A stretch of 64,000 nt of DNA from an uncultured Gemmiger sp. (GTDB lineage Bacteria; Bacillota; Clostridia; Oscillospirales; Ruminococcaceae). This document shows positions 1-64,000 of this stretch, one piece after another. The stretch spans positions 1 through 64,000 of the forward strand of contig CANRLV010000005.1 in the NCBI GenBank assembly GCA_947631565.1. Direction: 5' to 3'. The notes below the pieces were generated by a model that saw nothing but the letters and a program-made list of their open reading frames with translations, was not told the origin of the DNA and searched no databases. The position numbers were made by a program, and so were the translations under genes. How positions within the stretch are numbered: the first letter of the stretch is position 1; each line of letters opens with the position of its first letter.

Positions 1-77
1 CTTTTGCGAGCCCTTCCTAAATATTGAGATTCCTCTCCCAGCTTGAACGCTGGAATACCAGTTTCTCGACAGTCTGC

Positions 78-101
78 GGGGCGCTCCCAACGGAGCGCCC
101 C
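78..101. terminator. Hairpin downstream of the GH105 gene
   Basis: A perfect 10-bp stem (GGGGCGCTCC / GGAGCGCCCC, loop CAAC) lies 8 bases past the GH105 stop. The T-run is on the + side (positions 106-110), so it would work better as a + strand terminator for something upstream of the window; on the - strand no U-tract follows. Bases 1-77 hold no gene that I can support. Confidence 0.45.
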
Positions 102-108
102 GAAATTT

Positions 109-1203
109 TTATGTTTTCGCGTCCAGCCAGCGCTGGCGCGCGCAGCACATCAGCAAAAACGCGCCCACGCCGTGCAGGTCGTTCACGCTGACCGGCCGCG
201 CGCAGTAGTACGCGTAGCTGCCGCTGCCCACGCCGGTGCCGATGCACACGCTGCCGATGAGCAGATCGTCACCGTCATGGCCCAGGCTGGCGGCCACGCC
301 GGCGAACGCCTTGGCGGCGACGGGCTCGTATTCGGGCCCCAGGATGCCGCGCTGCATGGCCCGGCACAGCGCCGCCGTGTACAGGCTCGTGCAGGAATTT
401 TCCGGCCAGTTGCCCTCCGCGCCCACCTTATCGACCACCTGCCACCAGCGCCCGTCCGGGCCCTGGTATCTGCACAGGCTCTGCAGCAGGTCCGCGACCA
501 GCGCCCGCAATTCGGCGCGCTGCGGATGATTCGCCGGCAGCTGCTCCAGCACGTCCAGCACGGCCACCGGCACCCAGCCCATCGCCCGGCCCCAGAAGGT
601 GGGCGAACATCCGGTATCGGGGTCGGCCCAGGGGGCCTGCCCGGTCTCGTCCCAGGCATGGTACCACAGCCCGGTACCGGGGTCGCGCGCACGATCGCGC
701 ATCAGTAAAATTTCCTGCACGGCCAGCTCGGTCAGGTCGGGGCGGGCAAAACGGCGGCCGTACTCGGCGATAAAAGGGCAGACCATATACAGCCCGTCCA
801 GCCACATCTGGCCGGTGCAGCGCACCTTGTGGTAAAAACCGCCGCATTGGCAGCGGGGGATGTCCGGCACCTGTGCCAGCACCGATTCCATTGCCCGGCG
901 GTAGAGTGGGTCTCGCGTACGGTCCCACAGCGGGAACAGCAAAATGCCGGGCTGGATGTCGTCAAGGTCGGCGTGGTCATACAGGCGGATGGCACCGTTT
1001 TGGTCCAGCACGGCGCGCACCCAGTCCTGCGCATAGGTAAAATACTTCTCGTCGCCGCACAGCCGCCACACGCCCAGCATACCGGATAAAAATACGCCCT
1101 GGTGGTAGTGGAAGTGCCCGGCCGGCGGCAGCTCGGCGGCCGGCCAGCGGCGCATCATGGTATCGCAGGCCTGCCGGGCCAATGCCAAAGCATCATACTC
1201 CAT
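109..1203 (-). CDS. Glycoside hydrolase family 105 (unsaturated rhamnogalacturonyl/glucuronyl hydrolase)
   Basis: The 364-residue protein looks like a YteR/YesR-type GH105 enzyme, which removes the unsaturated uronic acid left on oligosaccharides by polysaccharide lyases. Visible family landmarks are GQMWLDGLYM at about residues 131-140, which carries the probable catalytic Asp (D136), FWGRAMGW at about 203-210, and the C-terminal VNDLHGVGAFLL. There is no signal peptide, so it should act in the cytoplasm on imported oligosaccharides. The ATG start overlaps the preceding gene's stop by 11 bases, so the two are probably co-translated. The family call is strong; the exact substrate is not visible. 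Confidence 0.85.
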   Translation of the reverse strand: MEYDALALARQACDTMMRRWPAAELPPAGHFHYHQGVFLSGMLGVWRLCGDEKYFTYAQDWVRAVLDQNGAIRLYDHADLDDIQPGILLFPLWDRTRDPLYRRAMESVLAQVPDIPRCQCGGFYHKVRCTGQMWLDGLYMVCPFIAEYGRRFARPDLTELAVQEILLMRDRARDPGTGLWYHAWDETGQAPWADPDTGCSPTFWGRAMGWVPVAVLDVLEQLPANHPQRAELRALVADLLQSLCRYQGPDGRWWQVVDKVGAEGNWPENSCTSLYTAALCRAMQRGILGPEYEPVAAKAFAGVAASLGHDGDDLLIGSVCIGTGVGSGSYAYYCARPVSVNDLHGVGAFLLMCCARQRWLDAKT

Positions 1204-1585
1204 TTGTTATCTCCTCCGCAGCAGGGGCCGCGTGGGCCAGCTCCTCTATTGCCAGCTGACCGTCGGCAGTTTGGGGCGGCGCGGGGAAGACCCCCAGCGC
1301 CAAAAATACCGGGTACAGGTAGCTGGCGCCGTAGCAGCCGATCATCTTGGGCCCGGTGATCGCCTCGCCTGCGGCCAGCAGCTCGTCGATGCGGCGCAGC
1401 GCCGCGGCCACCGTCGAGAAGGTGATGGATTTGGCGCGGCGGTCCACAAACAGCTCCCAGCCGCGGATGCAGTAGGTATACGGCAGCCCCTTGGCGGTGA
1501 TGAAGTGCTCGCCCGCGTGGTGCTGCAGCAGCTCCCACACGGCCTGCGCACGGTCCCGGTTGGCAATGTTCTCGGCCCTTGGCAT
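1193..1585 (-). CDS. Small conserved-looking hypothetical protein
   Basis: I do not recognise this 130-residue protein. It has no signal peptide or membrane segment; the N-terminal half is mixed alpha/beta with aromatic-rich IRGWELFVDRR, and the last 25 residues are Ala/Glu-rich. The ATG is preceded by AAGGAAAGG at good spacing. It begins about 27 bases after the terminator of tRNA-Thr and overlaps the GH105 start by 11 bases, so it probably relies on read-through from the tRNA promoter or an unseen promoter. The tight linkage to GH105 is the only functional hint. Confidence 0.6.
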   Translation of the reverse strand: MPRAENIANRDRAQAVWELLQHHAGEHFITAKGLPYTYCIRGWELFVDRRAKSITFSTVAAALRRIDELLAAGEAITGPKMIGCYGASYLYPVFLALGVFPAPPQTADGQLAIEELAHAAPAAEEITNGV

Positions 1586-1611
1586 GGCTTGGCCCTTTCC
1601 TTGCTGGAAAC

Positions 1612-1638
1612 AAAAAACACACGCCGAAGCGTGTGTTT
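1612..1638 (-). terminator. Intrinsic terminator after tRNA-Thr
   Basis: On the - strand AAACACACGC / GCGTGTGTTT closes on a TTCG loop and runs into a six-T tract. It starts two bases after the tRNA CCA end, so it ends the tRNA transcript. Confidence 0.85.
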
Positions 1639-1639
1639 A

Positions 1640-1715
1640 TGGAGCTGGTGGCCGGACTTGAACCGGCGACCTGCTGATTACGAATCAGCTGCTCTACCAA
1701 CTGAGCCACACCAGC
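1640..1715 (-). tRNA. tRNA-Thr(CGU)
   Basis: A complete 76-nt cloverleaf reads on the - strand: acceptor GCTGGTG/CACCAGC, D-arm GCTC...GAGC, anticodon loop TTCGTAA (anticodon CGT, codon ACG), T-arm GCCGG-TTCAAGT-CCGGC, and an encoded CCA. Its own promoter and terminator flank it. Confidence 0.97.
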
Positions 1716-1738
1716 GTATCATTCGCACAGCATTATTT

Positions 1739-1766
1739 AGTATACCGATTTTTGCCCGCCTGTCAA
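1739..1766 (-). promoter_or_regulatory. Sigma-A promoter of tRNA-Thr
   Basis: On the - strand TTGACA and TATACT are separated by 16 bases and sit about 25 bases upstream of the mature tRNA, a near-consensus vegetative promoter. Confidence 0.85.
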
Positions 1767-1777
1767 GGGGATACGGC

Positions 1778-1822
1778 AAAAAACCGCCCGGTCCGGCAAA
1801 AACAGTCTGCCGGGCCGGGCGG
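1778..1822 (-). terminator. Intrinsic terminator of the ATP-grasp gene
   Basis: On the - strand a 15-bp GC-rich stem (CCGCCCGGCCCGGCA with one G-U pair) is followed by TTTTTT, 12 bases past the gene's stop. Confidence 0.85.
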
Positions 1823-1834
1823 CGGTCCCGCTTG

Positions 1835-3022
1835 CTACAGGGCAAAGGCATCCTCGACAAAGGCCATCATGGCGTCCTCGTCGTCAAAGCAGGCCACGCC
1901 GACCTGGTTGCCCATCGTGCCGGCCAACGCGTCCGGCATACGGGTGAACAGCCGCGCATTGGCGGCATACTGCCGTTCCAGTTCGTCCAGCGCCCGGCGG
2001 TAGGGCACGCCGTCGCGCCGGCCCACATACACACAGTAGCTCCTGGGGCCGCTGTAGGTGTGGCGGCTCTCGCCGAAGGCGACCATGTCGGCCCAGATCT
2101 GGTAGACGTCCACGCTCTGGCCGTAGTTGAACATCTCGGTGGTAAAGCCGCCGGCCGGGCGCATATTGACCTCCAGCGCGACGATGTCGCCCACCTTGCC
2201 AAGGCCCTTTTTGGCTTTGGTCAGGCGGAAAAACTCAAAATGGAAGAAGCGGCTGCGCACGCCGAACGCCTTGAGAACGGCCCTGCCGGCGGCCTCGACG
2301 TCGGCAGGAATGGTCTTGTCGACGTAATAGTAGACGGGGATGCCCTCGTTGACCATATCCATGATGGAGTTGGGGGCAATGTGGCTGGCGGCGAACAGCA
2401 CCTCGCCGTCGGCGTTGCAGATGCCGTCATAGGTGGTGACGATGCCGGTCACATACTCCTCCATCAGGTAGGGCACGTCCGGGTGGTCGGCGTAGAAGGC
2501 GGCGAGGTCCCCGTCGCTTTCCAGGCGGTAGGTGGCCTCGGCACCAACACCGTTGTCCGGCTTGACGACGATGGGGTAGCCGACCTTGGCCGCAAAAGCC
2601 CTGGCAGCGTCCAGCGTAGTCAGCGGCGCGCAGCGGGCGCAGGGCACGCCGGCGGCGCGGTAAAACTCCTTCATCTTCTGCTTGGAACGGTAGTTCTCGA
2701 TGATGTCGAGCTTGGGTCCCGTCGTGATGTTGAAGGCCGTGCGCAGGGCAGCGTCCTGCTTGAGCCAGTACTCGTTGTTGCTCTCCAGCCAATCCAACTT
2801 ACCGTAGCGGAAGGTGAAATACCCCATCGCCCGCACCATCTCGTCATAGTTTTCGAGCGTGGAGACCTTGTAATATTCGGTCAGGGCGCCGCGCAGCTCG
2901 GGGTGCAGCTCGTCATACGGGCAGTCGCCGATGCCCAGCACGTTGACGCCGTCGGCACGCAGGGCCATGCAGAAGCGGCGAAAGGTGGCGGGGAAATTGG
3001 GTGAGATAAAAACAAAATTCAT
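1835..3022 (-). CDS. ATP-grasp domain protein, substrate unknown
   Basis: The 395-residue protein has the ATP-grasp layout of carboxylate-amine ligases and of carbamoyl-phosphate synthase large-chain domains. It has an N-terminal Rossmann-like half starting MNFVFISPNFP, then the ATP-grasp segment with GYPIVVKPDNGVGA at about residues 153-166, and the metal-binding stretch VALEVNMRPAGG. Such enzymes form an acyl-phosphate and condense it with an amine. The substrate cannot be read from the sequence. It is the last of three - strand genes after ylbJ-like and a small Cys-rich gene (17-base gap) and ends at a strong terminator. AAAAGGACG precedes the ATG. Confidence 0.75.
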   Translation of the reverse strand: MNFVFISPNFPATFRRFCMALRADGVNVLGIGDCPYDELHPELRGALTEYYKVSTLENYDEMVRAMGYFTFRYGKLDWLESNNEYWLKQDAALRTAFNITTGPKLDIIENYRSKQKMKEFYRAAGVPCARCAPLTTLDAARAFAAKVGYPIVVKPDNGVGAEATYRLESDGDLAAFYADHPDVPYLMEEYVTGIVTTYDGICNADGEVLFAASHIAPNSIMDMVNEGIPVYYYVDKTIPADVEAAGRAVLKAFGVRSRFFHFEFFRLTKAKKGLGKVGDIVALEVNMRPAGGFTTEMFNYGQSVDVYQIWADMVAFGESRHTYSGPRSYCVYVGRRDGVPYRRALDELERQYAANARLFTRMPDALAGTMGNQVGVACFDDEDAMMAFVEDAFAL

Positions 3023-3039
3023 CTTCAGCCACGTCCTTT

Positions 3040-3258
3040 TCAGTCAAGTGAGAAGTCTTTGGGGTCAAAGTGGGGCAGGCTCTGCCGGTGCGGTACGCGC
3101 AGCAGCGGGTCATACTGGTACTTGCGGCAGGCATAGTAGGGCGAGACCACGCCGCGGTGGCGGCATAAGATCATTTTGCTGTCCGCCGTGGGCGCGCCGT
3201 GCGCGCAGTAGGCACAGGCCGGCGCCACCTTGCTGCCGTAAAGCGGCTTTTTGAACAT
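3040..3258 (-). CDS. Small Cys/His-rich conserved protein
   Basis: This 72-residue protein carries CAYCAHG near residue 15, then CRHRGVVSPYYACRKYQYDPLLR, giving four spaced cysteines plus histidines that could bind a metal. I recall similar short proteins as widespread in Clostridia without an assigned function, but cannot check this here. The ATG is preceded by GGGAGG, and the gene lies 27 bases after ylbJ-like and 17 before the ATP-grasp gene, suggesting one transcript. Confidence 0.65.
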   Translation of the reverse strand: MFKKPLYGSKVAPACAYCAHGAPTADSKMILCRHRGVVSPYYACRKYQYDPLLRVPHRQSLPHFDPKDFSLD

Positions 3259-3285
3259 CCTGCCCCGCCTCCCGTCGTGCGCGCT

Positions 3286-4362
3286 TCAGCGCAGTGAACC
3301 ATGCCTATTATAAAATGTTTTGCGCAGCTTGTAAAGGGTGCAGCCGAGAAAGATAAAGCAGAGCGCGGCCGCGTCCGGCGGCAGGCGCTGCAGCACGATG
3401 ACGCGGCTGCCCAGCGTGCCGGCCGCCGCCAGCGCGCCCGGCATGGCCGGCGCGCACAGCCGCACCAGCCCCTGTAAAAACACAAGGTGCAGGCAGCGCG
3501 CGGCCAGCAGGCGTTTGACGGATACCTGCCCCCGCAGCAGGGTCAGCAGCTGGCACAGCACCGAGACGCCGGGCAAGCTCAGGCAAAAGCACAGCCCGTA
3601 CAGTGCCCACCGCCCGCCCAGCGCGGCAAAGGCCGCGCAGCCGGAGCTTACCTCCAGCAGCCCACTCAAAACGGCGCCCGGCAGCGCCGGCAAAGCAAAA
3701 AGTGAGTGCAGCACGGCATCCACCACACAGAAAAACACTGTGCACCCGCACACCTGCAGGCTGCTGTCCACCGCCGCCGAGATGGCCTGCGGCAGCCCGG
3801 CCGGTGCCGGAACGGGGGCAGAGACCGTGCTGGCGCCCGCCGTATCCTCTGGCAGCCACGGTACCAGACAGGCGGCTGCCAGTAAATTGGCGGCCAGCTG
3901 TAAAGCATACAGCAGCACGCCGAGGCGTACCGAACCCAGCAATAATCCGCCGAGACACCCGACCACGAACCCCGGACCCGAGCAGCAGCCCAGCAGCAGG
4001 AGCAGCTCCGCCTCCCGCGCTGTCAGGCGGTTTTGGGCGCGCAGGTCGGCAACGGTCCTGGCGCAGACCGCGTAGCCGCCCAGCCACGAGAGCAGCAGCG
4101 CCAGCGGCGCGGCCTTGCTTTTAAGACCCCAACGCCGGGTAAGCGGCGCCAGTCCCCACGCCAGCCGCGCCGCCGCCGGCCCCGCGGTGAGCAGCCCGCA
4201 GACGACGAAAAACGGGAACAGTGCCGGCAGCACGCTGTGCAGGCACAGGCGCACGCCGTATCCAAAGCCTGCCGCTGCCGCCTGCGGCCGCGCCAGCAGC
4301 AGCGTGCCCAGCGCCAGCGCCGCTGCTGTACCGGCGGCCGCCTTTGCGTGTTTTAAATTCAT
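3286..4362 (-). CDS. ylbJ: Sporulation integral membrane protein YlbJ-like
   Basis: A 358-residue, very hydrophobic protein with eight or more predicted membrane segments. The VLPALFPFFVVCGLL stretch near the N-terminus and the small-residue-rich LLSWLGGYAVCARTVADL repeat-like motif are typical of the nucleoside-recognition/GATE fold of YlbJ, needed for spore cortex formation in Bacillus. I chose the ATG of MNLKHAK rather than the longer ORF start because it follows the GGGGGTGG of the leader and restores a normal N-terminus. It is divergent from yqfC, another sporulation gene, which supports the call. A different GATE-family transporter is the alternative. Confidence 0.6.
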   Translation of the reverse strand: MNLKHAKAAAGTAAALALGTLLLARPQAAAAGFGYGVRLCLHSVLPALFPFFVVCGLLTAGPAAARLAWGLAPLTRRWGLKSKAAPLALLLSWLGGYAVCARTVADLRAQNRLTAREAELLLLLGCCSGPGFVVGCLGGLLLGSVRLGVLLYALQLAANLLAAACLVPWLPEDTAGASTVSAPVPAPAGLPQAISAAVDSSLQVCGCTVFFCVVDAVLHSLFALPALPGAVLSGLLEVSSGCAAFAALGGRWALYGLCFCLSLPGVSVLCQLLTLLRGQVSVKRLLAARCLHLVFLQGLVRLCAPAMPGALAAAGTLGSRVIVLQRLPPDAAALCFIFLGCTLYKLRKTFYNRHGSLR

Positions 4363-4387
4363 ATCCCGACCACCCCCGCTATATATT
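4359..4387 (+). promoter_or_regulatory. Possible sigma-E-type promoter of yqfC
   Basis: TCATATC and TATATATT, 14 bases apart, partly match the B. subtilis sigma-E pattern (KMATATT, CATACAMT; about 5 of 8 at the -10). yqfC-yqfD are sigma-E genes in Bacillus. The match is imperfect. Confidence 0.3.
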
Positions 4388-4426
4388 TGCAGTGGACCGC
4401 GCCACAGCACCGCAAGGGGGGATACC

Positions 4427-4741
4427 ATGAACAAGCGCCGCCATTCCCGCGCGCCGCGGCCGCTGCCGGTGCGGGCGCTGCTGCGCCAGCCGGAAAGGGA
4501 TTTCTACCGCCTGCCGGAGCTGACCATCCGCGGCGGCGCCATTTTGACCGACGGCTGCCGCAAAGTGCTGGAGTTCACCCCCGAAAAGCTCTGCCTGGAC
4601 ATGGGCCCCCTGGCTGTTACATTTTATGGCCGCGGCCTGCGGATAGAATCCCTCAACGGAAAACGCGCAGTGGTGGCGGGCACGGTGACGCGTATCGACT
4701 TTGCCGCCAAATGGGAGGGCAGCTATGCCGGCGGCGCATGA
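4427..4741 (+). CDS. yqfC: Sporulation protein YqfC
   Basis: The 104-residue protein matches the YqfC family in length and in its core: a beta-rich domain with LTIRGGAILTDGCRKVLEFTPEKLCLD and the closing RIDFAAKWEG. YqfC is a small mother-cell sporulation protein of unclear biochemical role. The ATG at 4427 is preceded by AAGGGGGG; the longer ORF upstream is antisense to ylbJ. It overlaps yqfD by 17 bases, the usual yqfC-yqfD pairing. Confidence 0.8.
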   Translation: MNKRRHSRAPRPLPVRALLRQPERDFYRLPELTIRGGAILTDGCRKVLEFTPEKLCLDMGPLAVTFYGRGLRIESLNGKRAVVAGTVTRIDFAAKWEGSYAGGA

Positions 4742-5909
4742 TAGTATGGCGGCGGCGGACCGCATCGACTTCACGGTTTCGGGGCCCGGTGCCCAGTGGC
4801 TGTTCACACAGGCGGCGGGGCAGGGCATCGCGCTGCGGGCCATCCGCTGCACGGGCGGCGGCTACGCGGCCCGCGCGCAGGGGCGGGACCTTGCGCGTCT
4901 GCGCGCGCTGGCCGCCGCCGGCGGCTGGCAGCTGAACGTCACCGGGCGGCGCGGCGCCGGGCCCTGGGCCGAACGGCTGCTGCACCGCCCCGGTCTGGCG
5001 GTGGGCGCCGTTTTGTGCTGCGTGCTTTTGCGGGTGCTGGCGGGCTTTGTGTTCGCCGTCGACCTCTCGGCGCTGGACGGCGCGCAGCAGCAGGCGCTGC
5101 GCGCGCAGCTTGCGCAAAACGGCATTCGGGAAGGCAGCTGGCTGCCGCAGGCAAAGCTGACGGCTGCCCAGCAGGAACTCAGCCTGCACGCCGCGGACTA
5201 CGGCTGGCTGAGCCTGAACTTTGCCGGCGGCTGCCTGTATGTCGAGATGACCGGGCGCGAGCGACAGAATATCCTCACCGCCCCGGCCGGTACGGCCCTC
5301 TACGCCAGGGCAGACGGCGAGGTGCTGGCCGTTGAGGTCGACAGCGGCTTTGCCGCCGTGGCGCCGGGGCAGTATGTGGCCAAAGGCCAGCTGCTGGCCG
5401 CCGCCGTGCGCCCCGACCACAGCGGCAGCCCGGTCACGCAGGCGGCCGGCGGGCGGGTGGTGGCCCGGGTCTCGGCAAGCTTTACCGCCGCCCGACCCTT
5501 GCAGGAACGTCAAACCGTCCTGACCGGCCGCCGCACGCAGGCGGTATCGCTCTGCCTGCTGGGCCGGGAATGGACGCTGCAAATGCCGGCGGGAGAGTAT
5601 GCGGCCGCCCAAACGGCCGAGAGCTGGCAGCCGCTGTGCCTGGGCCGGGTGGCGCTGCCCGCCAGCATACACCGCGCAGAATACTGGGAGCAGACGCCTG
5701 CCGTGCTGACATACAGCGAGGCCGCGGCCGCCGCGCTGGCCCGCCGCGCCTGCCGTCTGCAGCTGGCCGAGCAATTCCCGGATGCCCAAATTGAAACAGA
5801 ACGCGCCGAGACGGCCGTCCGTGACGGGCAGGCCGTGTGCACCGTGCACTATGTGTTTACCGCCGACATCGCTGCCGCGCGGCCCGACCGAGGCGAGATG
5901 CCGCCCTGA
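4725..5909 (+). CDS. yqfD: Sporulation protein YqfD (stage IV)
   Basis: A 394-residue membrane-anchored protein of the YqfD family, which acts late in spore formation, probably in the forespore envelope. One clear membrane segment (AVLCCVLLRVLAGFVFAV) lies near residues 87-104; the N-terminal part is cytosolic and the large C-terminal part, with a LEGREG-like barrel segment at 185-250, is outside. The ATG at 4725 has GGGAGG six bases upstream and sits inside the end of yqfC, so translation is likely coupled. A second in-frame ATG seven codons later lacks a better site. Confidence 0.8.
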   Translation: MPAAHDSMAAADRIDFTVSGPGAQWLFTQAAGQGIALRAIRCTGGGYAARAQGRDLARLRALAAAGGWQLNVTGRRGAGPWAERLLHRPGLAVGAVLCCVLLRVLAGFVFAVDLSALDGAQQQALRAQLAQNGIREGSWLPQAKLTAAQQELSLHAADYGWLSLNFAGGCLYVEMTGRERQNILTAPAGTALYARADGEVLAVEVDSGFAAVAPGQYVAKGQLLAAAVRPDHSGSPVTQAAGGRVVARVSASFTAARPLQERQTVLTGRRTQAVSLCLLGREWTLQMPAGEYAAAQTAESWQPLCLGRVALPASIHRAEYWEQTPAVLTYSEAAAAALARRACRLQLAEQFPDAQIETERAETAVRDGQAVCTVHYVFTADIAAARPDRGEMPP

Positions 5910-5971
5910 CTGTGCGCACGGGGCGGGTGCGGAGCCAAGCAGGCGGCAAAAATTTTGTGCAGGTTTAACAG

Positions 5972-5999
5972 TTTCTTTTGCAAAATTTTATGGTATAAT
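5972..5999 (+). promoter_or_regulatory. Extended -10 promoter before phoH
   Basis: TGGTATAAT is a perfect extended -10 element (TGn plus TATAAT); the -35 (TTTCTT, 16 bases upstream) is weak. It lies 35 bases before the phoH start and would separate the vegetative phoH-ybeY-dgkA-era run from the sporulation genes. Confidence 0.75.
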
Positions 6000-6033
6000 A
6001 CGAACAAGGAATCCAACACAGGAGGACCGGCCC

Positions 6034-7005
6034 TTGGCGGAAAAAGCAGTCGAGCTGGATAGTGTGGAGCAGGCCGCGGCCGTATTCGGCAGCGCGGACC
6101 AGAACATCCATCTGCTGGAAAGGGCGTTCCATGTGGTGGCGCTCTACCGCGGCAACGCGCTCAAGTTCACGGGCGAGGAGGCGGACGTCGAGGCCGCCGC
6201 CCATGCCGTGGACGGTATGCTGACGATGCTCAAAAGCCGCATCCCGCTGGAGGAGCAGACCGTGCGCTACTGCATCGGCCTGGCCCGCGGAGGTGAGGAA
6301 AACCGCTTGCGCGAGCTGACCGGCGAGTTCGTGGCCGTGAGCGCCAAGGGCCGCCCCATCCGCCCCAAAACGCTGGGGCAGCAGGCCTATCTGGCGGCCA
6401 TCCGGCAGCACGCGGTCACCTTCGGCGTGGGGCCGGCCGGTACCGGCAAGACCTATCTGGCCGTGGCGATGGCGGTGCGGGCCTTCAAAAGCAAGGAGGT
6501 CAGCCGCATCGTGCTGACCCGCCCGGCCGTCGAGGCGGGCGAGAAACTGGGCTTCCTGCCCGGTGATCTGCAGAACAAGGTGGACCCCTATCTGCGCCCA
6601 CTCTATGACGGGCTGTTCGATCTGCTGGGGGCGGAGGCCTACCAGCGCATGGTGGAAAAGCAGCAGATCGAGGTGGCGCCGCTGGCCTATATGCGCGGGC
6701 GCACGCTGGACGACGCCTTTATCATCCTCGACGAGGCCCAAAACACCACCCCCGAGCAGATGAAGATGTTCCTGACCCGCATGGGCACCGGCAGCCGCGT
6801 GGTCGTCACCGGCGACGTGACCCAGATCGACCTGCCCAACAAGGCGAGCAGCGGCCTGTTGGACGCGCTGCGCGTGCTGGACGGCATCGAGGGCATCGCC
6901 CAGGTCCGCCTGACCGAGAAGGATGTCGTGCGCCATCCGCTGGTGCAGCGCATCGTGCGCGCCTACGAACAGGCCGCCGCCAAAAAGGAAACGACAAGAC
7001 CGTAA
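6034..7005 (+). CDS. phoH: PhoH-family ATPase
   Basis: A 323-residue PhoH-like protein: P-loop GPAGTGKTYLAV at about residues 133-144, Walker B FIILDEAQN at about 229-237, and the typical VVVTGDVTQIDLP. The family is linked to RNA metabolism and often sits next to ybeY, as here (39-base gap). I place the start at the TTG (6034) nine bases after GGAGG, because the ORF upstream of it overlaps yqfD and the promoter; this gives a normal family length. Confidence 0.9.
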   Translation: MAEKAVELDSVEQAAAVFGSADQNIHLLERAFHVVALYRGNALKFTGEEADVEAAAHAVDGMLTMLKSRIPLEEQTVRYCIGLARGGEENRLRELTGEFVAVSAKGRPIRPKTLGQQAYLAAIRQHAVTFGVGPAGTGKTYLAVAMAVRAFKSKEVSRIVLTRPAVEAGEKLGFLPGDLQNKVDPYLRPLYDGLFDLLGAEAYQRMVEKQQIEVAPLAYMRGRTLDDAFIILDEAQNTTPEQMKMFLTRMGTGSRVVVTGDVTQIDLPNKASSGLLDALRVLDGIEGIAQVRLTEKDVVRHPLVQRIVRAYEQAAAKKETTRP

Positions 7006-7044
7006 GATGTAGAATCTATCCCCGCGATAAGGAGGTAATCACCC

Positions 7045-7545
7045 GTGTCCAACAAAGTCCTCATCCGCAACGATCAGAACACCGTCAAGGTGCCGTCCGG
7101 ACTGCGCATCCTCATCCGCCGCAGCTGCAATGCCGTGCTGGAGTATGAGCATTTTGACGGCTTTGCCGAGGTCAGCGTCACCTTCGTCGACAATGCCCGC
7201 ATCCATGCGCTCAACAAGCAGTACCGCGGCAAGGATTCGGCCACCGATGTGCTCAGCTTCCCTTTGGGCGAGAACGGGAAATATGACATCGACACGGACA
7301 ACGGCTGCAAGCTGCTGGGCGACATCGTCATCTCGATGGAGCGCGCGATGGAGCAGGCGGAGCTCTACGGCCACAGCCTGCAGCGCGAGGTCGCCTACCT
7401 GACCGTGCATTCCATGCTGCATCTGCTGGGCTATGACCACGAGGCCAGCGGCCTGGCCGCCGTGCATATGCGCGAGAAGGAGGAGGCCGTGCTCATCCAG
7501 CTGGGCCTGCCGCGCACCGTCTCCTACACCAATGATGAGATCTGA
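7045..7545 (+). CDS. ybeY: Endoribonuclease YbeY
   Basis: The 166-residue protein has the YbeY zinc-binding signature HSMLHLLGYDH (H-x3-H-x5-H) near residues 118-128 and the upstream TDVLSFPLG motif. YbeY is a metal-dependent RNase involved in 16S rRNA 3' end maturation and ribosome quality control. Translation starts at a GTG ten bases after GGAGG. It overlaps dgkA by up to 14 bases, and phoH, dgkA and era are in the same direction, the classic Firmicutes cluster. Confidence 0.95.
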   Translation: MSNKVLIRNDQNTVKVPSGLRILIRRSCNAVLEYEHFDGFAEVSVTFVDNARIHALNKQYRGKDSATDVLSFPLGENGKYDIDTDNGCKLLGDIVISMERAMEQAELYGHSLQREVAYLTVHSMLHLLGYDHEASGLAAVHMREKEEAVLIQLGLPRTVSYTNDEI

Positions 7546-8041
7546 CCTGCGGCGCTTCGGGCGCGGGTTCGTCTATGCCTGGAACGGCATCCGCAAGGGG
7601 CTGATGGAGGAACGGAACTTCCGCTTCCATCTGTGTGCCGGGTGCTATGCCGTCGCCGTGGGCTGCCTGGCGGAGCTGGATGCCGTCGGCTTCGCGCTGC
7701 TGTTTTTGTGCATCTTCGCGGTGGTGGGCATGGAGATGATGAATTCCGCTGTCGAGCGCGCGGTGGACAAGCCCGACACCACCCACTGGTGGAGCGCCGG
7801 CGCCGCCAAGGACATGGCCGCCGGCGCCGTGCTGCTGACGGCGCTGGGCACGCTGGCGGTGGCGGTGTGCCTGTTCGGCCGGGCCGAGGTACTGGCCCGC
7901 ATCTGGGCCGGGGTCACCCACTCGCCGCTGACCGTCGCTTTGTGGCTGGTGTCCTTTGGCCTTGCCTACATATTCGTCTTTCACTTTGGAGCCCATAAAG
8001 AGGGGAGCACCGCCGCCGATGGCGAAAAACCGGACGATTGA
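7532..8041 (+). CDS. dgkA: Diacylglycerol/undecaprenol kinase
   Basis: A 169-residue membrane protein of the prokaryotic DgkA family, with the active-site signature GMEMMNSAVERAVD at about residues 67-80. In Gram-positives this enzyme phosphorylates undecaprenol to recycle the cell-wall lipid carrier. The usual membrane segments are followed by an extra C-terminal hydrophobic stretch (TVALWLVSFGLAYIFVF). Start is one of two tandem ATGs (7532/7535) inside the end of ybeY with no clear ribosome site, so it depends on coupling. Its end overlaps era by 23 bases. Confidence 0.9.
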   Translation: MMRSDLRRFGRGFVYAWNGIRKGLMEERNFRFHLCAGCYAVAVGCLAELDAVGFALLFLCIFAVVGMEMMNSAVERAVDKPDTTHWWSAGAAKDMAAGAVLLTALGTLAVAVCLFGRAEVLARIWAGVTHSPLTVALWLVSFGLAYIFVFHFGAHKEGSTAADGEKPDD

Positions 8042-8930
8042 GACCCAAAGCGTGTTCGCGGCGCTGGTCGGGCGGCCCAATGTGGGCAAATCCAGCCTGA
8101 CCAACCGCCTGGTGGGCGAGAAGGTGGCTATCGTCACCCAAAAGCCGCAGACCACGCGCAGCCGCATCACCGGCGTCATCACCAGGGGCCCGGTGCAGTA
8201 TGTGCTGCTCGACACCCCCGGCATCCACGCCCCGCGCAGCAAGCTGGACGCGCGCATGACCCAGACGGCCGCCGCCAGCGTGCAGGACGTGGACGTGACG
8301 CTGATGCTGTTCGAGCCGGCGGGAGATCTGACCGAATCGGAGCAGAGGATGGTCGAGGCACTGCGCAAGGCGGGGCCGGCCGTCGCCGTCATCAACAAGG
8401 TCGACACGCTGCGCAGCTTCGCCGCGCTGGAGGCGCGCCGGCAGTTCCTCTCGGCGCTGGGCGTTTTTGACACGGTGCTGCCGGTCTCGGCGCTGGACGG
8501 CACCGGCTGCGAGGCACTGTTCGAGGTGCTGCGCCCCTATGGCCACCCCGGCCCGCATTATTTTGACGACGACGCCTTCACCGATATGCCGGAGAAGGAG
8601 CTGGTCGCCGAGCTGGTGCGGGAAAAGGCGCTGCTGTTCCTGCGCGACGAGATCCCGCACGGCATCGCCGTCACCGTCACCCGCTTCAAGGAGCGCGCGG
8701 ACAAAGACCTTGTCGACATCGACGTCGAGATATCCTGTGAGCGCAAAAGCCATAAGGGCATGATCATTGGCAAGGGCGGGCAGATGCTCAAAAAGATCGC
8801 CACCGCCGCACGTCTCGACTGCGAGAGCCTGCTGGACACCAAGGTCAACCTGCAGTGCTGGGTCAAGGTGCGCGAGGCCTGGCGCGACAACGAGCATCTG
8901 CTCGACGAGCTCGGCTTTGCCAAGCCGTAA
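8019..8930 (+). CDS. era: GTPase Era
   Basis: A 303-residue Era GTPase: G1 GRPNVGKSS at residues 18-26, G3 DTPGIH, G4 NKVD, and a C-terminal KH domain with IIGKGGQMLKKI. Era binds the 3' end of 16S rRNA and helps 30S assembly. The ATG at 8019 follows AGGGGAG inside the end of dgkA; the longer ORF start lies in dgkA sequence. The order ybeY-dgkA-era is conserved across Firmicutes. Confidence 0.96.
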   Translation: MAKNRTIETQSVFAALVGRPNVGKSSLTNRLVGEKVAIVTQKPQTTRSRITGVITRGPVQYVLLDTPGIHAPRSKLDARMTQTAAASVQDVDVTLMLFEPAGDLTESEQRMVEALRKAGPAVAVINKVDTLRSFAALEARRQFLSALGVFDTVLPVSALDGTGCEALFEVLRPYGHPGPHYFDDDAFTDMPEKELVAELVREKALLFLRDEIPHGIAVTVTRFKERADKDLVDIDVEISCERKSHKGMIIGKGGQMLKKIATAARLDCESLLDTKVNLQCWVKVREAWRDNEHLLDELGFAKP

Positions 8931-9044
8931 GGCAAATATACCCCCGAAAAACAGAAAATTTTCTGCCCCCTTTGGACAACATTTCCACGCATAGCGCCGT
9001 ATGATGGTGGTACAGTAACACCAAAAACGGCAGGGGGCGGGACC

Positions 9045-9245
9045 ATGCACGGGGAAACGGATGTATGCGGCGGGTGGCGGCAGTTTGCCGCCACCGGCAG
9101 CGTGTATGATTATCTGGACTACAAATCACGGCAGACCGATGCCGTGACACACGAGGACGGCCATGCAGATCGCAACGACGGGGCTGGTGCTGCGCCAGGT
9201 CAAGGTGGGGGAAGCGGACCAGATCCTGACCCTGCTCACCCCTGA
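9045..9245 (+). CDS. yqzL: YqzL-like small protein overlapping recO
   Basis: The 66-residue ORF between era and recO contains WRQFAATGSVYDYLDYK, which fits the YqzL signature (W..F..TG....YL.Y) of a tiny protein found at this exact position in Bacillus and Clostridia. Function is unknown. The ATG follows GCAGGGGGCGGG. The family is normally about 45 residues; here the frame continues 83 bases into recO in another frame, so the C-terminal Gly/Asp-rich tail may be fortuitous read-on. Confidence 0.65.
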   Translation: MHGETDVCGGWRQFAATGSVYDYLDYKSRQTDAVTHEDGHADRNDGAGAAPGQGGGSGPDPDPAHP

Positions 9246-9906
9246 GCTGGGGGTCATCTCTGCCTCGGCCCGGGGCAGCCTGCGGCTGAAAAACAAGCTG
9301 TTCAGTGCCTGCGGGCTTTTTTGCTATTCGGAATTTACCCTCACCAGCGGCCGCACGACCTGGTTCATCGACGCCGCGCAGGTGCGGCGCACCTTCCACA
9401 GCCTGTCGCGCAGCGTCGAGACGTCGAGCCTTGCCATCTATCTGGCCGAGCTGGCCGCCGCGCAGGCGCCTGCCCCGGCCGAGGCGGGCGCGCTGCTGCG
9501 CCTGCTGCTCAACTGCCTGTATATGCTCAGCGAGGCCAAGCGCCTGCCGCGCCAGATCAAGGCCATCTATGAGCTGCGCAGCATGGTGCTGGGCGGCTAT
9601 ATGCCGGATATCCTGGCCTGTGCAGGCTGCGGCCGCTATGAGGGCGGGGATTTTCGCCTTGACCCGCGCGAGGGCGTGCTGCTCTGTGCCGACTGTGCGG
9701 CCAGACAGGATCGCCCCACCAACCTCGACGCCGGCGCGCTGTACGCGCTGCGCCATATCTGCCTGGCCGAGGACGACAAGCTGTTTAACTTTACATTAAA
9801 GCCGGCCAGCCTGGCCAGGCTCGGCAAGGTGAGCGAGGCCTACCATCTGGCCCGCGCCGAGCAGATCCCCAAGAGCCTGGATTTTTTAAAGACCGTACTG
9901 GAGTAA
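9163..9906 (+). CDS. recO: DNA repair protein RecO
   Basis: A 247-residue RecO: N-terminal OB fold (TTGLVLRQVKVGEADQILTLLT, SARGSLRLKNKL), helical centre, and a four-Cys zinc site CAGCG...CADCA at about residues 148-174. RecO loads RecA onto SSB-coated DNA together with RecR. The gene ends three bases before mutS2, giving an era-yqzL-recO-mutS2 repair cluster. Confidence 0.95.
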   Translation: MQIATTGLVLRQVKVGEADQILTLLTPELGVISASARGSLRLKNKLFSACGLFCYSEFTLTSGRTTWFIDAAQVRRTFHSLSRSVETSSLAIYLAELAAAQAPAPAEAGALLRLLLNCLYMLSEAKRLPRQIKAIYELRSMVLGGYMPDILACAGCGRYEGGDFRLDPREGVLLCADCAARQDRPTNLDAGALYALRHICLAEDDKLFNFTLKPASLARLGKVSEAYHLARAEQIPKSLDFLKTVLE

Positions 9907-9909
9907 ACG

Positions 9910-12294
9910 ATGCAGGAAAGCTATAAAACAACGCTGGAGCTGGATAAGATCATCGCCCGTGCGGTGCGCCTGTGCGCTTGTGCGGAGGCGGCGGAGATGC
10001 TGCAAGCTATCAAGCCCTGCCAAACGCCGGAGGACGAGCGCTTTGCCCTGGCCCAGACCGACGCACTCAACACGCTGCTGCTCAAAAACGGGCGGCCGCG
10101 CTTTGGCGGGGTATCGGGCGTCAAGCGCATCGCCGCGCACGCGGTCAAGGGCGGCGTGCTGTCGATGGGCGAGCTGCTGGACGTGGCCGCGGCCCTGCGT
10201 AACTTTGCCGGACTGCGGCAGTGGTATGACGATTTAGAGCATGACGCCCTGCCCACCGACGATCTGTTCTACGCCCTGGCGCCCCAGCCGGCGCTGGAAA
10301 AGAACATCACCGACAGCATTTTGGCGCCCGACACGATGGCCGACACGGCCAGCGCGGCCTTAAACGATCTGCGCCGCCGCATCCGTGCCACCGAGGACGG
10401 CATCCGCACCAAGCTCGAGAACATCATCAAGGGCAGCGACACCGCGAAGTATTTGCAGGATGCCGTTGTTTCTTTGCGCAACGGGCGCTATGTGGTGCCG
10501 GTGCGGGCCGAGTACCGCGGCGAGGTGGGCGGCATCATCCACGATGTATCCTCCACCGGCGCCACCGTTTTTGTCGAGCCGACCGCCGTTGTCGAGGCCA
10601 ACGCCCGCATTTTGCAGCTGCGCGCGCAGGAGCAGGAGGAGATGGCCCGCATTTTGGCGGCGTTCTCGGCGCAGGTGGCGGGGCTGGAGCCGCAGTTCAG
10701 CTACAGCTATGACGCCATGCTGCAGATCGATGTACTGCTGGCCAAGGCGCGGCTGGCGCTGGAGATGGACGCCTTTGCGCCGCTGGTCAACGATACGCCG
10801 CATTTTGCGCTCCAAAAAGCGCGCCATCCACTCATCGACAAGGCCAAGGCCGTGCCGGTGGACATCGTTTTGGGCGCGGAGTATGACACGATGGTCATCA
10901 CCGGCCCCAACACCGGCGGCAAGACGGTCGCGCTCAAGACGGCCGGCCTGCTCTGCGCGATGGCCCAGCACGGATTCCTCATCCCCGTGCAGGAGCAGAG
11001 CTCAGTCTGCTGCTTTGCCGAGTATCTGGCCGACATCGGCGACGAGCAGAGCATCGAGCAGAGTCTGTCGACTTTTTCCGGGCACATCAAACGCATCACC
11101 GGCATTCTGGCGCTGGCCGGGCCCGGCACGCTGACCCTGCTCGACGAGCTGGGCGCCGGCACCGACCCGGCCGAGGGCGCGGCGCTGGCCGTCAGCCTGA
11201 TCGAAGAGCTGCGCGCGCGTGGCACGCTGCTGATGGCCACCACCCACTATGCGGAGCTCAAGGTCTTTGCGCTCGAGACGCCGGGCGTCGTTAACGCCAG
11301 CTGTGAATTCAACGTCGAGACGCTGATGCCGACCTATAAGCTGAGCGTCGGCGTGCCGGGCAAATCCAACGCTTTCCTCATCAGCGAGAAGCTGGGCATC
11401 CCCACGGCCGTCATCGACGCCGCCCGCGCTCATATGTCCAGCGACGACAAGCGGCTGGACAGTGTGCTGGCCCAGCTCGACGAGCTCAAACTGCAGCTCA
11501 AGGCCGCCGAGACGGAGGCCGAGCAGGCCCGCCATGCGGCCGAGCACGCACTGGAAAGCGCCGAGCAGAAGCGTGCCGAGCTGGTCCGCCAGGGCGAGGA
11601 GGAGCTGGAGCACGCCCGCCGCGAGGCGCGCGCCCTGGCCGAGAGGGTGCAGAACGAGGCCTATGCCCTGACCGACGAGCTGCGCCGCCTCCAGAAGGAC
11701 GAAAAGACCGCCGCCGCCCAGCGCGCCCAGCGCGCGCGGGAGATCGCCCGCAAGGATACCGAGGCGCTGCTGGCCGGCGCCGCCGCCCACGCCCCGCGAA
11801 AGGAGTATGTGCCCCTCAAGGACGTGCGCGTGGGGCAGGAGGTGCTCATCGCCGAGCTGGGGCAGACCGCCGTCGTCACCGCCGGCCCCGACCGCGACGG
11901 CCTGGTCGAGGTGCGGGCCGGCATCCTCAAGACCAAGGTCCCGCTGTCGGGCCTGGCCGCGCCGGACAAGATGGCCGAAAGGCCAAAGCAAAAGCACACC
12001 CCGCGCCCCGCCGGCAGCCACACCCGCGTACAGCTGGACAGCAGCCGCAGGGCGAGCATGGAGGTCAACCTGCTCGGCTATACGGTCGAGGAAGCCCTGA
12101 TGGAGACCGACCGCTTTTTGGACAGCGCCGTGCTGCGCGGCCAGCAGACCGTGTACATCATCCACGGCGTGGGCACCGGCGCGCTGCGCAGCGCCATCCA
12201 AAAGCACCTGCGCACGCACAAGGCGGTCAAAAGCTTCCGCCCCGGCCGCTACGGCGAGGGCGAGGCCGGCGTGACGGTTGTGGAGCTCAAATAA
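9910..12294 (+). CDS. mutS2: Endonuclease MutS2
   Basis: A 794-residue MutS2: clamp/lever region, ATPase with GPNTGGKT at about residues 332-339 and the LLDELGAGTDP Walker B, a long charged coiled coil at about 515-635, and a C-terminal Smr nuclease domain (VNLLGYTVEEALMETDRFLD ... IHGVGTGALR). MutS2 suppresses recombination and, in Bacillus, helps rescue collided ribosomes. No mismatch-binding domain is present, which separates it from MutS. A strong terminator follows at 12310. Confidence 0.96.
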   Translation: MQESYKTTLELDKIIARAVRLCACAEAAEMLQAIKPCQTPEDERFALAQTDALNTLLLKNGRPRFGGVSGVKRIAAHAVKGGVLSMGELLDVAAALRNFAGLRQWYDDLEHDALPTDDLFYALAPQPALEKNITDSILAPDTMADTASAALNDLRRRIRATEDGIRTKLENIIKGSDTAKYLQDAVVSLRNGRYVVPVRAEYRGEVGGIIHDVSSTGATVFVEPTAVVEANARILQLRAQEQEEMARILAAFSAQVAGLEPQFSYSYDAMLQIDVLLAKARLALEMDAFAPLVNDTPHFALQKARHPLIDKAKAVPVDIVLGAEYDTMVITGPNTGGKTVALKTAGLLCAMAQHGFLIPVQEQSSVCCFAEYLADIGDEQSIEQSLSTFSGHIKRITGILALAGPGTLTLLDELGAGTDPAEGAALAVSLIEELRARGTLLMATTHYAELKVFALETPGVVNASCEFNVETLMPTYKLSVGVPGKSNAFLISEKLGIPTAVIDAARAHMSSDDKRLDSVLAQLDELKLQLKAAETEAEQARHAAEHALESAEQKRAELVRQGEEELEHARREARALAERVQNEAYALTDELRRLQKDEKTAAAQRAQRAREIARKDTEALLAGAAAHAPRKEYVPLKDVRVGQEVLIAELGQTAVVTAGPDRDGLVEVRAGILKTKVPLSGLAAPDKMAERPKQKHTPRPAGSHTRVQLDSSRRASMEVNLLGYTVEEALMETDRFLDSAVLRGQQTVYIIHGVGTGALRSAIQKHLRTHKAVKSFRPGRYGEGEAGVTVVELK

Positions 12295-12309
12295 CAGGAA
12301 TCAACTACA

Positions 12310-12347
12310 GCGGACCCGCTGCCATTTTGGCAGCGGGTCCGCTTTTT
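12310..12347 (+). terminator. Intrinsic terminator of the era-mutS2 run
   Basis: A perfect 14-bp stem (GCGGACCCGCTGCC / GGCAGCGGGTCCGC, loop ATTTT) is followed by TTTTT. Confidence 0.93.
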
Positions 12348-12356
12348 GCGCCCCGT

Positions 12357-12404
12357 TTCGGCACCTACGTTTTGCGCATTTTCTCGGGGGCGGGGGAATA
12401 TACT
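12357..12404 (+). promoter_or_regulatory. Candidate Spo0A-dependent spoIIGA promoter
   Basis: TTGCGC (12372-12377) and TATACT (12399-12404) are 21 bases apart, too wide for ordinary sigma-A but close to the 22-base spacing known for B. subtilis spoIIG, which Spo0A activates. TTCGGCA (12357-12363), one mismatch from the 0A box TTCGACA, lies just upstream of the -35. Confidence 0.5.
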
Positions 12405-12454
12405 GGCAGCAGGGTCCAATGCCGCGGCCGTGGCTGCGCAGGAGGGGGCAGGGG

Positions 12455-13339
12455 ATGAAGACCGTCGTTTATCTGGACATCCTGCTGCTCGTCAACTTTC
12501 TCATCGGCTGGCTGCTGCTGCACATGGCGGGGCTGCTCAGCGGGCAGGCGGCCGGCGCACGGCGGCTGTTGGCGGGCAGCGCGCTGGCGGCCCTGTCGGC
12601 ACTCATCCTGTTTGGGCCCGAGATGGCCTATCCCTGGCAGCTGGCCTACCGCTTGGGCACGGCGGCGCTCATCTGCCGCGTGACCTTTGGCCGGCGCACC
12701 CGGGTCCAGTTCCTGTGCGGCGTATGCTGGTACACGGCGCTCAACCTGCTGGCAGCGGGGCTGGCTCTGCTCTATGTCTACCGCACCGGCTCGCGGCTGG
12801 TGCAGACGGCCAACCTGGCCGTGTACCTGCGCATCCCGCCGCTTGTGCTCGTGGGCTTGACGGGGGTCATCTGCCTTGTTTTGGAGCTGCTGCTGCGCCG
12901 CCCGGCGGCACTGGGCGGCACGGCGGCCACGGTAGGGCTGCGTGTGCTGCTGGAGGACACGCCTCTCACGCTGCGGGCCATGCTGGACACCGGCTGCCAT
13001 CTAAAGGACCCCATGACCTGCCTGCCGGTGCTGCTCATCAGCTACGCCGATGCCAAGCCGCGCCTGCCGCAGGCAACGGCCGATTTCCTTGAAAGCTGGT
13101 TCGCCGGCAAGCGCACGGCCCAGCCGCCGGCGGCCGCCGCCCTGCGCATGATCCCCTGCGCCACCGCCGCCGGGCACACGCTGCTGCCCGGCTTTGCCGT
13201 GGAGCAGATCGGGCTCATCACCAGGCAGGGCGTGCGGGCGCTGGGACGCACCGTCATCGCCTTCTGCCCCGAGACGCTGGGCGAGGGCTGTGAGGCACTG
13301 TACGGCAGCGATTTCCTGCCGCAGGGCAGTCTATCCTGA
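12455..13339 (+). CDS. spoIIGA: Sigma-E processing peptidase SpoIIGA
   Basis: A 294-residue membrane-bound aspartic protease that cleaves pro-sigma-E in the mother cell. The N-terminal half has five hydrophobic segments; the protease half carries LDTGCHLKDP (catalytic D178), the known SpoIIGA motif. The ATG at 12455 follows GGAGGGGG; the longer ORF runs back over the mutS2 terminator. It ends 24 bases before sigE, its substrate. Confidence 0.9.
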   Translation: MKTVVYLDILLLVNFLIGWLLLHMAGLLSGQAAGARRLLAGSALAALSALILFGPEMAYPWQLAYRLGTAALICRVTFGRRTRVQFLCGVCWYTALNLLAAGLALLYVYRTGSRLVQTANLAVYLRIPPLVLVGLTGVICLVLELLLRRPAALGGTAATVGLRVLLEDTPLTLRAMLDTGCHLKDPMTCLPVLLISYADAKPRLPQATADFLESWFAGKRTAQPPAAAALRMIPCATAAGHTLLPGFAVEQIGLITRQGVRALGRTVIAFCPETLGEGCEALYGSDFLPQGSLS

Positions 13340-13363
13340 TACAACAAAAAGGGGGTGGTATCC

Positions 13364-14077
13364 ATGCCGCTGGCAGAGCGCCTGCAAAGCGCCGTGCGCA
13401 CGTTTTTGCGGGAATGCGCGGCGCAGCCGCTGCACTACATCAACGGGCCGGACGTGCTGCCCGCCCCACTCGACGCGGCGGCGGAAAAGCAGGCCATCAC
13501 CGACCTCGCCGCCGGCAGCGCAACAGCGCGCGATGCGCTCATCACGCACAACCTGCGCTTGGTCGTGTACATCGCCAAAAAGTTCGAAACCGCCTCGGCC
13601 GGCATCGAGGACCTGATCTCCATCGGCACCATCGGGCTCATCAAGGCCGTCAACACCTTTGTGCCGGACAAGAACATCAAGCTCGCCACCTACGCCAGCC
13701 GCTGCATCGAGAACGAGATCTTGATGTACCTGCGCAAAAGCTCCAACCGCCGCCAGGATGCCAGCATCGACGAGCCACTCAACATCGATTCCGACGGCAA
13801 CGAGCTGCTGCTGATAGACGTGCTGACCAGTGACGAGGGCGATGTGGGCGAGGCGATGGAGCGCAATGCCGAGCGCGCCGCCCTGCGCCGCGCCGTGGCC
13901 GGGCTTGCCCCGCGCGAGCGCCAGATCATGCAGCTGCGCTTCGGCCTGCAGGACGGCGTGGAGCACACACAGAAGGAAGTCGCCGACACCATCGGCATCT
14001 CACAGAGCTACATCTCCCGGCTGGAGAAGCGCATCATCAAACGGCTCCGGCAGGAAATGGAGGCGACGGCGCAATAG
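13364..14077 (+). CDS. sigE: RNA polymerase sporulation sigma factor SigE
   Basis: A 237-residue sigma-70 family factor with region 2 ([48 protein letters not shown]) and region 4 ([22 protein letters not shown]). The first 30 or so residues before region 2 are a pro-sequence of the type removed by SpoIIGA, encoded just upstream. SigE is the early mother-cell sigma factor. I take the ATG at 13364, six bases after AAGGGGGTGG, over a GTG at 13355 that is part of that ribosome site. Confidence 0.92.
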
Positions 14078-14104
14078 CGCCGCCGCCTTCTTTGTGTCAT
14101 GCGG

Positions 14105-14653
14105 TCAGGCCTCCCGCCGCACGGCCGTCTGGGCGATAAAGGTCGGCAGCAGGCCGCCGATGGCGTTCATCTGCAGGCCCTCACCGTACAAAAGGTAATC
14201 CACGCCGTCGCGGGTCCAGGCGGCGCTGGCGGCGCCGCTGTTCGATTGCCGCAGCGCCACCTGCACGCCGTCGATATAGCAGACGGCGGCACTGTCATAA
14301 CTGACGCCGCGCTCCAGCTCGGCGCAGGGCACGCCGGCCGCGCAGTGCAGCGCCGCGCGCAGCGTGAGCTGCTGTGCCGGCGCCAGGTCGTAGACGATCT
14401 GGGCGATGCGGTCATCGACCAGCCAGTAGGCGGTGGGGTGCAAAAGCTCGCTCTGCGGGCAGTGCTCCACGCAAAATCCGGCCGTTTTGGCATAGTCCGG
14501 AACAGCGTAGGAATAGTAGACCTCCCGGCCCGCCGGGTCGACCATGTGTTTGTACCGCCGCATGCGCAGCGCCAGCACCGCTACTCCGGCCAGGGCAGCG
14601 GCCAGCAGCACAGCGGCCGCCCAAAACAGATAAAACCACACGATGCTCTCCAT
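14105..14653 (-). CDS. Unrecognised membrane-anchored protein antisense between sigE and sigG
   Basis: I do not recognise this 182-residue protein. One membrane segment (FYLFWAAAVLLAAALAGVAVLAL) at residues 7-29 is followed by a basic stretch and a beta-rich outer or cytosolic domain ending in GLQMNAIGGLLPTFIAQT. It lies on the opposite strand between sigE and sigG, which are adjacent in most sporeformers, and ends 27 bases from sigE with no shared promoter. Long and well-formed enough to be real; function unknown. Confidence 0.65.
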   Translation of the reverse strand: MESIVWFYLFWAAAVLLAAALAGVAVLALRMRRYKHMVDPAGREVYYSYAVPDYAKTAGFCVEHCPQSELLHPTAYWLVDDRIAQIVYDLAPAQQLTLRAALHCAAGVPCAELERGVSYDSAAVCYIDGVQVALRQSNSGAASAAWTRDGVDYLLYGEGLQMNAIGGLLPTFIAQTAVRREA

Positions 14654-14791
14654 ACGCGCACCCTCCCTTTGTGTGTATGCTATGCCGCGGCGGCGCCCTC
14701 TGTGCAGATTTTACCAGCGCCGGCCCTGTCTGCCGCACAGCGCGCCGGCCCATACTTTTGCATGGAAAACAGCGCAGGGGAGGATGAAAAA

Positions 14792-15568
14792 ATGTACGCA
14801 GGAAAGGTGGAGATCTGCGGGGTCAATACCGGGCAGCTGCCGGTGCTGACCGAGGCGGAAAAACGGGCGCTGCTCACAGCGGCCGCGGCGGGCGACCGCG
14901 AAGCGCGGCAGAAGATGATCCAGGGCAACCTGCGCCTGGTGCTGAGCGTGGTGCAGAAATTTGCCGGCCGCGGCGAGAACATGGACGACCTGTTCCAGGT
15001 CGGCTGCATCGGGCTCATCAAGGCCATCGACAACTTTGACAACAGCCTCAACGTGCGCTTCTCGACCTACGGCGTGCCGATGATCGTGGGCGAGATACGC
15101 CGCTTTCTGCGCGACAACAACACCGTGCGGGTCAGCCGGTCATTGCGTGATCTGGCCTGCCACGCCATGCAGGCGCGCGAGGCCCTGCAAAAGGAAAACG
15201 GCCGCGAGCCCCGCGTCAGCGAGATCGCGGCCCGGCTGGGCACGGCGCCGGAAAACGTAGCCCTCGCCCTTGAATCCATGAGCGAGCCGGCCAGCCTGTA
15301 TGAGCCCGTCTACAGTGACGGCGAGGACACGCTCGCCATCGTGGACCAGGTCAAAGATAAAAGCAGCGAGGAGAGCTGGATCAGCGACATCATGTTCCGC
15401 GACACCGTGCGTGCCCTCACCCCGCGGGAACGGCGCATCATCGCGCTGCGCTATCTCTCCGGCAAAACGCAGATGCAGGTGGCGCAGGAGATCGGCATCA
15501 GCCAGGCGCAGGTCAGCCGCCTGGAAAAAAGCGCGCTGAGCCGCATCCGGGAGCAAATCTCCTGTTGA
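14792..15568 (+). CDS. sigG: RNA polymerase sporulation sigma factor SigG
   Basis: A 258-residue forespore sigma factor. Its N-terminus KVEICGVNTGQLPVLTE is a hallmark of SigG; region 2 (NLRLVLSVVQKFAGRG, DLFQVGCIGLIKAIDNFD), region 3 and region 4 (MQVAQEIGISQAQVSRLEK) are intact. The ATG at 14792 has GGGGAGG eight bases upstream; the in-frame ATG at 14762 would add ten residues not typical of the family. Separated from sigE by an antisense gene, so it needs its own promoter, which I could not identify with confidence. Confidence 0.93.
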   Translation: MYAGKVEICGVNTGQLPVLTEAEKRALLTAAAAGDREARQKMIQGNLRLVLSVVQKFAGRGENMDDLFQVGCIGLIKAIDNFDNSLNVRFSTYGVPMIVGEIRRFLRDNNTVRVSRSLRDLACHAMQAREALQKENGREPRVSEIAARLGTAPENVALALESMSEPASLYEPVYSDGEDTLAIVDQVKDKSSEESWISDIMFRDTVRALTPRERRIIALRYLSGKTQMQVAQEIGISQAQVSRLEKSALSRIREQISC

Positions 15569-15620
15569 AATCGTGTCACCCGCGGCGCCGCAGACTGTCA
15601 AAAAGGCATATTTTAAATCC

Positions 15621-15655
15621 ATCGGCCCTGACCGACATGCGCTGGCAGGGCCGAT
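15621..15655. repeat. Inverted repeat downstream of sigG
   Basis: ATCGGCCCTG and CAGGGCCGAT form a 10-bp perfect stem with a 15-base loop, 52 bases after the sigG stop. No T-run follows. Confidence 0.6.
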
Positions 15656-15664
15656 ACATCTAGA

Positions 15665-15716
15665 GCAAAAAATGCCGTTCAAGTCGCCCTTTGGGCATGC
15701 GAACGGCATTTTTTGC
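15665..15716. terminator. Bidirectional terminator after sigG
   Basis: GCAAAAAATGCCGTTC is repeated as its exact reverse complement at 15701, a 16-bp stem flanked by A6 and T6. It can stop transcription in both directions. Confidence 0.85.
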
Positions 15717-15733
15717 GACGGGGTATGTCCAAG

Positions 15734-15783
15734 AGAGGGGTGCAGGCGGACCGGCGCAGCCAGTAACGCCGAACCCCTCTTTT
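15734..15783 (+). terminator. Second hairpin, terminator-like
   Basis: AGAGGGGT pairs with ACCCCTCT 31 bases later, followed by TTTG; an inner GGCG/CGCC pair lengthens the structure. Confidence 0.5.
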
Positions 15784-15785
15784 GC

Positions 15786-15810
15786 ATCGTGTCGAATTCT
15801 TCGACACGAT
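15786..15810. repeat. 25-bp palindrome containing two Spo0A-box-like heptamers
   Basis: ATCGTGTCGAA and TTCGACACGAT form a perfect 11-bp inverted repeat with a 3-base spacer. Each arm contains TGTCGAA/TTCGACA, the consensus 0A-box core, but no promoter is close enough to judge whether it is an operator or only a hairpin. Confidence 0.6.
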
Positions 15811-15812
15811 GA

Positions 15813-15840
15813 GGCGCCGCTGCTTTTGCGCAGCGGCGCC
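15813..15840. repeat. Hairpin next to the DHHW gene stop
   Basis: GGCGCCGCTG / CAGCGGCGCC with an 8-base loop ends four bases before the DHHW stop codon. It is likely the 3' end structure of the - strand operon, although no U-tract follows on that strand. Confidence 0.55.
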
Positions 15841-15844
15841 AATC

Positions 15845-17035
15845 TTACTTTATCGTGGTGGGTCGGGCCAGATTAACGGCGTCGCCGTCGGCGATAAAGG
15901 TCTGGTAGTTGTAGAGTACAAGCGCCTCGTCATAGCCTCCGGTCTCCATCAGGCTGTCCGGCCCGTAGGCGTAGCCGCGGAAATCCACCACGCCGATCCT
16001 GGCATAGTTGGCGGTCAAAAAGGGGATAAAGCAGTTGGCGTAGCTGTCCTTGATGACGAGGATGCTGCCCTCGCCGTCACCCTCGATCTCGGTATAGCCA
16101 TTGTTGCCGCCCAAAAACGCCGCGTACTTGTCCCGTGCTGCGAATTTGCTCTCGTCCACCAGCGGGCCGCTGTGGTCGGGGGTAAAGTCAGCTTCGCCGT
16201 TCACCCTGTACACGGTCATCTCGTTGGGCAGAGGATACCAGGTGATGACATCGGGGCGCACGTTCCAGCGTCTGGTGGCGGAATAGTGCGTGCCGTAGAA
16301 TTCCGGTACATCGCGGCGCTCGGCGGCGGTGATATCAAACGGTGTAAGGCCGTGCATGGCACAGAACTGCTCATAGGCGCGCCAGGCGCCCTGCGTCGTC
16401 CAGTGGTGGTCGGTGCGGTAATAGAGATACTCGTCCCGGTAGGCGGTATAGGCCCCGCGCAAATCCACGACCTGTGCACCGGCCGCGCGCGCCTGGGCGA
16501 AGATGTCGTCCAGCGCAGCGTTTTCGTCGGTCATCGGGGCGGCAAGCGGCAGTTCCTCCGGGTAGGTGACGGCCGCCGACGGGGCGAGCAGAAAAGTCAC
16601 CTTGCCCGGCCAGCGTTCGGCAAAGCCGCACAGGGCGGAAAGGTTGCGGTCAAGATTGGTGGCGGCGTTCGGGTCGAACTGCTTGGTGAACATCCAGCCG
16701 TCTTTTCCAAGCAGGATGCCGCCCTCCTCGGCCTTTTGCAAACAGGCGGCGTTGACGGCGCTCTCCAGCCACAGCAGGCCGTCGCGCCCCGCCACCTGGT
16801 CCTGCATCCAAGTGCCGAAAGCCGTGCCCCACTGCCCACTCAGCAGACTCTTGACGGTCAGGGTGGGCAGGCTGGCCAGGCGCCGGTTCTCAAGCTCCGA
16901 CGCCGTGCGCTTGGGCCAGAACAGGTTCACCGCGGCAAAGCTGAACAGCAGGACGCAAAACAGCATGAGCAACGCGCCGGGCCGGCTTCCCTTTTGGACA
17001 TTTTGGGGCTTGGCCCGGTATACATTCTTTTCCAT
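15845..17035 (-). CDS. DHHW-motif protein (AlgJ/AlgX-like, polymer O-acetylation partner)
   Basis: A 396-residue protein with one N-terminal membrane anchor (LLMLFCVLLFSFAAVNLFW, about residues 22-40) and an extracellular SGNH-like domain carrying the diagnostic TDHHW at about residue 205 and VIKDSYANCFIP further on. DHHW proteins pair with MBOAT acyltransferases to move acetyl groups onto surface polysaccharides. The true ATG is at 17035; the longer ORF is the antisense end of the MBOAT gene. The MBOAT gene lies 17 bases upstream on the same strand. Confidence 0.85.
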   Translation of the reverse strand: MEKNVYRAKPQNVQKGSRPGALLMLFCVLLFSFAAVNLFWPKRTASELENRRLASLPTLTVKSLLSGQWGTAFGTWMQDQVAGRDGLLWLESAVNAACLQKAEEGGILLGKDGWMFTKQFDPNAATNLDRNLSALCGFAERWPGKVTFLLAPSAAVTYPEELPLAAPMTDENAALDDIFAQARAAGAQVVDLRGAYTAYRDEYLYYRTDHHWTTQGAWRAYEQFCAMHGLTPFDITAAERRDVPEFYGTHYSATRRWNVRPDVITWYPLPNEMTVYRVNGEADFTPDHSGPLVDESKFAARDKYAAFLGGNNGYTEIEGDGEGSILVIKDSYANCFIPFLTANYARIGVVDFRGYAYGPDSLMETGGYDEALVLYNYQTFIADGDAVNLARPTTIK

Positions 17036-17052
17036 TCTGCGGCACCCCCTCG

Positions 17053-18453
17053 TCAAAAGTTCGCGTACAGCGCCGTCTGGCTGCTGGCACCGACCACGAA
17101 AGCCAGGCACAGCACCATCAACGCGCCGAACAGCAGCAAGCGCGGCAGTGTGCGTCCGCGCAGGCGCGCCCACAGCGTGCCGGGCAGCGGCGTGCTGCAT
17201 ACCCCGCACAGCGCCAGCGTCACGCCGTAGCTGCGTACAAAATACAGCGCCGACACCCCGCCGCGGGGCAGGAACATCCGCCCCAGCAGCAGCCCCAGCG
17301 GCGCGCCGGCCGCATTGGCGGTGAACAGCGCCCAGCCCACGACGACGCACAGCAGCGTATAGATGTGCGGCCACACGCGGCCTTTTTTGAGGTAGGGCAG
17401 CAGGAAGGATTTTTCCAGCGTGAGCAGCACAAAGTAGTAAAGCCCCCAGGCAATAAAGTTCCACTCGCTGCCGTGCCAGATGCCGGTCAGCAGCCACACG
17501 GCCAGCATATTGAGCAGCTGGCGGCGCAGCCCGCGGCGGTTGCCGCCCAAGGGGATGTAGATATAGTCCCGGAACCAGGAGGAGAGCGAGATATGCCAGC
17601 GGCGCCAGAACTCGGTCACGCTGGCCGAAATGTAGGGGTAGTTGAAGTTGGGCGCACAGGTGAAGCCGAGCATGGCGCTGATGCCGTTGCTCATCTCGGA
17701 AAAGCCGGCGAAATCAAAGTACAGCTGGAAAGAATAGGCCACGATGCCCAGCCACGCCAGCGGGGTCGAGGCGTTGGCCAGCCCCACGCCGCCGGCGCCG
17801 ATGATGCCCTGCCACAAGGCGCCGATGCCGTCGGCCAAAATCACCTTTTTGGCCAGGCCGAACACGAACAGCTCGGCCCCCGTCTCGGCCTTGGTCAGCG
17901 TGCAGCGGTGTGCCGGGTCATGCAGCTCGGCGCGCATCTCCCGGTAGGGGACGATGGGACCGATGGTCAGCTGCGGGAAGGTGAGCACATAGGCGGCAAA
18001 GGCGACGGGGTCGCGCTCGGCCTCCGTCTTGCCGGTGTAGACGTCGGCCGTGTAGCCGATGAGCTTGAAAGTATAGTAGCTGATACCCAGCGGCAGCGCC
18101 GCTTTGAGCGACAGCCCGCCGAACATACCGCCGGCGATGCTTTTGAGAAGCCCGGCCACAAAGCCGTAGTATTTGAACCAGCCCAGTACGGCGGCGCTGA
18201 TAACGATGGCCCCGACGAGCACCCCGCGGCGCAGCGCCGGGGCGGCATTCGGCCGCGCCAACACCAGCCCGGCAGCATAGTGCACGGCCACCAGCGCCAG
18301 CGCCAGCGGCAGGTAGGTCACGCCGCCCCAGCAGAAAAACACCACGCTCTCACACAAAAGCACGGCGTTTTTGGCCGGCGCGGGTGCCGCGGTGTGCAGC
18401 GCCAGCGCCAGCGGCAAAAAGCAGAACAGGAACACGATGCTGTTGAAGGTCAA
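17053..18453 (-). CDS. MBOAT-family O-acyltransferase
   Basis: A 466-residue membrane-bound O-acyltransferase of the AlgI/DltB type: ten or more membrane segments, YFKYYGF-like VLGWFKYYGFV, TEFWRRWHISLSSWFRDYIYIPLGGNRRG, and GIWHGSEWNFIAWG with the catalytic His. It would pass acetyl groups across the membrane to the DHHW partner. I set the start at a TTG (18453), because AAAGGAGG lies eight bases upstream and the protein then begins with the family's usual FNSIVFLFCFLP; the ORF start is upstream of this site. Confidence 0.92.
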   Translation of the reverse strand: MTFNSIVFLFCFLPLALALHTAAPAPAKNAVLLCESVVFFCWGGVTYLPLALALVAVHYAAGLVLARPNAAPALRRGVLVGAIVISAAVLGWFKYYGFVAGLLKSIAGGMFGGLSLKAALPLGISYYTFKLIGYTADVYTGKTEAERDPVAFAAYVLTFPQLTIGPIVPYREMRAELHDPAHRCTLTKAETGAELFVFGLAKKVILADGIGALWQGIIGAGGVGLANASTPLAWLGIVAYSFQLYFDFAGFSEMSNGISAMLGFTCAPNFNYPYISASVTEFWRRWHISLSSWFRDYIYIPLGGNRRGLRRQLLNMLAVWLLTGIWHGSEWNFIAWGLYYFVLLTLEKSFLLPYLKKGRVWPHIYTLLCVVVGWALFTANAAGAPLGLLLGRMFLPRGGVSALYFVRSYGVTLALCGVCSTPLPGTLWARLRGRTLPRLLLFGALMVLCLAFVVGASSQTALYANF

Positions 18454-18489
18454 GGCGGCGGTCCTCCTTTTGCTTGGCAAGGCATATCC

Positions 18490-18525
18490 CAAAACAGGCC
18501 GTTGCCGGTCAGGGCAGCGGCCTGT
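18490..18525 (-). terminator. Terminator-like hairpin after the DUF4358 lipoprotein
   Basis: On the - strand ACAGGCCG ... CGGCCTGT is followed by TTTT. It lies between the lipoprotein and MBOAT genes and may reduce read-through into the acetylation pair. Confidence 0.6.
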
Positions 18526-18543
18526 TGAGGACGGTCAAACAGT

Positions 18544-19134
18544 TCAGCCCGGCATGGCGGCGTCCAGCACGGCGTCGATGTCGGCATAGTCGGGGCCGTT
18601 GACGCCGGCGACGACAAAGGCCACGACGTTGCCCTTGCTCACGATGCGGGCGTCGGCTGCTTTGGCGGTGGCATCGGCATACTCGGCATAAAGGCTCGAG
18701 GACATATTCGCCTTGACGGCCTCCAGCTCGCTGATGACGGTGTCCACGGTGCCCTCCTTGGCCTGCGCCACAAACACGAGCGCGCAGTCCTTGGGCGCGT
18801 CGTTGGTCACGCAGCCGGCGTACTGGACAAGATTGTCGAAGGTCATGTTGAGCTCGTTCTCGACCGCGAACTGATCGTATTCGCGGGCGTTGGGCACCTC
18901 ATTGACCGCGAGGATGGCATCGACGATGGCGCCCACATGGGCGGGCTCCTCATCGGTGCCGGCCGGCTCGCCGGCGTCGGCGTTGGCGCCGGTATCGGGG
19001 TCGACGGCCATATTGTCGCTGGCGGTGCCGTCCCCGGTGGTGCCGGCATCGGCAGCGGTGTCATTGCCGCCGCAGCCGGCCAGCAGCGCGGCGGCAAGTG
19101 CGGCGCCCAAAAGCAGTGCAGTCAGTTTTTTCAT
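18544..19134 (-). CDS. DUF4358-type lipoprotein
   Basis: A 196-residue lipoprotein: signal peptide with lipobox LLAGC (Cys21), a low-complexity Ala/Asp/Thr linker to about residue 62, then a compact domain of the DUF4358 kind (ILAVNEVPNAREYD ... DCALVFVAQAKEG). Related lipoproteins are often encoded beside MBOAT/DHHW genes in Clostridia, as here, suggesting a role in the same surface modification. The promoter at 19203-19231 and AAAGGAGAAG before the ATG support expression. Confidence 0.75.
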   Translation of the reverse strand: MKKLTALLLGAALAAALLAGCGGNDTAADAGTTGDGTASDNMAVDPDTGANADAGEPAGTDEEPAHVGAIVDAILAVNEVPNAREYDQFAVENELNMTFDNLVQYAGCVTNDAPKDCALVFVAQAKEGTVDTVISELEAVKANMSSSLYAEYADATAKAADARIVSKGNVVAFVVAGVNGPDYADIDAVLDAAMPG

Positions 19135-19202
19135 GGTTCAGCTTCTCCTTTATCATAATTTCCCAAGATATGGCTGTTTGGCAGGTGCAAAAGCACAACT
19201 AC

Positions 19203-19231
19203 AGGATACACCACCGCGCCGCGTTTTGCAA
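19203..19231 (-). promoter_or_regulatory. Promoter of the DUF4358 lipoprotein operon
   Basis: On the - strand TTGCAA and TATCCT are 17 bases apart, about 70 bases upstream of the lipoprotein ATG. Confidence 0.6.
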
Positions 19232-19302
19232 GACCGAAAGCGGTGAAACAGATGTAAAATGTCCGCCCGCGCCGCATTTGTCATCCTTTTGTAAACCCGG
19301 GC

Positions 19303-19332
19303 TTGACAAGCCCCGCCCCGCCGCCGTACACT
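19303..19332 (+). promoter_or_regulatory. Promoter of the Gx transporter gene
   Basis: TTGACA and TACACT with an 18-base spacer, 26 bases upstream of the GTG start. Confidence 0.8.
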
Positions 19333-19358
19333 TTTTACAGGAAAGGGGGCGGGGCACC

Positions 19359-19901
19359 GTGCAAAATGGCAAGGCCTATCAGGTGGCGCTGACCGGGATG
19401 CTGTTCGCGCTGTGCATGGCGCTGTCCTGGCTGGAATCGGCGCTGGCCCCGCTGCTCGGCCTGATGCCGGCGATGAAGCTGGGTCTGGCTAACATCTGCA
19501 TCATGTACGCGCTGCTGTTCCTGCGCCCCCGCACGGCGCTGGCGCTGGCCGTGCTCAAGGCCGGGTTCGCATTTTTGACCCGCGGGCCTACGGCCGGCCT
19601 GCTCAGCCTGAGCGGGGGGCTGTTATCACTGCTGGTATTATGGGCGCTGCTTGTTCTGCCGGTGCCGGTCACGGGGTATATCTTCTCGGTGTGCGGGGCG
19701 TTGGCGCACAACCTTGGGCAGCTGGCGGCGGCCGCCGTCCTCCTCTCGGCGCCGATGGCGCTGGGCTACGCGCCGGTGCTGCTGGTGGCGGGCGTCATCG
19801 TCGGCGCCGGCACGGCGGCCATCGGCCGCGCGGTGTTCCCGGCGCTGGCCAGGGCCATGCCGGACATGGGGAAAAAACAGCAAAAAATATTCCGCCTGTG
19901 A
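19359..19901 (+). CDS. Gx transporter family protein (HepPP-synthase component I-like)
   Basis: A 180-residue membrane protein with five or six hydrophobic segments and the family features WLESALAPLLGLMPAMKLGLANI and FLTRGPTAGLLSLSGGLLS. The family is annotated as heptaprenyl diphosphate synthase component I or Gx transporter, and resembles ECF S-components; the substrate is unknown. The GTG at 19359 follows a purine-rich GGAAAGGGGGCGGGG and the promoter just upstream; the ATG ORF start at 19098 lies antisense to the lipoprotein gene. Confidence 0.75.
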   Translation: MQNGKAYQVALTGMLFALCMALSWLESALAPLLGLMPAMKLGLANICIMYALLFLRPRTALALAVLKAGFAFLTRGPTAGLLSLSGGLLSLLVLWALLVLPVPVTGYIFSVCGALAHNLGQLAAAAVLLSAPMALGYAPVLLVAGVIVGAGTAAIGRAVFPALARAMPDMGKKQQKIFRL

Positions 19902-19905
19902 TTTG

Positions 19906-19934
19906 TTGACAAGCCCACCTCGGCGCGGTATACT
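19906..19934 (+). promoter_or_regulatory. Strong promoter of the rubrerythrin gene
   Basis: TTGACA and TATACT are separated by exactly 17 bases, a near-consensus sigma-A promoter beginning just after the previous stop codon. Confidence 0.9.
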
Positions 19935-19988
19935 GGAGCTACAGCACAGGAATGTGTCTTAAAAAATCAATACTGGAGGAAAAACGAT

Positions 19989-20531
19989 ATGGCTAAGTAT
20001 GTTTGCACCGTCTGCGGCTATGTGGCCGAGGGCGAGATCCCGGAGTTCTGCCCCGTCTGCAAGGCGCCCGCTTCCAAGTTCGTGGAGCAGAAGTCCAACA
20101 ACTATGTGACCGAGCATGTGGTCGGCATCGCCAAGGAGTCGGGTGTGCCCGAGGACATCATCCAGGGCCTGCGCGAGAACTTCAACGGCGAGTGCAGCGA
20201 GGTCGGCATGTATCTGGCGATGAGCCGCGTGGCGGACCGCGAGGGCTACCCCGAGGTCGCCGAGGCGTGGAAGCGCTATGCCTTTGAGGAGGCCGAGCAC
20301 GCCGCCAAGTTCGCCGAGCTGCTGGGCGAGGTGCTGACCGACAGCACCAAGAAGAATCTGCAGATGCGCGTCGACGCCGAGTGCGGCGCCTGCGCCGGCA
20401 AGATGGAGATCGCCAAGAAGGCCAAGGAGCTGGGCCTTGACGCCATCCATGACACCGTCCACGAGATGGCCAAGGACGAGGCTCGCCACGGCCGCGGTAT
20501 GCAGGGCCTGCTGGACCGCTACTTCAAGTAA
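19989..20531 (+). CDS. Reverse rubrerythrin (NADH-peroxidase component)
   Basis: A 180-residue protein with rubredoxin at the N-terminus (CTVCGYV ... CPVCKAP, residues 6-24) followed by the di-iron four-helix domain ([13 protein letters not shown], [15 protein letters not shown]). This reversed order defines the reverse rubrerythrins, which reduce hydrogen peroxide and oxygen in anaerobic clostridia using NADH via a rubredoxin reductase. The near-consensus promoter and GGAGG site predict high expression. Confidence 0.93.
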
Positions 20532-20549
20532 TCGAGCCTGTACATCTCG

Positions 20550-20571
20550 GGGCCGGCCTGCGGGCCGGCCC
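20550..20571 (+). terminator. GC-rich hairpin after rubrerythrin
   Basis: GGGCCGGCC-TGC-A/GGCCGGCCC forms a 9-bp stem with only TT following, so termination would be weak and read-through into the dehydrogenase possible. Confidence 0.5.
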
Positions 20572-20598
20572 TTGCCGTACCAATAAGGAGGGAGAGCC

Positions 20599-21777
20599 AT
20601 GTACGGGTTCAGCTACTACACTCCCACGCGGGTGGTGTTTGGACGGGGCAGTGTGGATACGGTCGGCGAGCTGGTCAAAGCGCAGGGCGCCGGCAGGGTG
20701 CTGGTGCATTACGGCGCCGGCAGCGCCGTCAAAAGCGGACTTTTGGACCGTGTGGAGCGCCAGCTGCAGGCAGCCGGTGTGCCGTATGTCACACTGGGCG
20801 GCGCGGTGCCAAATCCGCGGCTTGGGCTTGTGCGGCAGGGCATCGAGCTCTGCAGGCGGGAGGGCGTCGACTTTTTGCTCGCCGTCGGCGGCGGCAGCGC
20901 CATCGACTCCGCCAAGGCCATCGGCTACGGCGTGGCCGGGCAGGGCGACGTGTGGGACTATTATGAGCATGCCCGCAAGCCTGCCGCCTGCCTGCCGCTG
21001 GGTGTGGTGTTGACCATCGCGGCCTCCGGCAGCGAGATGAGCGATTCCTCCGTCATCACCAAAGAGGAGGGCGGCGTCAAGCGCGGCTGCAACAGTGATC
21101 TGTGCCGGCCCCGCTTCGCCGTGCTGGACCCGGAGCTGACCATGACCCTGCCCGCCTACCAGACCGCCTGCGGCTGTACCGACATCATGATGCACACGAT
21201 GGAACGGTATTTTGTCGGCGGCGATACGATGGACCTGACCGACGGCATCGCCGAGGCATTGCTGCGCACCGTGATGAAGAACGCCCGCATCCTGATGACC
21301 GACCCCGCCGACTATGACGCCCGCGCCGAGGTGATGTGGGCGGGCAGCCTGTCCCACAACGGGTTGACCGGGTGCGGTATCTCGGCCAGTGATTTTGCCT
21401 GCCACGGTCTCGAACACGAGCTGGGCGGGATGTATGACGTTGCGCATGGCGCCGGCCTGGCCGCCGTGTGGGGCAGCTGGGCCCGCTATGTGTATCGGGA
21501 CTGTCTGCCGCGTTTCGTGCAGTTTGCCGTGCGGGTGATGGGCGTGCCGGAGCAAAGCACGCCGGAAGAGACCGCCCTGCGCGGCATCGAAGCGCTGGAG
21601 GCCTTTTTTCACGAGATCGGTATGCCCACCAGCCTGCGGGAGCTGGGCGTGATGCCCTCCGATGCGGACCTTGCCCTGCTGGCGCACAAATGCGCCGCTG
21701 CGGCCGGCGGACAGAAGGGCTCGGCCAAGGTCCTGTATGAACCGGATATGCTTGCCATCTACCGCATGGCACGGTGA
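20599..21777 (+). CDS. Iron-containing alcohol dehydrogenase (butanol dehydrogenase-like)
   Basis: A 392-residue group III alcohol dehydrogenase. Visible features are the nucleotide-binding GGGSAIDSAKAIG at about residues 97-109, the ASGSEMSDSSVIT loop, and the metal ligands D and H in CGCTDIMMHTMERYF followed by GLEHELGGMYDVAHGAGLA. It matches BdhA/YqhD-like enzymes that reduce aldehydes with NAD(P)H. It lies 67 bases after rubrerythrin, separated by a weak hairpin; GGAGGGAG precedes the ATG. Confidence 0.88.
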   Translation: MYGFSYYTPTRVVFGRGSVDTVGELVKAQGAGRVLVHYGAGSAVKSGLLDRVERQLQAAGVPYVTLGGAVPNPRLGLVRQGIELCRREGVDFLLAVGGGSAIDSAKAIGYGVAGQGDVWDYYEHARKPAACLPLGVVLTIAASGSEMSDSSVITKEEGGVKRGCNSDLCRPRFAVLDPELTMTLPAYQTACGCTDIMMHTMERYFVGGDTMDLTDGIAEALLRTVMKNARILMTDPADYDARAEVMWAGSLSHNGLTGCGISASDFACHGLEHELGGMYDVAHGAGLAAVWGSWARYVYRDCLPRFVQFAVRVMGVPEQSTPEETALRGIEALEAFFHEIGMPTSLRELGVMPSDADLALLAHKCAAAAGGQKGSAKVLYEPDMLAIYRMAR

Positions 21778-21789
21778 TGCACTGCCGAA

Positions 21790-21838
21790 ACAGCGGCCCG
21801 ACCGGGGAATGACTTCCGGCGCCGGCCGCTGTATTTTA
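21790..21838. terminator. Terminator between the convergent dehydrogenase and DUF421 genes
   Basis: ACAGCGGCC / GGCCGCTGT pair around a 25-base GC-rich loop, with ATTTT on the + side and TTT on the - side. Confidence 0.65.
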
Positions 21839-22522
21839 CTGCACCCGGCAGGCGAAAAAGTCACCGTTTTGGCTGCAGGCGGCGTAAAACACCTCGCTGG
21901 TCTGGCCGATGCCCTGGCGCTCCAGCATCTGGGCGAGCCATTTCTCGTCCTTGCCGGCGGAGCGCAGATTTTGGTGCTGCAAAACGCCGTCCAAAATCAG
22001 ATCGGTCCAGGCAGCGGCCGGTGCGGGGTGCAGCTGCAGGTCCTGCGGGGTGGCGGGGCGGTTCAGGCTTTTGGGCAGAAAGCTGATCTGGCCACTCGTC
22101 TCCATCACGGCGCTCTGCAGCTCGTTGAGGTCAAAATACCCGGCGATGCGGGCCTGGCCCAGGAACTCATTGAGGTCGATGCCGGCTTTGGCCAGCGCCT
22201 GCTTGTAGATGGTGCCGTTCTCCATCAGCGTGCTGGCGCGGCCACTCAGGAACGTGCGGGCAGCCAGGCTTTTGCAGGCGGCGGTGTGCACCAGCCAGGT
22301 GGCCAGACCGTACAGCACCAGCGCCGTCATCGGGCGGTACCACTGCTCGAGGTTGGTGGCCAGCTCGGCGGCGATGGAGCCGATGGTGATGCTGTTCACA
22401 TAATCGAACGTGCTCATCTGGGCGATCTGCCGCTTGCCGGACAGGCGCGTCAGGAAAAACAGCACGACGATGGACAAAACGCCGCAGCCCAACACCTGCC
22501 CTATCTCGGTCAAAACATCCAT
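21836..22522 (-). CDS. DUF421 (YetF/YrbG-type) membrane protein
   Basis: A 228-residue DUF421 protein: three N-terminal membrane segments with RLSGKRQIAQMSTFDYVNSITIGSIAA, the signature of the family, then a small cytosolic domain (LMENGTIYKQALAKAGIDLNEFLGQARIAGYFDLNEL). The biochemical role is not established; members are often induced by stress or sporulation. The ATG at 22522 lies eight bases after AAAGGAGG. A MITE sits 12 bases upstream of that ribosome site, so the native promoter may have been displaced. Confidence 0.85.
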   Translation of the reverse strand: MDVLTEIGQVLGCGVLSIVVLFFLTRLSGKRQIAQMSTFDYVNSITIGSIAAELATNLEQWYRPMTALVLYGLATWLVHTAACKSLAARTFLSGRASTLMENGTIYKQALAKAGIDLNEFLGQARIAGYFDLNELQSAVMETSGQISFLPKSLNRPATPQDLQLHPAPAAAWTDLILDGVLQHQNLRSAGKDEKWLAQMLERQGIGQTSEVFYAACSQNGDFFACRVQ

Positions 22523-22541
22523 TTCTGTATCCTCCTTTTGC

Positions 22542-22679
22542 CAACACACCTAGGGATGTGCAAAACGCGAGTTTTGCAAAAGCGGCATACAATATATAGT
22601 ATTCCACGTCAAGAATAGGCGCTATATACTGTATAAACTTGTGAGCAAATTGGAGTTTTGCACATCCCTACAACACACC
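22542..22679. mobile_element. 120-bp foldback MITE with 9-bp target duplication
   Basis: The element spans 22551-22670. Its ends are perfect 16-bp inverted repeats (TAGGGATGTGCAAAAC / GTTTTGCACATCCCTA), and the inner arms also pair imperfectly (ATACAATATATAG against ATACAGTATATAG at the same distance from each end). CAACACACC lies directly on both sides (22542-22550 and 22671-22679), a clean 9-bp target site duplication. There is no coding capacity, so it is a non-autonomous transposon moved by a transposase from elsewhere. It is AT-rich compared with its surroundings. Confidence 0.9.
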
Positions 22680-22719
22680 CTCTATTTTGGACCGTTTGGT
22701 AACAGTTTATCCCAGCCCC

Positions 22720-22748
22720 TTGCACTTTGGCGGCAAAACCGCTAAAAT
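22720..22748 (+). promoter_or_regulatory. Promoter of the lipid kinase-lon operon
   Basis: TTGCAC and TAAAAT, 17 bases apart, end 29 bases before the GTG start. Confidence 0.75.
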
Positions 22749-22777
22749 AGTACCTGCACGATAAGGGGGGAGCCGGC

Positions 22778-23806
22778 GTGGAGTATGTATTCATCCTCAA
22801 CCCGACGGCGGGCAGGACCGATGCCGGCGCACAGCTCGTGCCGCGCATCGGGGCTGCCGCGGCAGCGCTGGGCCTGACCGGGCAGGTGCGCATCCTGCGC
22901 ACCGAATACGCCGGCCATGCCCGGGAGCTGGCCCGGCAGTACGCGGCCGCCGGAACGCCTGTGCGCCTGTACGCCTGCGGCGGCGACGGCACTTTCAATG
23001 AGGTACTGCAGGCGGCCGTCGGGCAAAGCCATGTGGCGCTGGGCTGTGTGCCCTGCGGCAGCGGCAATGACTATGTGCGCAACTTCGGCACGGCGGATTT
23101 TCTCGATATCGCCGCCCAACTCGAAGCTGTGCCGGTGCCGCTCGACATCATGGACACCGGCTACGGCGCCAGTGCCGATATCTGCGCCGCCGGGCTGGAC
23201 GCCCAGGTCGCCTGGGCCATCCCGCGCTACCGCCGCATCGCCGGCGGGTCCCTGAGCTACACCTGCGCCATCGTCGAGACGCTGTTCCGCCGCATCGGCC
23301 ACCGGCTGCGCATCACGCTGGACGGGCCCGGCGGCACGGTGCTGGAAAACAGCTACACCATCCTGACCGTCTGCAACGGTCAGTATTACGGCGGCGGTTA
23401 CCGCGCGGCGCCGCACGCCCGCATGGACGACGGTATGCTCGAGGTGCTGCTGGTGCGCAAGCTCACCCGGCCGCAGCTCGTGCGCATTCTGGGCGACTAC
23501 AAAAGGGGGCTGCACATCACGCCGGCGGGCGGCGTCGCCCCCAAATTCAAGCCGTATCTGGAGATCTACCGCGCCAAAAGCGTGGACATCGAGGTGCTGG
23601 ACGGCCGCCCACTCATCGTCACGCTGGACGGCGAGTGCACGCCCTGCACCGACCGGCTGCACATCGAGCTGCGGCCAAGGGCACTGAACGCGCTTTTGCC
23701 GCGCACGGTGCTGGCGGGCGGCACGCCCGCCGTTTTATCACAAAGCATTGCGGCAAATCATACTGCGGCCGTTTCGGCCGCCGGGGCCGCCGGGGAAGGG
23801 AACTGA
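22778..23806 (+). CDS. Diacylglycerol/lipid kinase (YegS/DagK family)
   Basis: A 342-residue lipid kinase with NPTAGR at residues 8-13, the GGDGTFNEVL catalytic motif at about 68-77, and CGSGNDYVRNF at about 90-100. Such enzymes phosphorylate diacylglycerol or related lipids at the inner membrane face, returning them to phospholipid or teichoic-acid metabolism. It starts with GTG after AAGGGGGGAG. The last 30 residues are low-complexity Ala-rich. One base separates its stop from the lon ATG. Confidence 0.88.
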   Translation: MEYVFILNPTAGRTDAGAQLVPRIGAAAAALGLTGQVRILRTEYAGHARELARQYAAAGTPVRLYACGGDGTFNEVLQAAVGQSHVALGCVPCGSGNDYVRNFGTADFLDIAAQLEAVPVPLDIMDTGYGASADICAAGLDAQVAWAIPRYRRIAGGSLSYTCAIVETLFRRIGHRLRITLDGPGGTVLENSYTILTVCNGQYYGGGYRAAPHARMDDGMLEVLLVRKLTRPQLVRILGDYKRGLHITPAGGVAPKFKPYLEIYRAKSVDIEVLDGRPLIVTLDGECTPCTDRLHIELRPRALNALLPRTVLAGGTPAVLSQSIAANHTAAVSAAGAAGEGN

Positions 23807-23807
23807 C

Positions 23808-26291
<2,484 letters not shown>

Positions 26292-26300
26292 GGGACTGCA

Positions 26301-26897
26301 ATGGATTTTCAAAAAGCGGATTTCAAGGCGGCCTACGGCTTGAGCGCCCAGCTGCCCGCCAGTGACCGGCCGGAGATCGTTTTCTCCGGCCGGTCCAACG
26401 TGGGCAAATCGAGCCTCATCAACCGCCTGTGCCAGCGCAAGAGCCTGGCCAGGGTCAGCGCCGCGCCGGGCAAGACCGCCACCGTCAACTATTACGCGGT
26501 CGACGGCGTGTATTTTGTCGACCTGCCCGGCTACGGCTATGCCAAGGTCGGCCAGGCCGAGCGCCGCCGCTGGGACGGGCTCATCAACGGCTACTTTGCC
26601 CGTGCGGCGCAAAACGGCGGTGTGACGCTGCTGGTACAGCTGCTGGACTGCCGGCACGCGCCCAGCGCCGACGATGTGCAGATGCTGGACTATCTGCAAT
26701 ACCATAAGATACCCTTCGTTGCCGTGCTGACCAAGGCCGACAAGCTCAAAAAAACGGCGCAGAGCGCGGCGCAGGAACAGTTTGCGGAGCTGCTCGGCCC
26801 CTATGACTGCCGCGCCGTGCTGCTGACCAGCGCCGAGACCGGGCAGGGCATGGACGAGCTCAAGGCCTGCCTGACCGCCGCCCTGCCGGAGGCATAA
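26301..26897 (+). CDS. ysxC: Ribosome biogenesis GTPase EngB/YsxC
   Basis: A 198-residue EngB GTPase: G1 GRSNVGKSS at about residues 30-38, G2 PGKTATVNYY, G3 VDLPGYGYAKV, G4 TKADKLKK. It acts in 50S subunit assembly and is essential in Bacillus. Position directly after lon is the usual one. It ends four bases before the methyltransferase gene. Confidence 0.95.
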   Translation: MDFQKADFKAAYGLSAQLPASDRPEIVFSGRSNVGKSSLINRLCQRKSLARVSAAPGKTATVNYYAVDGVYFVDLPGYGYAKVGQAERRRWDGLINGYFARAAQNGGVTLLVQLLDCRHAPSADDVQMLDYLQYHKIPFVAVLTKADKLKKTAQSAAQEQFAELLGPYDCRAVLLTSAETGQGMDELKACLTAALPEA

Positions 26898-26901
26898 AAC
26901 G

Positions 26902-27669
26902 ATGGCCTACAACGAGTTTGCGTACTATTATGACGACCTCAACGCCGCGGCCGACTATGACGCCCTGTTTGCGTACATTCACGGCGAGCTGACCGCCCAC
27001 GGCGTCCGGGACGGACTTTTGGCGGACCTGGGCTGCGGCACCGGCGACCTGACGCTGCGGCTGGCCGCGGCCGGGTATGACGTCATCGGCGTCGACCGTT
27101 CGGCCGAGATGCTCAGCGTCCTGCGCGAGAAGGCCGACGGGCAGGGTCTGGCGGACCGGATCCTGCTGCTCAGGCAGGATATCCTGCAGCTGGATCTGTA
27201 CGGCACCATCCGCGCCGCCGTGGCCACGTTCGACACACTCAACCACATCGGCCCGGCTGACCGGTTTGCACAGGCCATCGGGAAGGCGGCTTTCTTTATG
27301 GAGGAGGGCGGCGTGTTCGTGTTCGACCTCAACACCCCTTATAAGCACGCCGCGGTGCTGGGCAACAACACCTTCCCGCTGGAGGGCGAGGGCGTGACCG
27401 GGCAGTGGCAAAACCGCCATGACCTCATCGCCGGCACGGTGGATATCACCATCACGCTGACCGACACCGATACCGGGCGCACCAGCCGCGAACAGTTCAC
27501 CGAGTACACCTATCCGCTGGTCTTTGTGCAGGAATGCCTTAAAAAATACGGCTTCCAGCTCACCCGCGCGGCGGACGGCGAGGACTTCGGCTCCCTGCGG
27601 CCGCACAGCCAGCGCTGGATCTTTACCGCCGTCAAGCAGTACACACAGGAAGGGGGCGGCCCCGCATGA
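26902..27669 (+). CDS. Class I SAM-dependent methyltransferase
   Basis: A 255-residue Rossmann methyltransferase. Motif I LADLGCGTGDLTLRLAAAGYDVIGVDRS at about residues 39-66 and post-motif VATFDTLNHI are visible. Homologous proteins are found near the lon/engB or hslO region in Clostridia, but the methyl acceptor is unknown. It overlaps hslO by four bases (ATGA), so the two are probably co-translated. Confidence 0.8.
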   Translation: MAYNEFAYYYDDLNAAADYDALFAYIHGELTAHGVRDGLLADLGCGTGDLTLRLAAAGYDVIGVDRSAEMLSVLREKADGQGLADRILLLRQDILQLDLYGTIRAAVATFDTLNHIGPADRFAQAIGKAAFFMEEGGVFVFDLNTPYKHAAVLGNNTFPLEGEGVTGQWQNRHDLIAGTVDITITLTDTDTGRTSREQFTEYTYPLVFVQECLKKYGFQLTRAADGEDFGSLRPHSQRWIFTAVKQYTQEGGGPA

Positions 27670-28580
27670 GCCTGAGCATACCGCAGGACCACAATATGCT
27701 GCGCGGCATCTCGGCAAACGGCGTCGTGGTGTTCTACGGCGTCGATTCCACCGCCATCGTGCGCGAGGCCGAGCGCCTGCATAAGACCAGCGCCGTCACC
27801 ACGGCGGCGCTGGGACGGCTGCTGACGGCCGCCTCCATCATGGGCATCATGCTCAAGAGCACGCAGGATTCCGTCACGCTGCAGCTGCGCGGGAACGGCC
27901 CCGCCGGCATGGTGCTGGCCGTCAGCGACGGGACCGGCAACGTCAGGGGCTATGTCCAGCACCCCGTGGTCGAGCTGCCGCCGCGCGCCGACGGGCACCT
28001 GGACGTGGGCGGCGCCGTCGGGCACGAGGGCACGCTGGACGTTATCCGCGACCTGGGCTTCAAGCAGCCGTATGTCGGGCAGGTGCCGCTTGCTTCCGGC
28101 GAGGTGGCCGAGGACATCACGCAGTATTTCGCCGTCAGCGAGCAGGTGCCCACGGTCTGCGCGCTGGGCGTGCTGGTGGAGCCTGACCTGAGCGTGCGCT
28201 GCGCGGGCGGCTTTATCGTCCAGCTGCTGCCCGGCGCGGCCGGCACGGATATCGACCTGCTGGAAAAGAACATCGCCGCCATGCCGAGTGTCACCGCCAT
28301 GCTCAGCGCCGGCACGACGGTGACCGAGATGCTGGAAAAAGCCCTGGCCGGCTTTTCGCCCGAGGTGCTGGACAGCTACCGTGTGGGATATCGCTGTGAC
28401 TGCAGCCGGCAGCGCGTCGAGCGTATGCTGCGCAGCCTGGGCCGCGCCAAGATCGAAGAGATGCGCGCCGAGGACCCGACGGCGGAGGTCAACTGCCAGT
28501 TCTGCGGCAAACAGTACCATGTCGACCTGGGTGAGCTGCTTGCAAATTGGCCGGCAGAAGGCCCCGCCAGGGCGGAATAA
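27666..28580 (+). CDS. hslO: Redox-regulated chaperone Hsp33
   Basis: A 304-residue Hsp33 with the beta-rich N-terminal domain and the C-terminal zinc switch: CDCSRQR ... CQFCGK, the CXC plus CXXC set whose oxidation activates the holdase. It protects proteins under oxidative stress. Two peroxide-related genes are therefore present in the window (this and rubrerythrin), although in separate operons. Start ATG overlaps the methyltransferase stop. Confidence 0.94.
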   Translation: MSLSIPQDHNMLRGISANGVVVFYGVDSTAIVREAERLHKTSAVTTAALGRLLTAASIMGIMLKSTQDSVTLQLRGNGPAGMVLAVSDGTGNVRGYVQHPVVELPPRADGHLDVGGAVGHEGTLDVIRDLGFKQPYVGQVPLASGEVAEDITQYFAVSEQVPTVCALGVLVEPDLSVRCAGGFIVQLLPGAAGTDIDLLEKNIAAMPSVTAMLSAGTTVTEMLEKALAGFSPEVLDSYRVGYRCDCSRQRVERMLRSLGRAKIEEMRAEDPTAEVNCQFCGKQYHVDLGELLANWPAEGPARAE

Positions 28581-28607
28581 GAAAGCAAAAAAACTGGTAA
28601 AATACGC

Positions 28608-28636
28608 TTGACAAATGTACGGGCATAGGGTAGAAT
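28608..28636 (+). promoter_or_regulatory. Promoter of the tRNA operon
   Basis: TTGACA and TAGAAT with a 17-base spacer, about 47 bases upstream of the first tRNA. Confidence 0.9.
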
Positions 28637-28682
28637 AGAGGACGTCGCCCGGAAGGGACCGGCGGGCAAAGCTCTCGGTCAT

Positions 28683-28758
28683 GCGGCCATAGCTCATCTG
28701 GTAGAGCGCCACCTTGCCAAGGTGGAGGTAGCGAGTTCGAGCCTCGTTGGCCGCTCCA
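28683..28758 (+). tRNA. tRNA-Gly(GCC), copy 1
   Basis: A 76-nt cloverleaf with acceptor GCGGCCA/TGGCCGC, anticodon loop TTGCCAA (GCC, codon GGC) and encoded CCA. It is identical to the copy at 29052. Confidence 0.97.
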
Positions 28759-28777
28759 TTTCCCCCAAAAGGGATAC

Positions 28778-28850
28778 GGGAGTTTAGCTCAGCTGGGAGA
28801 GCATCTGCCTTACAAGCAGAGGGTCAGCGGTTCGAGCCCGTTAACTCCCA
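28778..28850 (+). tRNA. tRNA-Val(UAC)
   Basis: A 73-nt cloverleaf with acceptor GGGAGTT/AACTCCC, anticodon loop CTTACAA (TAC, codon GTA). All stems pair. Unlike its neighbours, CCA is not encoded (CTT follows the discriminator A), so the tRNA nucleotidyltransferase must add it. Confidence 0.96.
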
Positions 28851-28857
28851 CTTTCGT

Positions 28858-28934
28858 GGCCCGGTAGTTCAGTTGGTTAGAACGCTAGCCTGTCACGCTA
28901 GAGGTCGTCGGTTCGAGCCCGATCCGGGTCGCCA
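28858..28934 (+). tRNA. tRNA-Asp(GUC)
   Basis: A 77-nt cloverleaf with acceptor GGCCCGG/CCGGGTC (one G-U), anticodon loop CTGTCAC (GTC) and encoded CCA. Confidence 0.97.
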
Positions 28935-28939
28935 AATAT

Positions 28940-29015
28940 GCCTCTGTAGCTCAGTCGGTAGAGCAGGGGACTGAAAATCCCCGTGTCATTGGTTCGATTC
29001 CGATCGGAGGCACCA
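28940..29015 (+). tRNA. tRNA-Phe(GAA)
   Basis: A 76-nt cloverleaf with acceptor GCCTCTG/CGGAGGC, anticodon loop CTGAAAA (GAA) and encoded CCA. Confidence 0.97.
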
Positions 29016-29051
29016 AATTTCTCCCGTGTTCTTTGCAAAAGAGCACGGCAT

Positions 29052-29127
29052 GCGGCCATAGCTCATCTGGTAGAGCGCCACCTTGCCAAGGTGGAGGTAG
29101 CGAGTTCGAGCCTCGTTGGCCGCTCCA
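29052..29127 (+). tRNA. tRNA-Gly(GCC), copy 2
   Basis: An exact duplicate of the tRNA-Gly at 28683, including CCA. The preceding TG dinucleotide (ATGCGGCC... at copy 1, ATGCGGCC... here) is also shared, suggesting a local duplication. Confidence 0.97.
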
Positions 29128-29134
29128 CAAAACG

Positions 29135-29161
29135 CCAAAACCGGCCCCGCGCCGGTTTTGG
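29135..29161 (+). repeat. Hairpin between tRNA-Gly copy 2 and tRNA-Cys
   Basis: CCAAAACCGGC / GCCGGTTTTGG is an 11-bp stem with a 5-base loop. It has only an internal T4, so it is either a weak terminator or a processing structure. Confidence 0.55.
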
Positions 29162-29168
29162 TATATAT

Positions 29169-29243
29169 GGTGACGTGGCCAAGTGGTAAGGCAAGGGTCT
29201 GCAAAACCCTCATTCGGCGGTTCAAATCCGCCCGTCACCTCCA
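29169..29243 (+). tRNA. tRNA-Cys(GCA)
   Basis: A 75-nt cloverleaf with acceptor GGTGACG/CGTCACC, anticodon loop CTGCAAA (GCA) and encoded CCA, immediately before the operon terminator. Confidence 0.96.
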
Positions 29244-29245
29244 GC

Positions 29246-29278
29246 GTCCCCGGCCAAATGGCCGGGGACGGATTTTTT
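29246..29278 (+). terminator. Terminator of the tRNA operon
   Basis: GTCCCCGGCC-AAAT-GGCCGGGGAC followed by GGATTTTTT, three bases after the tRNA-Cys CCA. Confidence 0.93.
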
Positions 29279-29279
29279 G

Positions 29280-29332
29280 TTGACGCCGCGCGTGCGGTCT
29301 GCTATACTGGATTTGCGCAACCGTTGCGCAAA
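29280..29332 (+). promoter_or_regulatory. Promoter and operator of the LacI-type regulator
   Basis: TTGACG and TATACT (17-base spacer, 29280-29308) are followed by a 21-bp palindrome TTTGCGCAAC-C-GTTGCGCAAA at 29312-29332. The palindrome covers the start of transcription, so a bound repressor would block it. The related GCAAC/GTTGC half-sites before the transporter operon suggest that the encoded regulator binds both. Confidence 0.85.
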
Positions 29333-29369
29333 CAACGCATCCACAAACAGGGAAAGGGGAGTGCCTGCC

Positions 29370-30368
29370 GTGGCCCAGCAGCCGTTGACCATCAGCGATG
29401 TGGCCGAAGCCCTCGGTATGTCCAAGACAACCGTCTCGCGCGCCATCTCCGGCAAGGGGCGCGTCAGCGAGCAGACCCGCACCCGCGTGCAGGCCTACAT
29501 CCGCGAGCACAACTACAGCCCCAACGCCATGGCGCGCGGTCTTGCCCAGAGCCGTACCTATAATATAGCGCTGGTGGTATCGCGCCAGTTCTCCAACTTT
29601 GACCTGCCCTTTGTGCGCAAAAGCCTGACCGCCGTGTGCGAGGCCGCCGCCCAGAGCGACTACGAGATCATCCTGACCATCGCCGGCGGCAACAACACGC
29701 TGCCGCTGCGCCACTTGCTGGACAAGGGCAAGGTCGACGGCGTGATCCTGACCAGCGCCATCGAGCACAACCCCCTCGTCGAGCTTTTGCAGGAGCGCGG
29801 CATCCCCTTTGTGGTGCTGGGCACCCTCGACGACAAAAGCATTTTACAGGTGGACAACGACCAGGTCGCCGGCTGCCGGGACCTGACCGCCGCCATGCTC
29901 GAAAAGGGGATGCAGCGCATCGCGCTGCTGGGCGGCTCGCAGCGCTACACGGTCAACAGCAGCCGGCTGGAGGGCTACCTGCAGGCGCACCGCCAGCGCG
30001 GTATCGAGCCGGACCCCGCCCTGCGTATGCTGGAGCTCGAAAGCCTGCAAAGCCGTCTGGCAGGCCTTGAGCAGGTGCTGCGCCAAAGCCCCGACTGCAT
30101 CCTGTGCATGGACGACGAGCTGGCGCTCATCGTGCTGCGCCAGCTCAAGGCCAAGGGCCTGCGGGTGCCGCAGGATATCCGCCTGGCCGCCATGTATGAC
30201 AGCGAGGACCTGGAAAAGTGCGAGCCCAGCATCACAGCCGTCCGCTTTGACGCCGAGCAGCTGGCCCACCGCGCCTACCAGGTGCTGCTGGATGCCATCA
30301 ACGGTCTGCCGCTGAACAGCGGTCTGGCCGGCGGCTACCAGCTGGCTCTGCGCCAGTCCACACTGTAA
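29370..30368 (+). CDS. LacI-family transcriptional regulator (GanR-like by context)
   Basis: A 332-residue LacI-type repressor: N-terminal helix-turn-helix TISDVAEALGMSKTTVSRAISGKGRVSEQTR and hinge YSPNAMARGL, then a periplasmic-binding-protein-like effector domain. It precedes a sugar ABC transporter and a GH53 galactanase, like ganR in Bacillus, and its own promoter carries a palindrome related to the operators before the transporter. Translation is placed at the GTG (29370) eight bases after AGGGGAG; an in-frame GTG three codons earlier overlaps that site. The effector is inferred to be a galacto-oligosaccharide. Confidence 0.9.
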   Translation: MAQQPLTISDVAEALGMSKTTVSRAISGKGRVSEQTRTRVQAYIREHNYSPNAMARGLAQSRTYNIALVVSRQFSNFDLPFVRKSLTAVCEAAAQSDYEIILTIAGGNNTLPLRHLLDKGKVDGVILTSAIEHNPLVELLQERGIPFVVLGTLDDKSILQVDNDQVAGCRDLTAAMLEKGMQRIALLGGSQRYTVNSSRLEGYLQAHRQRGIEPDPALRMLELESLQSRLAGLEQVLRQSPDCILCMDDELALIVLRQLKAKGLRVPQDIRLAAMYDSEDLEKCEPSITAVRFDAEQLAHRAYQVLLDAINGLPLNSGLAGGYQLALRQSTL

Positions 30369-30457
30369 AACAAGCCGCGCTGCACACTGTTTTTCCGGGC
30401 CGTTCCATGGACGTGGGGCGGCCTGTTGTCATTTGCACAGTCTTGAGCAGAATTCAC

Positions 30458-30520
30458 AATTTTTTAAAAAATTCTTTGGTTGGTTCATACATTGTCGTCA
30501 ACGCGCGAAAGTGCTATACT
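30458..30520 (+). promoter_or_regulatory. Promoter of the transporter operon with A/T upstream element
   Basis: TTGTCG and TGCTATACT (extended -10, 17-base spacer, 30492-30520). A perfect AT palindrome AATTTTTTAAAAAATT at 30458-30473 sits just upstream, as an UP-like element would. The 30369-30457 stretch shows nothing else I can support. Confidence 0.8.
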
Positions 30521-30534
30521 TTGAAGCGTAGAAA

Positions 30535-30575
30535 GCAACCGGTTGCGCAACTTGATTGCGCGGTCGGTTGCGCGG
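30535..30575 (+). promoter_or_regulatory. Operator cluster of the transporter operon
   Basis: Just downstream of the -10 lie GCAACCGGTTGC (perfect 12-bp palindrome, 30535-30546), GCGCAA-CTTGA-TTGCGC (30545-30561) and a further GGTTGCGCGG half-site. All share the GTTGCGCAA half-site of the palindrome at 29312, which fits one LacI-type repressor binding several overlapping sites. Confidence 0.75.
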
Positions 30576-30627
30576 GCTGTGACTGGCACGGTCCGCACAA
30601 AGATCATTCTGAAAGGGAGATGCACAC

Positions 30628-31926
30628 ATGAAAAAACTTCTTGCCCTGACCCTGGCCCTGGCCATGAGCCTGAGCCTGGCCGCCTGCGGCGGCGGCAGCG
30701 GCTCCGCTGCCTCAGGCAGCGCCGGCTCCACCGGCGCTGATTCCTCCGCTGCCGGCGATGCCGCTGCCAGCGGCGAAAAAGCCGATGTCACCCTGACCAT
30801 GTGGGGCGGCGAGGAAGACCAGAACCTCCTGCGCGAGATCTCTGACGCCTTCATCGAGCTGCACAAGGACGAGGCCAACATCACCATCAACCTCGGCGCC
30901 CAGTCCGAGTCCAGCGTCAAGGACACCGTCCTGACCGACGTGACCGCCGCCGCCGACGTCTTCGCCTTTGCTGATGACCAGATCAACGAGCTGGTCAAGG
31001 CCGGCGCCCTGCAGCCTGTTCAGGACATCGAGGGCCGCCTGAGCGTTGACGACATCAAGAGCCGCAACGTCGCTTCCTCTGTGGAGGCTGCCACCGTTGA
31101 CGGCACCCTGTACGCCTTCCCGCTGACCGCTGACAACGGCTACTTCATGTTCTATGACAAGAGCGTCTTCACCGAGGACGACGTCAAGACCATGGACAAG
31201 ATGGTCGAGGTCGCTGCCGCTGCCGGCAAGCAGGTCTCGATGGAAGTCACCTCCGGCTGGTACTTCTACAGCTTCTTCGGCGGCGACCCCACCATGGAGA
31301 TGGGCCTCGCTGACGACGGCGTGAACAACGTCTGCAACTGGAACACCGGCAACGGCGCCAAGATCGCCCAGGGCATCATGGACCTGGCCGCCAAGCCCGG
31401 CTTCATTTCTCAGGATGACTCCGCGTTCGTGACCGGCGTCCAGAACGGCACCGTCGCGGCCGGCATCAACGGCACCTGGAACGCCAACGTGGCCGCCGAG
31501 GCCTGGGGCGACAACTACGCCGCCTGCAAGCTGCCCACCTTCACCGTTGACGGTCAGCAGCAGCAGATGGCTTCCTACGCCGGCTTCAAGCTGCTGGGCG
31601 TGAACCAGCACAGCGCCAACGTCGGCTGGGCCATGCTCCTTGCCGAGTACGTCTCCAACGAGGAGAACCAGGCCAAGCGCTTTGAGCAGCGCGGCCAGGG
31701 CCCGTCCAACATCAACGCCGCTTCCTCTGACGCGGTCCAGAACGATCCCGCCATCGCCGCTCTGGCGGCCCAGGGCGCGTACGCCATCCCGCAGCGCGTC
31801 GGCGGCAACTACTGGGATCCCGCTTCCACCATGGCCAAGAACCTCATCGAGGGCGGCAATGGCATGGACGTGCAGACCATCCTGGACGAGGGCGTTGCCG
31901 GCATCACCGCCGAGGTCATCGCCTGA
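30628..31926 (+). CDS. Sugar ABC transporter substrate-binding lipoprotein (GanS/MalE-like)
   Basis: A 432-residue binding protein: signal peptide with lipobox SLAAC (Cys20), a Ser/Gly/Ala linker to about residue 50, then the MalE-type fold (VTLTMWGGEEDQNLLREISDAF, ADVFAFADDQINELVKAGALQPV). Closest context is GanS of the galactan operon; maltodextrin is the alternative ligand. It is the first gene after the operator cluster, codon usage is strongly biased (GCT, TCT, GTC), and a hairpin after it would keep its mRNA in excess over the permeases. Confidence 0.9.
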   Translation: MKKLLALTLALAMSLSLAACGGGSGSAASGSAGSTGADSSAAGDAAASGEKADVTLTMWGGEEDQNLLREISDAFIELHKDEANITINLGAQSESSVKDTVLTDVTAAADVFAFADDQINELVKAGALQPVQDIEGRLSVDDIKSRNVASSVEAATVDGTLYAFPLTADNGYFMFYDKSVFTEDDVKTMDKMVEVAAAAGKQVSMEVTSGWYFYSFFGGDPTMEMGLADDGVNNVCNWNTGNGAKIAQGIMDLAAKPGFISQDDSAFVTGVQNGTVAAGINGTWNANVAAEAWGDNYAACKLPTFTVDGQQQQMASYAGFKLLGVNQHSANVGWAMLLAEYVSNEENQAKRFEQRGQGPSNINAASSDAVQNDPAIAALAAQGAYAIPQRVGGNYWDPASTMAKNLIEGGNGMDVQTILDEGVAGITAEVIA

Positions 31927-31969
31927 GTTGCCTCCGCACATACCAGCTTGAATAGGTAAACTGTTCACG

Positions 31970-32016
31970 GCCCACCTGGCTCCCGGCGTCGGCCGGGGAC
32001 CGGGTGGGCTCTTTTT
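31970..32016 (+). terminator. Hairpin between binding protein and permease genes
   Basis: GCCCACCTGG / CCGGGTGGGC followed by TCTTTTT. Placed inside the operon, it probably limits transcription of the permeases relative to the binding protein. Confidence 0.75.
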
Positions 32017-32079
32017 ACCGGAACCTTTCCTGGTTGTCCCAAGGAGAAAAAGTACTATAAGAGAAAGGAGAATGTCCCT

Positions 32080-33516
32080 GTGACTGCCATCCAAGAGCAT
32101 ATGCGCAAATTGGAGGAAAAGAATCTTTTCCAGCAGTTTGGTGAGGCATTTACCAAGGGCGATATCTTTACCAAAGTGTCGCTTTTGATTTGGGGCATCG
32201 GCTTTATCGGGCACGGTCAGTTGATGAAGGCCCTGCTCGTTACCCTGGTACAGGCGCTGGGCCTGGGCTTCATCGCCCTGGTCGGCGCGCCCAACCTGGC
32301 CAAGTTCGGGACCTTGGGCACCGTCCAGATGGAGATGGTGTTCGACCCCGTTACCATGCAGAACGTCGCCAACGATTATGACAACTCTTTCGCGATCCTG
32401 CTGTTCAGCGTGATCTCGATCGTCATCATCGTGGCGCTCATCGCCGCCTCCATCATGGTGGTGTGCGCCAACTACAAGCTGCAGCTCATCAAGGACGACG
32501 GCAAAAAGCCCAACAACTTTGTGCAGGACATCCACAGCTACCTGAACGAGAAGTTCTACGTCACGCTGCTGACCCTGCCGGTCCTGGGCGTCGTGGTGTT
32601 CACCATCGTGCCGCTGTTCATTTTGATCTGCGTGGCCTTTACCAACTATGACCAGCAGCATATGCCGCCCAACTCCCTGTTCACCTGGGTGGGCCTGTCC
32701 AACTTCTCGGCCCTGCTGGGCGGCGGCGTGACCGATACCTTCGGCTACGCCTTCGGCAAGATTTTGACCTGGACGCTGGTCTGGGCGTTCTTTGCCACCT
32801 TCACCACTTTCTTCGGCGGCGTGTTGATGGCTATGTTCATCAACGACAAAAAGACCAAGGGCCAGAAGATGTGGCGTACGCTGTTCATGGTCACCGCCGC
32901 GGTGCCGCAGTTCGTTACGCTGCTGCTCATCCGCAACTTCTTTGCGGACAACGGCATCGTCAACGGTATGATGGCCTCCTCCGGCATCACCAACTTCCTC
33001 AAGAGCATCGGGCTCGTCAATTCCAGCCTTTCGTATGTGCCGCTGCTGACCGACTGGCACTGGGCGATGGTGATGATCGTGCTCATCAACATCTGGATCG
33101 GCGTGCCGTACCAGATGCTGATCTCCACCGGCGTTTTGATGAACATCCCCGGCGATATGATCGAGGCCGCCAACATCGACGGCGCCAATCCGTTCCAGAT
33201 GTTCTTCCGCATCAAGCTGCCGTACCTGCTGAGCGTGCAGGGGCCGAGTCTCGTCACCGGTTTCGTGCACAACATCAATAACTTCAACGTCATCTACCTG
33301 CTCACCAACGATACCTACATCAGCCGTGACCAGTCGATGGCGGCCTCCAGCGCCCGCGAAGTCGACCTGTTGGTCACCTGGCTGTTCCGTCTGACGCAGG
33401 ACCAGTACAACTACAAGATGGCCGCCGTTATCGGCATCATGGTCTTCATCGTCTGCGCGGTGTTCACCGTGGTCTGCTTCGGCTATATCAACCGGAAGGA
33501 GGCGACCTTCTCTTGA
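32080..33516 (+). CDS. Sugar ABC transporter permease, MalF/GanP-type
   Basis: A 478-residue permease with an N-terminal extension: an extra membrane region at about residues 30-135, before the transporter core. The EAA loop EAANIDGANPFQMFFRIKLPYL at about residues 365-386 identifies the subunit that contacts the ATPase. Starts with GTG after AAAGGAGAA. The long N-terminal region fits the MalF/GanP class for oligosaccharides. No ATP-binding gene is in the locus, so a shared MsmX-type ATPase elsewhere must energise it. Confidence 0.9.
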   Translation: MTAIQEHMRKLEEKNLFQQFGEAFTKGDIFTKVSLLIWGIGFIGHGQLMKALLVTLVQALGLGFIALVGAPNLAKFGTLGTVQMEMVFDPVTMQNVANDYDNSFAILLFSVISIVIIVALIAASIMVVCANYKLQLIKDDGKKPNNFVQDIHSYLNEKFYVTLLTLPVLGVVVFTIVPLFILICVAFTNYDQQHMPPNSLFTWVGLSNFSALLGGGVTDTFGYAFGKILTWTLVWAFFATFTTFFGGVLMAMFINDKKTKGQKMWRTLFMVTAAVPQFVTLLLIRNFFADNGIVNGMMASSGITNFLKSIGLVNSSLSYVPLLTDWHWAMVMIVLINIWIGVPYQMLISTGVLMNIPGDMIEAANIDGANPFQMFFRIKLPYLLSVQGPSLVTGFVHNINNFNVIYLLTNDTYISRDQSMAASSAREVDLLVTWLFRLTQDQYNYKMAAVIGIMVFIVCAVFTVVCFGYINRKEATFS

Positions 33517-34412
33517 GTACCACTACCATCAACGAGGCCGAGGTGCAAAAGAGTTTGCAGAAGGGCCGCAACAAGCGTCTGGTGGCGTCCATTATCCGCC
33601 ACGCCATCCTGGCTTTCCTCGCTTTCATCTGGCTGGTGCCCATCATCTGGCTGGTGCTGACCTCGTTCTCCACCACCAAGGGCGTCAACTACTCGCACTT
33701 CTTCCCGGAACAGTATACGCTGTGGAACTACACCTCGATGCTGTTTGAGTCGGACACCGTGGCCCAGCTGCCGCAGTGGATGCTCAACACCACCATCATC
33801 GCCATCTTCAACTGTGTCATTTCCACCAGCTTCGTGCTGATGGTGGCTTACGCCTTCAGCTGCTGCCGCTTCAAGGGCCGCACCATGCTGCAGAACCTGT
33901 CGGTCACCGTCAACCTGTTCCCCGGCGTGCTGGCCATGATCGCGGTGTACTTCGTGCTCCGCTTCATGAACCTGACCAACAGCTACGCGGGCCTGATCAT
34001 GGTCTATGCCGGCTCCTCCGGCCTGGGCTACCTGATCTGCAAGGGCTTCTTTGACACGGTCCCGGCCGCCCTGCGTGAGGCTGCGAAGATCGACGGCGCG
34101 TCCGAGGCGCGCACCTTCTTCCAGATCGTCATCCCGCTGTCCAAGCCGATTTTGGTCTACACCATCATCAACTCCTTCATGGCTCCGTGGACCGACTTCG
34201 TCATGGCCAAGATGATCCTCAACTCCGGCGTTTCCACCGACTGGACCGTCGCCATCGGCCTGTCCAATATGCTGGGCCGCAACCTGGTCAACAACTACTT
34301 CTCGCGTTTCTGCGCGGGCGGTGTGATGGTGGCCATCCCCATCTCGGTGCTGTTCGTTATCATGCAGAAGTTCTACGTCGAAGGCGTTACCTCCGGCGCC
34401 GACAAGGGCTGA
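33513..34412 (+). CDS. Sugar ABC transporter permease, MalG/GanQ-type
   Basis: A 299-residue partner permease with six membrane segments and the EAA loop REAAKIDGASEARTFFQIVIPLSKP at about residues 188-212. It starts with a TTG that overlaps the previous stop codon and is placed by GGAAGGAGG ten bases upstream. The Pfam-type BPD transporter core covers most of the protein. A strong terminator follows. Confidence 0.92.
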   Translation: MSTTTINEAEVQKSLQKGRNKRLVASIIRHAILAFLAFIWLVPIIWLVLTSFSTTKGVNYSHFFPEQYTLWNYTSMLFESDTVAQLPQWMLNTTIIAIFNCVISTSFVLMVAYAFSCCRFKGRTMLQNLSVTVNLFPGVLAMIAVYFVLRFMNLTNSYAGLIMVYAGSSGLGYLICKGFFDTVPAALREAAKIDGASEARTFFQIVIPLSKPILVYTIINSFMAPWTDFVMAKMILNSGVSTDWTVAIGLSNMLGRNLVNNYFSRFCAGGVMVAIPISVLFVIMQKFYVEGVTSGADKG

Positions 34413-34434
34413 TAACCCGGCTCCCACGCTTGTC

Positions 34435-34474
34435 GCCCGCGCCGGCGCGGTTCTACCGCCGGCGCGGGCTTTTT
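34435..34474 (+). terminator. Terminator after the permease genes
   Basis: GCCCGCGCCGGCG / CGCCGGCGCGGGC (13 bp, 9-base loop) followed by TTTTT. Genes beyond it must depend on read-through or a separate promoter. Confidence 0.88.
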
Positions 34475-34510
34475 ACGGGCTACATTCTCACAGAAAGGGC
34501 TGCCTTTTTT

Positions 34511-36388
34511 ATGAATGAACTCATCCTCAACATCATCCATCGCCCCGAGATGGTGCCGGAATACGCCGAGAAGGTCACCGGCCACGGCAAGGGCGAGGAC
34601 CTGGGGCGCAAGGCGCTGCTGACCGAAAGCCTGGACATCTTCAAGCTGCAGCAGGCCATCGCCCATAAAAACGGCCTGAAGACCACCATCCAGATGACCT
34701 ATGCCAGCCTGTTCAACGACGAGGCGGTGGCGCTGGCCAAGGCTGACCATGAAAAATACGGCGACGAGATCGCCACCACGCTGCTGGGCCTGCCCTGCAA
34801 GGAATTCCGAGAGAAGTACAAGACCAAGGATTTCTGCATTTGGATGTTTGATATCGAGACCAAAAAATCCATCGTCGACGACGTCTTCGGCAAGTTCTAT
34901 GAGCGCTTCGGTTTTTACCCCGAGAGCACCGGCAGCTATTACATGGACGCCGACCTGACCAACTACATCAAAGAGAAATACCCGATGGTCAAGTGCGCCG
35001 TCGCCACCTGCTGGGAGGAGGGCCCCAAGGCCTACCACACCTGCAACAACAGCTGGTACACGCTGATGGACGGCGGCCCCTGGGCGCCGTGGATCCCCAG
35101 CAAGGTGAACACCCACGCCCCCGCCGCCAACGAGGCCGAGGACAGCGGCATCGTCGCCATCCCGCACCTTTCGCGCGACCTCATCGCCTGCTATGACGGC
35201 AACGGCTCCAACTTCGGCACCCACCCGCAGAACGTGCTGCGCGGCATGGTGTATACGCCGGGGCATTTCGGCCCCGACGGGACCTATTCCGGGCAGGAGT
35301 ACCCGTACCTCTACAACCTTATCGACCAGTACCGCTACCAGGCAAAGTTCAACAATGGCTACTGCTACAATATGCAGTTCGTCGGCCCCGGCTGGATGAA
35401 CAAGATGGGCCGCTGGGATGCCCCGTATGAGCTGCTCAAGGCCAGCTATGAGGACGGCTGCGCCTACTACGGCCAGCTCAAGAAGGAGGGCAAGCTCATC
35501 GACATGACGATGAGCGAGTTCGCCGACCATTACCGCGCCACCCACAGCTACACCACCCCAGAATGCGCGCTCTGGCGTGATATCGTCTACGGCTCCAACA
35601 AGCAGCTGTTCTGGTACTGTGACCCCTATATGCGCGCCTGCGTCAACATGGACCAGGGCGGCGCCATCGTCGACCTGCGCCCCTATGCGGCCAAGCTGGA
35701 ATGGCCCATCGGCATCGGCACGGCCCATGTGCAGGAGTGCGCTTATCCCTTCCTCATTCAGGAAAAGTACCGCGCCGGCTACTTTACCCACTATGCCGGC
35801 GAGGGCACGGTGCGCAGTGCCAAGCTGCGCCATAACGGCGAGGAAGTGGACCTGTGCCTGTGCCGCACCCACGCGCATTTCAGCGAGGAGACGGTGGACG
35901 GCAAGCCGGCCCGCAGGCTGACGCTGGACCCCGTGGACATCGAATTCAGCGACTGCACAGTGAAATTGCAAACGGTCATCACCTTTGTTGAGGGCGAGAG
36001 CGATATCCGCATCGACCGCAACATCCTTGCGATGTCCGACCCGGACGCCGACATTGAGATCGACGAGTACATGGTGGCCTGCTACGGCACGACCGAATAC
36101 CCCGAGGACATGACCCCCGTGCGCCTCTACGCCCACAAGGGCAGCGACGACCACGAGCTGGCCTACGCCTACAAGTGCCGCGAGTGCGAGGTGCCCGCCG
36201 CAGACTGCGTCGAGGCGGTCATCCCGCCCATCAAGACCAGCGTCTGTCTCGAGACCGCCGGTCGTGACGCTGTGGGCTACTACCGCGAGGGCTACGCGTT
36301 CAGCCCCATGTTCACCCTTGGCTACAAGGGCAAGCTCAAAGAGAAGGAGGCGTTCACCACATGGCTCAAGCTGGCAAGGGAAAACTGA
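34511..36388 (+). CDS. Large uncharacterised protein of the galactan locus
   Basis: I do not recognise this 625-residue protein. It has no signal peptide or membrane segment. The N-terminal 270 residues alternate strands and helices as in a (beta/alpha) barrel, with FCIWMFDIETKKSIVDD, STGSYYMDADLTNYI and VATCWEEGPKAYHTCNN, which could line an active site; the layout recalls polysaccharide deacetylase or GH57-like barrels. The C-terminal 280 residues look like a beta-sandwich. Aromatic and acidic residues are plentiful, as in carbohydrate enzymes. ATG follows AAAGGGCTG weakly. Its place between galacto-oligosaccharide permeases and GH53 suggests a cytoplasmic carbohydrate-active enzyme. Confidence 0.7.
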   Translation: MNELILNIIHRPEMVPEYAEKVTGHGKGEDLGRKALLTESLDIFKLQQAIAHKNGLKTTIQMTYASLFNDEAVALAKADHEKYGDEIATTLLGLPCKEFREKYKTKDFCIWMFDIETKKSIVDDVFGKFYERFGFYPESTGSYYMDADLTNYIKEKYPMVKCAVATCWEEGPKAYHTCNNSWYTLMDGGPWAPWIPSKVNTHAPAANEAEDSGIVAIPHLSRDLIACYDGNGSNFGTHPQNVLRGMVYTPGHFGPDGTYSGQEYPYLYNLIDQYRYQAKFNNGYCYNMQFVGPGWMNKMGRWDAPYELLKASYEDGCAYYGQLKKEGKLIDMTMSEFADHYRATHSYTTPECALWRDIVYGSNKQLFWYCDPYMRACVNMDQGGAIVDLRPYAAKLEWPIGIGTAHVQECAYPFLIQEKYRAGYFTHYAGEGTVRSAKLRHNGEEVDLCLCRTHAHFSEETVDGKPARRLTLDPVDIEFSDCTVKLQTVITFVEGESDIRIDRNILAMSDPDADIEIDEYMVACYGTTEYPEDMTPVRLYAHKGSDDHELAYAYKCRECEVPAADCVEAVIPPIKTSVCLETAGRDAVGYYREGYAFSPMFTLGYKGKLKEKEAFTTWLKLAREN

Positions 36389-36588
36389 ACTACCGCTGCC
36401 CGTCCTGCTTCATGCGCGATCTGGACATCGATATGTTCTATGACAAGGACAAGAAGGAATACTATTGCATCCGCTGCCAGTACACCGGCAGCGAGGAGGA
36501 CGTCATCGCCAAGAACCAGATGGCGCGCTTCCGCTATCGCTTCATCGCAAAACGCTTTGCGATGGACGAGTTTGAAAAATTTGACTGA
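36361..36588 (+). CDS. Small zinc-ribbon protein
   Basis: A 75-residue protein with CPSC (residues 13-16) and CIRC (36-39), a four-Cys zinc ribbon, followed by a basic/aromatic helix FRYRFIAKRF. Its start lies 28 bases inside the end of the preceding gene, with AAGGAGG just upstream, so it is probably translated by coupling. I have no function to offer. Confidence 0.75.
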   Translation: MAQAGKGKLNYRCPSCFMRDLDIDMFYDKDKKEYYCIRCQYTGSEEDVIAKNQMARFRYRFIAKRFAMDEFEKFD

Positions 36589-36597
36589 TGCTTCGTG

Positions 36598-36630
36598 CAA
36601 GGGGCCGCCGGCAGCGCCGGCGGCCCCTTG
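36598..36630 (+). terminator. Strong hairpin after the zinc-ribbon gene
   Basis: CAAGGGGCCGCCGGC-AGC-GCCGGCGGCCCCTTG is a perfect 15-bp stem. It lacks a T-run, so it may act as a 3' stabiliser or weak terminator. Confidence 0.6.
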
Positions 36631-36738
36631 TACGGCAACTTTTCGGCGGCAAAATCTGCCGCCGCCCCCTTGACCGGCCGCGGCAGATGCGGTAAGATAG
36701 GGTGGCTGTGAGCCAACATATTGCAAAGGAAGATCTGT

Positions 36739-37851
36739 ATGCAGTACATCAAGGGCTTCGATGTGTCCAGCCTGCCGGAGGTCGAGCGCTGCGGCGCCCG
36801 CTTCTATGATCATGGCGCCGAGAAGGACGCGCTGACCATCCTGCGCGAGCACGGGGCCGGCTGGGTGCGCCTGCGTCTTTGGAACGACCCCTATACCCCC
36901 GACGGACGCGGCTACGGCGCCGGCAACTGTGCGCTGCCCACCGTGCTGGAAACGGCGCGCCGGGCCCGTAAAATGGGCTTTAAATGGCTGCTGGACTTCC
37001 ATTATTCGGATTTCTGGACCGACCCCGGCAAGCAGACCCTGCCCAAGGCGTGGCAGGGCATGGACGAGGCGGAGCTGGCCGGGGCCATCGCCCGCTATAC
37101 GGCGGATGTGCTGGGCGCCTGCCGCGCCAACGGCACCGTGCCGGACATGGTGCAGGTCGGCAATGAGCTGACGGGAGGTCTTTTGTGGCCGGTGGGCAAG
37201 ACGCCCAACTGGGACGCCATCGCCCATCTCGTCGGCGCCGGGGCGGGGGCGGTCAAGGCTTTCCGCGAAAGCATCCCGGTCATGGTCCACCTGGACAACG
37301 GCGCCAACCGGGCGCTGTTCCAGACCTGGTTCGACAACTACTTTGCCCGCGGCGGCATCTGCGACGTCATTGGTATGAGCTTTTACCCTTACTGGCACGG
37401 CACGCTGGATGAGCTGCAGGCAAACATGAACTTTGTGGCCGAACGCTTTGGCAGGGATATCGTGGTGGTCGAGACGAGCGCAGCTTTCACGATGGAAAGC
37501 TACGCCGCGCGCGAGGGCCTGCCGGATGACTGCCGCAAGGGCACGGCGCTGCGCAATGTGCCGGCCGAAAAGTTCGGCTTTGCACCCACACCGCAGGGCC
37601 AGTGCGACTATGTGCGCCGCCTGCTGCAGGCCATCGAGAGCCTGCCGGACGGGCACGGCCGCGGCTTTTTCTGGTGGGAACCGGCGTGGCTGCCGGTGCC
37701 CGGCAGCGGCTGGGCCGAGCAGCCCGGCTGGGAGTATGTGCATGAGCAGGGTCCCGGCGGCAACGAGTGGGCCAACCAGGCACTGTTTGACTATGACGGC
37801 AACGCCCTGCCGGCACTGGATGTCATCCGGGATTACCGGCCGCAGGACTGA
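36739..37851 (+). CDS. Arabinogalactan endo-beta-1,4-galactanase, GH53
   Basis: A 370-residue GH53 enzyme that cuts beta-1,4-galactan, the side chain of pectic rhamnogalacturonan I. FDVSSLPEVE at the N-terminus, WVRLRLWNDP, the acid/base Glu in VQVGNELTGG at about residue 146, and the nucleophile Glu in IVVVETSAAF at about 249 are all visible. There is no signal peptide, so unlike GanB of Bacillus it should be cytoplasmic and act on imported oligosaccharides. AAAGGAAG precedes the ATG at 36739. The family call is strong. Confidence 0.92.
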   Translation: MQYIKGFDVSSLPEVERCGARFYDHGAEKDALTILREHGAGWVRLRLWNDPYTPDGRGYGAGNCALPTVLETARRARKMGFKWLLDFHYSDFWTDPGKQTLPKAWQGMDEAELAGAIARYTADVLGACRANGTVPDMVQVGNELTGGLLWPVGKTPNWDAIAHLVGAGAGAVKAFRESIPVMVHLDNGANRALFQTWFDNYFARGGICDVIGMSFYPYWHGTLDELQANMNFVAERFGRDIVVVETSAAFTMESYAAREGLPDDCRKGTALRNVPAEKFGFAPTPQGQCDYVRRLLQAIESLPDGHGRGFFWWEPAWLPVPGSGWAEQPGWEYVHEQGPGGNEWANQALFDYDGNALPALDVIRDYRPQD

Positions 37852-37867
37852 GGCACGGGGAACGACG

Positions 37868-38305
37868 ATGAAACGTCTATTTGCTTTGCTGCTGGTGCTG
37901 GCTCTGCTGGTTGGCTGTGCCGGTGAAGGAAGCACCGAACCGGTCTGGCAGACCGGGCTTGCCGGCGGGGGCAGCTTCGCTGTCAGCGGCTGCACGGTCA
38001 GCGAGGGCGGTGCCGATTACACGGCGCAGCAGTCTGAGCCCGTGCGGCTGCCTCTGCTGTACCTGGACGGCATCCCCACGCTGACCTTTGCCGGCGTGGC
38101 GGAAACGGACATCCTTCTGCAATATGCGGAGCCGCAGGAGGATGCCTATATCTATTATCTTGACAAGATCCCGGAGGAGAAGATCGATTACCGTCTCACG
38201 CGCGAGGAGGACGGCACCCTGCATTACCGCCTTGACACGGTATACAGCTATTGCCTGACCGTGGGGGAGGAGCAGTGGCTGCTTGTGTGCAGCCGTGATA
38301 TCTGA
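37868..38305 (+). CDS. Small lipoprotein of unknown function
   Basis: A 145-residue protein with a lipobox signal peptide (MKRLFALLLVLALLVGC, Cys17) and a small beta-rich outer domain. I do not recognise a family. The ATG is 16 bases after the GH53 stop, preceded by a weak GGGGAA. The track ORF starts far upstream in the galactanase; that part is a shadow. It may be co-transcribed with GH53. Confidence 0.65.
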   Translation: MKRLFALLLVLALLVGCAGEGSTEPVWQTGLAGGGSFAVSGCTVSEGGADYTAQQSEPVRLPLLYLDGIPTLTFAGVAETDILLQYAEPQEDAYIYYLDKIPEEKIDYRLTREEDGTLHYRLDTVYSYCLTVGEEQWLLVCSRDI

Positions 38306-38316
38306 AATGGCAAACA

Positions 38317-38346
38317 GCAGCGCCCCGCCGGCCGGCGGGGCGCTGC
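38317..38346. terminator. Hairpin between convergent lipoprotein and mscS
   Basis: GCAGCGCCCCGCC / GGCGGGGCGCTGC, a 13-bp stem with a 4-base loop, shared by both convergent genes. No T-run on either side. Confidence 0.6.
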
Positions 38347-38360
38347 ACTGTGTACAGGGA

Positions 38361-39443
38361 TCATGGCTGCCGCATTTCGATGGCCGCGGGCGGGTAGAGC
38401 AGGCGGCAGCCGTGCTTTTCCAATAGGACCAGGAGCTCACGGTTGAGCCGGTCCTGTATGCGCAGATACGCGTCATAGTCGGCGGTGGTGGTGTAGGCGC
38501 GGACAAGGATGCTGATGCCGTCCTCGCCGATTTTTTCCACCGTCACGCTGACCCTGCCCGCGTCGATCTCGACATCGTCGCGCAGGCAGCGGGTGACGGC
38601 GGCACACACGGCCTTCAGCTTGTCCGCCGGGGTGTCATAGGGCAGGCGCATATTGAAGGTCCACAGGCGGCTGGTACGCGCGGTCAGGTTTTGGATGTAC
38701 TGCGCGCAGACTTGGCTGTTCTCGACCACCACGGCCACATTGTCCGGCGTGCGGATGCGGGTGGATCGGAAAGAGACATCCTCCACCGTGCCGGAAAACT
38801 CGCCCAGGGTCACAAAGTCGCCGATGCCGAACGGATGCTCCAGCACCAGCGTGATGCCGGCGATGAGGTTGGACAGCGTGCTCTGCGCCGCCAGGCTGAC
38901 CGCCAAACCGGCGATGCCGGCGCCGGCGACGAGGCTCGCCACCGGCACGCCGAACATCTCCAGCGCCACCAGCAGCGAAAAGACTACGACGAGAAAACGG
39001 TAGATGTTTTCAAAAAAGGCGCCCATGGTCTGGTTGGTCTTGACGTCCAGGCTGTTCTCGGCGCTGCGCAGCAGCAGCCGGCACAAGGGGGCGGAGCGCC
39101 AGAATCCCCAGCCGATCAGGAACACCGCCGCTGCGCGCACGCAGGGCGTCAGCCACACCCACATCGTCTGCGGGTCCACGAACGGCACCGGGAACACCAG
39201 CAGCGCCCAGTACAAAAGCACCGCGCGCAGCAGCAGGTTGACCGGCTCGGTAAAGCCGCTGACCAGGATGTGCATCCAGCGCGGGGCAAAGGCCTGCATA
39301 CGGCGGACGACGGCGTCAAATACCTTGCGGATGGCGCGCGTGCCGCACACCGCCATAAGCACCAGCAGCGCGGCAACAGCCACGCGCATCCAGAACAGCT
39401 GCCGCGGGGGCAGCCCGCCCAGCGCGGCGTTCAACATCTCCAT
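38361..39443 (-). CDS. Small-conductance mechanosensitive channel, MscS family
   Basis: A 360-residue MscS protein: four or five membrane segments, the pore helix region VASLVAGAGIAGLAVSLAAQSTLSNLIAG, and the beta domain with PFGIGDFVTLGEFSGTVEDVSFRSTRIRTPDN. It opens under membrane tension to release solutes after osmotic downshock. I take the ATG at 39443, seven bases after GAGGAAG; the ORF's upstream ATG would add 11 residues without a site. Confidence 0.9.
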   Translation of the reverse strand: MEMLNAALGGLPPRQLFWMRVAVAALLVLMAVCGTRAIRKVFDAVVRRMQAFAPRWMHILVSGFTEPVNLLLRAVLLYWALLVFPVPFVDPQTMWVWLTPCVRAAAVFLIGWGFWRSAPLCRLLLRSAENSLDVKTNQTMGAFFENIYRFLVVVFSLLVALEMFGVPVASLVAGAGIAGLAVSLAAQSTLSNLIAGITLVLEHPFGIGDFVTLGEFSGTVEDVSFRSTRIRTPDNVAVVVENSQVCAQYIQNLTARTSRLWTFNMRLPYDTPADKLKAVCAAVTRCLRDDVEIDAGRVSVTVEKIGEDGISILVRAYTTTADYDAYLRIQDRLNRELLVLLEKHGCRLLYPPAAIEMRQP

Positions 39444-39525
39444 GGGCACACTTCCTCGCTGTGGGATAAAGGGCATATTGTTTCTCCTATTTTAGCATAG
39501 AAAACGGCTTTTTCGCAACCGATAC

Positions 39526-39553
39526 TTGCATTTTGGCGGAACCTTGCTATAAT
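39526..39553 (+). promoter_or_regulatory. Promoter of the FMN riboswitch-ribU transcript
   Basis: TTGCAT and TGCTATAAT (16-base spacer, extended -10). The 408-base gap between mscS and ribU holds this promoter, the riboswitch, its terminator and the ribU ribosome site. Confidence 0.85.
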
Positions 39554-39566
39554 AGAGGGCAGAAAG

Positions 39567-39700
39567 TCTGTTTCAGGGCGGGGTGAAAGTCCCCACCGGC
39601 GGTACAGCCCGCGAACGGTCCTTTGCCTTTTTTGGGCAGCGGGGCCGCTGACCCGGTGAGACTCCGGGGCCGACGGTATAGTCCGGATGGAAGAAACGGA
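39567..39700 (+). ncRNA. FMN riboswitch (RFN element)
   Basis: All hallmark blocks are present: TTCAGGGCGGGGTGAAAGTCCCCACCGGCGGTA, AGCCCGCGA, GACCCGGTGAGACTCCGGGGCCGACGGTATAGTCCGGATGGAAGAA (shortened here to its key motifs). The closing helix P1 pairs TCTGTTTC (39567) with GAAACGGA (39693). It senses FMN and controls ribU. Confidence 0.97.
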
Positions 39701-39729
39701 AGCAAACCCCCATGGCACTGCTTTTGTTG

Positions 39730-39766
39730 CGCCCTTTTGCCGCCTGCCGGCAGAAGGGCGTTTTTT
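39730..39766 (+). terminator. Expression-platform terminator of the FMN riboswitch
   Basis: CGCCCTTTTGCCG / CGGCAGAAGGGCG (13 bp with one G-U) followed by TTTTTT. FMN binding would favour this terminator and switch ribU off. Confidence 0.9.
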
Positions 39767-39851
39767 GCAAGGGCGCTGTGCCGCACGGCAAAGCCTCCCA
39801 CAAGCCAAACCGAATGGGCTTTCCAAAATCTATTTCCGGGAGGACAAACCT

Positions 39852-40451
39852 ATGCCGACCACCACCCAAAACCTGCGCAAGCTTACCGTCACCGCCATGC
39901 TGGCGGCCGTCGCCACCGTGCTGATGTTCCTCGACTTCAGCCTGCCCATGCTCATCCCCGGCTTTGTCAAGATGGACATCTCGGAGCTGCCGGCTCTGCT
40001 CGCCTCCTTCAGCCTCGGGCCGGTCTGCGGCATCGCCGTGTGCCTGGTCAAGAACCTGTTCAACCTGATCTTCCACGGCAGCACCGGCGGTATCGGCGAG
40101 GTGTGCAACTTCCTGCTCGGGGCCGCCTTCGTGGGCACGGCGGGGCTTTTGTACAAGGCGCACAAGACCCGCAAAAGGGCGATCCTGGCCTCGCTGGCCG
40201 GGGCCGCGGCGATGGCGCTCGTCAGCGTGCCGGTCAACTATTTCCTGAGCTACCCGGTCTATGCGGCCATGTTCGGCGGCATCGACGCTATCATCGCCGC
40301 CTACCAGGCGCTGCGCCCCGGCACCGACGGCCTGCTGGAATGCCTGTTGGTGTTCAATATGCCATTTACCTTTGCCAAGGGCCTGCTGGACGCGGTGCTC
40401 TGCTTTGCCATCTACAAGCCGCTTTCGCCGATTTTAAAGGGAAAGCGTTGA
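39852..40451 (+). CDS. ribU: Riboflavin ECF transporter S component RibU
   Basis: A 199-residue membrane protein with six hydrophobic segments. The family features ATVLMFLDFSLPMLIPGFVKMDISELPALLASFSLGP near residues 22-58 and the NLIFHGSTGGIGEVCN loop fit RibU. It binds riboflavin and works with an energy-coupling module (EcfA/T) encoded elsewhere. FMN riboswitch control confirms the substrate. GGGAGG lies before the ATG at 39852; the longer ORF start is inside the riboswitch. Confidence 0.93.
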   Translation: MPTTTQNLRKLTVTAMLAAVATVLMFLDFSLPMLIPGFVKMDISELPALLASFSLGPVCGIAVCLVKNLFNLIFHGSTGGIGEVCNFLLGAAFVGTAGLLYKAHKTRKRAILASLAGAAAMALVSVPVNYFLSYPVYAAMFGGIDAIIAAYQALRPGTDGLLECLLVFNMPFTFAKGLLDAVLCFAIYKPLSPILKGKR

Positions 40452-40476
40452 CAAATCCCGACCTTTGTGGTATGGT
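40448..40476 (+). promoter_or_regulatory. Promoter of the SAM riboswitch-metK transcript
   Basis: TTGACA overlaps the ribU stop codon and is followed 17 bases later by TATGGT, about 24 bases before the aptamer. Confidence 0.8.
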
Positions 40477-40499
40477 ATCTTTCGACAACAGAATAGCAA

Positions 40500-40592
40500 C
40501 TTATCAAGAGTGGCTGAGGGAACAGGCCCTGTGAAGCCCGGCAACCTGCTGAACAGCAAGGTGCCAAATCCTGCGGGAAACCGAAAGATAAG
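40500..40592 (+). ncRNA. SAM-I riboswitch (S-box)
   Basis: CTTATCAAGAG...GGCTGAGGGA, CCCGGCAACC, AAGGTGCCAAATCC and CCGAAAGATAAG are the standard S-box blocks. P1 is closed by CTTATC (40500) and GATAAG (40587). It senses S-adenosylmethionine, the product of the metK gene downstream. Confidence 0.97.
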
Positions 40593-40599
40593 CGGGCCA

Positions 40600-40627
40600 C
40601 GCGCAGCCTTTCGGGGCTGCGCGTTTT
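40600..40627 (+). terminator. Expression-platform terminator of the S-box
   Basis: CGCGCAGCC / GGCTGCGCG with TTTT following. It would form when SAM is bound. Confidence 0.88.
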
Positions 40628-40670
40628 GCATTGATGGGTTGCGTTCTGAAATACAAAGGAGGCAATCTCT

Positions 40671-41813
40671 ATGTCCAAAATGCTGTTCACGTCCGAATCC
40701 GTCACCGAGGGCCATCCCGACAAGATCTGCGACCAGATCTCCGACGCCGTGCTCGACGCCATCCTGGAAAAGGACCCCGGCGCCCGCGTGGCGTGCGAGA
40801 CGACCTGCTCCACCGGTCTTGTCCATGTGATGGGCGAGATCACCACCAACTGCTATGTCGACATCCCCGCCTTGGTGCGCGAGGTGGTGCGCGGCATCGG
40901 CTATGACCGCGCCAAATACGGCTTTGACTGCGACACCTGCGGCGTCATCACCAACATCGACGGCCAAAGCCCCGATATCGCCCTTGGCACCAACGACGAG
41001 GTCGCCGGGGCGGGGGACCAGGGCATGATGTTCGGCTATGCCTGCGACGAAACGCCGGAGCTGATGCCGCTGCCCATCAGCCTGGCCCACAAGCTGGCCC
41101 GCCGCCTGACCGAGGTGCGCAAGAACGGCACACTGCCCTATCTGCGCCCGGACGGCAAGAGCCAGGTCACCGTGGAATACATCGACGGCAAGCCCGTGCG
41201 CGTGGACACGGTCGTCGTTTCCAGCCAGCACGGGCCGGAGGTGCCCACCGAGACCCTGCGCGCCGATATTTTGCAGCACGTTATCAAAGCCACCATCCCG
41301 GCCGAATTGCTCGATGAGAACACCAAATACTTCATCAACCCCACCGGGCGCTTTGTCGTCGGCGGCCCGCAGGGTGATTCCGGCCTGACCGGGCGCAAGA
41401 TCATCGTCGATACCTACGGCGGCTATTCCCGCCACGGCGGCGGCTGCTTCTCCGGCAAGGACCCCAGCAAGGTGGACCGTTCCGCCGCCTACGCCGCCCG
41501 CTGGGTGGCCAAAAACGTCGTCGCGGCGGGCCTGGCCAAAAAGTGCGAGGTCCAGATCGCCTACGCCATCGGCGTGGCGGAGCCGGTCTCGGTCATGGTC
41601 GATACCTTCGGCACCGGCACGGCCCCCGATGACGCCATCGAGGCGGCGGTGCGCAAGGTGTTCGACCTGCGCCCGGCGGCCATCATCCGCGATCTGGACC
41701 TGCGCAAGCCCATCTACCGGGCGCTGGCCGCCTACGGTCATATGGGCCGCGAGGACCTGGGCGTGAAATGGGAGAACACCGACCGCGCAAAGGCCTTGCA
41801 AGCGGCGCTGTAA
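40671..41813 (+). CDS. metK: S-adenosylmethionine synthase
   Basis: A 380-residue MetK that makes SAM from methionine and ATP. The N-terminal [21 protein letters not shown], the [12 protein letters not shown] loop at about residue 103, and the C-terminal [26 protein letters not shown] (here quoted in parts) are complete. AAAGGAGG precedes the ATG. Expression is controlled by the SAM-I riboswitch, a direct product feedback. Confidence 0.97.
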
Positions 41814-41824
41814 TTTGCTATCAT
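41796..41824 (+). promoter_or_regulatory. Promoter of the DUF554 gene inside the metK end
   Basis: TTGCAA and TGCTATCAT (17-base spacer, extended -10) overlap the last codons of metK. Confidence 0.65.
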
Positions 41825-41865
41825 AGGCTTTACACGCGAATTTTGTCATAGAGGGTGTAAAGCAT

Positions 41866-42585
41866 ATGATGATGGGAACGCTCGTCAACGCCGCCGCCAT
41901 CGTGGCCGGCGGCGCCGTGGGGCTGCTGGCCAAAAAAGGTATCCCCGAACGCATGGAGGACGCCGTGCACAAGGCGATGGGCCTGGCGGTCATCGTTATC
42001 GGCATCAACGGCATTGCCGCCAATATGCTCACGGCCGGCGCCGACGGCAGCATCTCCTCCGGCGGCGAGCTGTTGCTGGTCTTCAGCCTTGTGCTCGGCG
42101 TGATCGCCGGCGAGGCTTTGCGCATCGACGACCGTCTCAACGGCCTTTCACAGGCCGTCGAGACCAGGCTGCACCTGACCGGGTTCGCGGCCAGCTTCGT
42201 CTCCGGCACGCTCATCTACTGCGTGGGCGCGATGGCCATCATCGGCTCGCTCAATGACGGGCTGCGCGGCGATGCCAGCGTGCTGTATGTAAAAAGCACG
42301 CTGGACGGCATCTCCAGCATCGTGCTGGGCGCGACGATGGGCCCCGGCGTCATCTTTTCGGCCATCCCGGTGGCGGTCTATCAGGGCGGCCTGACGCTGC
42401 TGGCCGGCGTGCTCGAACCGTTTTTGCAGGGCGAGCTGCTGCGCCAGATCTGTGCCGTCGGCTATGTGCTGGTGGGCTGCATCGGCGTCAACTTTATGGG
42501 CCGATACCAGATCAAGACCGCCAACTTCCTGCCCGCCCTGTTGGTCCCGCCGCTGTGGGCCGCCGTGCAGAGCTTTTTGCCGTAA
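41866..42585 (+). CDS. DUF554 (YdfK/YqgA-type) membrane protein
   Basis: A 239-residue membrane protein of the DUF554 family, with seven hydrophobic segments and the family's opening MGTLVNAAAIVAGGAVGLL and the internal CVGAMAIIGSLNDGLRGD. Its transported substrate or role is unknown. GAGGGTG precedes the ATG. It has its own promoter and terminator, so it is likely a single-gene unit. Confidence 0.85.
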   Translation: MMMGTLVNAAAIVAGGAVGLLAKKGIPERMEDAVHKAMGLAVIVIGINGIAANMLTAGADGSISSGGELLLVFSLVLGVIAGEALRIDDRLNGLSQAVETRLHLTGFAASFVSGTLIYCVGAMAIIGSLNDGLRGDASVLYVKSTLDGISSIVLGATMGPGVIFSAIPVAVYQGGLTLLAGVLEPFLQGELLRQICAVGYVLVGCIGVNFMGRYQIKTANFLPALLVPPLWAAVQSFLP

Positions 42586-42597
42586 CGTTTTTCCTTG

Positions 42598-42625
42598 GCG
42601 CCTCCGCCGCGGCGGGGGCGCTTTT
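42598..42625 (+). terminator. Terminator of the DUF554 gene
   Basis: GCGCCTCCGCC / GGCGGGGGCGC (11 bp, one G-U) followed by TTTT. Confidence 0.8.
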
Positions 42626-42651
42626 CCAGTGCAAGTTTTTCCGTCGGCACA

Positions 42652-42680
42652 TTGCCAAATGACCACAGGTTTGCTATAAT
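42652..42680 (+). promoter_or_regulatory. Promoter of recD2
   Basis: TTGCCA and TGCTATAAT (17-base spacer, extended -10), 57 bases before the recD2 ATG. Confidence 0.85.
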
Positions 42681-42737
42681 AGCACTGTATATTGGGCCGG
42701 TATGCCATGCCGGACCCAAAACAAGGGGGGTGACCAT

Positions 42738-44969
42738 ATGCCGCAGGGAGAACTCTGCAAGCTGGAGGGCGTGGTCACCCATACCATCTTTGAGAATCCG
42801 GACACGGGCTACAGCGTGTTCGAGGTCGAATGCCACGGCACGCCGGTGGTGGTGGCGGGCACCGTGGGCAGTGTGGACAACGGTATGTCGGTGACGGTGT
42901 ACGGCCGCATGACCAACCACCGCACCTATGGCGAGCAGTTCGCCGCCGAGCGCTGCGAGGCCAGCCTGCCGGCCGACAGCGCCTCCATTTTGAGCTACCT
43001 GGCCAGCGGCGTCCTGCCGTATATCGGCCCCTCGACGGCGCGCAAGCTGGTCGAGACCTTCGGTGACGAGACGCTGACCGTCATCGCCTCCCAGCCCGAA
43101 AGGCTGTGTGCGCTGCGCGGCATCACGCCGCAGAAGGCCGCCGCCATCGCGGCCGAGTTCCGCCGCACCTACGGCGTGCGCGAGGTGGTGGCGTGGATGG
43201 CCCGGTACGGCCTTTCCGCCCAGCAGGCCGTGACCGCCTACCGTACCTTCGGCCCCGGGACCGTGCAGGCGCTCGAACAAAACCCCTACCTTTTGTGCGG
43301 CGAGCCGTTGTCGCTCAAGTTCAGCCAGGCGGATGCCATCGCCGCGCAGCTGCAGGTCGAGCAGGGCAGCGGGCTGCGGGTGGCGGCCGGGCTTTTATAT
43401 GCACTGCGCCACAACGCCGGCAACGGGCACACCTGCCTGCCGCGTGCAAAGCTCATCAAGACCGTGGCCGAGTTTTTGCGTGTGGAGCCGGACCGCATCG
43501 GCGATGTGCTGGACGGGATGCTGGCCAGCGGCGAGCTGCGCGCGCGCAGCTTTGGCGATGCCGCGTTCGTCTACCTGCCCGACCTGCTCATGGCCGAGGA
43601 GGACATCGCCGCCCGCCTGGCCGAGATCGCCGCCTACCCGACCGAGCCGCCCAAAACGCTTGAGACCGACATCCGGGTGCTGGAGCAGGCGCAGGGCGTT
43701 ACCTATGCCGAAGGCCAGCGTGCAGCCATCCGGCTGGCGCTGTCCAGCCGGGTGATGGTGCTGACCGGCGGCCCCGGCACCGGCAAGACGACCACCCTCA
43801 ACGCCATTTTGAGCCTGTACCAGGCCCGCTATGACCGTGTGGCCCTGTGCGCGCCGACGGGGCGCGCCGCCAAACGCCTGAGCGAGCTGACCGGGCACAG
43901 CGCCTCGACCATCCACCGCCTGCTGGAGGTCGACTACAGCTCCGGCCGGGTGCTGTTCGTCCACAACGAGAAGAACCTGCTGCCGTTTGATGTCATCATT
44001 CTGGACGAGATGAGCATGGTGGACGTCAAGCTGTTCCAGGCGCTGCTGGCCGCCTGCCGTCCGCACTGCCGCTTTGTTCTGGTCGGGGATGCCGACCAGC
44101 TGCCCAGCGTCGGGCCCGGCAACATTTTGAGCGAGATCCTGCAGGCCAACGTCCTGCCCACCGTGCGCCTGGACCATATCTTCCGCCAGGCGGAAAAGAG
44201 CCTGATCGTGCGCAACGCCCACCGCATCGTGGCCGGGCAGATGCCCCAAACGGGCGGGCGCGAGGATGATTTTTTCCTGCTGCCCTCTCTTGGCCTTGCC
44301 TGCCAGAAGCTCGTCTGCGACCTGGTCGCCGTGCGCTTGCCCAAAAGCTACGGCCTTGACCCCGTGCGGGATATCCAGGTCCTTTGCCCGAGCAAGCTCG
44401 GCCCCACCGGCAGCGTGGAGTTGAACCGCCGCTTACAGGACCTGCTCAACCCACCGGCCGCCGACAAGCCGCAGCTGGGTGGGGAGCAGGGCGGCCAAAA
44501 CAGCAAAATATTGCGTTTGGGCGACAAGGTGATGCAGATCAAAAACGACTATGACATCACCTTTGAGCGCAGCGGCGCCGAGGCGGGCGTGGGCGCCTAC
44601 AACGGCGACCTGGGCGTCATCACTGCCGTCGACACCGAGGCGCGCAGCGTCACGGTGCAGATGGACGACCGCCAATACCACTACACCGCCGACCAGCTGG
44701 ATGAGCTGGAGCCGGCCTACGCCGTGACCGTGCACAAGAGCCAGGGCTCGGAGTTCCCGGCCGTGGTGCTGCCGGCGGCGGACGTGCCGGCGCGGCTTTG
44801 CTACCGCAATCTGCTTTATACCGGGGTGACGCGGGCCCGCCGCCTGTGCATCGTGGCCGGGAACGAGCGCATTGTGGAAAAGATGGTCCAGAACGTCCGC
44901 CAGAACCTGCGCTACAGCGGCCTGCGCTATCTGCTGGCCGAGGCCGCGGACCGGGACGGCGGGGCATGA
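42738..44969 (+). CDS. recD2: ATP-dependent 5'-3' DNA helicase RecD2
   Basis: A 743-residue SF1B helicase. The N-terminal OB/helix-hairpin-helix region, absent from RecD of RecBCD, is followed by Walker A GGPGTGKTTT at about residues 343-352, motif II IILDEMSMVD, GDADQLPSVGPG, and the C-terminal YAVTVHKSQGSEFP and GVTRARRL motifs. RecD2 unwinds DNA 5'-3' without RecBC and acts in replication-fork repair. AGGGGGGTGA lies six bases before the ATG at 42738. The stop overlaps comF (ATGA). Confidence 0.94.
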   Translation: MPQGELCKLEGVVTHTIFENPDTGYSVFEVECHGTPVVVAGTVGSVDNGMSVTVYGRMTNHRTYGEQFAAERCEASLPADSASILSYLASGVLPYIGPSTARKLVETFGDETLTVIASQPERLCALRGITPQKAAAIAAEFRRTYGVREVVAWMARYGLSAQQAVTAYRTFGPGTVQALEQNPYLLCGEPLSLKFSQADAIAAQLQVEQGSGLRVAAGLLYALRHNAGNGHTCLPRAKLIKTVAEFLRVEPDRIGDVLDGMLASGELRARSFGDAAFVYLPDLLMAEEDIAARLAEIAAYPTEPPKTLETDIRVLEQAQGVTYAEGQRAAIRLALSSRVMVLTGGPGTGKTTTLNAILSLYQARYDRVALCAPTGRAAKRLSELTGHSASTIHRLLEVDYSSGRVLFVHNEKNLLPFDVIILDEMSMVDVKLFQALLAACRPHCRFVLVGDADQLPSVGPGNILSEILQANVLPTVRLDHIFRQAEKSLIVRNAHRIVAGQMPQTGGREDDFFLLPSLGLACQKLVCDLVAVRLPKSYGLDPVRDIQVLCPSKLGPTGSVELNRRLQDLLNPPAADKPQLGGEQGGQNSKILRLGDKVMQIKNDYDITFERSGAEAGVGAYNGDLGVITAVDTEARSVTVQMDDRQYHYTADQLDELEPAYAVTVHKSQGSEFPAVVLPAADVPARLCYRNLLYTGVTRARRLCIVAGNERIVEKMVQNVRQNLRYSGLRYLLAEAADRDGGA

Positions 44970-45724
44970 ACGCCGCCCGGCTGGCCGAGCGCGCGGCGGC
45001 ACTGCTCTGGCCGCGCCGCTGCCCCTTCTGCGGGGCCGTGCTGGGCGCGGATGCGGCCCTTGCCGCGGTCTGCCCGGACTGCAGGGCGGAAGAGCAGCGC
45101 CTGCGGCACACGCCGCCGCGCCTGCCGGAAACGGAGCATACGTTCACCGCGCTGTCGGCGGCCTTTGGCGGCTACTACTATGCCGGCGCCGTGCGCCATG
45201 CCATCCTGCTCTGCAAGCAGTACGAGAACCCCTGGTACGCGCGGGAGTTGGCGGATCTGTTGGCGGTGCGGGTGTTCGGCGCCATGCCGGCCAAAATGCC
45301 GGGCGGGCGCCCCGGCTACCAAAACCTGACCGGTCTGCCGCTGTTTGACGTGCTGGCGCCGGTACCGCCGCGCCCGGGCGGCGTCATGGCGGACAGCCTG
45401 CCCTATCAGCTGGCAAAGCGGCTTGGGCAGGTACTGGCGCTGCCGCTTGACCCGGTGCTGGTCATGACCCGCGCCAACCGGGAGCAAAAGGGTCTTGACA
45501 GGGCGGAGCGCCTGCGCAATGTGCGCGGCGCGTATGCCGCCAGACCCGGCACCGACCTGACCGGCCGGCGCGTGCTGCTGGTGGACGATATCATCACCAC
45601 CGGGGCCACGGTGTCGGTCTGCGCGCTGGCCCTGCAGCAGGCGGGCGCCGCGGACGTGGCGGCCCTCTGCCTGGCCGCCGACGAGGAATTGACGGTCGAA
45701 AAACGTACGGACGTAAAAACCTGA
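44966..45724 (+). CDS. ComF-family phosphoribosyltransferase-like protein
   Basis: A 252-residue ComF/GntX protein: an N-terminal four-Cys zinc finger (CPFCG ... CPDC) and the phosphoribosyltransferase signature VLLVDDIITTGATVS near residues 202-216, with the NREQKGLDRAERLRNV loop before it. In Bacillus ComFC takes part in DNA uptake; here it is next to recD2, so a role in DNA handling is plausible. The ATG overlaps the recD2 stop; the track ORF start is a shadow in recD2. Confidence 0.88.
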   Translation: MNAARLAERAAALLWPRRCPFCGAVLGADAALAAVCPDCRAEEQRLRHTPPRLPETEHTFTALSAAFGGYYYAGAVRHAILLCKQYENPWYARELADLLAVRVFGAMPAKMPGGRPGYQNLTGLPLFDVLAPVPPRPGGVMADSLPYQLAKRLGQVLALPLDPVLVMTRANREQKGLDRAERLRNVRGAYAARPGTDLTGRRVLLVDDIITTGATVSVCALALQQAGAADVAALCLAADEELTVEKRTDVKT

Positions 45725-45742
45725 CAGGAGCAGCAAAAGCCC

Positions 45743-46795
45743 ATGAAACAGCAGGACATCGGTATCGACCTTGGTACCAGCTCCATCATCATCGCCACGC
45801 AGGCGCAGGGCGTCATCTTCACGCAGCCCAGCATCGGCGCGGTGGATACCCGCACCAACACCGTCATCGCGGTGGGGGAGCAAGCGCTGCGCATGGTGGG
45901 GCGCGTGCCCTCGTATATCGATATCATCCGCCCACTCAAGGACGGCATCATCCAGGACCACCGCATGACCAACGAGCTCATCATCCGCTACATGAGCGAG
46001 GTCTGCCCCTCGCGCCTGGTCAAGCCCCGGGTGGCGGTGTGTGTGCCGGCGGCCATCACCGGCGTTGAGGCCGATGCCGTGGTCGAGGCCGTGATGAGCG
46101 CCGGCGCCCGCAGCGTCTATCTGATCGACGAGCCGGTGGCGGCGGCGCTCGGCGCCGGGGTCGACACCGCCACACCGCGCGGGTGCATGGTCATCGACAT
46201 CGGCGGCGGCTCCACCGACATCGCCGTCATCAGCATGGGCGGGCGGGTGCAGGCCGCCAGCCTGCCGGTGGCCGGCAACGCCTTTGACAATGCCATCGCC
46301 CAGTGGGTGCAGGAACGGTATGACCTTTCCGTCGGCCCGCTGACGGCCGAGGCGCTCAAAAAGCAGGTCGCCTGCTGCACCCGCAGTGAGTTCGAGGGCG
46401 TGATGGAGGTGCGCGGGCACAGCTGGCAGACCGACCTGCCGGCCCGGCAGTTGGTCTATACCCGCGACCTGTACGCCCCCGTGCAGGAGCTGGCGGCGCA
46501 GATCGCCGCCGCGGCCCACGGTGTGCTGGAGGCAACGCCACCGGAGCTCGCCGCCGACGTGGCCGAGACCGGCGTGCTGCTGACCGGCGGCGGCAGTATG
46601 CTGCGCGGCCTGGCCGCTTATCTGGCCGGGGAGCTCAAGGTGAACGTATCGCTGGCGCCCGACCCGATCAACTGTGTGGCCCGCGGCACGGCGGCGAGCC
46701 TGACCTTAGGCAAAGAGCTCTCGGCCGGCTTCAAGGATGCCACCCCCAAGGGCTGGCGCGGGACCTTTGCCGGCAGTACGCAGGACTTTATTTGA
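45743..46795 (+). CDS. mreB: Rod shape-determining protein MreB/Mbl-type
   Basis: A 350-residue bacterial actin: phosphate-1 IGIDLGTSSIIIA at residues 6-18, phosphate-2 VIDIGGGSTDIAVIS at about 153-167, and adenosine motif LLTGGGSMLRGLAAYL at about 278-293. MreB filaments guide cell-wall synthesis. No mreC/mreD follow, so this may be an additional, Mbl-like copy; expansion of MreB paralogues is known in Firmicutes. AGGAG precedes the ATG by 12 bases. Confidence 0.88.
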   Translation: MKQQDIGIDLGTSSIIIATQAQGVIFTQPSIGAVDTRTNTVIAVGEQALRMVGRVPSYIDIIRPLKDGIIQDHRMTNELIIRYMSEVCPSRLVKPRVAVCVPAAITGVEADAVVEAVMSAGARSVYLIDEPVAAALGAGVDTATPRGCMVIDIGGGSTDIAVISMGGRVQAASLPVAGNAFDNAIAQWVQERYDLSVGPLTAEALKKQVACCTRSEFEGVMEVRGHSWQTDLPARQLVYTRDLYAPVQELAAQIAAAAHGVLEATPPELAADVAETGVLLTGGGSMLRGLAAYLAGELKVNVSLAPDPINCVARGTAASLTLGKELSAGFKDATPKGWRGTFAGSTQDFI

Positions 46796-46808
46796 GAGGG
46801 GAAAGCAT

Positions 46809-47297
46809 ATGGAGATCACGGTGCGCGGCTATACGCCCGCCGACGAGGCCGCGATGATCGCTATCTGGAACCAGGTCGTTGAGGATGGCGTTGCTTTCCC
46901 GCAGGAAGAAACGCTTACCGCCGGGACCGGCAAGGATTTTTTTGCTGCCCAGACCCACTGCGGCGTGGCCGTGGATGCGGCGGGCGACGTTGTGGGGATG
47001 TACATCCTGCACCCCAACAACGTTGGGCGCTGCGGGCACATCGCCAACGCCAGCTATGCGGTGGACAGGCACCGCCGCTGCGAGCACATCGGCGAGAAAT
47101 TGGTGCTAGACAGTCTTGCCGAGGCCAAGGCGCACGGCTTCGGCCTCGTGCAGTTCAATGCCGTGGTCGCCTCCAACCTCCATGCCCGGCACCTGTATGA
47201 ACGGCTTGGCTTTGTGCAGCTCGGGACCGTTCCCAAGGGTTTCCGCTGCAAGGACGGCCATTTTGAGGACATCTGCCCCTACTATCATATGCTTTGA
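46809..47297 (+). CDS. GNAT-family N-acetyltransferase
   Basis: A 162-residue acetyltransferase with the GNAT fold: ITVRGYTPADEAAMIAIWNQVVEDGVAFP at the N-terminus, the acetyl-CoA loop region VDRHRRCEHIGEKLVLDSL, and LHARHLYERLGFVQLGTVPKGFR, as in phosphinothricin/amine acetyltransferases. The substrate is unknown. Good ribosome site GAGGGGAAAG before the ATG; it lies 14 bases after mreB and 14 before pcrA, so the three could be one operon. Confidence 0.85.
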   Translation: MEITVRGYTPADEAAMIAIWNQVVEDGVAFPQEETLTAGTGKDFFAAQTHCGVAVDAAGDVVGMYILHPNNVGRCGHIANASYAVDRHRRCEHIGEKLVLDSLAEAKAHGFGLVQFNAVVASNLHARHLYERLGFVQLGTVPKGFRCKDGHFEDICPYYHML

Positions 47298-47311
47298 GGA
47301 GAATCGACCCT

Positions 47312-49906
47312 ATGCCCGCATCCCGGACCAAACTGGAGAATGAATTTATCGCCCTGCGCGACCGTTATATCGAAAATTGCTTTGCCAAGCTCAACGATAA
47401 GCAGCGCGAGGCCGTGTTCGCCACCGAGGGCCCGCTGCTGATTTTGGCCGGCGCCGGCTCGGGCAAGACCACGGTGCTCGTCAACCGCATCGCCAATCTC
47501 ATCCGCTTCGGCCGCGCCCACGGCAGCCGCGAGCTGGCCCGCCCGGCCACGGAGCAGGATCTTGCACAGCTGCGCACCTGCCTTATGTGCGCGCAGCCGC
47601 TGCCGCAGGAGCTGCAGGGGCTGCTGGCCGTGGCGCCGGTGCGCCCGTGGAACATCCTGGCCATCACCTTTACCAACAAGGCGGCCGGGGAGCTGAAGGA
47701 GCGCCTGAACGGGATGCTGGGGCAGACGATGGGCGGCGACGTGCAGGCGTCCACCTTCCATTCCGCCTGCGTGCGCATCCTGCGCCGGGACGCCGAGCGT
47801 ATCGGCTGGCCCAAGAGCTTTACCATCTATGACGCCGACGACCAGCTGCGGGTGATGAAGCAGCTGTACAAGGACCTGCTCATCGACGACAAGTTCCTGC
47901 CGCCCAAATCGGCGATCGGGCAGATCAGCCGTTTCAAGGACCAGCTGCTCTCGCCGCAGGAGGTGGCGGCCCAGCCCGCCGCCAACACCAAGGCGGCGCT
48001 CGTGGCCAGGATCTATACCGCCTATGCGGACCGCCTGCACACGGCCGGCGCGATGGATTTTGACGACCTTATTTATCATACCGTGCGGATGCTGCAAACT
48101 GACGCCGAGGCGCGGGAATATTACCAAAACAAATTCCGCTATGTGCTGGTGGACGAGTACCAGGACACCAGCGTCGCCCAGTTCCATCTCGTGCGGCTGC
48201 TCGGCGGCGGGACCAACAACGTCTGTGTCGTCGGTGACGACGACCAGTCCATCTACCGCTTCCGCGGCGCCACCATCGAGAACATCCTGAATTTTGAGCA
48301 GGTGTTCAGCGGCGCGCGGGTCATCCGGCTGGAACAGAATTACCGTTCCACCTCCAATATTTTGGACGCTGCCAACAGCGTCATCAAAAACAACTGCGGC
48401 CGCAAGGGCAAAACGCTGTGGACGCGCAACGGCAGCGGCGCCAAGGTGCACCACTATACCGCCGCCAGTGAGCAGGACGAGGCCAGCCACATCGCCGAGG
48501 TCATCGGCGCGCACCTGAAAACCGGCGCGCACCTGCGCGACCATGCCGTGCTCTACCGCATGAACGCGCAGTCCGGCCCCATCGAAACCTATTTCGCCCG
48601 CGCCGGCATCCCGTACCGCATCATCGGCGGGCAGCGCTTCTTTGACCGCAAGGAGGTCAAGGACATCAACAGCTATCTGGCCGTCATCGCCAACCCGCGC
48701 GACGATGTCCGCCTGCGCCGCATCATCAATGAACCGGCGCGCAAGATCGGCGGCACGACGGTGGACAAGGTGGCCGAGCTGGCGGTCCAAAACGGCGTGC
48801 CGATGCTGGACATCATCGCTCATGCGGCGCAGTACCCGGACCTGGGCCGCGCCGCCCCGGCGCTGGGCAAATTCCACGCCATGTACCGCGAGCTGTGCGC
48901 CTTGGTTGGGACCGAGCCACTCGAACGCTTCGTGGCCGACGTCATCGAGAAGACCGGCTATGAGGAGATGCTCAAGGCGCAGGGCGAGGAGGGGGAGACG
49001 AGGCTGGAAAACCTCGGCCAGCTCATCAACTCGGTCAAGGAATATGCCGACCAGAACGGTGACGAGGCGACGCTGTCCGGCTTTTTGGAGCAGGTGGCCC
49101 TCATCGCGGACATCGACAGCTATGACGAAAATTCCGACAACGTCACGCTGATGACGATGCACTCCGCCAAGGGGCTGGAATTCCCGTATGTGTTCATCGT
49201 CGGCATGGAGGAGGGCGTTTTCCCGGGCGAGCTCTCCCGCTACAACGAGGAGGACATGGAGGAGGAACGCCGCCTTTGCTACGTCGGCATCACACGCGCC
49301 AAAAAAGAGCTGTATCTGTCCTCGGCGCGTATGCGGATGATCTTCGGCCAGACGCGCCGCAACCCGCCCTCCTGCTTTTTGGAGGAGATCGACCCCGACC
49401 TCGTCGAGGCGACCGAGAGCCCGGAGCTTGGCTTTGGCGGCTTCGGCGGCGGGTACGGCGCCTACAGCCCGGCCGTGCCCGGCGGGCACAGCGGCTATTC
49501 CGGGTATTCGGGCGCCGGCCGCGGGTACCTGAACGGCGAGTACAACCGCGGCTGGAGCGTCGGGCGCAGCGGCTTTGCCTCCGGCGGGCACGAAAGCCCG
49601 CGCGCCGACGGCGGCCGCCGCGCGCCGGGGCCGCGCTACATGGGTCACGGCCCGGCCGTGCCGGCCGGCGCCGGGGCAGGGGGCGGCAGCACGACGCTGG
49701 CCGCCATGCAGGCCCGAACGGCGCCCAAAAAGAAGGTCGGGACCTTTGCCCCCGGCGACGTCGTCGAGCACAAGGTGTTTGGCCGCGGCGTGGTGTTGGC
49801 GGCCACCCCCATCGCCGGGGACTGCATCGTCGAGATACGGTTCGACAAGGTCGGCGTCAAAAAAACCATGGCCAACTACGCGCCGCTGACAAAAATCGAG
49901 GAGTAA
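47312..49906 (+). CDS. pcrA: ATP-dependent DNA helicase PcrA/UvrD
   Basis: An 864-residue SF1A 3'-5' helicase. Walker A AGAGSGKTTVLV at about residues 47-58, motif II VLVDEYQDTS, GDDDQSIYRFRGA, QNYRSTSNI, TMHSAKGLEFPYVF and GITRAKKEL are intact, and the C-terminal VGVKKTMANYAPL matches PcrA. Two oddities: about 45 residues with CLMCAQPLPQ inserted between motifs I and Ia, and a Gly/Tyr/Ser-rich linker at about residues 705-790 before the C-terminal fold. It acts in repair and replication. GAGGAGAA lies before the ATG at 47312. Confidence 0.94.
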   Translation: MPASRTKLENEFIALRDRYIENCFAKLNDKQREAVFATEGPLLILAGAGSGKTTVLVNRIANLIRFGRAHGSRELARPATEQDLAQLRTCLMCAQPLPQELQGLLAVAPVRPWNILAITFTNKAAGELKERLNGMLGQTMGGDVQASTFHSACVRILRRDAERIGWPKSFTIYDADDQLRVMKQLYKDLLIDDKFLPPKSAIGQISRFKDQLLSPQEVAAQPAANTKAALVARIYTAYADRLHTAGAMDFDDLIYHTVRMLQTDAEAREYYQNKFRYVLVDEYQDTSVAQFHLVRLLGGGTNNVCVVGDDDQSIYRFRGATIENILNFEQVFSGARVIRLEQNYRSTSNILDAANSVIKNNCGRKGKTLWTRNGSGAKVHHYTAASEQDEASHIAEVIGAHLKTGAHLRDHAVLYRMNAQSGPIETYFARAGIPYRIIGGQRFFDRKEVKDINSYLAVIANPRDDVRLRRIINEPARKIGGTTVDKVAELAVQNGVPMLDIIAHAAQYPDLGRAAPALGKFHAMYRELCALVGTEPLERFVADVIEKTGYEEMLKAQGEEGETRLENLGQLINSVKEYADQNGDEATLSGFLEQVALIADIDSYDENSDNVTLMTMHSAKGLEFPYVFIVGMEEGVFPGELSRYNEEDMEEERRLCYVGITRAKKELYLSSARMRMIFGQTRRNPPSCFLEEIDPDLVEATESPELGFGGFGGGYGAYSPAVPGGHSGYSGYSGAGRGYLNGEYNRGWSVGRSGFASGGHESPRADGGRRAPGPRYMGHGPAVPAGAGAGGGSTTLAAMQARTAPKKKVGTFAPGDVVEHKVFGRGVVLAATPIAGDCIVEIRFDKVGVKKTMANYAPLTKIEE

Positions 49907-49934
49907 GCTCGTCTATACAAGGAGGGGAGACCCC

Positions 49935-50717
49935 ATGCTCGTCAAGCTCATCGCCCACACCAACGACCCCGAGAGGACCATCGCGGCGGCGGCCAAGCTC
50001 TGCTATTCCGACGCCCACATCGAGACGCTGCTCGACGGCCTGACGCCGGAAAAGACCGCCGCGTTCCTGCAAACGCTGTCGGACCTCGGGCACGCCTCGC
50101 CCATTGAGCACGCCAGCTTCACCTTTGGCGTCGAGGGCGTCTCGCGCACGTTCCTCGCGCAGGTCACGCGGCACCGCATCGCCTCCTTCAGCGTGCAGAG
50201 CCAGCGCTATGTGCGCCTCGAAGATTTCCGCTATGTCATCCCGCCCGAGGTCGCGGCCATCCCGGTGGCCAAGGCCCGATTCATCGCGGCGATGGATGCC
50301 GACGCGGCCAAATATCTCGAGCTCGTCAAAGCACTGGAGGAGGCCCACACACAGCGCCTGCTGGCCGCCGGCATGGAGGAGAAGGCCGCCCGCCGCGCCG
50401 CCGGCAAGCAGGCCAACGAGGACGCGCGCTTCGTGCTGCCCAACGCCTGCGAGACCAAGATGGTGCTGACGATGAACTGCCGCAGCCTGCTCAACTTTTT
50501 CAACCTGCGCTGCTGTGAGCGCGCCCAGTGGGAGATACGCGCCGTCGCCGACGAGATGCTGCGCCTGGTGCTGCCGCTGGCCCCGCACATTTTCGCCGCC
50601 GCCGGGCCTCGCTGCCTGACCGGCCCCTGCCCGGAGGGCAAGATGTGCTGCGGCCGGCAAAAGGCCGTGCGCGACAAATACGCCAAGCTGAAAGAAGAGG
50701 CCTTGCAAAATGGGTAA
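49935..50717 (+). CDS. thyX: Flavin-dependent thymidylate synthase ThyX
   Basis: A 260-residue ThyX with the signature RHRIASFSVQSQRY (RHRxxSxxxxSxR) at about residues 77-90. It methylates dUMP to dTMP using FAD and NADPH with methylene-tetrahydrofolate. The C-terminus carries extra cysteines (CLTGPCPEGKMCC). GGAGGGGAG precedes the ATG. It overlaps tmk by 8 bases; the pair makes dTMP and then dTDP. Confidence 0.95.
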   Translation: MLVKLIAHTNDPERTIAAAAKLCYSDAHIETLLDGLTPEKTAAFLQTLSDLGHASPIEHASFTFGVEGVSRTFLAQVTRHRIASFSVQSQRYVRLEDFRYVIPPEVAAIPVAKARFIAAMDADAAKYLELVKALEEAHTQRLLAAGMEEKAARRAAGKQANEDARFVLPNACETKMVLTMNCRSLLNFFNLRCCERAQWEIRAVADEMLRLVLPLAPHIFAAAGPRCLTGPCPEGKMCCGRQKAVRDKYAKLKEEALQNG

Positions 50718-51384
50718 GCTCATCATTCTGGAGGGGCTGGACGGTTCCGGCAAGGGCACCCAGGCGGCGCTGCTGGCCGACGCACTGGCCGCGCAGGGCC
50801 GTAAGCTGCGCAAGATCACCTTCCCCAACTATGCCAGTGATTCCTCGGCGCTGGTCAAGATGTACCTGGCCGGGCAGTTCGGCCAAAGGCCGGACGATGT
50901 GAACGGCTACGCGGCCAGCGCCTTTTATGCCGTGGACCGCTACGCCGGCTACAAATCGGATTGGGGCGCGTTTTACGAGGCCGGCGGCCTGCTCATTGCC
51001 GACCGCTACACCACCTCCAACGCCGTGCACCAGTGCGCCAAGTGCCAGCGCGCGCAGTGGGACGACTTTTTGCGGTGGCTGTTTGACTTTGAGTACCAAA
51101 AGCTCGGCCTGCCGGCGCCGGACGCCGTGCTTTATCTGGCCGTGGACCCGGAGGTCTCGCAGCGGCTGATGAGTGGGCGTTACCATGGCGACGAGAGCAA
51201 AAAGGACATCCAGGAGCGCGATACCGAGTACCTGGCCCGCGCCCGCGCGGCAGCGGAATACTGCGCGGCAGCTCTGGGGTGGCGGCGCGTGGAGTGCACG
51301 GCAGAGCAAAACGGCAAAAAAAGTATGCGCTCACAGCAGGATATCCACCTGGAAATACTTGCACAACTGGCGGATATCCTGTAA
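50710..51384 (+). CDS. tmk: Thymidylate kinase
   Basis: A 224-residue dTMP kinase: P-loop GLDGSGKGTQAALLADAL at residues 9-26, the DRY-type ADRYTTSNAVHQ motif at about residues 97-108, and the C-terminal LID region with Arg-rich SGRYHGDESKKDIQERD. It phosphorylates dTMP to dTDP. The P-loop DGSGKGTQ with an AK-like lid suggests a clostridial subtype somewhat different from E. coli Tmk. The start overlaps thyX, giving co-expression of consecutive pathway steps. Confidence 0.9.
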   Translation: MGKLIILEGLDGSGKGTQAALLADALAAQGRKLRKITFPNYASDSSALVKMYLAGQFGQRPDDVNGYAASAFYAVDRYAGYKSDWGAFYEAGGLLIADRYTTSNAVHQCAKCQRAQWDDFLRWLFDFEYQKLGLPAPDAVLYLAVDPEVSQRLMSGRYHGDESKKDIQERDTEYLARARAAAEYCAAALGWRRVECTAEQNGKKSMRSQQDIHLEILAQLADIL

Positions 51385-51425
51385 AATCATAGGGTACGGC
51401 ATTTTGCCGCGGGAAGGAAAAGCCC

Positions 51426-52250
51426 ATGCTGCGCAAGGCGACCGAACAGGATATCCGCCCCCTGGCCGCGCTGCGCGCCGAGGCCTTTGGCGAGACGCCG
51501 GCCGCGGCCGAGACTTGGCTGCGGGAGGTCGCCGGCCTTGACAACCTGCTGCTGGTGGAGCAGGGCACAGCACCCGCAGCGCCGGCAGCCGCCTTGGCCC
51601 TTGTCCCGGTGCGCGGCGCCGCCCGCCGCGGCTTCTGGCTGGCGATGGCCGTCACCGCGCCGTCCCGGCGCGGGCAGGGCCTGATGGGCCGCCTGCTGCG
51701 GGACGTGCTGCGCGCCTGCAGGGCCGGCGGCTATGCCTTTGCGGCGGCCGCCCCGCCTGACGAGCGGGCCCGCGCCTTTTTGCGCCGCTGCGGCTTTGCC
51801 GATGCCTTTGGCCTGCGTCTGGTGGAAAAGAACATCCCCCAAAATCTGTTCGCCCGCGCCGATTTTGACACCATGACCGTGCGCGAGCTGCTGGCCTGCC
51901 GTGAGCACTGCCAGCCGCGCAGCATCCTGCTGCCGGAGCAAACGATGGCCGGGCTCATCACACGGCTGTACCGGCACGGTGCCACCGTGGCGAGCACGCA
52001 GCAGGGCTACGGGATATACTATACAGCGAACGGATGCCTGTATTTCCCGGAGCTGGAGGCCGAGAGCGACCGCGCCGCCGACACGCTGCTGCAGGCTGTG
52101 CGGGAGCGCACCGGGCGCACGCGCGCCAAGATCCTGCTCAGCGAGGCGCAGCCCTTGTATATGGGCCTTGGCAAGCGGCGGCCCTACGGCATGGTCTGTA
52201 CCCTGCAGCCGCCGCTGCCCGTGCATGAGATGGACCTGCGTGTCTATTGA
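51426..52250 (+). CDS. GNAT acetyltransferase with C-terminal extension
   Basis: A 274-residue protein with an N-terminal GNAT domain: MAVTAPSRRGQGLMGRLLRDVL at about residues 75-96 contains the acetyl-CoA-binding R-R-G-Q-G-L-M loop. The second half (from about residue 145) resembles the duplicated or sterol-carrier-like half of Eis-type and other fused acetyltransferases. The substrate is unknown. It follows tmk by 41 bases with GGAAGGAAAAG before the ATG. Confidence 0.78.
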   Translation: MLRKATEQDIRPLAALRAEAFGETPAAAETWLREVAGLDNLLLVEQGTAPAAPAAALALVPVRGAARRGFWLAMAVTAPSRRGQGLMGRLLRDVLRACRAGGYAFAAAAPPDERARAFLRRCGFADAFGLRLVEKNIPQNLFARADFDTMTVRELLACREHCQPRSILLPEQTMAGLITRLYRHGATVASTQQGYGIYYTANGCLYFPELEAESDRAADTLLQAVRERTGRTRAKILLSEAQPLYMGLGKRRPYGMVCTLQPPLPVHEMDLRVY

Positions 52251-52325
52251 CCGCGATACGACAAAATACAGAGGACAACAAAACGATGCCCGCGGCCGGC
52301 TGCCGGGGCAAAGGAGTGGATGGTT

Positions 52326-53621
52326 ATGAGAACGAACCGCCGGAGGGATGACTACGACCCGCGCCGCGATGCGCACCGCACCCATGCGGCGCCGCCGTCG
52401 GGGCGCCGCATGGCCTATGACTATGCGCAGGAAGACGACTATGACGACGATGAGGATGACGATTACCCCGACCACCGCCCGCTGTGGCACTGGATCCTGG
52501 GCATCCTGATCGTGGTCGGTTGCGCCGCCGGCATCGCCTGGGGCCTGCAGCAGGCGCTGGGGCTCTATGCCGAGGTGGACGGTTCCAGCTCGCTGGGTGA
52601 CCCGGTCGAGGTGTTCATCGAGTACGGCACCGAGACCCCGGACATCGCCAAACAGCTGATGGACGCCGGCATCATCGAGCATGACTGGCTGTTCAACTAC
52701 TACGCCCGCTACAGCGGCAAGGGCGCCAACCTGCAATACGGCAACTTTACCGTGCAGAAGGGGATGTCGTACAATGACCTGCTGGCTGCGCTGTCGGTGC
52801 AGCAGGTCCACCGCGAGACCATCACCCTGACCTTCCCCGAGGGCACGACCGCCGTCGGCATCGCCCAGATTTTGGCTGAGAATGACCTGTGTGAGGTGGA
52901 TAAGTTCCTGGCCTGCGCCAACGGTGAGGACGGCTCGACCTGGAGCGAGTACAGCTTCTGGGACAAGATCCCCGACACCCCCGGCCGCCTGATGAAGTGC
53001 GAGGGCTATCTCTTCCCCGACACCTACGAGTTCTACGTCGGCGAGAGCGTCAACTACTATGTCGACGTCTTCTACAAGGAGTTTGAAAAGCGCACCCAGT
53101 GGCTGCTCGAGGACATCGAGGCCAAGGGCACGACGCTGAACGACGTGGTCATCCTGGCCAGCTTTATCCAGGAGGAGGGCGGCATCGCCGAGGAGGACGC
53201 CAAGATCTCTGCCTGCTTCCACAACCGTCTTGAGATCGAGAATCCCGAGCTGCGCCCCTACTGCCTGCAGTCCAACACCTGCTGCAACATCATGCAGGAC
53301 ACCGAGAACAACTATCTGTGGAACTCGCCCACGGCCTACTACTATGGCTGGCCGCAGCAGGGGTATATCCCGCAGGACGTGCTGGACGCCTACGACACCT
53401 ACAACAACGCCGGCCTGCCCGCCGGGCCCATCTCCAGCCCCGGCTACGACGCGATGGAGGCCGCCCTCAACCCCGACGAGAGCTTCATGCAGCCGGGCCA
53501 GGAATACTTCTTCTTCGTCACCGGCCACCCGGACAGCGACGTTGCCGGCCAGTATTTCTACGCCCAGACCTATGCCCAGCATCTGCAGAACACCGCCCGC
53601 TGCGGCTGGGCCGTGGAGTAA
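52326..53621 (+). CDS. mltG: Endolytic murein transglycosylase MltG
   Basis: A 431-residue MltG/YceG enzyme. The cytoplasmic N-terminus (about 55 residues) is unusually acidic (DDYDDDEDDDYPD), one membrane segment follows (ILGILIVVGCAAGIAWGL), then the LysM-like and catalytic domains with ASFIQEEGG, which carries the catalytic Glu. MltG cuts new glycan strands and sets their length. The ATG at 52326 has AAGGAG nine bases upstream; the track's ATG at 52320 is too close to that site. Confidence 0.9.
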   Translation: MRTNRRRDDYDPRRDAHRTHAAPPSGRRMAYDYAQEDDYDDDEDDDYPDHRPLWHWILGILIVVGCAAGIAWGLQQALGLYAEVDGSSSLGDPVEVFIEYGTETPDIAKQLMDAGIIEHDWLFNYYARYSGKGANLQYGNFTVQKGMSYNDLLAALSVQQVHRETITLTFPEGTTAVGIAQILAENDLCEVDKFLACANGEDGSTWSEYSFWDKIPDTPGRLMKCEGYLFPDTYEFYVGESVNYYVDVFYKEFEKRTQWLLEDIEAKGTTLNDVVILASFIQEEGGIAEEDAKISACFHNRLEIENPELRPYCLQSNTCCNIMQDTENNYLWNSPTAYYYGWPQQGYIPQDVLDAYDTYNNAGLPAGPISSPGYDAMEAALNPDESFMQPGQEYFFFVTGHPDSDVAGQYFYAQTYAQHLQNTARCGWAVE

Positions 53622-53648
53622 GCCCTGACTTCATGACCGCAAAAGCTT

Positions 53649-53678
53649 GCGCGGGGGCGCCGACAGGCGCCCCCGCGC
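53649..53678 (+). terminator. Hairpin between mltG and the U32 peptidase
   Basis: GCGCGGGGGCGCC-GACA-GGCGCCCCCGCGC is a 13-bp stem without a T-run; the U32 ribosome site AAAAGGAG follows 7 bases on, so read-through is likely. Confidence 0.55.
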
Positions 53679-53699
53679 TGCACAAAAAGGAGCCCTGCC

Positions 53700-54932
53700 A
53701 TGCTGTACCCGCCCGAGCTCTTGAGCCCTGCCGGCGATTTGACGACCCTCAAGTATGCCGTGCTCTTCGGCGCCGATGCCGTGTACTGTGCTTTACCTAA
53801 ATTCGGTATGCGGGCAGCGCCGGTCAACCTTACGCCCGAGGAGCTGGCCGAGGGCTGCGTGTTTGCCCATGCCCGCGGCAAAAAGGTGTACCTGACGCTC
53901 AACACGCTGCCCACCAACGACGAGCTGGCCGAGCTGCCCAAGGCCATGGAGGAGGCCGCGCAGGCCGGGGTGGATGCCTTTATCATCGCCGACCTCGGCG
54001 TGCTGGCGCTGGCCAAAAAGCATACGCCGGACATGGAGGTGCACTTCTCCACCCAGGCCGGCATCACCAACTACGCCGCCGCTGCCGCCGCGTATGAGAT
54101 GGGCGTCAAGCGGGTGGTGCTGGCGCGCGAGCTGAGCCTGGTCGAGATCGCCAAGATACGCGATCGCTGCCCGCCGCAGCTGGAGCTGGAGGCCTTTGTG
54201 CACGGCGCCATGTGCATGAGCGTGTCCGGCCGGTGCCTGCTTTCGAGCTATATGACCGGGCGCAGCGGCAACCGCGGCGAGTGCGCCCAGCCCTGCCGCT
54301 GGAAGTACCAGCTGCTCGAAGAAAAGCGCCCCGGCCAGTATATGGAGATCGGCGAGGACGAGGGCGGCAGCTATATCCTCAACGCCAACGACCTGTGCAC
54401 AGCGCCCTTTATCGACCTGCTCTGCCAGGCCGGCATCGACAGCCTGAAGATCGAGGGCCGCGCCAAGACCTTTTACTATGTCGCCTCGGTCACCAGCGCC
54501 TACCGCCGTGCGCTGGACGCCTATCTGCAGGACCCGGCGGCCGAGGAATTCACCCTGCCGGACGAGGTGCTGGCCGAGCTCAACAAAACGAGCCACCGCC
54601 ACTATTCGCCGGGCTTCTATTTCGGCCGCGAGCAGGCCCTGCAGACGCCCAGCCACAGCTATGTGCGGGAATGGGAGTTCCTGGGCACCGTCGACCGCTG
54701 GCACCACGGCCAGGCCGACTGCACCCAGCGCAGCAAATTCACGCTGGGCGATACCATCGAGGCGCTGCAGCCCGACGGCAGCGTGGTGGAGTGGAAGCCG
54801 GACTGGATCACCGACGAAACGGGGCAGCGCATCGACGCGACGCCCCACCCCATGATGAAATACACCATCCCGTGCCCGCAGGAGCTCATGCCCTGCAGCC
54901 TGCTGCGGATGCGCAAGCATATCGACGGATAA
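53700..54932 (+). CDS. Peptidase U32 family protein (TrhP/YrrO-like)
   Basis: A 410-residue U32 protein with the family motif EAFVHGAMCMSVSGRCLLSSYMTGRSGNRGECAQPCR at about residues 164-200 (quoted here by its landmarks), holding the conserved cysteines. Related proteins are the tRNA hydroxylation factors TrhP/YrrNO in Bacillus, which are encoded soon after mltG (yrrL), as here. Older annotation as a collagenase-like protease is less likely. RBS AAAAGGAG. Confidence 0.88.
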   Translation: MLYPPELLSPAGDLTTLKYAVLFGADAVYCALPKFGMRAAPVNLTPEELAEGCVFAHARGKKVYLTLNTLPTNDELAELPKAMEEAAQAGVDAFIIADLGVLALAKKHTPDMEVHFSTQAGITNYAAAAAAYEMGVKRVVLARELSLVEIAKIRDRCPPQLELEAFVHGAMCMSVSGRCLLSSYMTGRSGNRGECAQPCRWKYQLLEEKRPGQYMEIGEDEGGSYILNANDLCTAPFIDLLCQAGIDSLKIEGRAKTFYYVASVTSAYRRALDAYLQDPAAEEFTLPDEVLAELNKTSHRHYSPGFYFGREQALQTPSHSYVREWEFLGTVDRWHHGQADCTQRSKFTLGDTIEALQPDGSVVEWKPDWITDETGQRIDATPHPMMKYTIPCPQELMPCSLLRMRKHIDG

Positions 54933-54937
54933 CAATG

Positions 54938-54972
54938 CTGACCGCCCGGACATCTACCGTCCGGGCGGTCAG
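54938..54972. terminator. Terminator between convergent U32 and helicase genes
   Basis: CTGACCGCCCGGAC / GTCCGGGCGGTCAG, a 14-bp stem with a 7-base loop, overlaps the last codon of the - strand helicase gene. It probably serves both genes. Confidence 0.7.
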
Positions 54973-57362
54973 TCTGTCTGCCAGAAATCCTGCAATTTTT
55001 GCTGTAAAGCGTCAATGCTTGTCACTGACTGCAGGTGACTCCAGTGCGGCGGCATCAGAGCGCGGTAGGCGGGTGCTGAAAAGCGGTCATCGAGCAGCAG
55101 CACGGCGCCGCGGTCCTGCGGCGTGCGGATGAGCCGCCCCGCCGCCTGCAGCACCTTGTTCATGCCGGGGTAGCGGTAGGCGTAGTCAAAGCCGGCGCCG
55201 CGGGTGGCTTCAAAATAGGTCCGCAGCTGCTCCTGGCGGGCGTTCACCTGCGGCAGGCCGGGCCCGACGACAGCCACGCCGATGAGCCGTTCGCCCGCCA
55301 GATCCACGCCCTCGCCGAACACGCCGCCCAGCACCGCAAAGCCCAGCAGCGTGCCCTGCGGCTGCGGCGCGAAATGGGCCAGGAATGCTGCCCGGCCAGC
55401 CTCGTCGAGACCGCTTTCCTGCTTGAGCGTCGGGAGATCCGGGTACAGCGCGGTGAACCGCTGCCAGATGTCCTCGAGATAGCGGTAGCTGGGGAAGAAG
55501 GCCAGATAATTGCCGGGGCGTGCCGACGCCAGCGCCGCCAGATACCCGGCCACGCGGTCGGCGCTCTGCGCCCGGTCCTTATAGCGCGTGCTCACGTCAC
55601 AGGCACAGAACAGGCCGAGGTTTTGCGGCGGGAAAGGGCTGCGCAGCGCCACGGCCGCCGCCTGCGGCACGCCGCAGATGTCTTTGTAGTAACCGGCCGG
55701 GCCCAAGGTAGCGCTGTAGAGCACCGCTGCCCGCCCGCGGGCAAAGTCCGCCGCCAGAAAGGCCGAGGGGTCGAGGCAGAGCTGGGTCAGGCAGACCTCG
55801 CGGCCGTAAACGGCGGCCTGCAGCGTGTAGTGCTCGTCAAATCCGTCCGCCACGCGCAGCCATTCCCGGACATCGAAATACAATTGCAGCAGAATGGCAT
55901 GGGCCTCGTCCGGGACACGGTGCTCCTCGAGCCATTGCTGCAGCGGCTCGCACAGGCGCTGCAAGGCGGTATCGAACACTTCGTCCCGCTGCGGCCGGAA
56001 CAGCACACGGCCAAAACGGTCATCGCCGGCTCCCTCCGCACAGCGGTGCCGCCATTCGAGAAAGCAGTCGTTGACCCGCCCCAGCGCCCTGTGCAGGCGG
56101 CTCTTGCCCTTGCCAAGGCATTTTTTCGCCGCCGCAAAATCACCCTTGCGCAGGCTGGCGCTGTGCATATCCCGTGCGCGCTCGGGCAGGTTGTGCGCCT
56201 CGTCGACCAAAAACAGATAGTCGCCCCTGCGCTCAAAAAAACGCTGCAGGCGCACCACAGGGTCAAACAGGTAGTTGTAGTCCCCGATGATGACGTCGCT
56301 CCACAGGCTCAGCTCCAGTCCCAGCTCAAACGGGCAGACGGTATACTGCTCCGCCACCGCGCGCAGCGCCGCAGCGGTGAGGGCCGGCGTGTCCAGCGCC
56401 GCCCACAGAGCCGGGCGCAGGCGGTCATAGTAGCCGTTGGCATAGGGGCAGCCGTCGGGGCTGCATTCACTGCCCGCGCAGGGGCATATCTTTTCCTTGG
56501 CGGTCAGGCTCAGGCTGCGCAGGCGCAGGTCCGGCGCGCTGCCCCGCAGCAGGGCCAGCGCGTCCTCGGCGGCGGCGCGGGTGGTGCCGCGGGCCGTCAG
56601 GTAGAACACCGGCCCGGCCACGCCCGCGCCCAGCGCTTTGAGCGCCGGGAACAGCACGCTCATCGTCTTGCCGATGCCGGTCGGCGCCTGGCAGAGCAGC
56701 TGCCCGCCCTGCATGCAGGTTTCGTATACCTTGGCCGCCATCGCCCGCTGCCCGGGGCGGTAGGCATCAAACGGAAAGGTGAGCGCCGCCAGGCTGGCGC
56801 TGCGCGCCGCACGCTCCGCCGCCGCCCGTTTGGCCCAGGGGGCGTACTCGGTCAGCAGGCCGGTCAAAAACGCGCGCAGGTCCGCGGCCGTACAGTCGCG
56901 GGTAAAGGTATAGAGCTGTTCCTCATCGGTCTGGTAGTAGCACAGCTGCACGCGCACGGCGGCAAGGCCCTGCTGTTCGGCGTAGATGGCGGCATACAGC
57001 TGCCCCTGCCCCCAGTGCTCCGGCGCATGGTCGGCGGTGATGTGCTCCGGGGGCAGGGTGGTGGTCTTGATCTCGTCGATGACCGTCACGCCGTCGGCGG
57101 CGGTAAAAATGCCGTCGGCCCGGCCCTCGACCGTGTACTCCACGCCGGCGCAGACCAGGGTCTCCCGCAGGGCGACCTCGGCCTGGTAGTCGGCATATTC
57201 TCGTTTGGCTTGCTTTTGCAAAAGGCGGTGCAGGCGCGCGCCCTCGTTGGCGCGGTCAAAGCCGCCGAAGCGGTCGTCGATGCTGCCGCCGCGCAGCAAA
57301 AATTCCGCCAGCTGCCGCACCGGCAGGGTCACGGCCGGCAGCGTTTCCGGCTTTGGCGGCAT
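54969..57362 (-). CDS. XPD/DinG-type Fe-S helicase fused to a PD-(D/E)XK nuclease domain
   Basis: A 797-residue protein. Residues about 1-180 look like a PD-(D/E)XK nuclease: GRADGIFTAADGVTVIDEIKTT with the D..DEIK catalytic core. Then follows an XPD-like SF2 helicase: Walker A CQAPTGIGKTMS at about residues 228-239, four cysteines (CPC, C, C) in ICPCAGSECSPDGCPYANG at about 285-303 for a [4Fe-4S] cluster, DEAH box LVDEAHNLPERARD, and motif VI QAAGRLIRTPQDRG. It should cut and unwind DNA 5'-3' in repair; the fusion is a known but sparsely studied type. AAAGGAAGTGA precedes the ATG. Confidence 0.85.
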   Translation of the reverse strand: MPPKPETLPAVTLPVRQLAEFLLRGGSIDDRFGGFDRANEGARLHRLLQKQAKREYADYQAEVALRETLVCAGVEYTVEGRADGIFTAADGVTVIDEIKTTTLPPEHITADHAPEHWGQGQLYAAIYAEQQGLAAVRVQLCYYQTDEEQLYTFTRDCTAADLRAFLTGLLTEYAPWAKRAAAERAARSASLAALTFPFDAYRPGQRAMAAKVYETCMQGGQLLCQAPTGIGKTMSVLFPALKALGAGVAGPVFYLTARGTTRAAAEDALALLRGSAPDLRLRSLSLTAKEKICPCAGSECSPDGCPYANGYYDRLRPALWAALDTPALTAAALRAVAEQYTVCPFELGLELSLWSDVIIGDYNYLFDPVVRLQRFFERRGDYLFLVDEAHNLPERARDMHSASLRKGDFAAAKKCLGKGKSRLHRALGRVNDCFLEWRHRCAEGAGDDRFGRVLFRPQRDEVFDTALQRLCEPLQQWLEEHRVPDEAHAILLQLYFDVREWLRVADGFDEHYTLQAAVYGREVCLTQLCLDPSAFLAADFARGRAAVLYSATLGPAGYYKDICGVPQAAAVALRSPFPPQNLGLFCACDVSTRYKDRAQSADRVAGYLAALASARPGNYLAFFPSYRYLEDIWQRFTALYPDLPTLKQESGLDEAGRAAFLAHFAPQPQGTLLGFAVLGGVFGEGVDLAGERLIGVAVVGPGLPQVNARQEQLRTYFEATRGAGFDYAYRYPGMNKVLQAAGRLIRTPQDRGAVLLLDDRFSAPAYRALMPPHWSHLQSVTSIDALQQKLQDFWQTD

Positions 57363-57378
57363 CGGCGGTCACTTCCTT

Positions 57379-58470
57379 TCAGGCAAACAGCTGCCTTTCC
57401 AGCGCCAAACGGATCGCCTCGACGGAGGCAAAGTCGGCGGCAGCGATGTAGTATTTTTCCAGCTCGTCGTGCACGGCCTTGGCGCGGCGCTGCAGGGCGG
57501 CGGTGCGGGTCAGCAGCGCGTCGGCGGTGCGGCGCTGTGCGTTCAGCTCCCTGCGCAGCGCCCGCATTGCCTCGGGGTCCAGAAAACGTCGCATATGCAG
57601 GTTTTTCTGCCCGGCGAAGGTCATCGGGTGCCAGGGGTTCGAGGTCACAAAGGCCAGGCGCAGTTCAGGGAGGATCACGTGGTCGAGCCGGGTCTGGTCG
57701 CTCGCACAGTGGCACAGGATGGCCGCATAGCCGTTGGCACGCGCGTGCGCGGCCAGGATGTCCAACAGGGGGGCCGCCACACCGCAGGGGTCCTGCAGGG
57801 CGTAGACGGTATCGGCCAGCGAGAGCACCGTATCGCGGTAGACGACAAGGCCCTGCGGCGTCGGGGCGCTGAGCAGGCGGTGTTCCCGGGTGCCGGGCAC
57901 GGCGCCGCGGCGGACGGGCATAGTTTTGGCAGCCAGGCGGCGGGCAAAGCGACGCAGCTTTTCGGCGTCCAGCGCCTGCGCCGCCAGGGCCCGGCGCTGG
58001 GTCAGCACACCGCAGGCAAGGGCAAACTGTGCGCCCGCCTGCTGCAGCAGAGAGGCGTTGCGCTTGCCGGCTGTCAGTACGGCCGCACGGTTGGCGGCGA
58101 GGGAACCGTTGTCGAGCGTATCATACAGGCTGACGATGCGCTCGGCGGCGCCGGGATACTTGCAGTCCAGCGTGTGGGGCGCGGTGGCATCAAGGAACAG
58201 CGCCCCAATGTCGGTGAACAGCACGCCGTCCAGGCTGTCCGGGTCGCTGGAGCAATGGATGCGCTCGATGCGGTGCGCACCGCGTGCGGCCGGACGGGCG
58301 GCATCGACCACAGCCAGCCGGCGCATGAAAGTCGATTTGCCGCATCCCGGCCCGGCCTTGATGAGCCAGGCGGTCACGGCCGGGTCGGCGGCGGCCTCCC
58401 GGAACCAGCCGGTAAAGCCGGAAGGGGAGAGCGCCCCCAAAAAGAAATCAACGGTGGGCTTACAGTACAT
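57379..58470 (-). CDS. P-loop ATPase of the PRK06851 kind
   Basis: A 363-residue protein with Walker A KAGPGCGKSTFMRRL at about residues 37-51 and the distinctive IHCSSDPDSLDGV and DATAPHTLDCKYPGA, landmarks I associate with the PRK06851 nucleotide-binding family of Firmicutes, which appears to carry two related P-loop halves. The second half is less clear here. Function is unknown; family members are often near DNA-repair or sporulation genes. Start ATG at 58470 follows AAAGGAGG; the ORF beyond it lies in the intergenic region. Confidence 0.72.
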   Translation of the reverse strand: MYCKPTVDFFLGALSPSGFTGWFREAAADPAVTAWLIKAGPGCGKSTFMRRLAVVDAARPAARGAHRIERIHCSSDPDSLDGVLFTDIGALFLDATAPHTLDCKYPGAAERIVSLYDTLDNGSLAANRAAVLTAGKRNASLLQQAGAQFALACGVLTQRRALAAQALDAEKLRRFARRLAAKTMPVRRGAVPGTREHRLLSAPTPQGLVVYRDTVLSLADTVYALQDPCGVAAPLLDILAAHARANGYAAILCHCASDQTRLDHVILPELRLAFVTSNPWHPMTFAGQKNLHMRRFLDPEAMRALRRELNAQRRTADALLTRTAALQRRAKAVHDELEKYYIAAADFASVEAIRLALERQLFA

Positions 58471-58550
58471 GGCACAGCCTCCTTTACTTCTGGGCAGACT
58501 GCGCCATGCTATGTTTTGGGCGGCCAAAATGCCACCACGGTTATGATCGA

Positions 58551-59132
58551 TCAGCCCTCGCCGGGGGCGTAGGTGTGAAGGCATACCTCGTGGATCTTAT
58601 CACGCAGGGCGGCGAAATCGGCAAAGGCCAGCGGTTTGTTGTTGGGGTTGCGCAGCAAAGCCGCCGGGTGCAGCGTGGCCATGAACAGCGTGCCCTGCTT
58701 CTCAAAAAACTGGCCGTGCTGCTTCATGATGGGGAATTTAGGGTCGATGAGCTGCTGCGCGGCGATGCGCCCCAGGCAGACGACGATCTTCGGCTTGAGC
58801 AGGCGGAACTGCTGGCGCAGCCAGGGCAGGCAGGCCGCCGATTCCTCCGGCAGGGGATCACGGTTCTCGGGCGGGCGGCACTTGACGATGTTGGCAATAA
58901 AAACGTTTTTGCCGCGGTCCAGGTCGATGGCGGCCAGATAATGGTCCAGCAGCTGGCCGCTGCGCCCCACAAAGGGCAGGCCCTGCTCGTCCTCATTGGC
59001 GCCGGGGCCCTCGCCGACGAACAGCACCTCAGCGTCCGGAACGCCCTGCCCGAACACGACGTTTTTGCGCGTCTCGCACAGGCTGCACCTGGTGCAGGTC
59101 AGACATTCCTGCCGAAGGGTCTCAAAATCCAT
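58551..59132 (-). CDS. Uracil-DNA glycosylase, family 4 type
   Basis: A 193-residue Fe-S uracil-DNA glycosylase: N-terminal cysteines CLTCTRCSLCETR (cluster ligands), GEGPGANEDEQGLPFVGRSGQLLD with the family 4 catalytic loop at about residues 40-63, FIANIVKCRPPENRDP, and ATLHPAALLRNP. It excises uracil from DNA. I chose the ATG at 59132 after GCGAGGTG; the longer ORF is a shadow of the next gene's leader. Confidence 0.9.
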   Translation of the reverse strand: MDFETLRQECLTCTRCSLCETRKNVVFGQGVPDAEVLFVGEGPGANEDEQGLPFVGRSGQLLDHYLAAIDLDRGKNVFIANIVKCRPPENRDPLPEESAACLPWLRQQFRLLKPKIVVCLGRIAAQQLIDPKFPIMKQHGQFFEKQGTLFMATLHPAALLRNPNNKPLAFADFAALRDKIHEVCLHTYAPGEG

Positions 59133-59226
59133 GGTACGCACCTCGCTTTGCAATGAATATTTACTTATACAAGCGGAAAGCCGGCCCATACTGCATATAC
59201 TAAAGCAGAACGGGGGTCTGTGGGGG

Positions 59227-59748
59227 ATGGAAACCAACCTTTTGCTGCGCTGCGTCTGCCTGGGCATCGGCATGGTGTCGGGCTGCCTGCTCCCGGGCGT
59301 GCTGGCGCGCCGGGCGCTGCCGAAATATGAGGATCTGGCCGCCGCAGCGGGCGAGAGCTTTGCCGTGCTGCTGGCAGGCCTTGTGTGCGGGGTATGCTGG
59401 CCGTTTGCCGCACAAAAGACCGTCTATTACGGTGCTTTCGGCGCCGCGGCGGGGGCGGCGTTCCCCTTGAACGGCAGGCCGCGGCATAATACCGGGCTGG
59501 CCGCGCTCTGTGTGTGGCTCTGTCTCAGCCTGCCCGTGACCGGGGCGCTGTGCTGCGTGGCAGGCTGGGCGCTGGGGCTTTTGCTGCGGCGCCTGCCGCT
59601 GGGGCTGGCGCTGGCGCCGGTGTTCGCCGTGCCGATCGCCGTCATCCAGTATGACACCGAGTGCGCCGTCATCACGGCGGTGGGGGCGGTGCTGGCGCTG
59701 GCCGGGCGCATCCCGCCGGTGCGCCGGCGGCTGTATCACCTGCCGTAA
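59227..59748 (+). CDS. Small multi-pass membrane protein, unknown
   Basis: A 173-residue protein with five or six hydrophobic segments and little else. Length and layout vaguely recall PlsY, but the GSGN/GGKG catalytic motifs of that acyltransferase are missing, so I leave it unassigned. ATG follows TGGGGG. It ends four bases before the stop of the convergent serine recombinase; its probable terminator (59801-59830) now lies inside that recombinase reading frame. Confidence 0.6.
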   Translation: METNLLLRCVCLGIGMVSGCLLPGVLARRALPKYEDLAAAAGESFAVLLAGLVCGVCWPFAAQKTVYYGAFGAAAGAAFPLNGRPRHNTGLAALCVWLCLSLPVTGALCCVAGWALGLLLRRLPLGLALAPVFAVPIAVIQYDTECAVITAVGAVLALAGRIPPVRRRLYHLP

Positions 59749-59751
59749 CCA

Positions 59752-61389
59752 TCATACCATGCGGCGGGCCGGATTGCAAAACAAATCTGCCGATAAACGC
59801 AAAAGTCCAGCCCTTACGGACTGGACTTTTGTGTTGGTGGAGATTTGGGGAGCTTGTGCGAACCCTTGCCCATCTAAAAATTCTTCTGCATCCGCTATTT
59901 TTTCAAGCGGCACCGTTATGGTGCTGTTCTTCCCGCTGAAAGAAAAGACGATTTTGAGTTTTCCGTCATCGTAGAGATAGACCGCGATCAGGAACGTGTC
60001 GAACAATTTTGCCTGATACTTTTTGTCCTTGACGTTGCCGTCGCGGAACAGTCGAAGGCCGGCGATGATATCCTCACGCGGCGTGTCCACGATTTCGCCC
60101 TCGGTCAGCGTGATTTTGACGGTGAGGTCTGCCCGCTGCTGCTCAAGCTCTTGCAGCCTATCTCTGGTGGTTTCCGTGTAGATGCCCTTCTCGATAGCCC
60201 CCATGATATTCTTGATAGACCTCTGCACGTCGGCAAGCTGGGAGCGGAGCAGCTTTAACTTGGAATCCGGCCGGTGTTCCTTGTTGTAGGCGACGGTACT
60301 GTCCGCGATCCACTCTATCATGTCATCCTGCAGCGCGTAGGTCTTGACGGCCTTGGCGACGGTTTCCTCTATGACCTCGCGCCGGACGTTCGTCTTCCGG
60401 CAATCGCCGCCCGTGCGCTTTGTCTGGCACACATAGTAGTGATGGAGCTTGCCGCTCTTGCCGGTGCCGCTCATGCCGACCATGGGGGCCTTGCAGTGGC
60501 CGCAGAACAGTTTCCCGGTCAAGAGGTAGTCGCCGTATATTCGGTGCCGACCGTTCTGAGGATTCCCTTTCGTGTGTATCACCTCCTGGACTTTATAAAA
60601 AAGCTCGTCGCTTACGATGCGCGGCATACCGCCCTCAATGCGGATGTCGCTGTAGATATAGATGCCGCGGTACCGCTCGTTGCTCACGATCCGGTGGAAA
60701 CTGCCCTTATTCCACTCCCCGCCGAGCCGCGTTTTGATTCCGCGGGCATTGAGCTCGTTGGCGATATCGACGTACGGAACGCCGCAGGCCACCTGGGTGT
60801 AAATCTGCCGGACGACCTCGGCGCGCGGCTCGTCGATCTCTATGACCTGGCCCTTGCCGCTCTTGTACCCGTATGGCAACGAGCAAGCGACCAGCCCCTG
60901 CTTTGCATTGTCACGCAGACCGCGGCGGATATCCTCGGCCATGGCCTCGGAGTAGAACTGGTTGACGTTCATCATCGACCGGGCCGCGAACCGGCCGGCG
61001 GCGGTGTCGTCGAAATCTTCCTCGACGTAGATGACGCGGACGCCGAGATCCTGCAGCCGGGCCTCATTGACAAGGGCCTCGAGCATGTTGCGGCCGATGC
61101 GGTTTGACTTCCAGGAAACAACGTACTTGAACCGGCCCTTTGTGGCGTCGCGCATCATCTTCTGGAAAGAGGGCCGGTTATCGTTGCGGCCGGTCAAGGC
61201 GCGGTCCGCGTAGATCTCCCGGATGCGGATGTTCAAAGACGCCGCCAGCTTTTTGGCGTCGTCGACCTGCTGCTCTATGCTGCGGTCCTTTTGGTTGTGC
61301 GAGCTGTACCGGGCATAGATGACGCCATCGGCCGCGACTGCCAGCTTCTTGCCGCGCTTTGGTTTTTCCGGCGCTTTCGCCTTGGCCAA
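59752..61389 (-). CDS. Large serine recombinase (integrase) of a prophage/mobile element
   Basis: A 545-residue serine recombinase. The catalytic domain starts VIYARYSSHNQKDRSIEQQ (Ser nucleophile in RYSS) with SWKSNRIGRN and RSMMNVNQFYSEAMAEDIRRGLRDNAKQG; the recombinase domain and zinc ribbon (CGHCKAPMVG ... CQTKRTGGDCRK) and a coiled coil follow. It would integrate or excise the element. I prefer the TTG at 61389 after GAAGGGGGTGG. The last 30 residues run over an intrinsic terminator and tRNA-like end, so the C-terminus may be formed by the insertion. Confidence 0.9.
   Translation of the reverse strand: MAKAKAPEKPKRGKKLAVAADGVIYARYSSHNQKDRSIEQQVDDAKKLAASLNIRIREIYADRALTGRNDNRPSFQKMMRDATKGRFKYVVSWKSNRIGRNMLEALVNEARLQDLGVRVIYVEEDFDDTAAGRFAARSMMNVNQFYSEAMAEDIRRGLRDNAKQGLVACSLPYGYKSGKGQVIEIDEPRAEVVRQIYTQVACGVPYVDIANELNARGIKTRLGGEWNKGSFHRIVSNERYRGIYIYSDIRIEGGMPRIVSDELFYKVQEVIHTKGNPQNGRHRIYGDYLLTGKLFCGHCKAPMVGMSGTGKSGKLHHYYVCQTKRTGGDCRKTNVRREVIEETVAKAVKTYALQDDMIEWIADSTVAYNKEHRPDSKLKLLRSQLADVQRSIKNIMGAIEKGIYTETTRDRLQELEQQRADLTVKITLTEGEIVDTPREDIIAGLRLFRDGNVKDKKYQAKLFDTFLIAVYLYDDGKLKIVFSFSGKNSTITVPLEKIADAEEFLDGQGFAQAPQISTNTKVQSVRAGLLRLSADLFCNPARRMV
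59801..59830. terminator. Terminator inside the recombinase 3' coding end
   Basis: AAAAGTCCAG / CTGGACTTTT is a perfect 10-bp stem with A4 and T4 at its edges and a 10-base loop. It probably ends the + strand membrane-protein transcript, and perhaps a - strand RNA lost or altered by the insertion. Confidence 0.7.
59831..59866 (-). other. Possible attachment site: tmRNA/tRNA-like 3' end remnant
   Basis: On the - strand GGGTTCG...CCCCAAATCTCCACCA precedes the hairpin at 59801. This resembles the T-arm and CCA end of a tmRNA or tRNA, but the T-arm does not pair cleanly. Integrative elements often use such ends. The right-hand copy would lie beyond the window. Confidence 0.3.
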
Positions 61390-61607
61390 CGGTGCCACCC
61401 CCTTCCATTCTTGCAATTTAAGTGTTGATTTTTTTCATTACAATTTTCATTATTTCCGCAAAAATGAAGATTTCGCCCTTTTTACTTTCGTTTTCCCTCT
61501 ACTTCTCAAGTAAAGTCTTAGCTTTTTTTCTTTAGTTGTTAGCTTTCTCTTACAGATAAAAGCGAGAGTGTATACAAGCTATAACATACAGAACAGTTAC
61601 AGATACA

Positions 61608-61697
61608 GACGCGCGCGCGCGAATGGTATCGATGGGGTATCACACCGCGCATGATACCCCTAGCATACGGTACCCATACCGTATCGATGGGGTATCA
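61608..61697. repeat. Nested direct and inverted repeats next to the SWIM gene
   Basis: GTATCGATGGGGTATCA occurs at 61626-61642 and again at 61681-61697; TGATACCCC (61652-61660) is its inverted half. Between them ATACGGTA-CCCA-TACCGTAT (61665-61684) is a palindrome. A run of alternating CG (61608-61621) precedes. The second repeat overlaps the SWIM stop. The 61390-61607 stretch is AT-rich and holds no gene I can support. Confidence 0.75.
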
Positions 61698-62096
61698 TTC
61701 ATCCGCGCTCATGGCGGCAAAATACATGTGCTTGCACGGTAAGCCACGGTGCAGGAAGTCGCCGCAGCTACATCCGCTGTTGTCGACGGTATACTGCTTG
61801 CCGCTCTCGCCGGCCACGATGGCGGTGCCGGTCTTTTTGTCAAAACTGACCAAGCGCATCGTCTTTGACTGCGCGGCCCGCTCCATGCGCTCATACTGGC
61901 CGTCGGCCATGTGTACCGACCTATCCCACGCAGACCACCCGACCTTCTGGAAGTCGCGGCATATCATGTCGAGTATCTTTTGCCGGTTCTGCTGGATCTC
62001 ACGCTCGGCCGCCCGCTCGGGGCTCGAGTTCTTCCCTAGTATATAAAAGACAAAGCAGAGCGCGGCCACGGCCGCGATGCCGAACACCCATAACAT
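61695..62096 (-). CDS. Membrane-anchored SWIM zinc-finger protein
   Basis: A 133-residue protein with one N-terminal membrane segment (VFGIAAVAALCFVFYILG), a charged helical middle, and a C-terminal SWIM finger CSCGDFLHRGLPCKH (CxC...CxH) at about residues 109-123. SWIM fingers bind DNA or proteins and occur in helicases, transposases and small phage proteins. I take the ATG at 62096 after GCGAGGGTG, not the GTG at 62102. It lies between the integrase and the repressor, so it is probably expressed in the lysogen. Confidence 0.75.
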   Translation of the reverse strand: MLWVFGIAAVAALCFVFYILGKNSSPERAAEREIQQNRQKILDMICRDFQKVGWSAWDRSVHMADGQYERMERAAQSKTMRLVSFDKKTGTAIVAGESGKQYTVDNSGCSCGDFLHRGLPCKHMYFAAMSADE

Positions 62097-62208
62097 AGAC
62101 ACACCCTCGCAATTTGTCGAAAGTTATTAAATCACGTTTGACTGCAAAATCCGCGGCCTCTTGCTATACTGGGCTTTGACACTTGCCCCGCAGAAAGGAG
62201 AATCGTCC

Positions 62209-62376
62209 GTGGAAGAATTGCAAACGCTTGTCTGTATGGCAAAGACCTTGCCAGAAGACGAGCAATCCGACTTCATCAGCTTTCTTCGGTTTTGTGCTGA
62301 GCGCTTAAATAAAGGCGAGCCAGTTCAACTAATTTGGCGCGATTTTCAGGCGACAGTGCGCGCACAATCTCGATAA
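62209..62376 (+). CDS. Small ORF convergent with and overlapping the repressor
   Basis: A 55-residue ORF starting with GTG after AGAAAGGAGAA and an extended -10 TGCTATACT at 62162-62170. It is helical and acidic at the start (EELQTLVCMAKTLPEDEQSDF). Its last 100 bases overlap the repressor gene on the other strand. I recognise no family. The promoter and ribosome site are better than expected by chance, but it could be non-coding. Confidence 0.5.
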   Translation: MEELQTLVCMAKTLPEDEQSDFISFLRFCAERLNKGEPVQLIWRDFQATVRAQSR

Positions 62377-62626
62377 GCTCACGGACCCCGGCATCAGTTT
62401 CGGTGCCGGGGATTTCTTTGTCTTCAGTCCAGCCCATCAGGTAGGCTGGCGTAGTCTGCAACGCCGTAGCCAGCGGCTCGATGACCGAAATGTGGAAGTT
62501 TTCTATCTCCGCGCTCTCGTACCTGTAAACTGTGGCCCTATTCTTGCCCAGCCGGGCGGCGAGTTCGTCGACGGAAAACCCTAATTCTACCCTTCTATCG
62601 TGAATTCTGCTGCCGATTGTTGACAT
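62276..62626 (-). CDS. CI-like phage repressor (XRE family)
   Basis: A 116-residue repressor with an N-terminal XRE helix-turn-helix (IHDRRVELGFSVDELAARLGKNRATVYRYE) and a short C-terminal helical tail, with no LexA-type protease domain. It starts at the ATG (62626) after AAAGGTGG; the longer ORF is promoter sequence. It is divergent from a Cro-like gene across a shared operator region, the standard lysogeny switch. Confidence 0.88.
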   Translation of the reverse strand: MSTIGSRIHDRRVELGFSVDELAARLGKNRATVYRYESAEIENFHISVIEPLATALQTTPAYLMGWTEDKEIPGTETDAGVRELIEIVRALSPENRAKLVELARLYLSAQHKTEES

Positions 62627-62651
62627 AAAAGCACCACCTTTTAGTGATTGC

Positions 62652-62761
62652 ATTGTACCACGGTTTTCGCATATTTGCAACAACAAAAGGCGAAAATGAT
62701 AAAATTTTTCGCGTAAAATGCAAAAATAGGTGTTGACAAGCCCCGCGGAGTGTGTTATTTT
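62652..62761. promoter_or_regulatory. Divergent promoter/operator region of the lysogeny switch
   Basis: Leftward: TTGCAA and TACAAT (17 bases, with an extended TG) for the repressor, 62652-62680. Rightward: TTGACA and TATTTT (17 bases) for cro, 62733-62761. Between them GCGAAAA-N9-TTTTCGC (62690-62712) is a 23-bp operator-like palindrome, and a further TTTTCGC lies in the leftward spacer (62664-62670), so repressor binding there would close its own promoter. Confidence 0.8.
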
Positions 62762-62766
62762 GTGAA

Positions 62767-62784
62767 TGTCGCACCGACGCGACA
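62767..62784. promoter_or_regulatory. Palindrome TGTCGC-N6-GCGACA, copy 1
   Basis: An 18-bp palindrome in the leader of the Cro-like gene, 6 bases before the strong ribosome site. It is identical in arms and spacing to the copy at 63021. It could be an operator or an RNA hairpin. Confidence 0.75.
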
Positions 62785-62805
62785 ACGGAAAGGAGGTGAT
62801 TGTCA

Positions 62806-63030
62806 ATGGCACAGATGAACACCAACAAGTTAAAAGCCAAGCTCGTGGAAAGAGGAATCAACGTCGCGAACCTCGCCGAGTCGATAGGAATTGATAAAGC
62901 AACACTTTATCGTAAAATGCGCCACGGCGGCGAAAGTATGTCTATCAGGGACGCGAATGCCATCGTTTCGGCTTTGCGCCTCACCCCGGACGAAGCTGCG
63001 TCGATTTTTTTTGCCGAGGATGTCGCGTAG
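62806..63030 (+). CDS. Cro-like small XRE regulator
   Basis: A 74-residue helix-turn-helix protein (KAKLVERGINVANLAESIGIDKATLYRKMRHGGE). It is the first gene of the rightward early operon, so it should act as Cro. The start ATG (62806) is set by AAAGGAGGTGAT, a full match to the 16S anti-Shine-Dalgarno, so translation is expected to be strong unless the adjacent palindrome hides it. Its stop codon lies in the second copy of the palindrome. Confidence 0.82.
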   Translation: MAQMNTNKLKAKLVERGINVANLAESIGIDKATLYRKMRHGGESMSIRDANAIVSALRLTPDEAASIFFAEDVA

Positions 63031-63038
63031 ACGCGACA
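63021..63038. promoter_or_regulatory. Palindrome TGTCGC-N6-GCGACA, copy 2
   Basis: Same arms and same 6-base spacer as copy 1, overlapping the cro stop codon and lying 4 bases before the ribosome site (AAAGAGGTG) of the antirepressor gene. Confidence 0.75.
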
Positions 63039-63052
63039 GAAAGAGGTGTGAA

Positions 63053-63409
63053 ATGATTTACAGGTCTAGGAACGCTTTAGAGAATGCCGAGTTATCCGAT
63101 GCGCTCGAGAACGTAAAGCGTCACGATTTCAACGGCACCGTTATCCGCTCGGTTTACATGTGCGGCCAAACGTGGGTAGTGTTCAGCGACGTGTGCAAGG
63201 CTCTTGGGTATAAAAACCCGAGCAGCGAACACAAGCGCGTAAGCGACGACCAGAAGCGCCACATCGATATCGGTCTCAAAAATGCCTTGGCGGTATGCGT
63301 CAACCTTGACGGCCTGAAACGGTACGCAGCTCTTTCCAGCAAGCCGGTGGCCGTTGAGTTCCAGCGCTGGACCGCCGAGGAATTTAGAAAGGGGGCTTGC
63401 CGCCCATGA
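63053..63409 (+). CDS. BRO-N domain phage antirepressor
   Basis: A 118-residue protein almost wholly made of a BRO-N domain: TWVVFSDVCKALGYKNPSSEHKRVSDDQKRH, DGLKRYAALSSKPVAVEFQRW. BRO-N proteins bind DNA or repressors and act as phage antirepressors. It lacks the usual C-terminal KilA-C/ANT half. Translation begins at the ATG (63053) after AAAGAGGTGTG; the longer ORF reads through cro in another frame. It ends in ATGA overlap with the next gene. Confidence 0.85.
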   Translation: MIYRSRNALENAELSDALENVKRHDFNGTVIRSVYMCGQTWVVFSDVCKALGYKNPSSEHKRVSDDQKRHIDIGLKNALAVCVNLDGLKRYAALSSKPVAVEFQRWTAEEFRKGACRP

Positions 63410-63594
63410 ACGCCCGATCCGCTGCGATGGCCGATACCGTACATATCGACCCCTCGCTGATACCAAACGCCGCCCGCGATGCTCTGGCCGCTGCGACAGC
63501 GGACCTCATTCAAGGAATTCTGAACCAGCCGGGCGGCCGCGAGGCTTTGGACGCCGAGCGCAGATTGTACGAAGCCGAAAGGAGCAAAGCATGA
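63406..63594 (+). CDS. Small phage protein, unknown
   Basis: A 62-residue acidic, helical protein (LIPNAARDALAAATADLIQGILNQ) with no recognised family. Its ATG overlaps the antirepressor stop and its stop overlaps the next ATG, so it is translated in a chain. Real by its place in an overlapping operon; function unknown. Confidence 0.6.
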   Translation: MNARSAAMADTVHIDPSLIPNAARDALAAATADLIQGILNQPGGREALDAERRLYEAERSKA

Positions 63595-63884
63595 AAAAAG
63601 TTGTCGTCGCCACCCCGGCGGTCAAAGAGCGCATCGTGCGCACCGCCATTCTTATGTTCGCCGATCTCTGCCAGGCAGCCGGTCTGCTTGCCGTCGTCGG
63701 CGCCGCCCTCTGCACGGGGACGTGGTTCTGGAGCCTTGTCGACGTCGGCAACCCGACGCTCTGGGTGCTCGTCCCGGTCGTGCTGTTTCTGCTGATCTGC
63801 GGCCCGGCCGCCCTGCTGGCCGGCCTGCTGCTCAAGGGACAGTACATAACGCTGCCCGCGGTAAGGAGTGATCGCCGTGAGTGA
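63591..63884 (+). CDS. Small membrane protein of the phage early operon
   Basis: A 97-residue protein with two hydrophobic segments (LCQAAGLLAVVGAALCTGTWFW and LWVLVPVVLFLLICGPAALLAG). The ATG is inside the end of the preceding gene after GAAAGGAGC. It has the shape of a holin or superinfection-exclusion protein, but its position in the early operon does not favour holin. Unknown function. Confidence 0.6.
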   Translation: MKKVVVATPAVKERIVRTAILMFADLCQAAGLLAVVGAALCTGTWFWSLVDVGNPTLWVLVPVVLFLLICGPAALLAGLLLKGQYITLPAVRSDRRE

Positions 63885-64000
63885 GCTGAGCAATCTGCGC
63901 ATCCACAGCGGCGCCGCCGCCAAGGACATGGTCGCCGTCGTCCAGCGCATCTACCCCAAGTTTGACAAGACCATGCTGAGCAAGTGCGAACACGAGGACG
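63877..64000 (+). CDS. Start of a further phage gene, cut by the window end
   Basis: The GTG at 63877, after GTAAGGAGTG, opens a frame without stop to the window end (41 codons: MSELSNLRIHSGAAAKDM...). It overlaps the membrane protein's stop by 8 bases. Too short to classify. Confidence 0.6.
   Translation, partial: MSELSNLRIHSGAAAKDMVAVVQRIYPKFDKTMLSKCEHED

Follow-up and report, generated by a model that had tools for sequence, protein, structure and literature searches.

A 120-bp foldback sequence lies immediately upstream of the ribosome-binding site of a DUF421 gene in an uncultured Gemmiger species, and its position raises two questions: whether it is a native part of the regulatory region of that gene or an insertion and, if it was inserted, what it may have done to the expression of the gene. 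The original prediction, made from the letters of the sequence, described a recently inserted MITE that may have replaced the DUF421 promoter. Here we examine the anatomy of this element, the corresponding loci in related genomes and the candidate sources of transposition activity, and we consider the consequences of the insertion for the DUF421 transcript.

Data and methods

The analysed window is a stretch of 64,000 nucleotides (positions 1 to 64,000, forward strand, of contig CANRLV010000005.1 in assembly GCA_947631565.1). The host genome (G000) is a draft assembly in 140 contigs, 89% complete, which is placed in Gemmiger by its DUF421 orthologues, the closest of them from uncultured Gemmiger MAGs. 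It also carries a second, distant DUF421 paralogue (G000:C2:7031-7573, 29% identity), as do many Gemmiger genomes. Elsewhere in the window, six tRNA genes are clustered at 28683-29240 (plus strand), and an FMN riboswitch (39565-39702, plus strand, 116 bits) and a SAM riboswitch (40498-40594, plus strand, 81 bits) lie less than 1 kb apart.

For the detection of insertion-like structures, the whole window was scanned for perfect inverted ends, 10 bp or longer, directly bordered on both sides by an exact repeat of 4-12 bp. The comparison set for the locus comprised 27 DUF421 loci (L208-L234) from other Gemmiger genomes with a comparable upstream region, excluding the locus of the window itself.

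Results

The element occupies the intergenic region between two divergent genes, DUF421 on the minus strand and a YegS-type gene on the plus strand, with the following arrangement:

21836..22522, minus strand: DUF421/YetF membrane protein gene, 228 aa, intact (PF04239, E=1.5e-30; full-length orthologues)
22531..22537, minus strand: Shine-Dalgarno AAGGAGG of DUF421
22542..22550, no strand: target-site duplication CAACACACC, left copy, 9 bp (sequence and window scan)
22551..22670, no strand: 120-bp foldback (MITE-like) insertion, identified by its ends, fold, window scan and absence from Gemmiger DUF421 loci
22551..22566, plus strand: left terminal inverted repeat, 16 bp (sequence)
22655..22670, minus strand: right terminal inverted repeat, 16 bp (sequence)
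22671..22679, no strand: target-site duplication CAACACACC, right copy, 9 bp (sequence and window scan)
22778..23806, plus strand: YegS/diacylglycerol-kinase-type gene, divergent from DUF421 (PF00781 and PF19279)

The 16 outermost bases of the element form a perfect inverted repeat, TAGGGATGTGCAAAAC, and its 60-base halves are identical at 36 of 60 positions when aligned without gaps as reverse complements. The target duplication is exact at both flanks and exactly 9 bp long, and the GC content of the element (39%) departs from that of the window (64%). Single-stranded DNA of the element is predicted to fold end to end at -25.0 kcal/mol (z = -6.3), a value equalled by none of 200 shuffles. The scan returned the element as the sole match in the window with a flanking repeat longer than 5 bp, and a 9-bp repeat coupled to a 10-bp inverted end did not arise in any of 60 first-order Markov resamples of the window. 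The element lacks coding capacity, given that its 120 bp cannot hold, and are not listed as holding, an open reading frame of at least 80 aa. The predicted foldback, with 16-bp perfect ends and a 9-bp duplication, is thus borne out by sequence, scan and resamples; its reported distance of 12 bases from the DUF421 ribosome site requires correction, the base of the hairpin lying 13 nt before the Shine-Dalgarno sequence and the duplication 4 nt from it.

Comparison with related genomes provides direct evidence on the state of the locus before insertion. The element is absent at all 27 DUF421 loci of the comparison set, and the flanks of the window, joined with a single copy of the duplication, can be aligned to the intergenic region of these relatives. 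The distance from a conserved block, TGGGATAAACTGTTA, to the DUF421 start codon is 192 bp in the window and 63 bp after subtraction of the 129 bp attributable to element and duplication (120 + 9), to be compared with 62 and 63 bp in L208 and L209, the relatives closest to it. The nearest relatives belong to different species, their DUF421 proteins being 76-78% identical, and the empty sites are hence seen between species. The original prediction had proposed to examine the empty site in a sister strain; the comparison, run here in Gemmiger relatives rather than in a strain of the same species, favours insertion. Because the empty site is real, the 138 bases spanning element and duplications are not the conserved, unique intergenic sequence in relatives that would have spoken against a mobile origin. 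The claim that the insertion is recent holds to the extent that it followed the split from relatives with 76-78% identical DUF421 proteins, which is the tightest bound these data provide. Anatomy and empty site together make it nearly certain that the sequence is a transposed, non-autonomous foldback insertion.

These observations bear on two alternative readings. A regulatory palindrome native to the DUF421 leader (a riboswitch, attenuator or operator) would explain a strong hairpin directly upstream of the Shine-Dalgarno sequence, but it is contradicted by the empty sites at 27 of 27 loci and by the exact flanking duplication; moreover, the element has no Rfam match even at an E of 1, and no terminator-like U-tract was found after the hairpin. 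We regard this reading as highly improbable. An artefact of assembly, suggested by the fragmentation of the draft into 140 contigs, is scarcely credible, since a typical sequencing read is longer than the 120 bp of the element, no other copy was found that could confuse the assembly, and the flanks rejoin into a conserved empty site.

The position of the insertion relative to signals for DUF421 transcription was analyzed next to the following features:

22700..22714, minus strand: promoter-like block TGGGATAAACTGTTA of DUF421, undisturbed, upstream of the insertion
22706-22714, minus strand: putative extended -10, TGGGATAAA, inside the promoter-like block (resemblance and conservation)
22573..22600, plus strand: weak sigma-70-like match TTTGCA-16-TATAGT within the element, directed away from DUF421

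The block is conserved, in the form TGG[GCT]ATAA..TGT[TAC]A and close variants, in 23 of the 27 Gemmiger relatives; in the other four (L211, L212, L217 and L229) it is missing and the upstream region is different. In some Gemmiger species the block reads TGGTATAATATGTTA, which can be interpreted as a textbook extended -10 accompanied by a weak -35. We call the block promoter-like on the grounds of its conservation and its resemblance to an extended -10; the -35 is weak. Since the block survives undamaged on the upstream side of the insertion, the element probably lies between the DUF421 promoter and the Shine-Dalgarno sequence, in the 5′ untranslated leader. The suggestion that the element replaced the DUF421 promoter therefore finds no support, the conserved block being intact and the lone promoter-like match facing away from the gene. 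A takeover of promoter function could be argued from the placement of the element, which is AT-rich and immediately upstream of the gene, and from the promoters carried by other prokaryotic MITEs (review PMC10969869). Against it stand the undisturbed ancestral block and the absence of any sigma-70-like match on the DUF421 strand between 22450 and 22800; the single match in the region, in the opposite orientation, is within chance expectation (1 versus 0.4 in shuffles, sd 0.8). Such a takeover is accordingly judged unlikely.

With the element placed in the leader, a predicted transcription start approximately 7 nt past the -10 (near 22699) would locate it some 29 nt into the transcript. For the leader RNA, a fold of -56.7 kcal/mol (z = -4.1) is predicted in which the element makes up one long hairpin. 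A stable leader hairpin of this kind could protect the mRNA, be cleaved by RNase III or have no effect.

The search for further copies and for a parent element covered several taxonomic levels. In the host draft genome (89% complete), the terminal 16-mer occurs only as the two ends of the element, the nearest other site having 2 mismatches, and searches with the whole element in this genome and 150 relatives yielded only short, low-scoring matches. A search of 398 family genomes turned up only scattered lone 16-mer sites with one mismatch, none of them found with a partner end, and the exact 16-mer had no match in samples of 394 genomes from the order and 391 from the class, two sets that partly overlap. 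In 15 genome stretches the surroundings of the best single-end matches were scanned for paired ends, and no partner end was seen. The plasmid collection returned two weak matches of 27 bases, the phage collection returned none, and 94 viral stretches containing the 14-base core produced only chance pairings. The original prediction had advised a search for additional TAGGGATGTGCAAAAC-type ends and for a full-length IS sharing them; no paired ends or such IS came to light in the host genome or in the samples from the family (398 genomes, one mismatch allowed), the order (394 genomes) and the class (391 genomes). Among the papers listed by a literature search, none described a MITE in Gemmiger.

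The designation MITE consequently holds by anatomy only, given that no second copy or end-sharing IS was found: the element has the expected shape (short, with inverted ends, a 9-bp duplication and an empty site), but in copy number it departs from the definition, which calls for multiple related copies, as a single copy is seen in the 89% complete draft. A parent copy may have been lost, or may lie in sequence missing from this genome of 140 contigs. From its anatomy and the empty site, and with neither an autonomous partner nor a second copy found, we infer that the element was mobile.

Several transposase families were considered as the source of mobility. No IS256 transposase (PF00872) and no IS6 transposase (PF13610) was detected in the 89% complete host genome, and an 8-bp duplication is expected of IS6. 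The ISAs1 transposase (NF033564) was found in none of 35 Gemmiger genomes, the host's own included, with positive controls, and ISLre2 (PF06782) gave no match in 61 genomes, but control genomes were equally silent. As a refinement of the transposition model, an IS256/mutator-type transposase may have made the insertion, a reading that we consider possible though rather doubtful. Mutator-superfamily (p-MULT) elements produce 8- or 9-bp duplications (PMC3942029), which the 9-bp duplication at this locus fits, and IS256-type transposases are present in 11 of the 35 Gemmiger genomes. Two related copies (L185/L186) carry an inverted motif, [AT]AGGG[TC]TCCTGTAAAAT, that resembles TAGGGATGTGCAAAAC with one gap. 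However, no such transposase was detected in the host's own genome, the resemblance is short and needs that gap, and a strict search detected no 8-9-bp duplication around Gemmiger IS256 copies. L185 and L186 have the sequence beyond the motif in common, and the motif may therefore not mark their true end. Common outer flanks, TGTTCGCAAA to one side and GACAAGCCAT to the other, are observed beside the inverted motif in the Gemmiger IS256-type copies L185, L186, L187, L192, L199, L202, L205 and L206; being shared, they suggest either that the real ends lie further out or that there is one preferred insertion sequence. The link to IS256 is thus a lead, not an assignment.

Discussion

The evidence gathered here makes it very probable that the sequence is a MITE-like, non-autonomous foldback element inserted in trans into the DUF421 leader by a DDE-type transposase. 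In the mechanism we propose, such a transposase would have introduced the element through a 9-bp staggered cut, its target being the short stretch of leader that separates the Shine-Dalgarno sequence from the DUF421 promoter, and would now be absent or encoded in unsequenced DNA. DUF421 is presumably still transcribed from its ancestral promoter, which would include the element in the 5′ untranslated RNA; the stable hairpin formed there would at most tune mRNA stability or translation. The element itself is most likely a passenger without function of its own. A bolder combination strikes us as very unlikely: the element would be all that remains of an uncharacterised IS family with TAGGGATGTGCAAAAC ends, and DUF421 would have retained the leader hairpin as a new means of control.

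The locus shows cleanly, on a small scale, how a foldback element can come to lie between promoter and ribosome site, and the relatives still display the ancestral leader. The insertion adds a hairpin to the 5′ leader and leaves gene and promoter untouched. It is otherwise ordinary genome clutter, which would carry greater weight only with a demonstrated parent transposon or a demonstrated influence on the expression of DUF421.

In relation to known systems, the element is a singleton of an ordinary, already known type. It resembles prokaryotic MITEs such as Correia and MITEAba12 (PMC10969869) in being short, intergenic, noncoding and foldback, with inverted ends and a target duplication; it differs from them in being single copy, with no repeat family or parent IS found. 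With IS256/mutator-superfamily (p-MULT) insertion sequences (PMC3942029) it shares a duplication in the 8-9-bp range and, loosely, the end motif of the Gemmiger IS256-type copies, whereas no transposase in its own genome and no element with the same ends was found. A positional parallel is the Correia element that immediately follows the gonococcal mtrCDE promoter (PMC10969869). The two sequences are unrelated, and the IHF site and regulation belong to the gonococcal system; what the two cases have in common is a MITE inserted right behind a promoter, within the leader of a gene.

Follow-up and report, generated by a model that had tools for sequence, protein, structure and literature searches.

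An overlapping gene pair in gut Clostridia encodes a predicted glycoside hydrolase/deacetylase-superfamily protein and a small zinc-ribbon protein, with one branch tied to GH53 galactanase loci

Dietary fibre commonly includes pectic galactan, the use of which is less well understood in gut Firmicutes than in Bacteroides. The ganSPQAB operon of Bacillus subtilis (cycB-ganPQAB) serves the import of galacto-oligosaccharides (PMC5730181). Like the locus described here, it contains genes for a solute-binding protein, two permeases and a GH53 galactanase. However, the Bacillus GH53 enzyme GanB is extracellular, whereas the GH53 protein encoded in the present locus is cytoplasmic. The described Bacillus operon also lacks the gene pair that is our subject, and the present locus has no GH42 gene between the permeases and GH53. 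Arabinogalactan utilization loci in Roseburia and Eubacterium rectale likewise combine GH53, an ABC importer, a LacI regulator and GH2/GH42 enzymes in gut Firmicutes, and the passages of that report consulted here describe neither the large protein nor the zinc-ribbon partner (PMC5320581).

The locus lies in a 64,000-nucleotide stretch of DNA from an uncultured Gemmiger species, here called the window, and contains the following features.

29277..30368, + strand, LacI-family regulator (PF00356/PF13377); the true start may be further in
30628..31926, + strand, lipoprotein solute-binding protein, GanS-like (PF13416; NF053763 at E 3.1e-23 and 82 bits, below the cut-off of 700)
32080..33516, + strand, MalF/GanP-type permease (PF00528, MalF model)
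33513..34412, + strand, MalG/GanQ-type permease (PF00528, MalG model)
34435..34474, + strand, terminator-like GC hairpin with a U-run (minimum free energy -46.8 kcal/mol for a 100-nt stretch, z -3.7)
34511..36388, + strand, large protein gene, 625 aa (unbroken open reading frame with translation)
36344..36350, + strand, Shine-Dalgarno sequence AAGGAGG of the zinc-ribbon ORF, within the coding region of the large gene
36361..36588, + strand, zinc-ribbon ORF, 75 aa, CPSC...CIRC (tblastn across the loci; constant start, Shine-Dalgarno sequence and four cysteines)
36739..37851, + strand, GH53 endo-beta-1,4-galactanase, cytoplasmic form (PF07745, E 9.4e-107; N-terminus without a hydrophobic stretch)

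A first-pass annotation of this DNA placed the large protein between the permeases and GH53. The ABC genes do lie upstream and GH53 downstream, but the ribbon ORF, which that annotation did not report, overlaps the 3' end of the large gene and separates it from GH53. Also unreported was the hairpin between the MalG-type gene and the large gene. Because this hairpin and its U-run follow the MalG-type gene, transcription of the enzyme genes may be separate or subject to attenuation. The importer genes (30628-34412) include no ATPase gene of their own, and the importer likely uses a shared MsmX-like ATPase encoded elsewhere; an ATPase gene was recognised by eye in the related loci L016, L018, L135 and L139.

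The large gene is an intact reading frame for a protein of 71 kDa (pI 5.2). It encodes no signal peptide, in agreement with the cytoplasmic location assigned at first pass, and the motifs quoted there (DIETKK, CWEEGPKAYH and DADLTN) are present. The protein had been called uncharacterised, and it indeed matches no curated family: scans with Pfam, NCBIfam, PADLOC and PHROGs gave no match (no Pfam family at E ≤ 1), and a phmmer search of the PDB with the single sequence found nothing significant. The window genome contains one copy of the gene. A scan of GTDB representatives identified at least 576 stretches that encode relatives. The best 80 of these are 76–95% identical and come mostly from gut Lachnospiraceae and Oscillospiraceae, the closest relatives being rabbit-gut Gemmiger MAGs. 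Since orthologues are 60–97% identical and relatives are this numerous, the reading frame is not a chance one. Among genomes of the same family, six carry close forms, full or partial, at 60–81% identity (two of these are fragments), one has a 37% identical homologue, and others have distant relatives of 500–830 aa that share the N-terminal part. In a phylum-wide genome sample the only match was in the window's own genome. Viral contigs contained no relatives, and a viral structure library gave nothing relevant. A family encoded in at least 576 stretches of species-representative genomes is thus unnamed in the profile libraries used, and its partner, at 75 aa, is too short to be considered in ordinary scans. 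A F5_F8_type_C match was seen in one of 22 aligned members.

The fold of the large protein was approached from both sequence and structure. A broad profile, made from an alignment of 22 relatives with 16–71% identity to the query, matched only one PDB sequence by hmmsearch, 3lm3 (E 3.9e-9), a protein of Parabacteroides distasonis described as a "putative glycoside hydrolase/deacetylase". PDB searches with a profile of the close orthologues alone, or of the distant group alone, retrieved nothing. An AlphaFold2 model of the large protein was built with 42 close homologues (mean pLDDT 64.6), and a second was made of the N-terminal 395 residues alone (pTM 0.76). Model confidence is moderate (mean pLDDT 65–68) and is poor at residues 168–189 and 220–248, the latter containing Asp223. 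In Foldseek searches 3lm3 ranked first for both models. It was followed by a GH57 4-alpha-glucanotransferase for the first model (3lm3 at E 7.3e-12) and by polysaccharide deacetylases and GH57 branching enzymes for the second (3lm3 at E 1.3e-12). GH57 matches occupied ranks 2–4 and 6–9 and included 1k1x, 3n8t, 5wu7 and 2b5d. The C-terminal half of the model resembles galactose-mutarotase-like beta-sandwiches.

Profile similarity and the two first ranks in Foldseek support homology to 3lm3, a member of the DUF3863 superfamily, and as the sequence profile and the structure search agree independently, we assign the large protein to the glycoside hydrolase/deacetylase superfamily. On these models it is predicted to consist of an N-terminal (beta/alpha)-barrel and a C-terminal galactose-mutarotase-like sandwich, and to represent a family of the GH57/GH38/NodB superfamily that is new with respect to the profile libraries used. 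The first-pass annotation had described a barrel-like N-terminal half and a beta-rich C-terminal half, which the models bear out, and had proposed a profile search and structure prediction of the N-terminal part, which point to this superfamily. Its suggestion of an unassigned glycoside hydrolase or deacetylase holds as far as a carbohydrate-active barrel linked to GH53 is concerned, but the deacetylase half is weakened by the comparisons below.

The DUF3863/DUF3864 protein (PF12979/PF12980; 3lm3, BDI_3119 of P. distasonis) has the same barrel as the large protein. However, the large protein differs in its longer beta-sandwich C-terminal half, its zinc-ribbon partner and its cytoplasmic location. 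The PF12979 profile (cut-off 27 bits) does not match the large protein, finds nothing in the window genome, and reaches at best E 0.022 among the 22 relatives. Our literature search found no paper on DUF3863, and it found 3lm3 in two unrelated papers only. A P. distasonis replicon encodes a DUF3863/DUF3864 protein that is very close in sequence to 3lm3 over the aligned region. In a SusCD locus of this replicon (L212; NZ_OY725801.1 226919-245266), which also contains two GH2 genes, a distant lipoprotein relative of the large protein directly adjoins the DUF3863/DUF3864 protein. This adjacency, in the company of GH2 genes, suggests that the two types of barrel may act on one substrate in P. distasonis.

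GH57 enzymes, such as the 4-alpha-glucanotransferase of Thermococcus litoralis (1k1x) and TK1436, likewise consist of a barrel, helices and then a beta-sandwich. The (beta/alpha)7 barrel, helical region and beta-sandwich of this fold are all present in the model of the large protein, at moderate confidence. In GH57 the catalytic nucleophile is a Glu on strand 4 and the proton donor an Asp on strand 7 (PMC6037648). The large protein similarly has a carboxylate after strand 4, within a G-x-aromatic-x-x-acid motif. Unlike in GH57, this residue is Asp rather than Glu, and the second carboxylate follows strand 6, not strand 7; members of the 600-aa group of homologues have no acidic residue on strand 7. 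The PF03065 (Glyco_hydro_57) profile does not match the large protein and detects one of the 22 relatives at E 0.084 only, and profile-profile comparison with clostridial GH57 by hhalign gave no usable alignment. The Glyco_hydro_38 profile gave no match to the large protein, and the structure searches returned one weak GH38 match, Bl_Man38B. If the large protein is an enzyme, it would work like a GH57/GH38-type glycosidase without being a member of GH57.

The CE4/NodB deacetylases share the N-terminal barrel fold, and polysaccharide deacetylases, not all of them typical (3rxz, 3qbu, 1z7a), are also among the matches of the N-terminal model. The large protein might then be a NodB-type carbohydrate deacetylase, or another non-glycosidic hydrolase, whose targets are substituents on the imported oligosaccharide. 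However, the CE4 metal motifs are absent, since strand 1 reads ILNIIHRP and strand 3 GDEIATTLL in place of TFDD and HxxxH, and Polysacc_deac_1 gives no match. The large protein also has an extra C-terminal sandwich, and mutarotase-like sandwiches of this kind are found in GH57 and GH38 and not in CE4. Pectic galactan, moreover, is usually not acetylated. The missing motifs and the GH57/GH38-like sandwich in particular weaken this reading, which we consider improbable.

Two conserved carboxylates of the barrel are candidates for an active site.

34946..34948, + strand, codon of Asp146, candidate nucleophile, just after barrel strand 4 (residues 139-142 in the model), motif G-x-[YW]-x-x-D
35177..35179, + strand, codon of Asp223, candidate acid/base, after barrel strand 6

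Asp146 is kept in 80 of 80 close homologues, 12 of 13 members of the 600-aa group and 9 of 9 distant relatives. Asp223 is invariant in every aligned row, including that of the DUF3863 protein. In addition, Glu86 is near-invariant in the 600-aa and distant groups, and position 169 carries Asp or Glu. We infer that Asp146 and Asp223 may form a catalytic pair, with the reservation that the model is weakest near Asp223. It also counts against a role for Asp146 that the DUF3863 protein has Ser at this position, in an alignment where the helices correspond, as does a 600-aa homologue in locus L147. The latter (L147:7319-9037, - strand) retains its ribbon gene and is possibly a divergent or inactive member.

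The first-pass annotation had also proposed a survey of gene neighbourhoods for GH53, and the association was found. GH53 is present in 76 of 80 related loci and lies within 1 kb in 75 of them, with a median gap of 277 nt. The GH53 protein of these loci is about 372 aa long, and a strong hydrophobic stretch at the N-terminus is missing from 74 of the 76. In an even sample of 391 clostridial genomes that included the window genome, GH53 occurs in all nine with a close form of the large protein compared with 37 of the 382 others (Fisher p 2e-9, for genomes that are not phylogenetically independent). It occurs in none of the 16 sampled genomes that have only other members of the superfamily.

Some close homologues are found in genomes without GH53. 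One (L015:4148-11172) lies beside a sulfatase gene and GanSPQ-like ABC genes. Another, 67–69% identical, is found with its ribbon gene among GH20C, GH16-ricin-lectin, two-component and ABC genes (L017:7921-17230), a context that resembles those of host-glycan utilization. Given these two loci, the substrate range of the large protein is probably broader than galactan.

The large gene had been described as standing in the place of ganA, which encodes the GH42 beta-galactosidase of the Bacillus operon. This is correct for position only. The large protein does not match Glyco_hydro_42 (PF02449), GH42 genes are present in 22 of 44 complete related loci (GH2 in five), and the window genome itself encodes GH42 on contig C65. 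As GH42 co-occurs with the large gene in this way, we rejected the large protein as a replacement for GanA. A related proposal is that it is an exo-beta-1,4-galactosidase with a new fold, which would trim terminal galactose alongside or instead of GH42, GH2 or GH35. The other 22 complete loci have no GH42, some of them holding only the large gene, the ribbon gene and GH53, and in L017 the one step not accounted for is that of a beta-galactosidase. However, GH42 accompanies the large gene in half of the loci and in the window genome, and we know of no beta-galactosidase in the GH57/GH38/NodB superfamily. We regard this proposal as rather unlikely.

The ribbon ORF encodes a protein of 9.1 kDa (pI 8.4), and in the window its ATG is 28 nt upstream of the end of the large gene's stop codon. 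By tblastn it was detected in 96 of 97 loci, the exception (L037) being a contig that ends inside the large gene. Two of the 96 are cut within the ribbon and were left out, leaving 94 loci with a complete ORF. Each of the 94 starts with its own ATG behind a Shine-Dalgarno sequence that matches at four or more bases, and has four cysteines arranged as two CxxC knuckles (CPxC...CxxC), which identifies a zinc ribbon at the level of sequence. The start is at exactly -28 nt in 88 of the 94, while five divergent homologues have it at -31 or -34. The median Ka/Ks of the ORF outside the overlap is 0.136, which indicates purifying selection. The overlap itself, and a relative frame that is constant in 93 of the 94 loci, would also be expected of a C-terminal extension of the large protein made by frameshifting. 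However, the initiation signals are present throughout, and in one locus (L066) 207 nt separate the large gene's stop codon from the ribbon gene, which is thus detached and has its own Shine-Dalgarno sequence. This detached gene demonstrates that the ribbon is a separate protein, and we rejected the frameshift reading as very improbable.

The ribbon is present with every testable homologue down to approximately 35% identity, including those without GH53 (L015, L017, L019, L140-L144, L147 and L152). No ribbon was found beside the distant relatives of 500–830 aa. Among these, the relatives of 700–830 aa in L021, L022, L023, L024, L145 and L146 carry added C-terminal modules (Fn3_assoc/CHB_HEX_C_1), and the ribbon gene is absent from all six loci. 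A profile search found one ribbon copy in the window genome. Among 14 chosen genomes, those with the 600-aa protein have one ribbon per large gene; G766 has two of each. In G223 a ribbon fragment at a contig end accompanies a large gene that is likewise cut. Nine genomes with only distant relatives gave no ribbon above noise, and solo copies were found in none of the genomes searched. The ribbon therefore accompanies the large-protein family more strictly than GH53 does, and the two genes form an overlapping, strictly co-inherited cassette found in gut Clostridia, with one branch linked to cytoplasmic GH53.

The ribbon protein matches no curated family. Its best NCBIfam hit is ECs_2282_CxxC (E 5e-4), for which the window member scores 18.6 bits where the cut-off is 37, and its best Pfam hit (E 0.0028) is below the curated cut-off. 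The nearest of these sub-threshold neighbours are the transcription-factor zinc ribbons TFIIE and TFIIB. Together with the pI of the ribbon, this similarity would suit a non-catalytic sensor and regulator pair, in which the barrel binds sugar and the ribbon, by binding to nucleic acid or RNA polymerase, regulates the locus. However, sub-threshold matches between zinc ribbons are unspecific, the loci already contain LacI or two-component regulators, and the barrel carboxylates are conserved across the superfamily. We thus consider a regulatory pair quite improbable.

On the computed fold, gene pairing, purifying selection and locus context, we give roughly even weight to the reading that the large and ribbon proteins are obligate partners in a cytoplasmic carbohydrate-active enzyme, most plausibly a glycosidase acting on imported galactosyl oligosaccharides. 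A lipoprotein GH53, encoded as a second GH53 on contig C35 of the window genome, presumably releases galacto-oligosaccharides outside the cell, and these would enter through the ABC importer. The cytosolic GH53, the large/ribbon enzyme and GH42 would then finish the imported oligosaccharides. Coupled translation initiation near the large ORF's stop codon would produce the ribbon protein, which may bind the large subunit and complete or stabilise it. Hydrolysis of the galactosyl oligosaccharide would use the two candidate carboxylates, Asp146 and Asp223. Several points count against this explanation. To our knowledge GH38 and GH57 enzymes all act on alpha-linkages, but the linkages of galactan are beta. 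An exo-beta-galactosidase is already available in GH42, and the GH53-less loci L015, with its sulfatase, and L017, with GH20 and GH16, show that galactan is not necessarily the substrate.

More tentatively, the pair may define a heteromeric glycosidase family, widespread in gut Clostridia, in which a GH57/GH38-like barrel needs a co-translated zinc-ribbon subunit of 7–10 kDa. Such a family might comprise two branches, one bound up with the cytoplasmic GH53 galactanase and others acting on different glycans. We know of no glycoside hydrolase described with an obligate zinc-ribbon subunit encoded by an overlapping gene, and our literature search found no paper connecting a zinc ribbon with GH53 loci. 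Should the two proteins prove to be an enzyme, they would define a new family of glycoside hydrolases, unusual in consisting of two subunits.

A further gene recurs in these neighbourhoods. A protein of the GH13 (alpha-amylase) family, apparently a lipoprotein, is encoded in 15 of the 80 loci and occurs in GH53 galactan loci of at least three divergent lineages. Examples are L134:133-1914 (- strand), L018:6609-8147 (- strand), L139:5683-7281 (+ strand) and L091:17392-19140 (+ strand).
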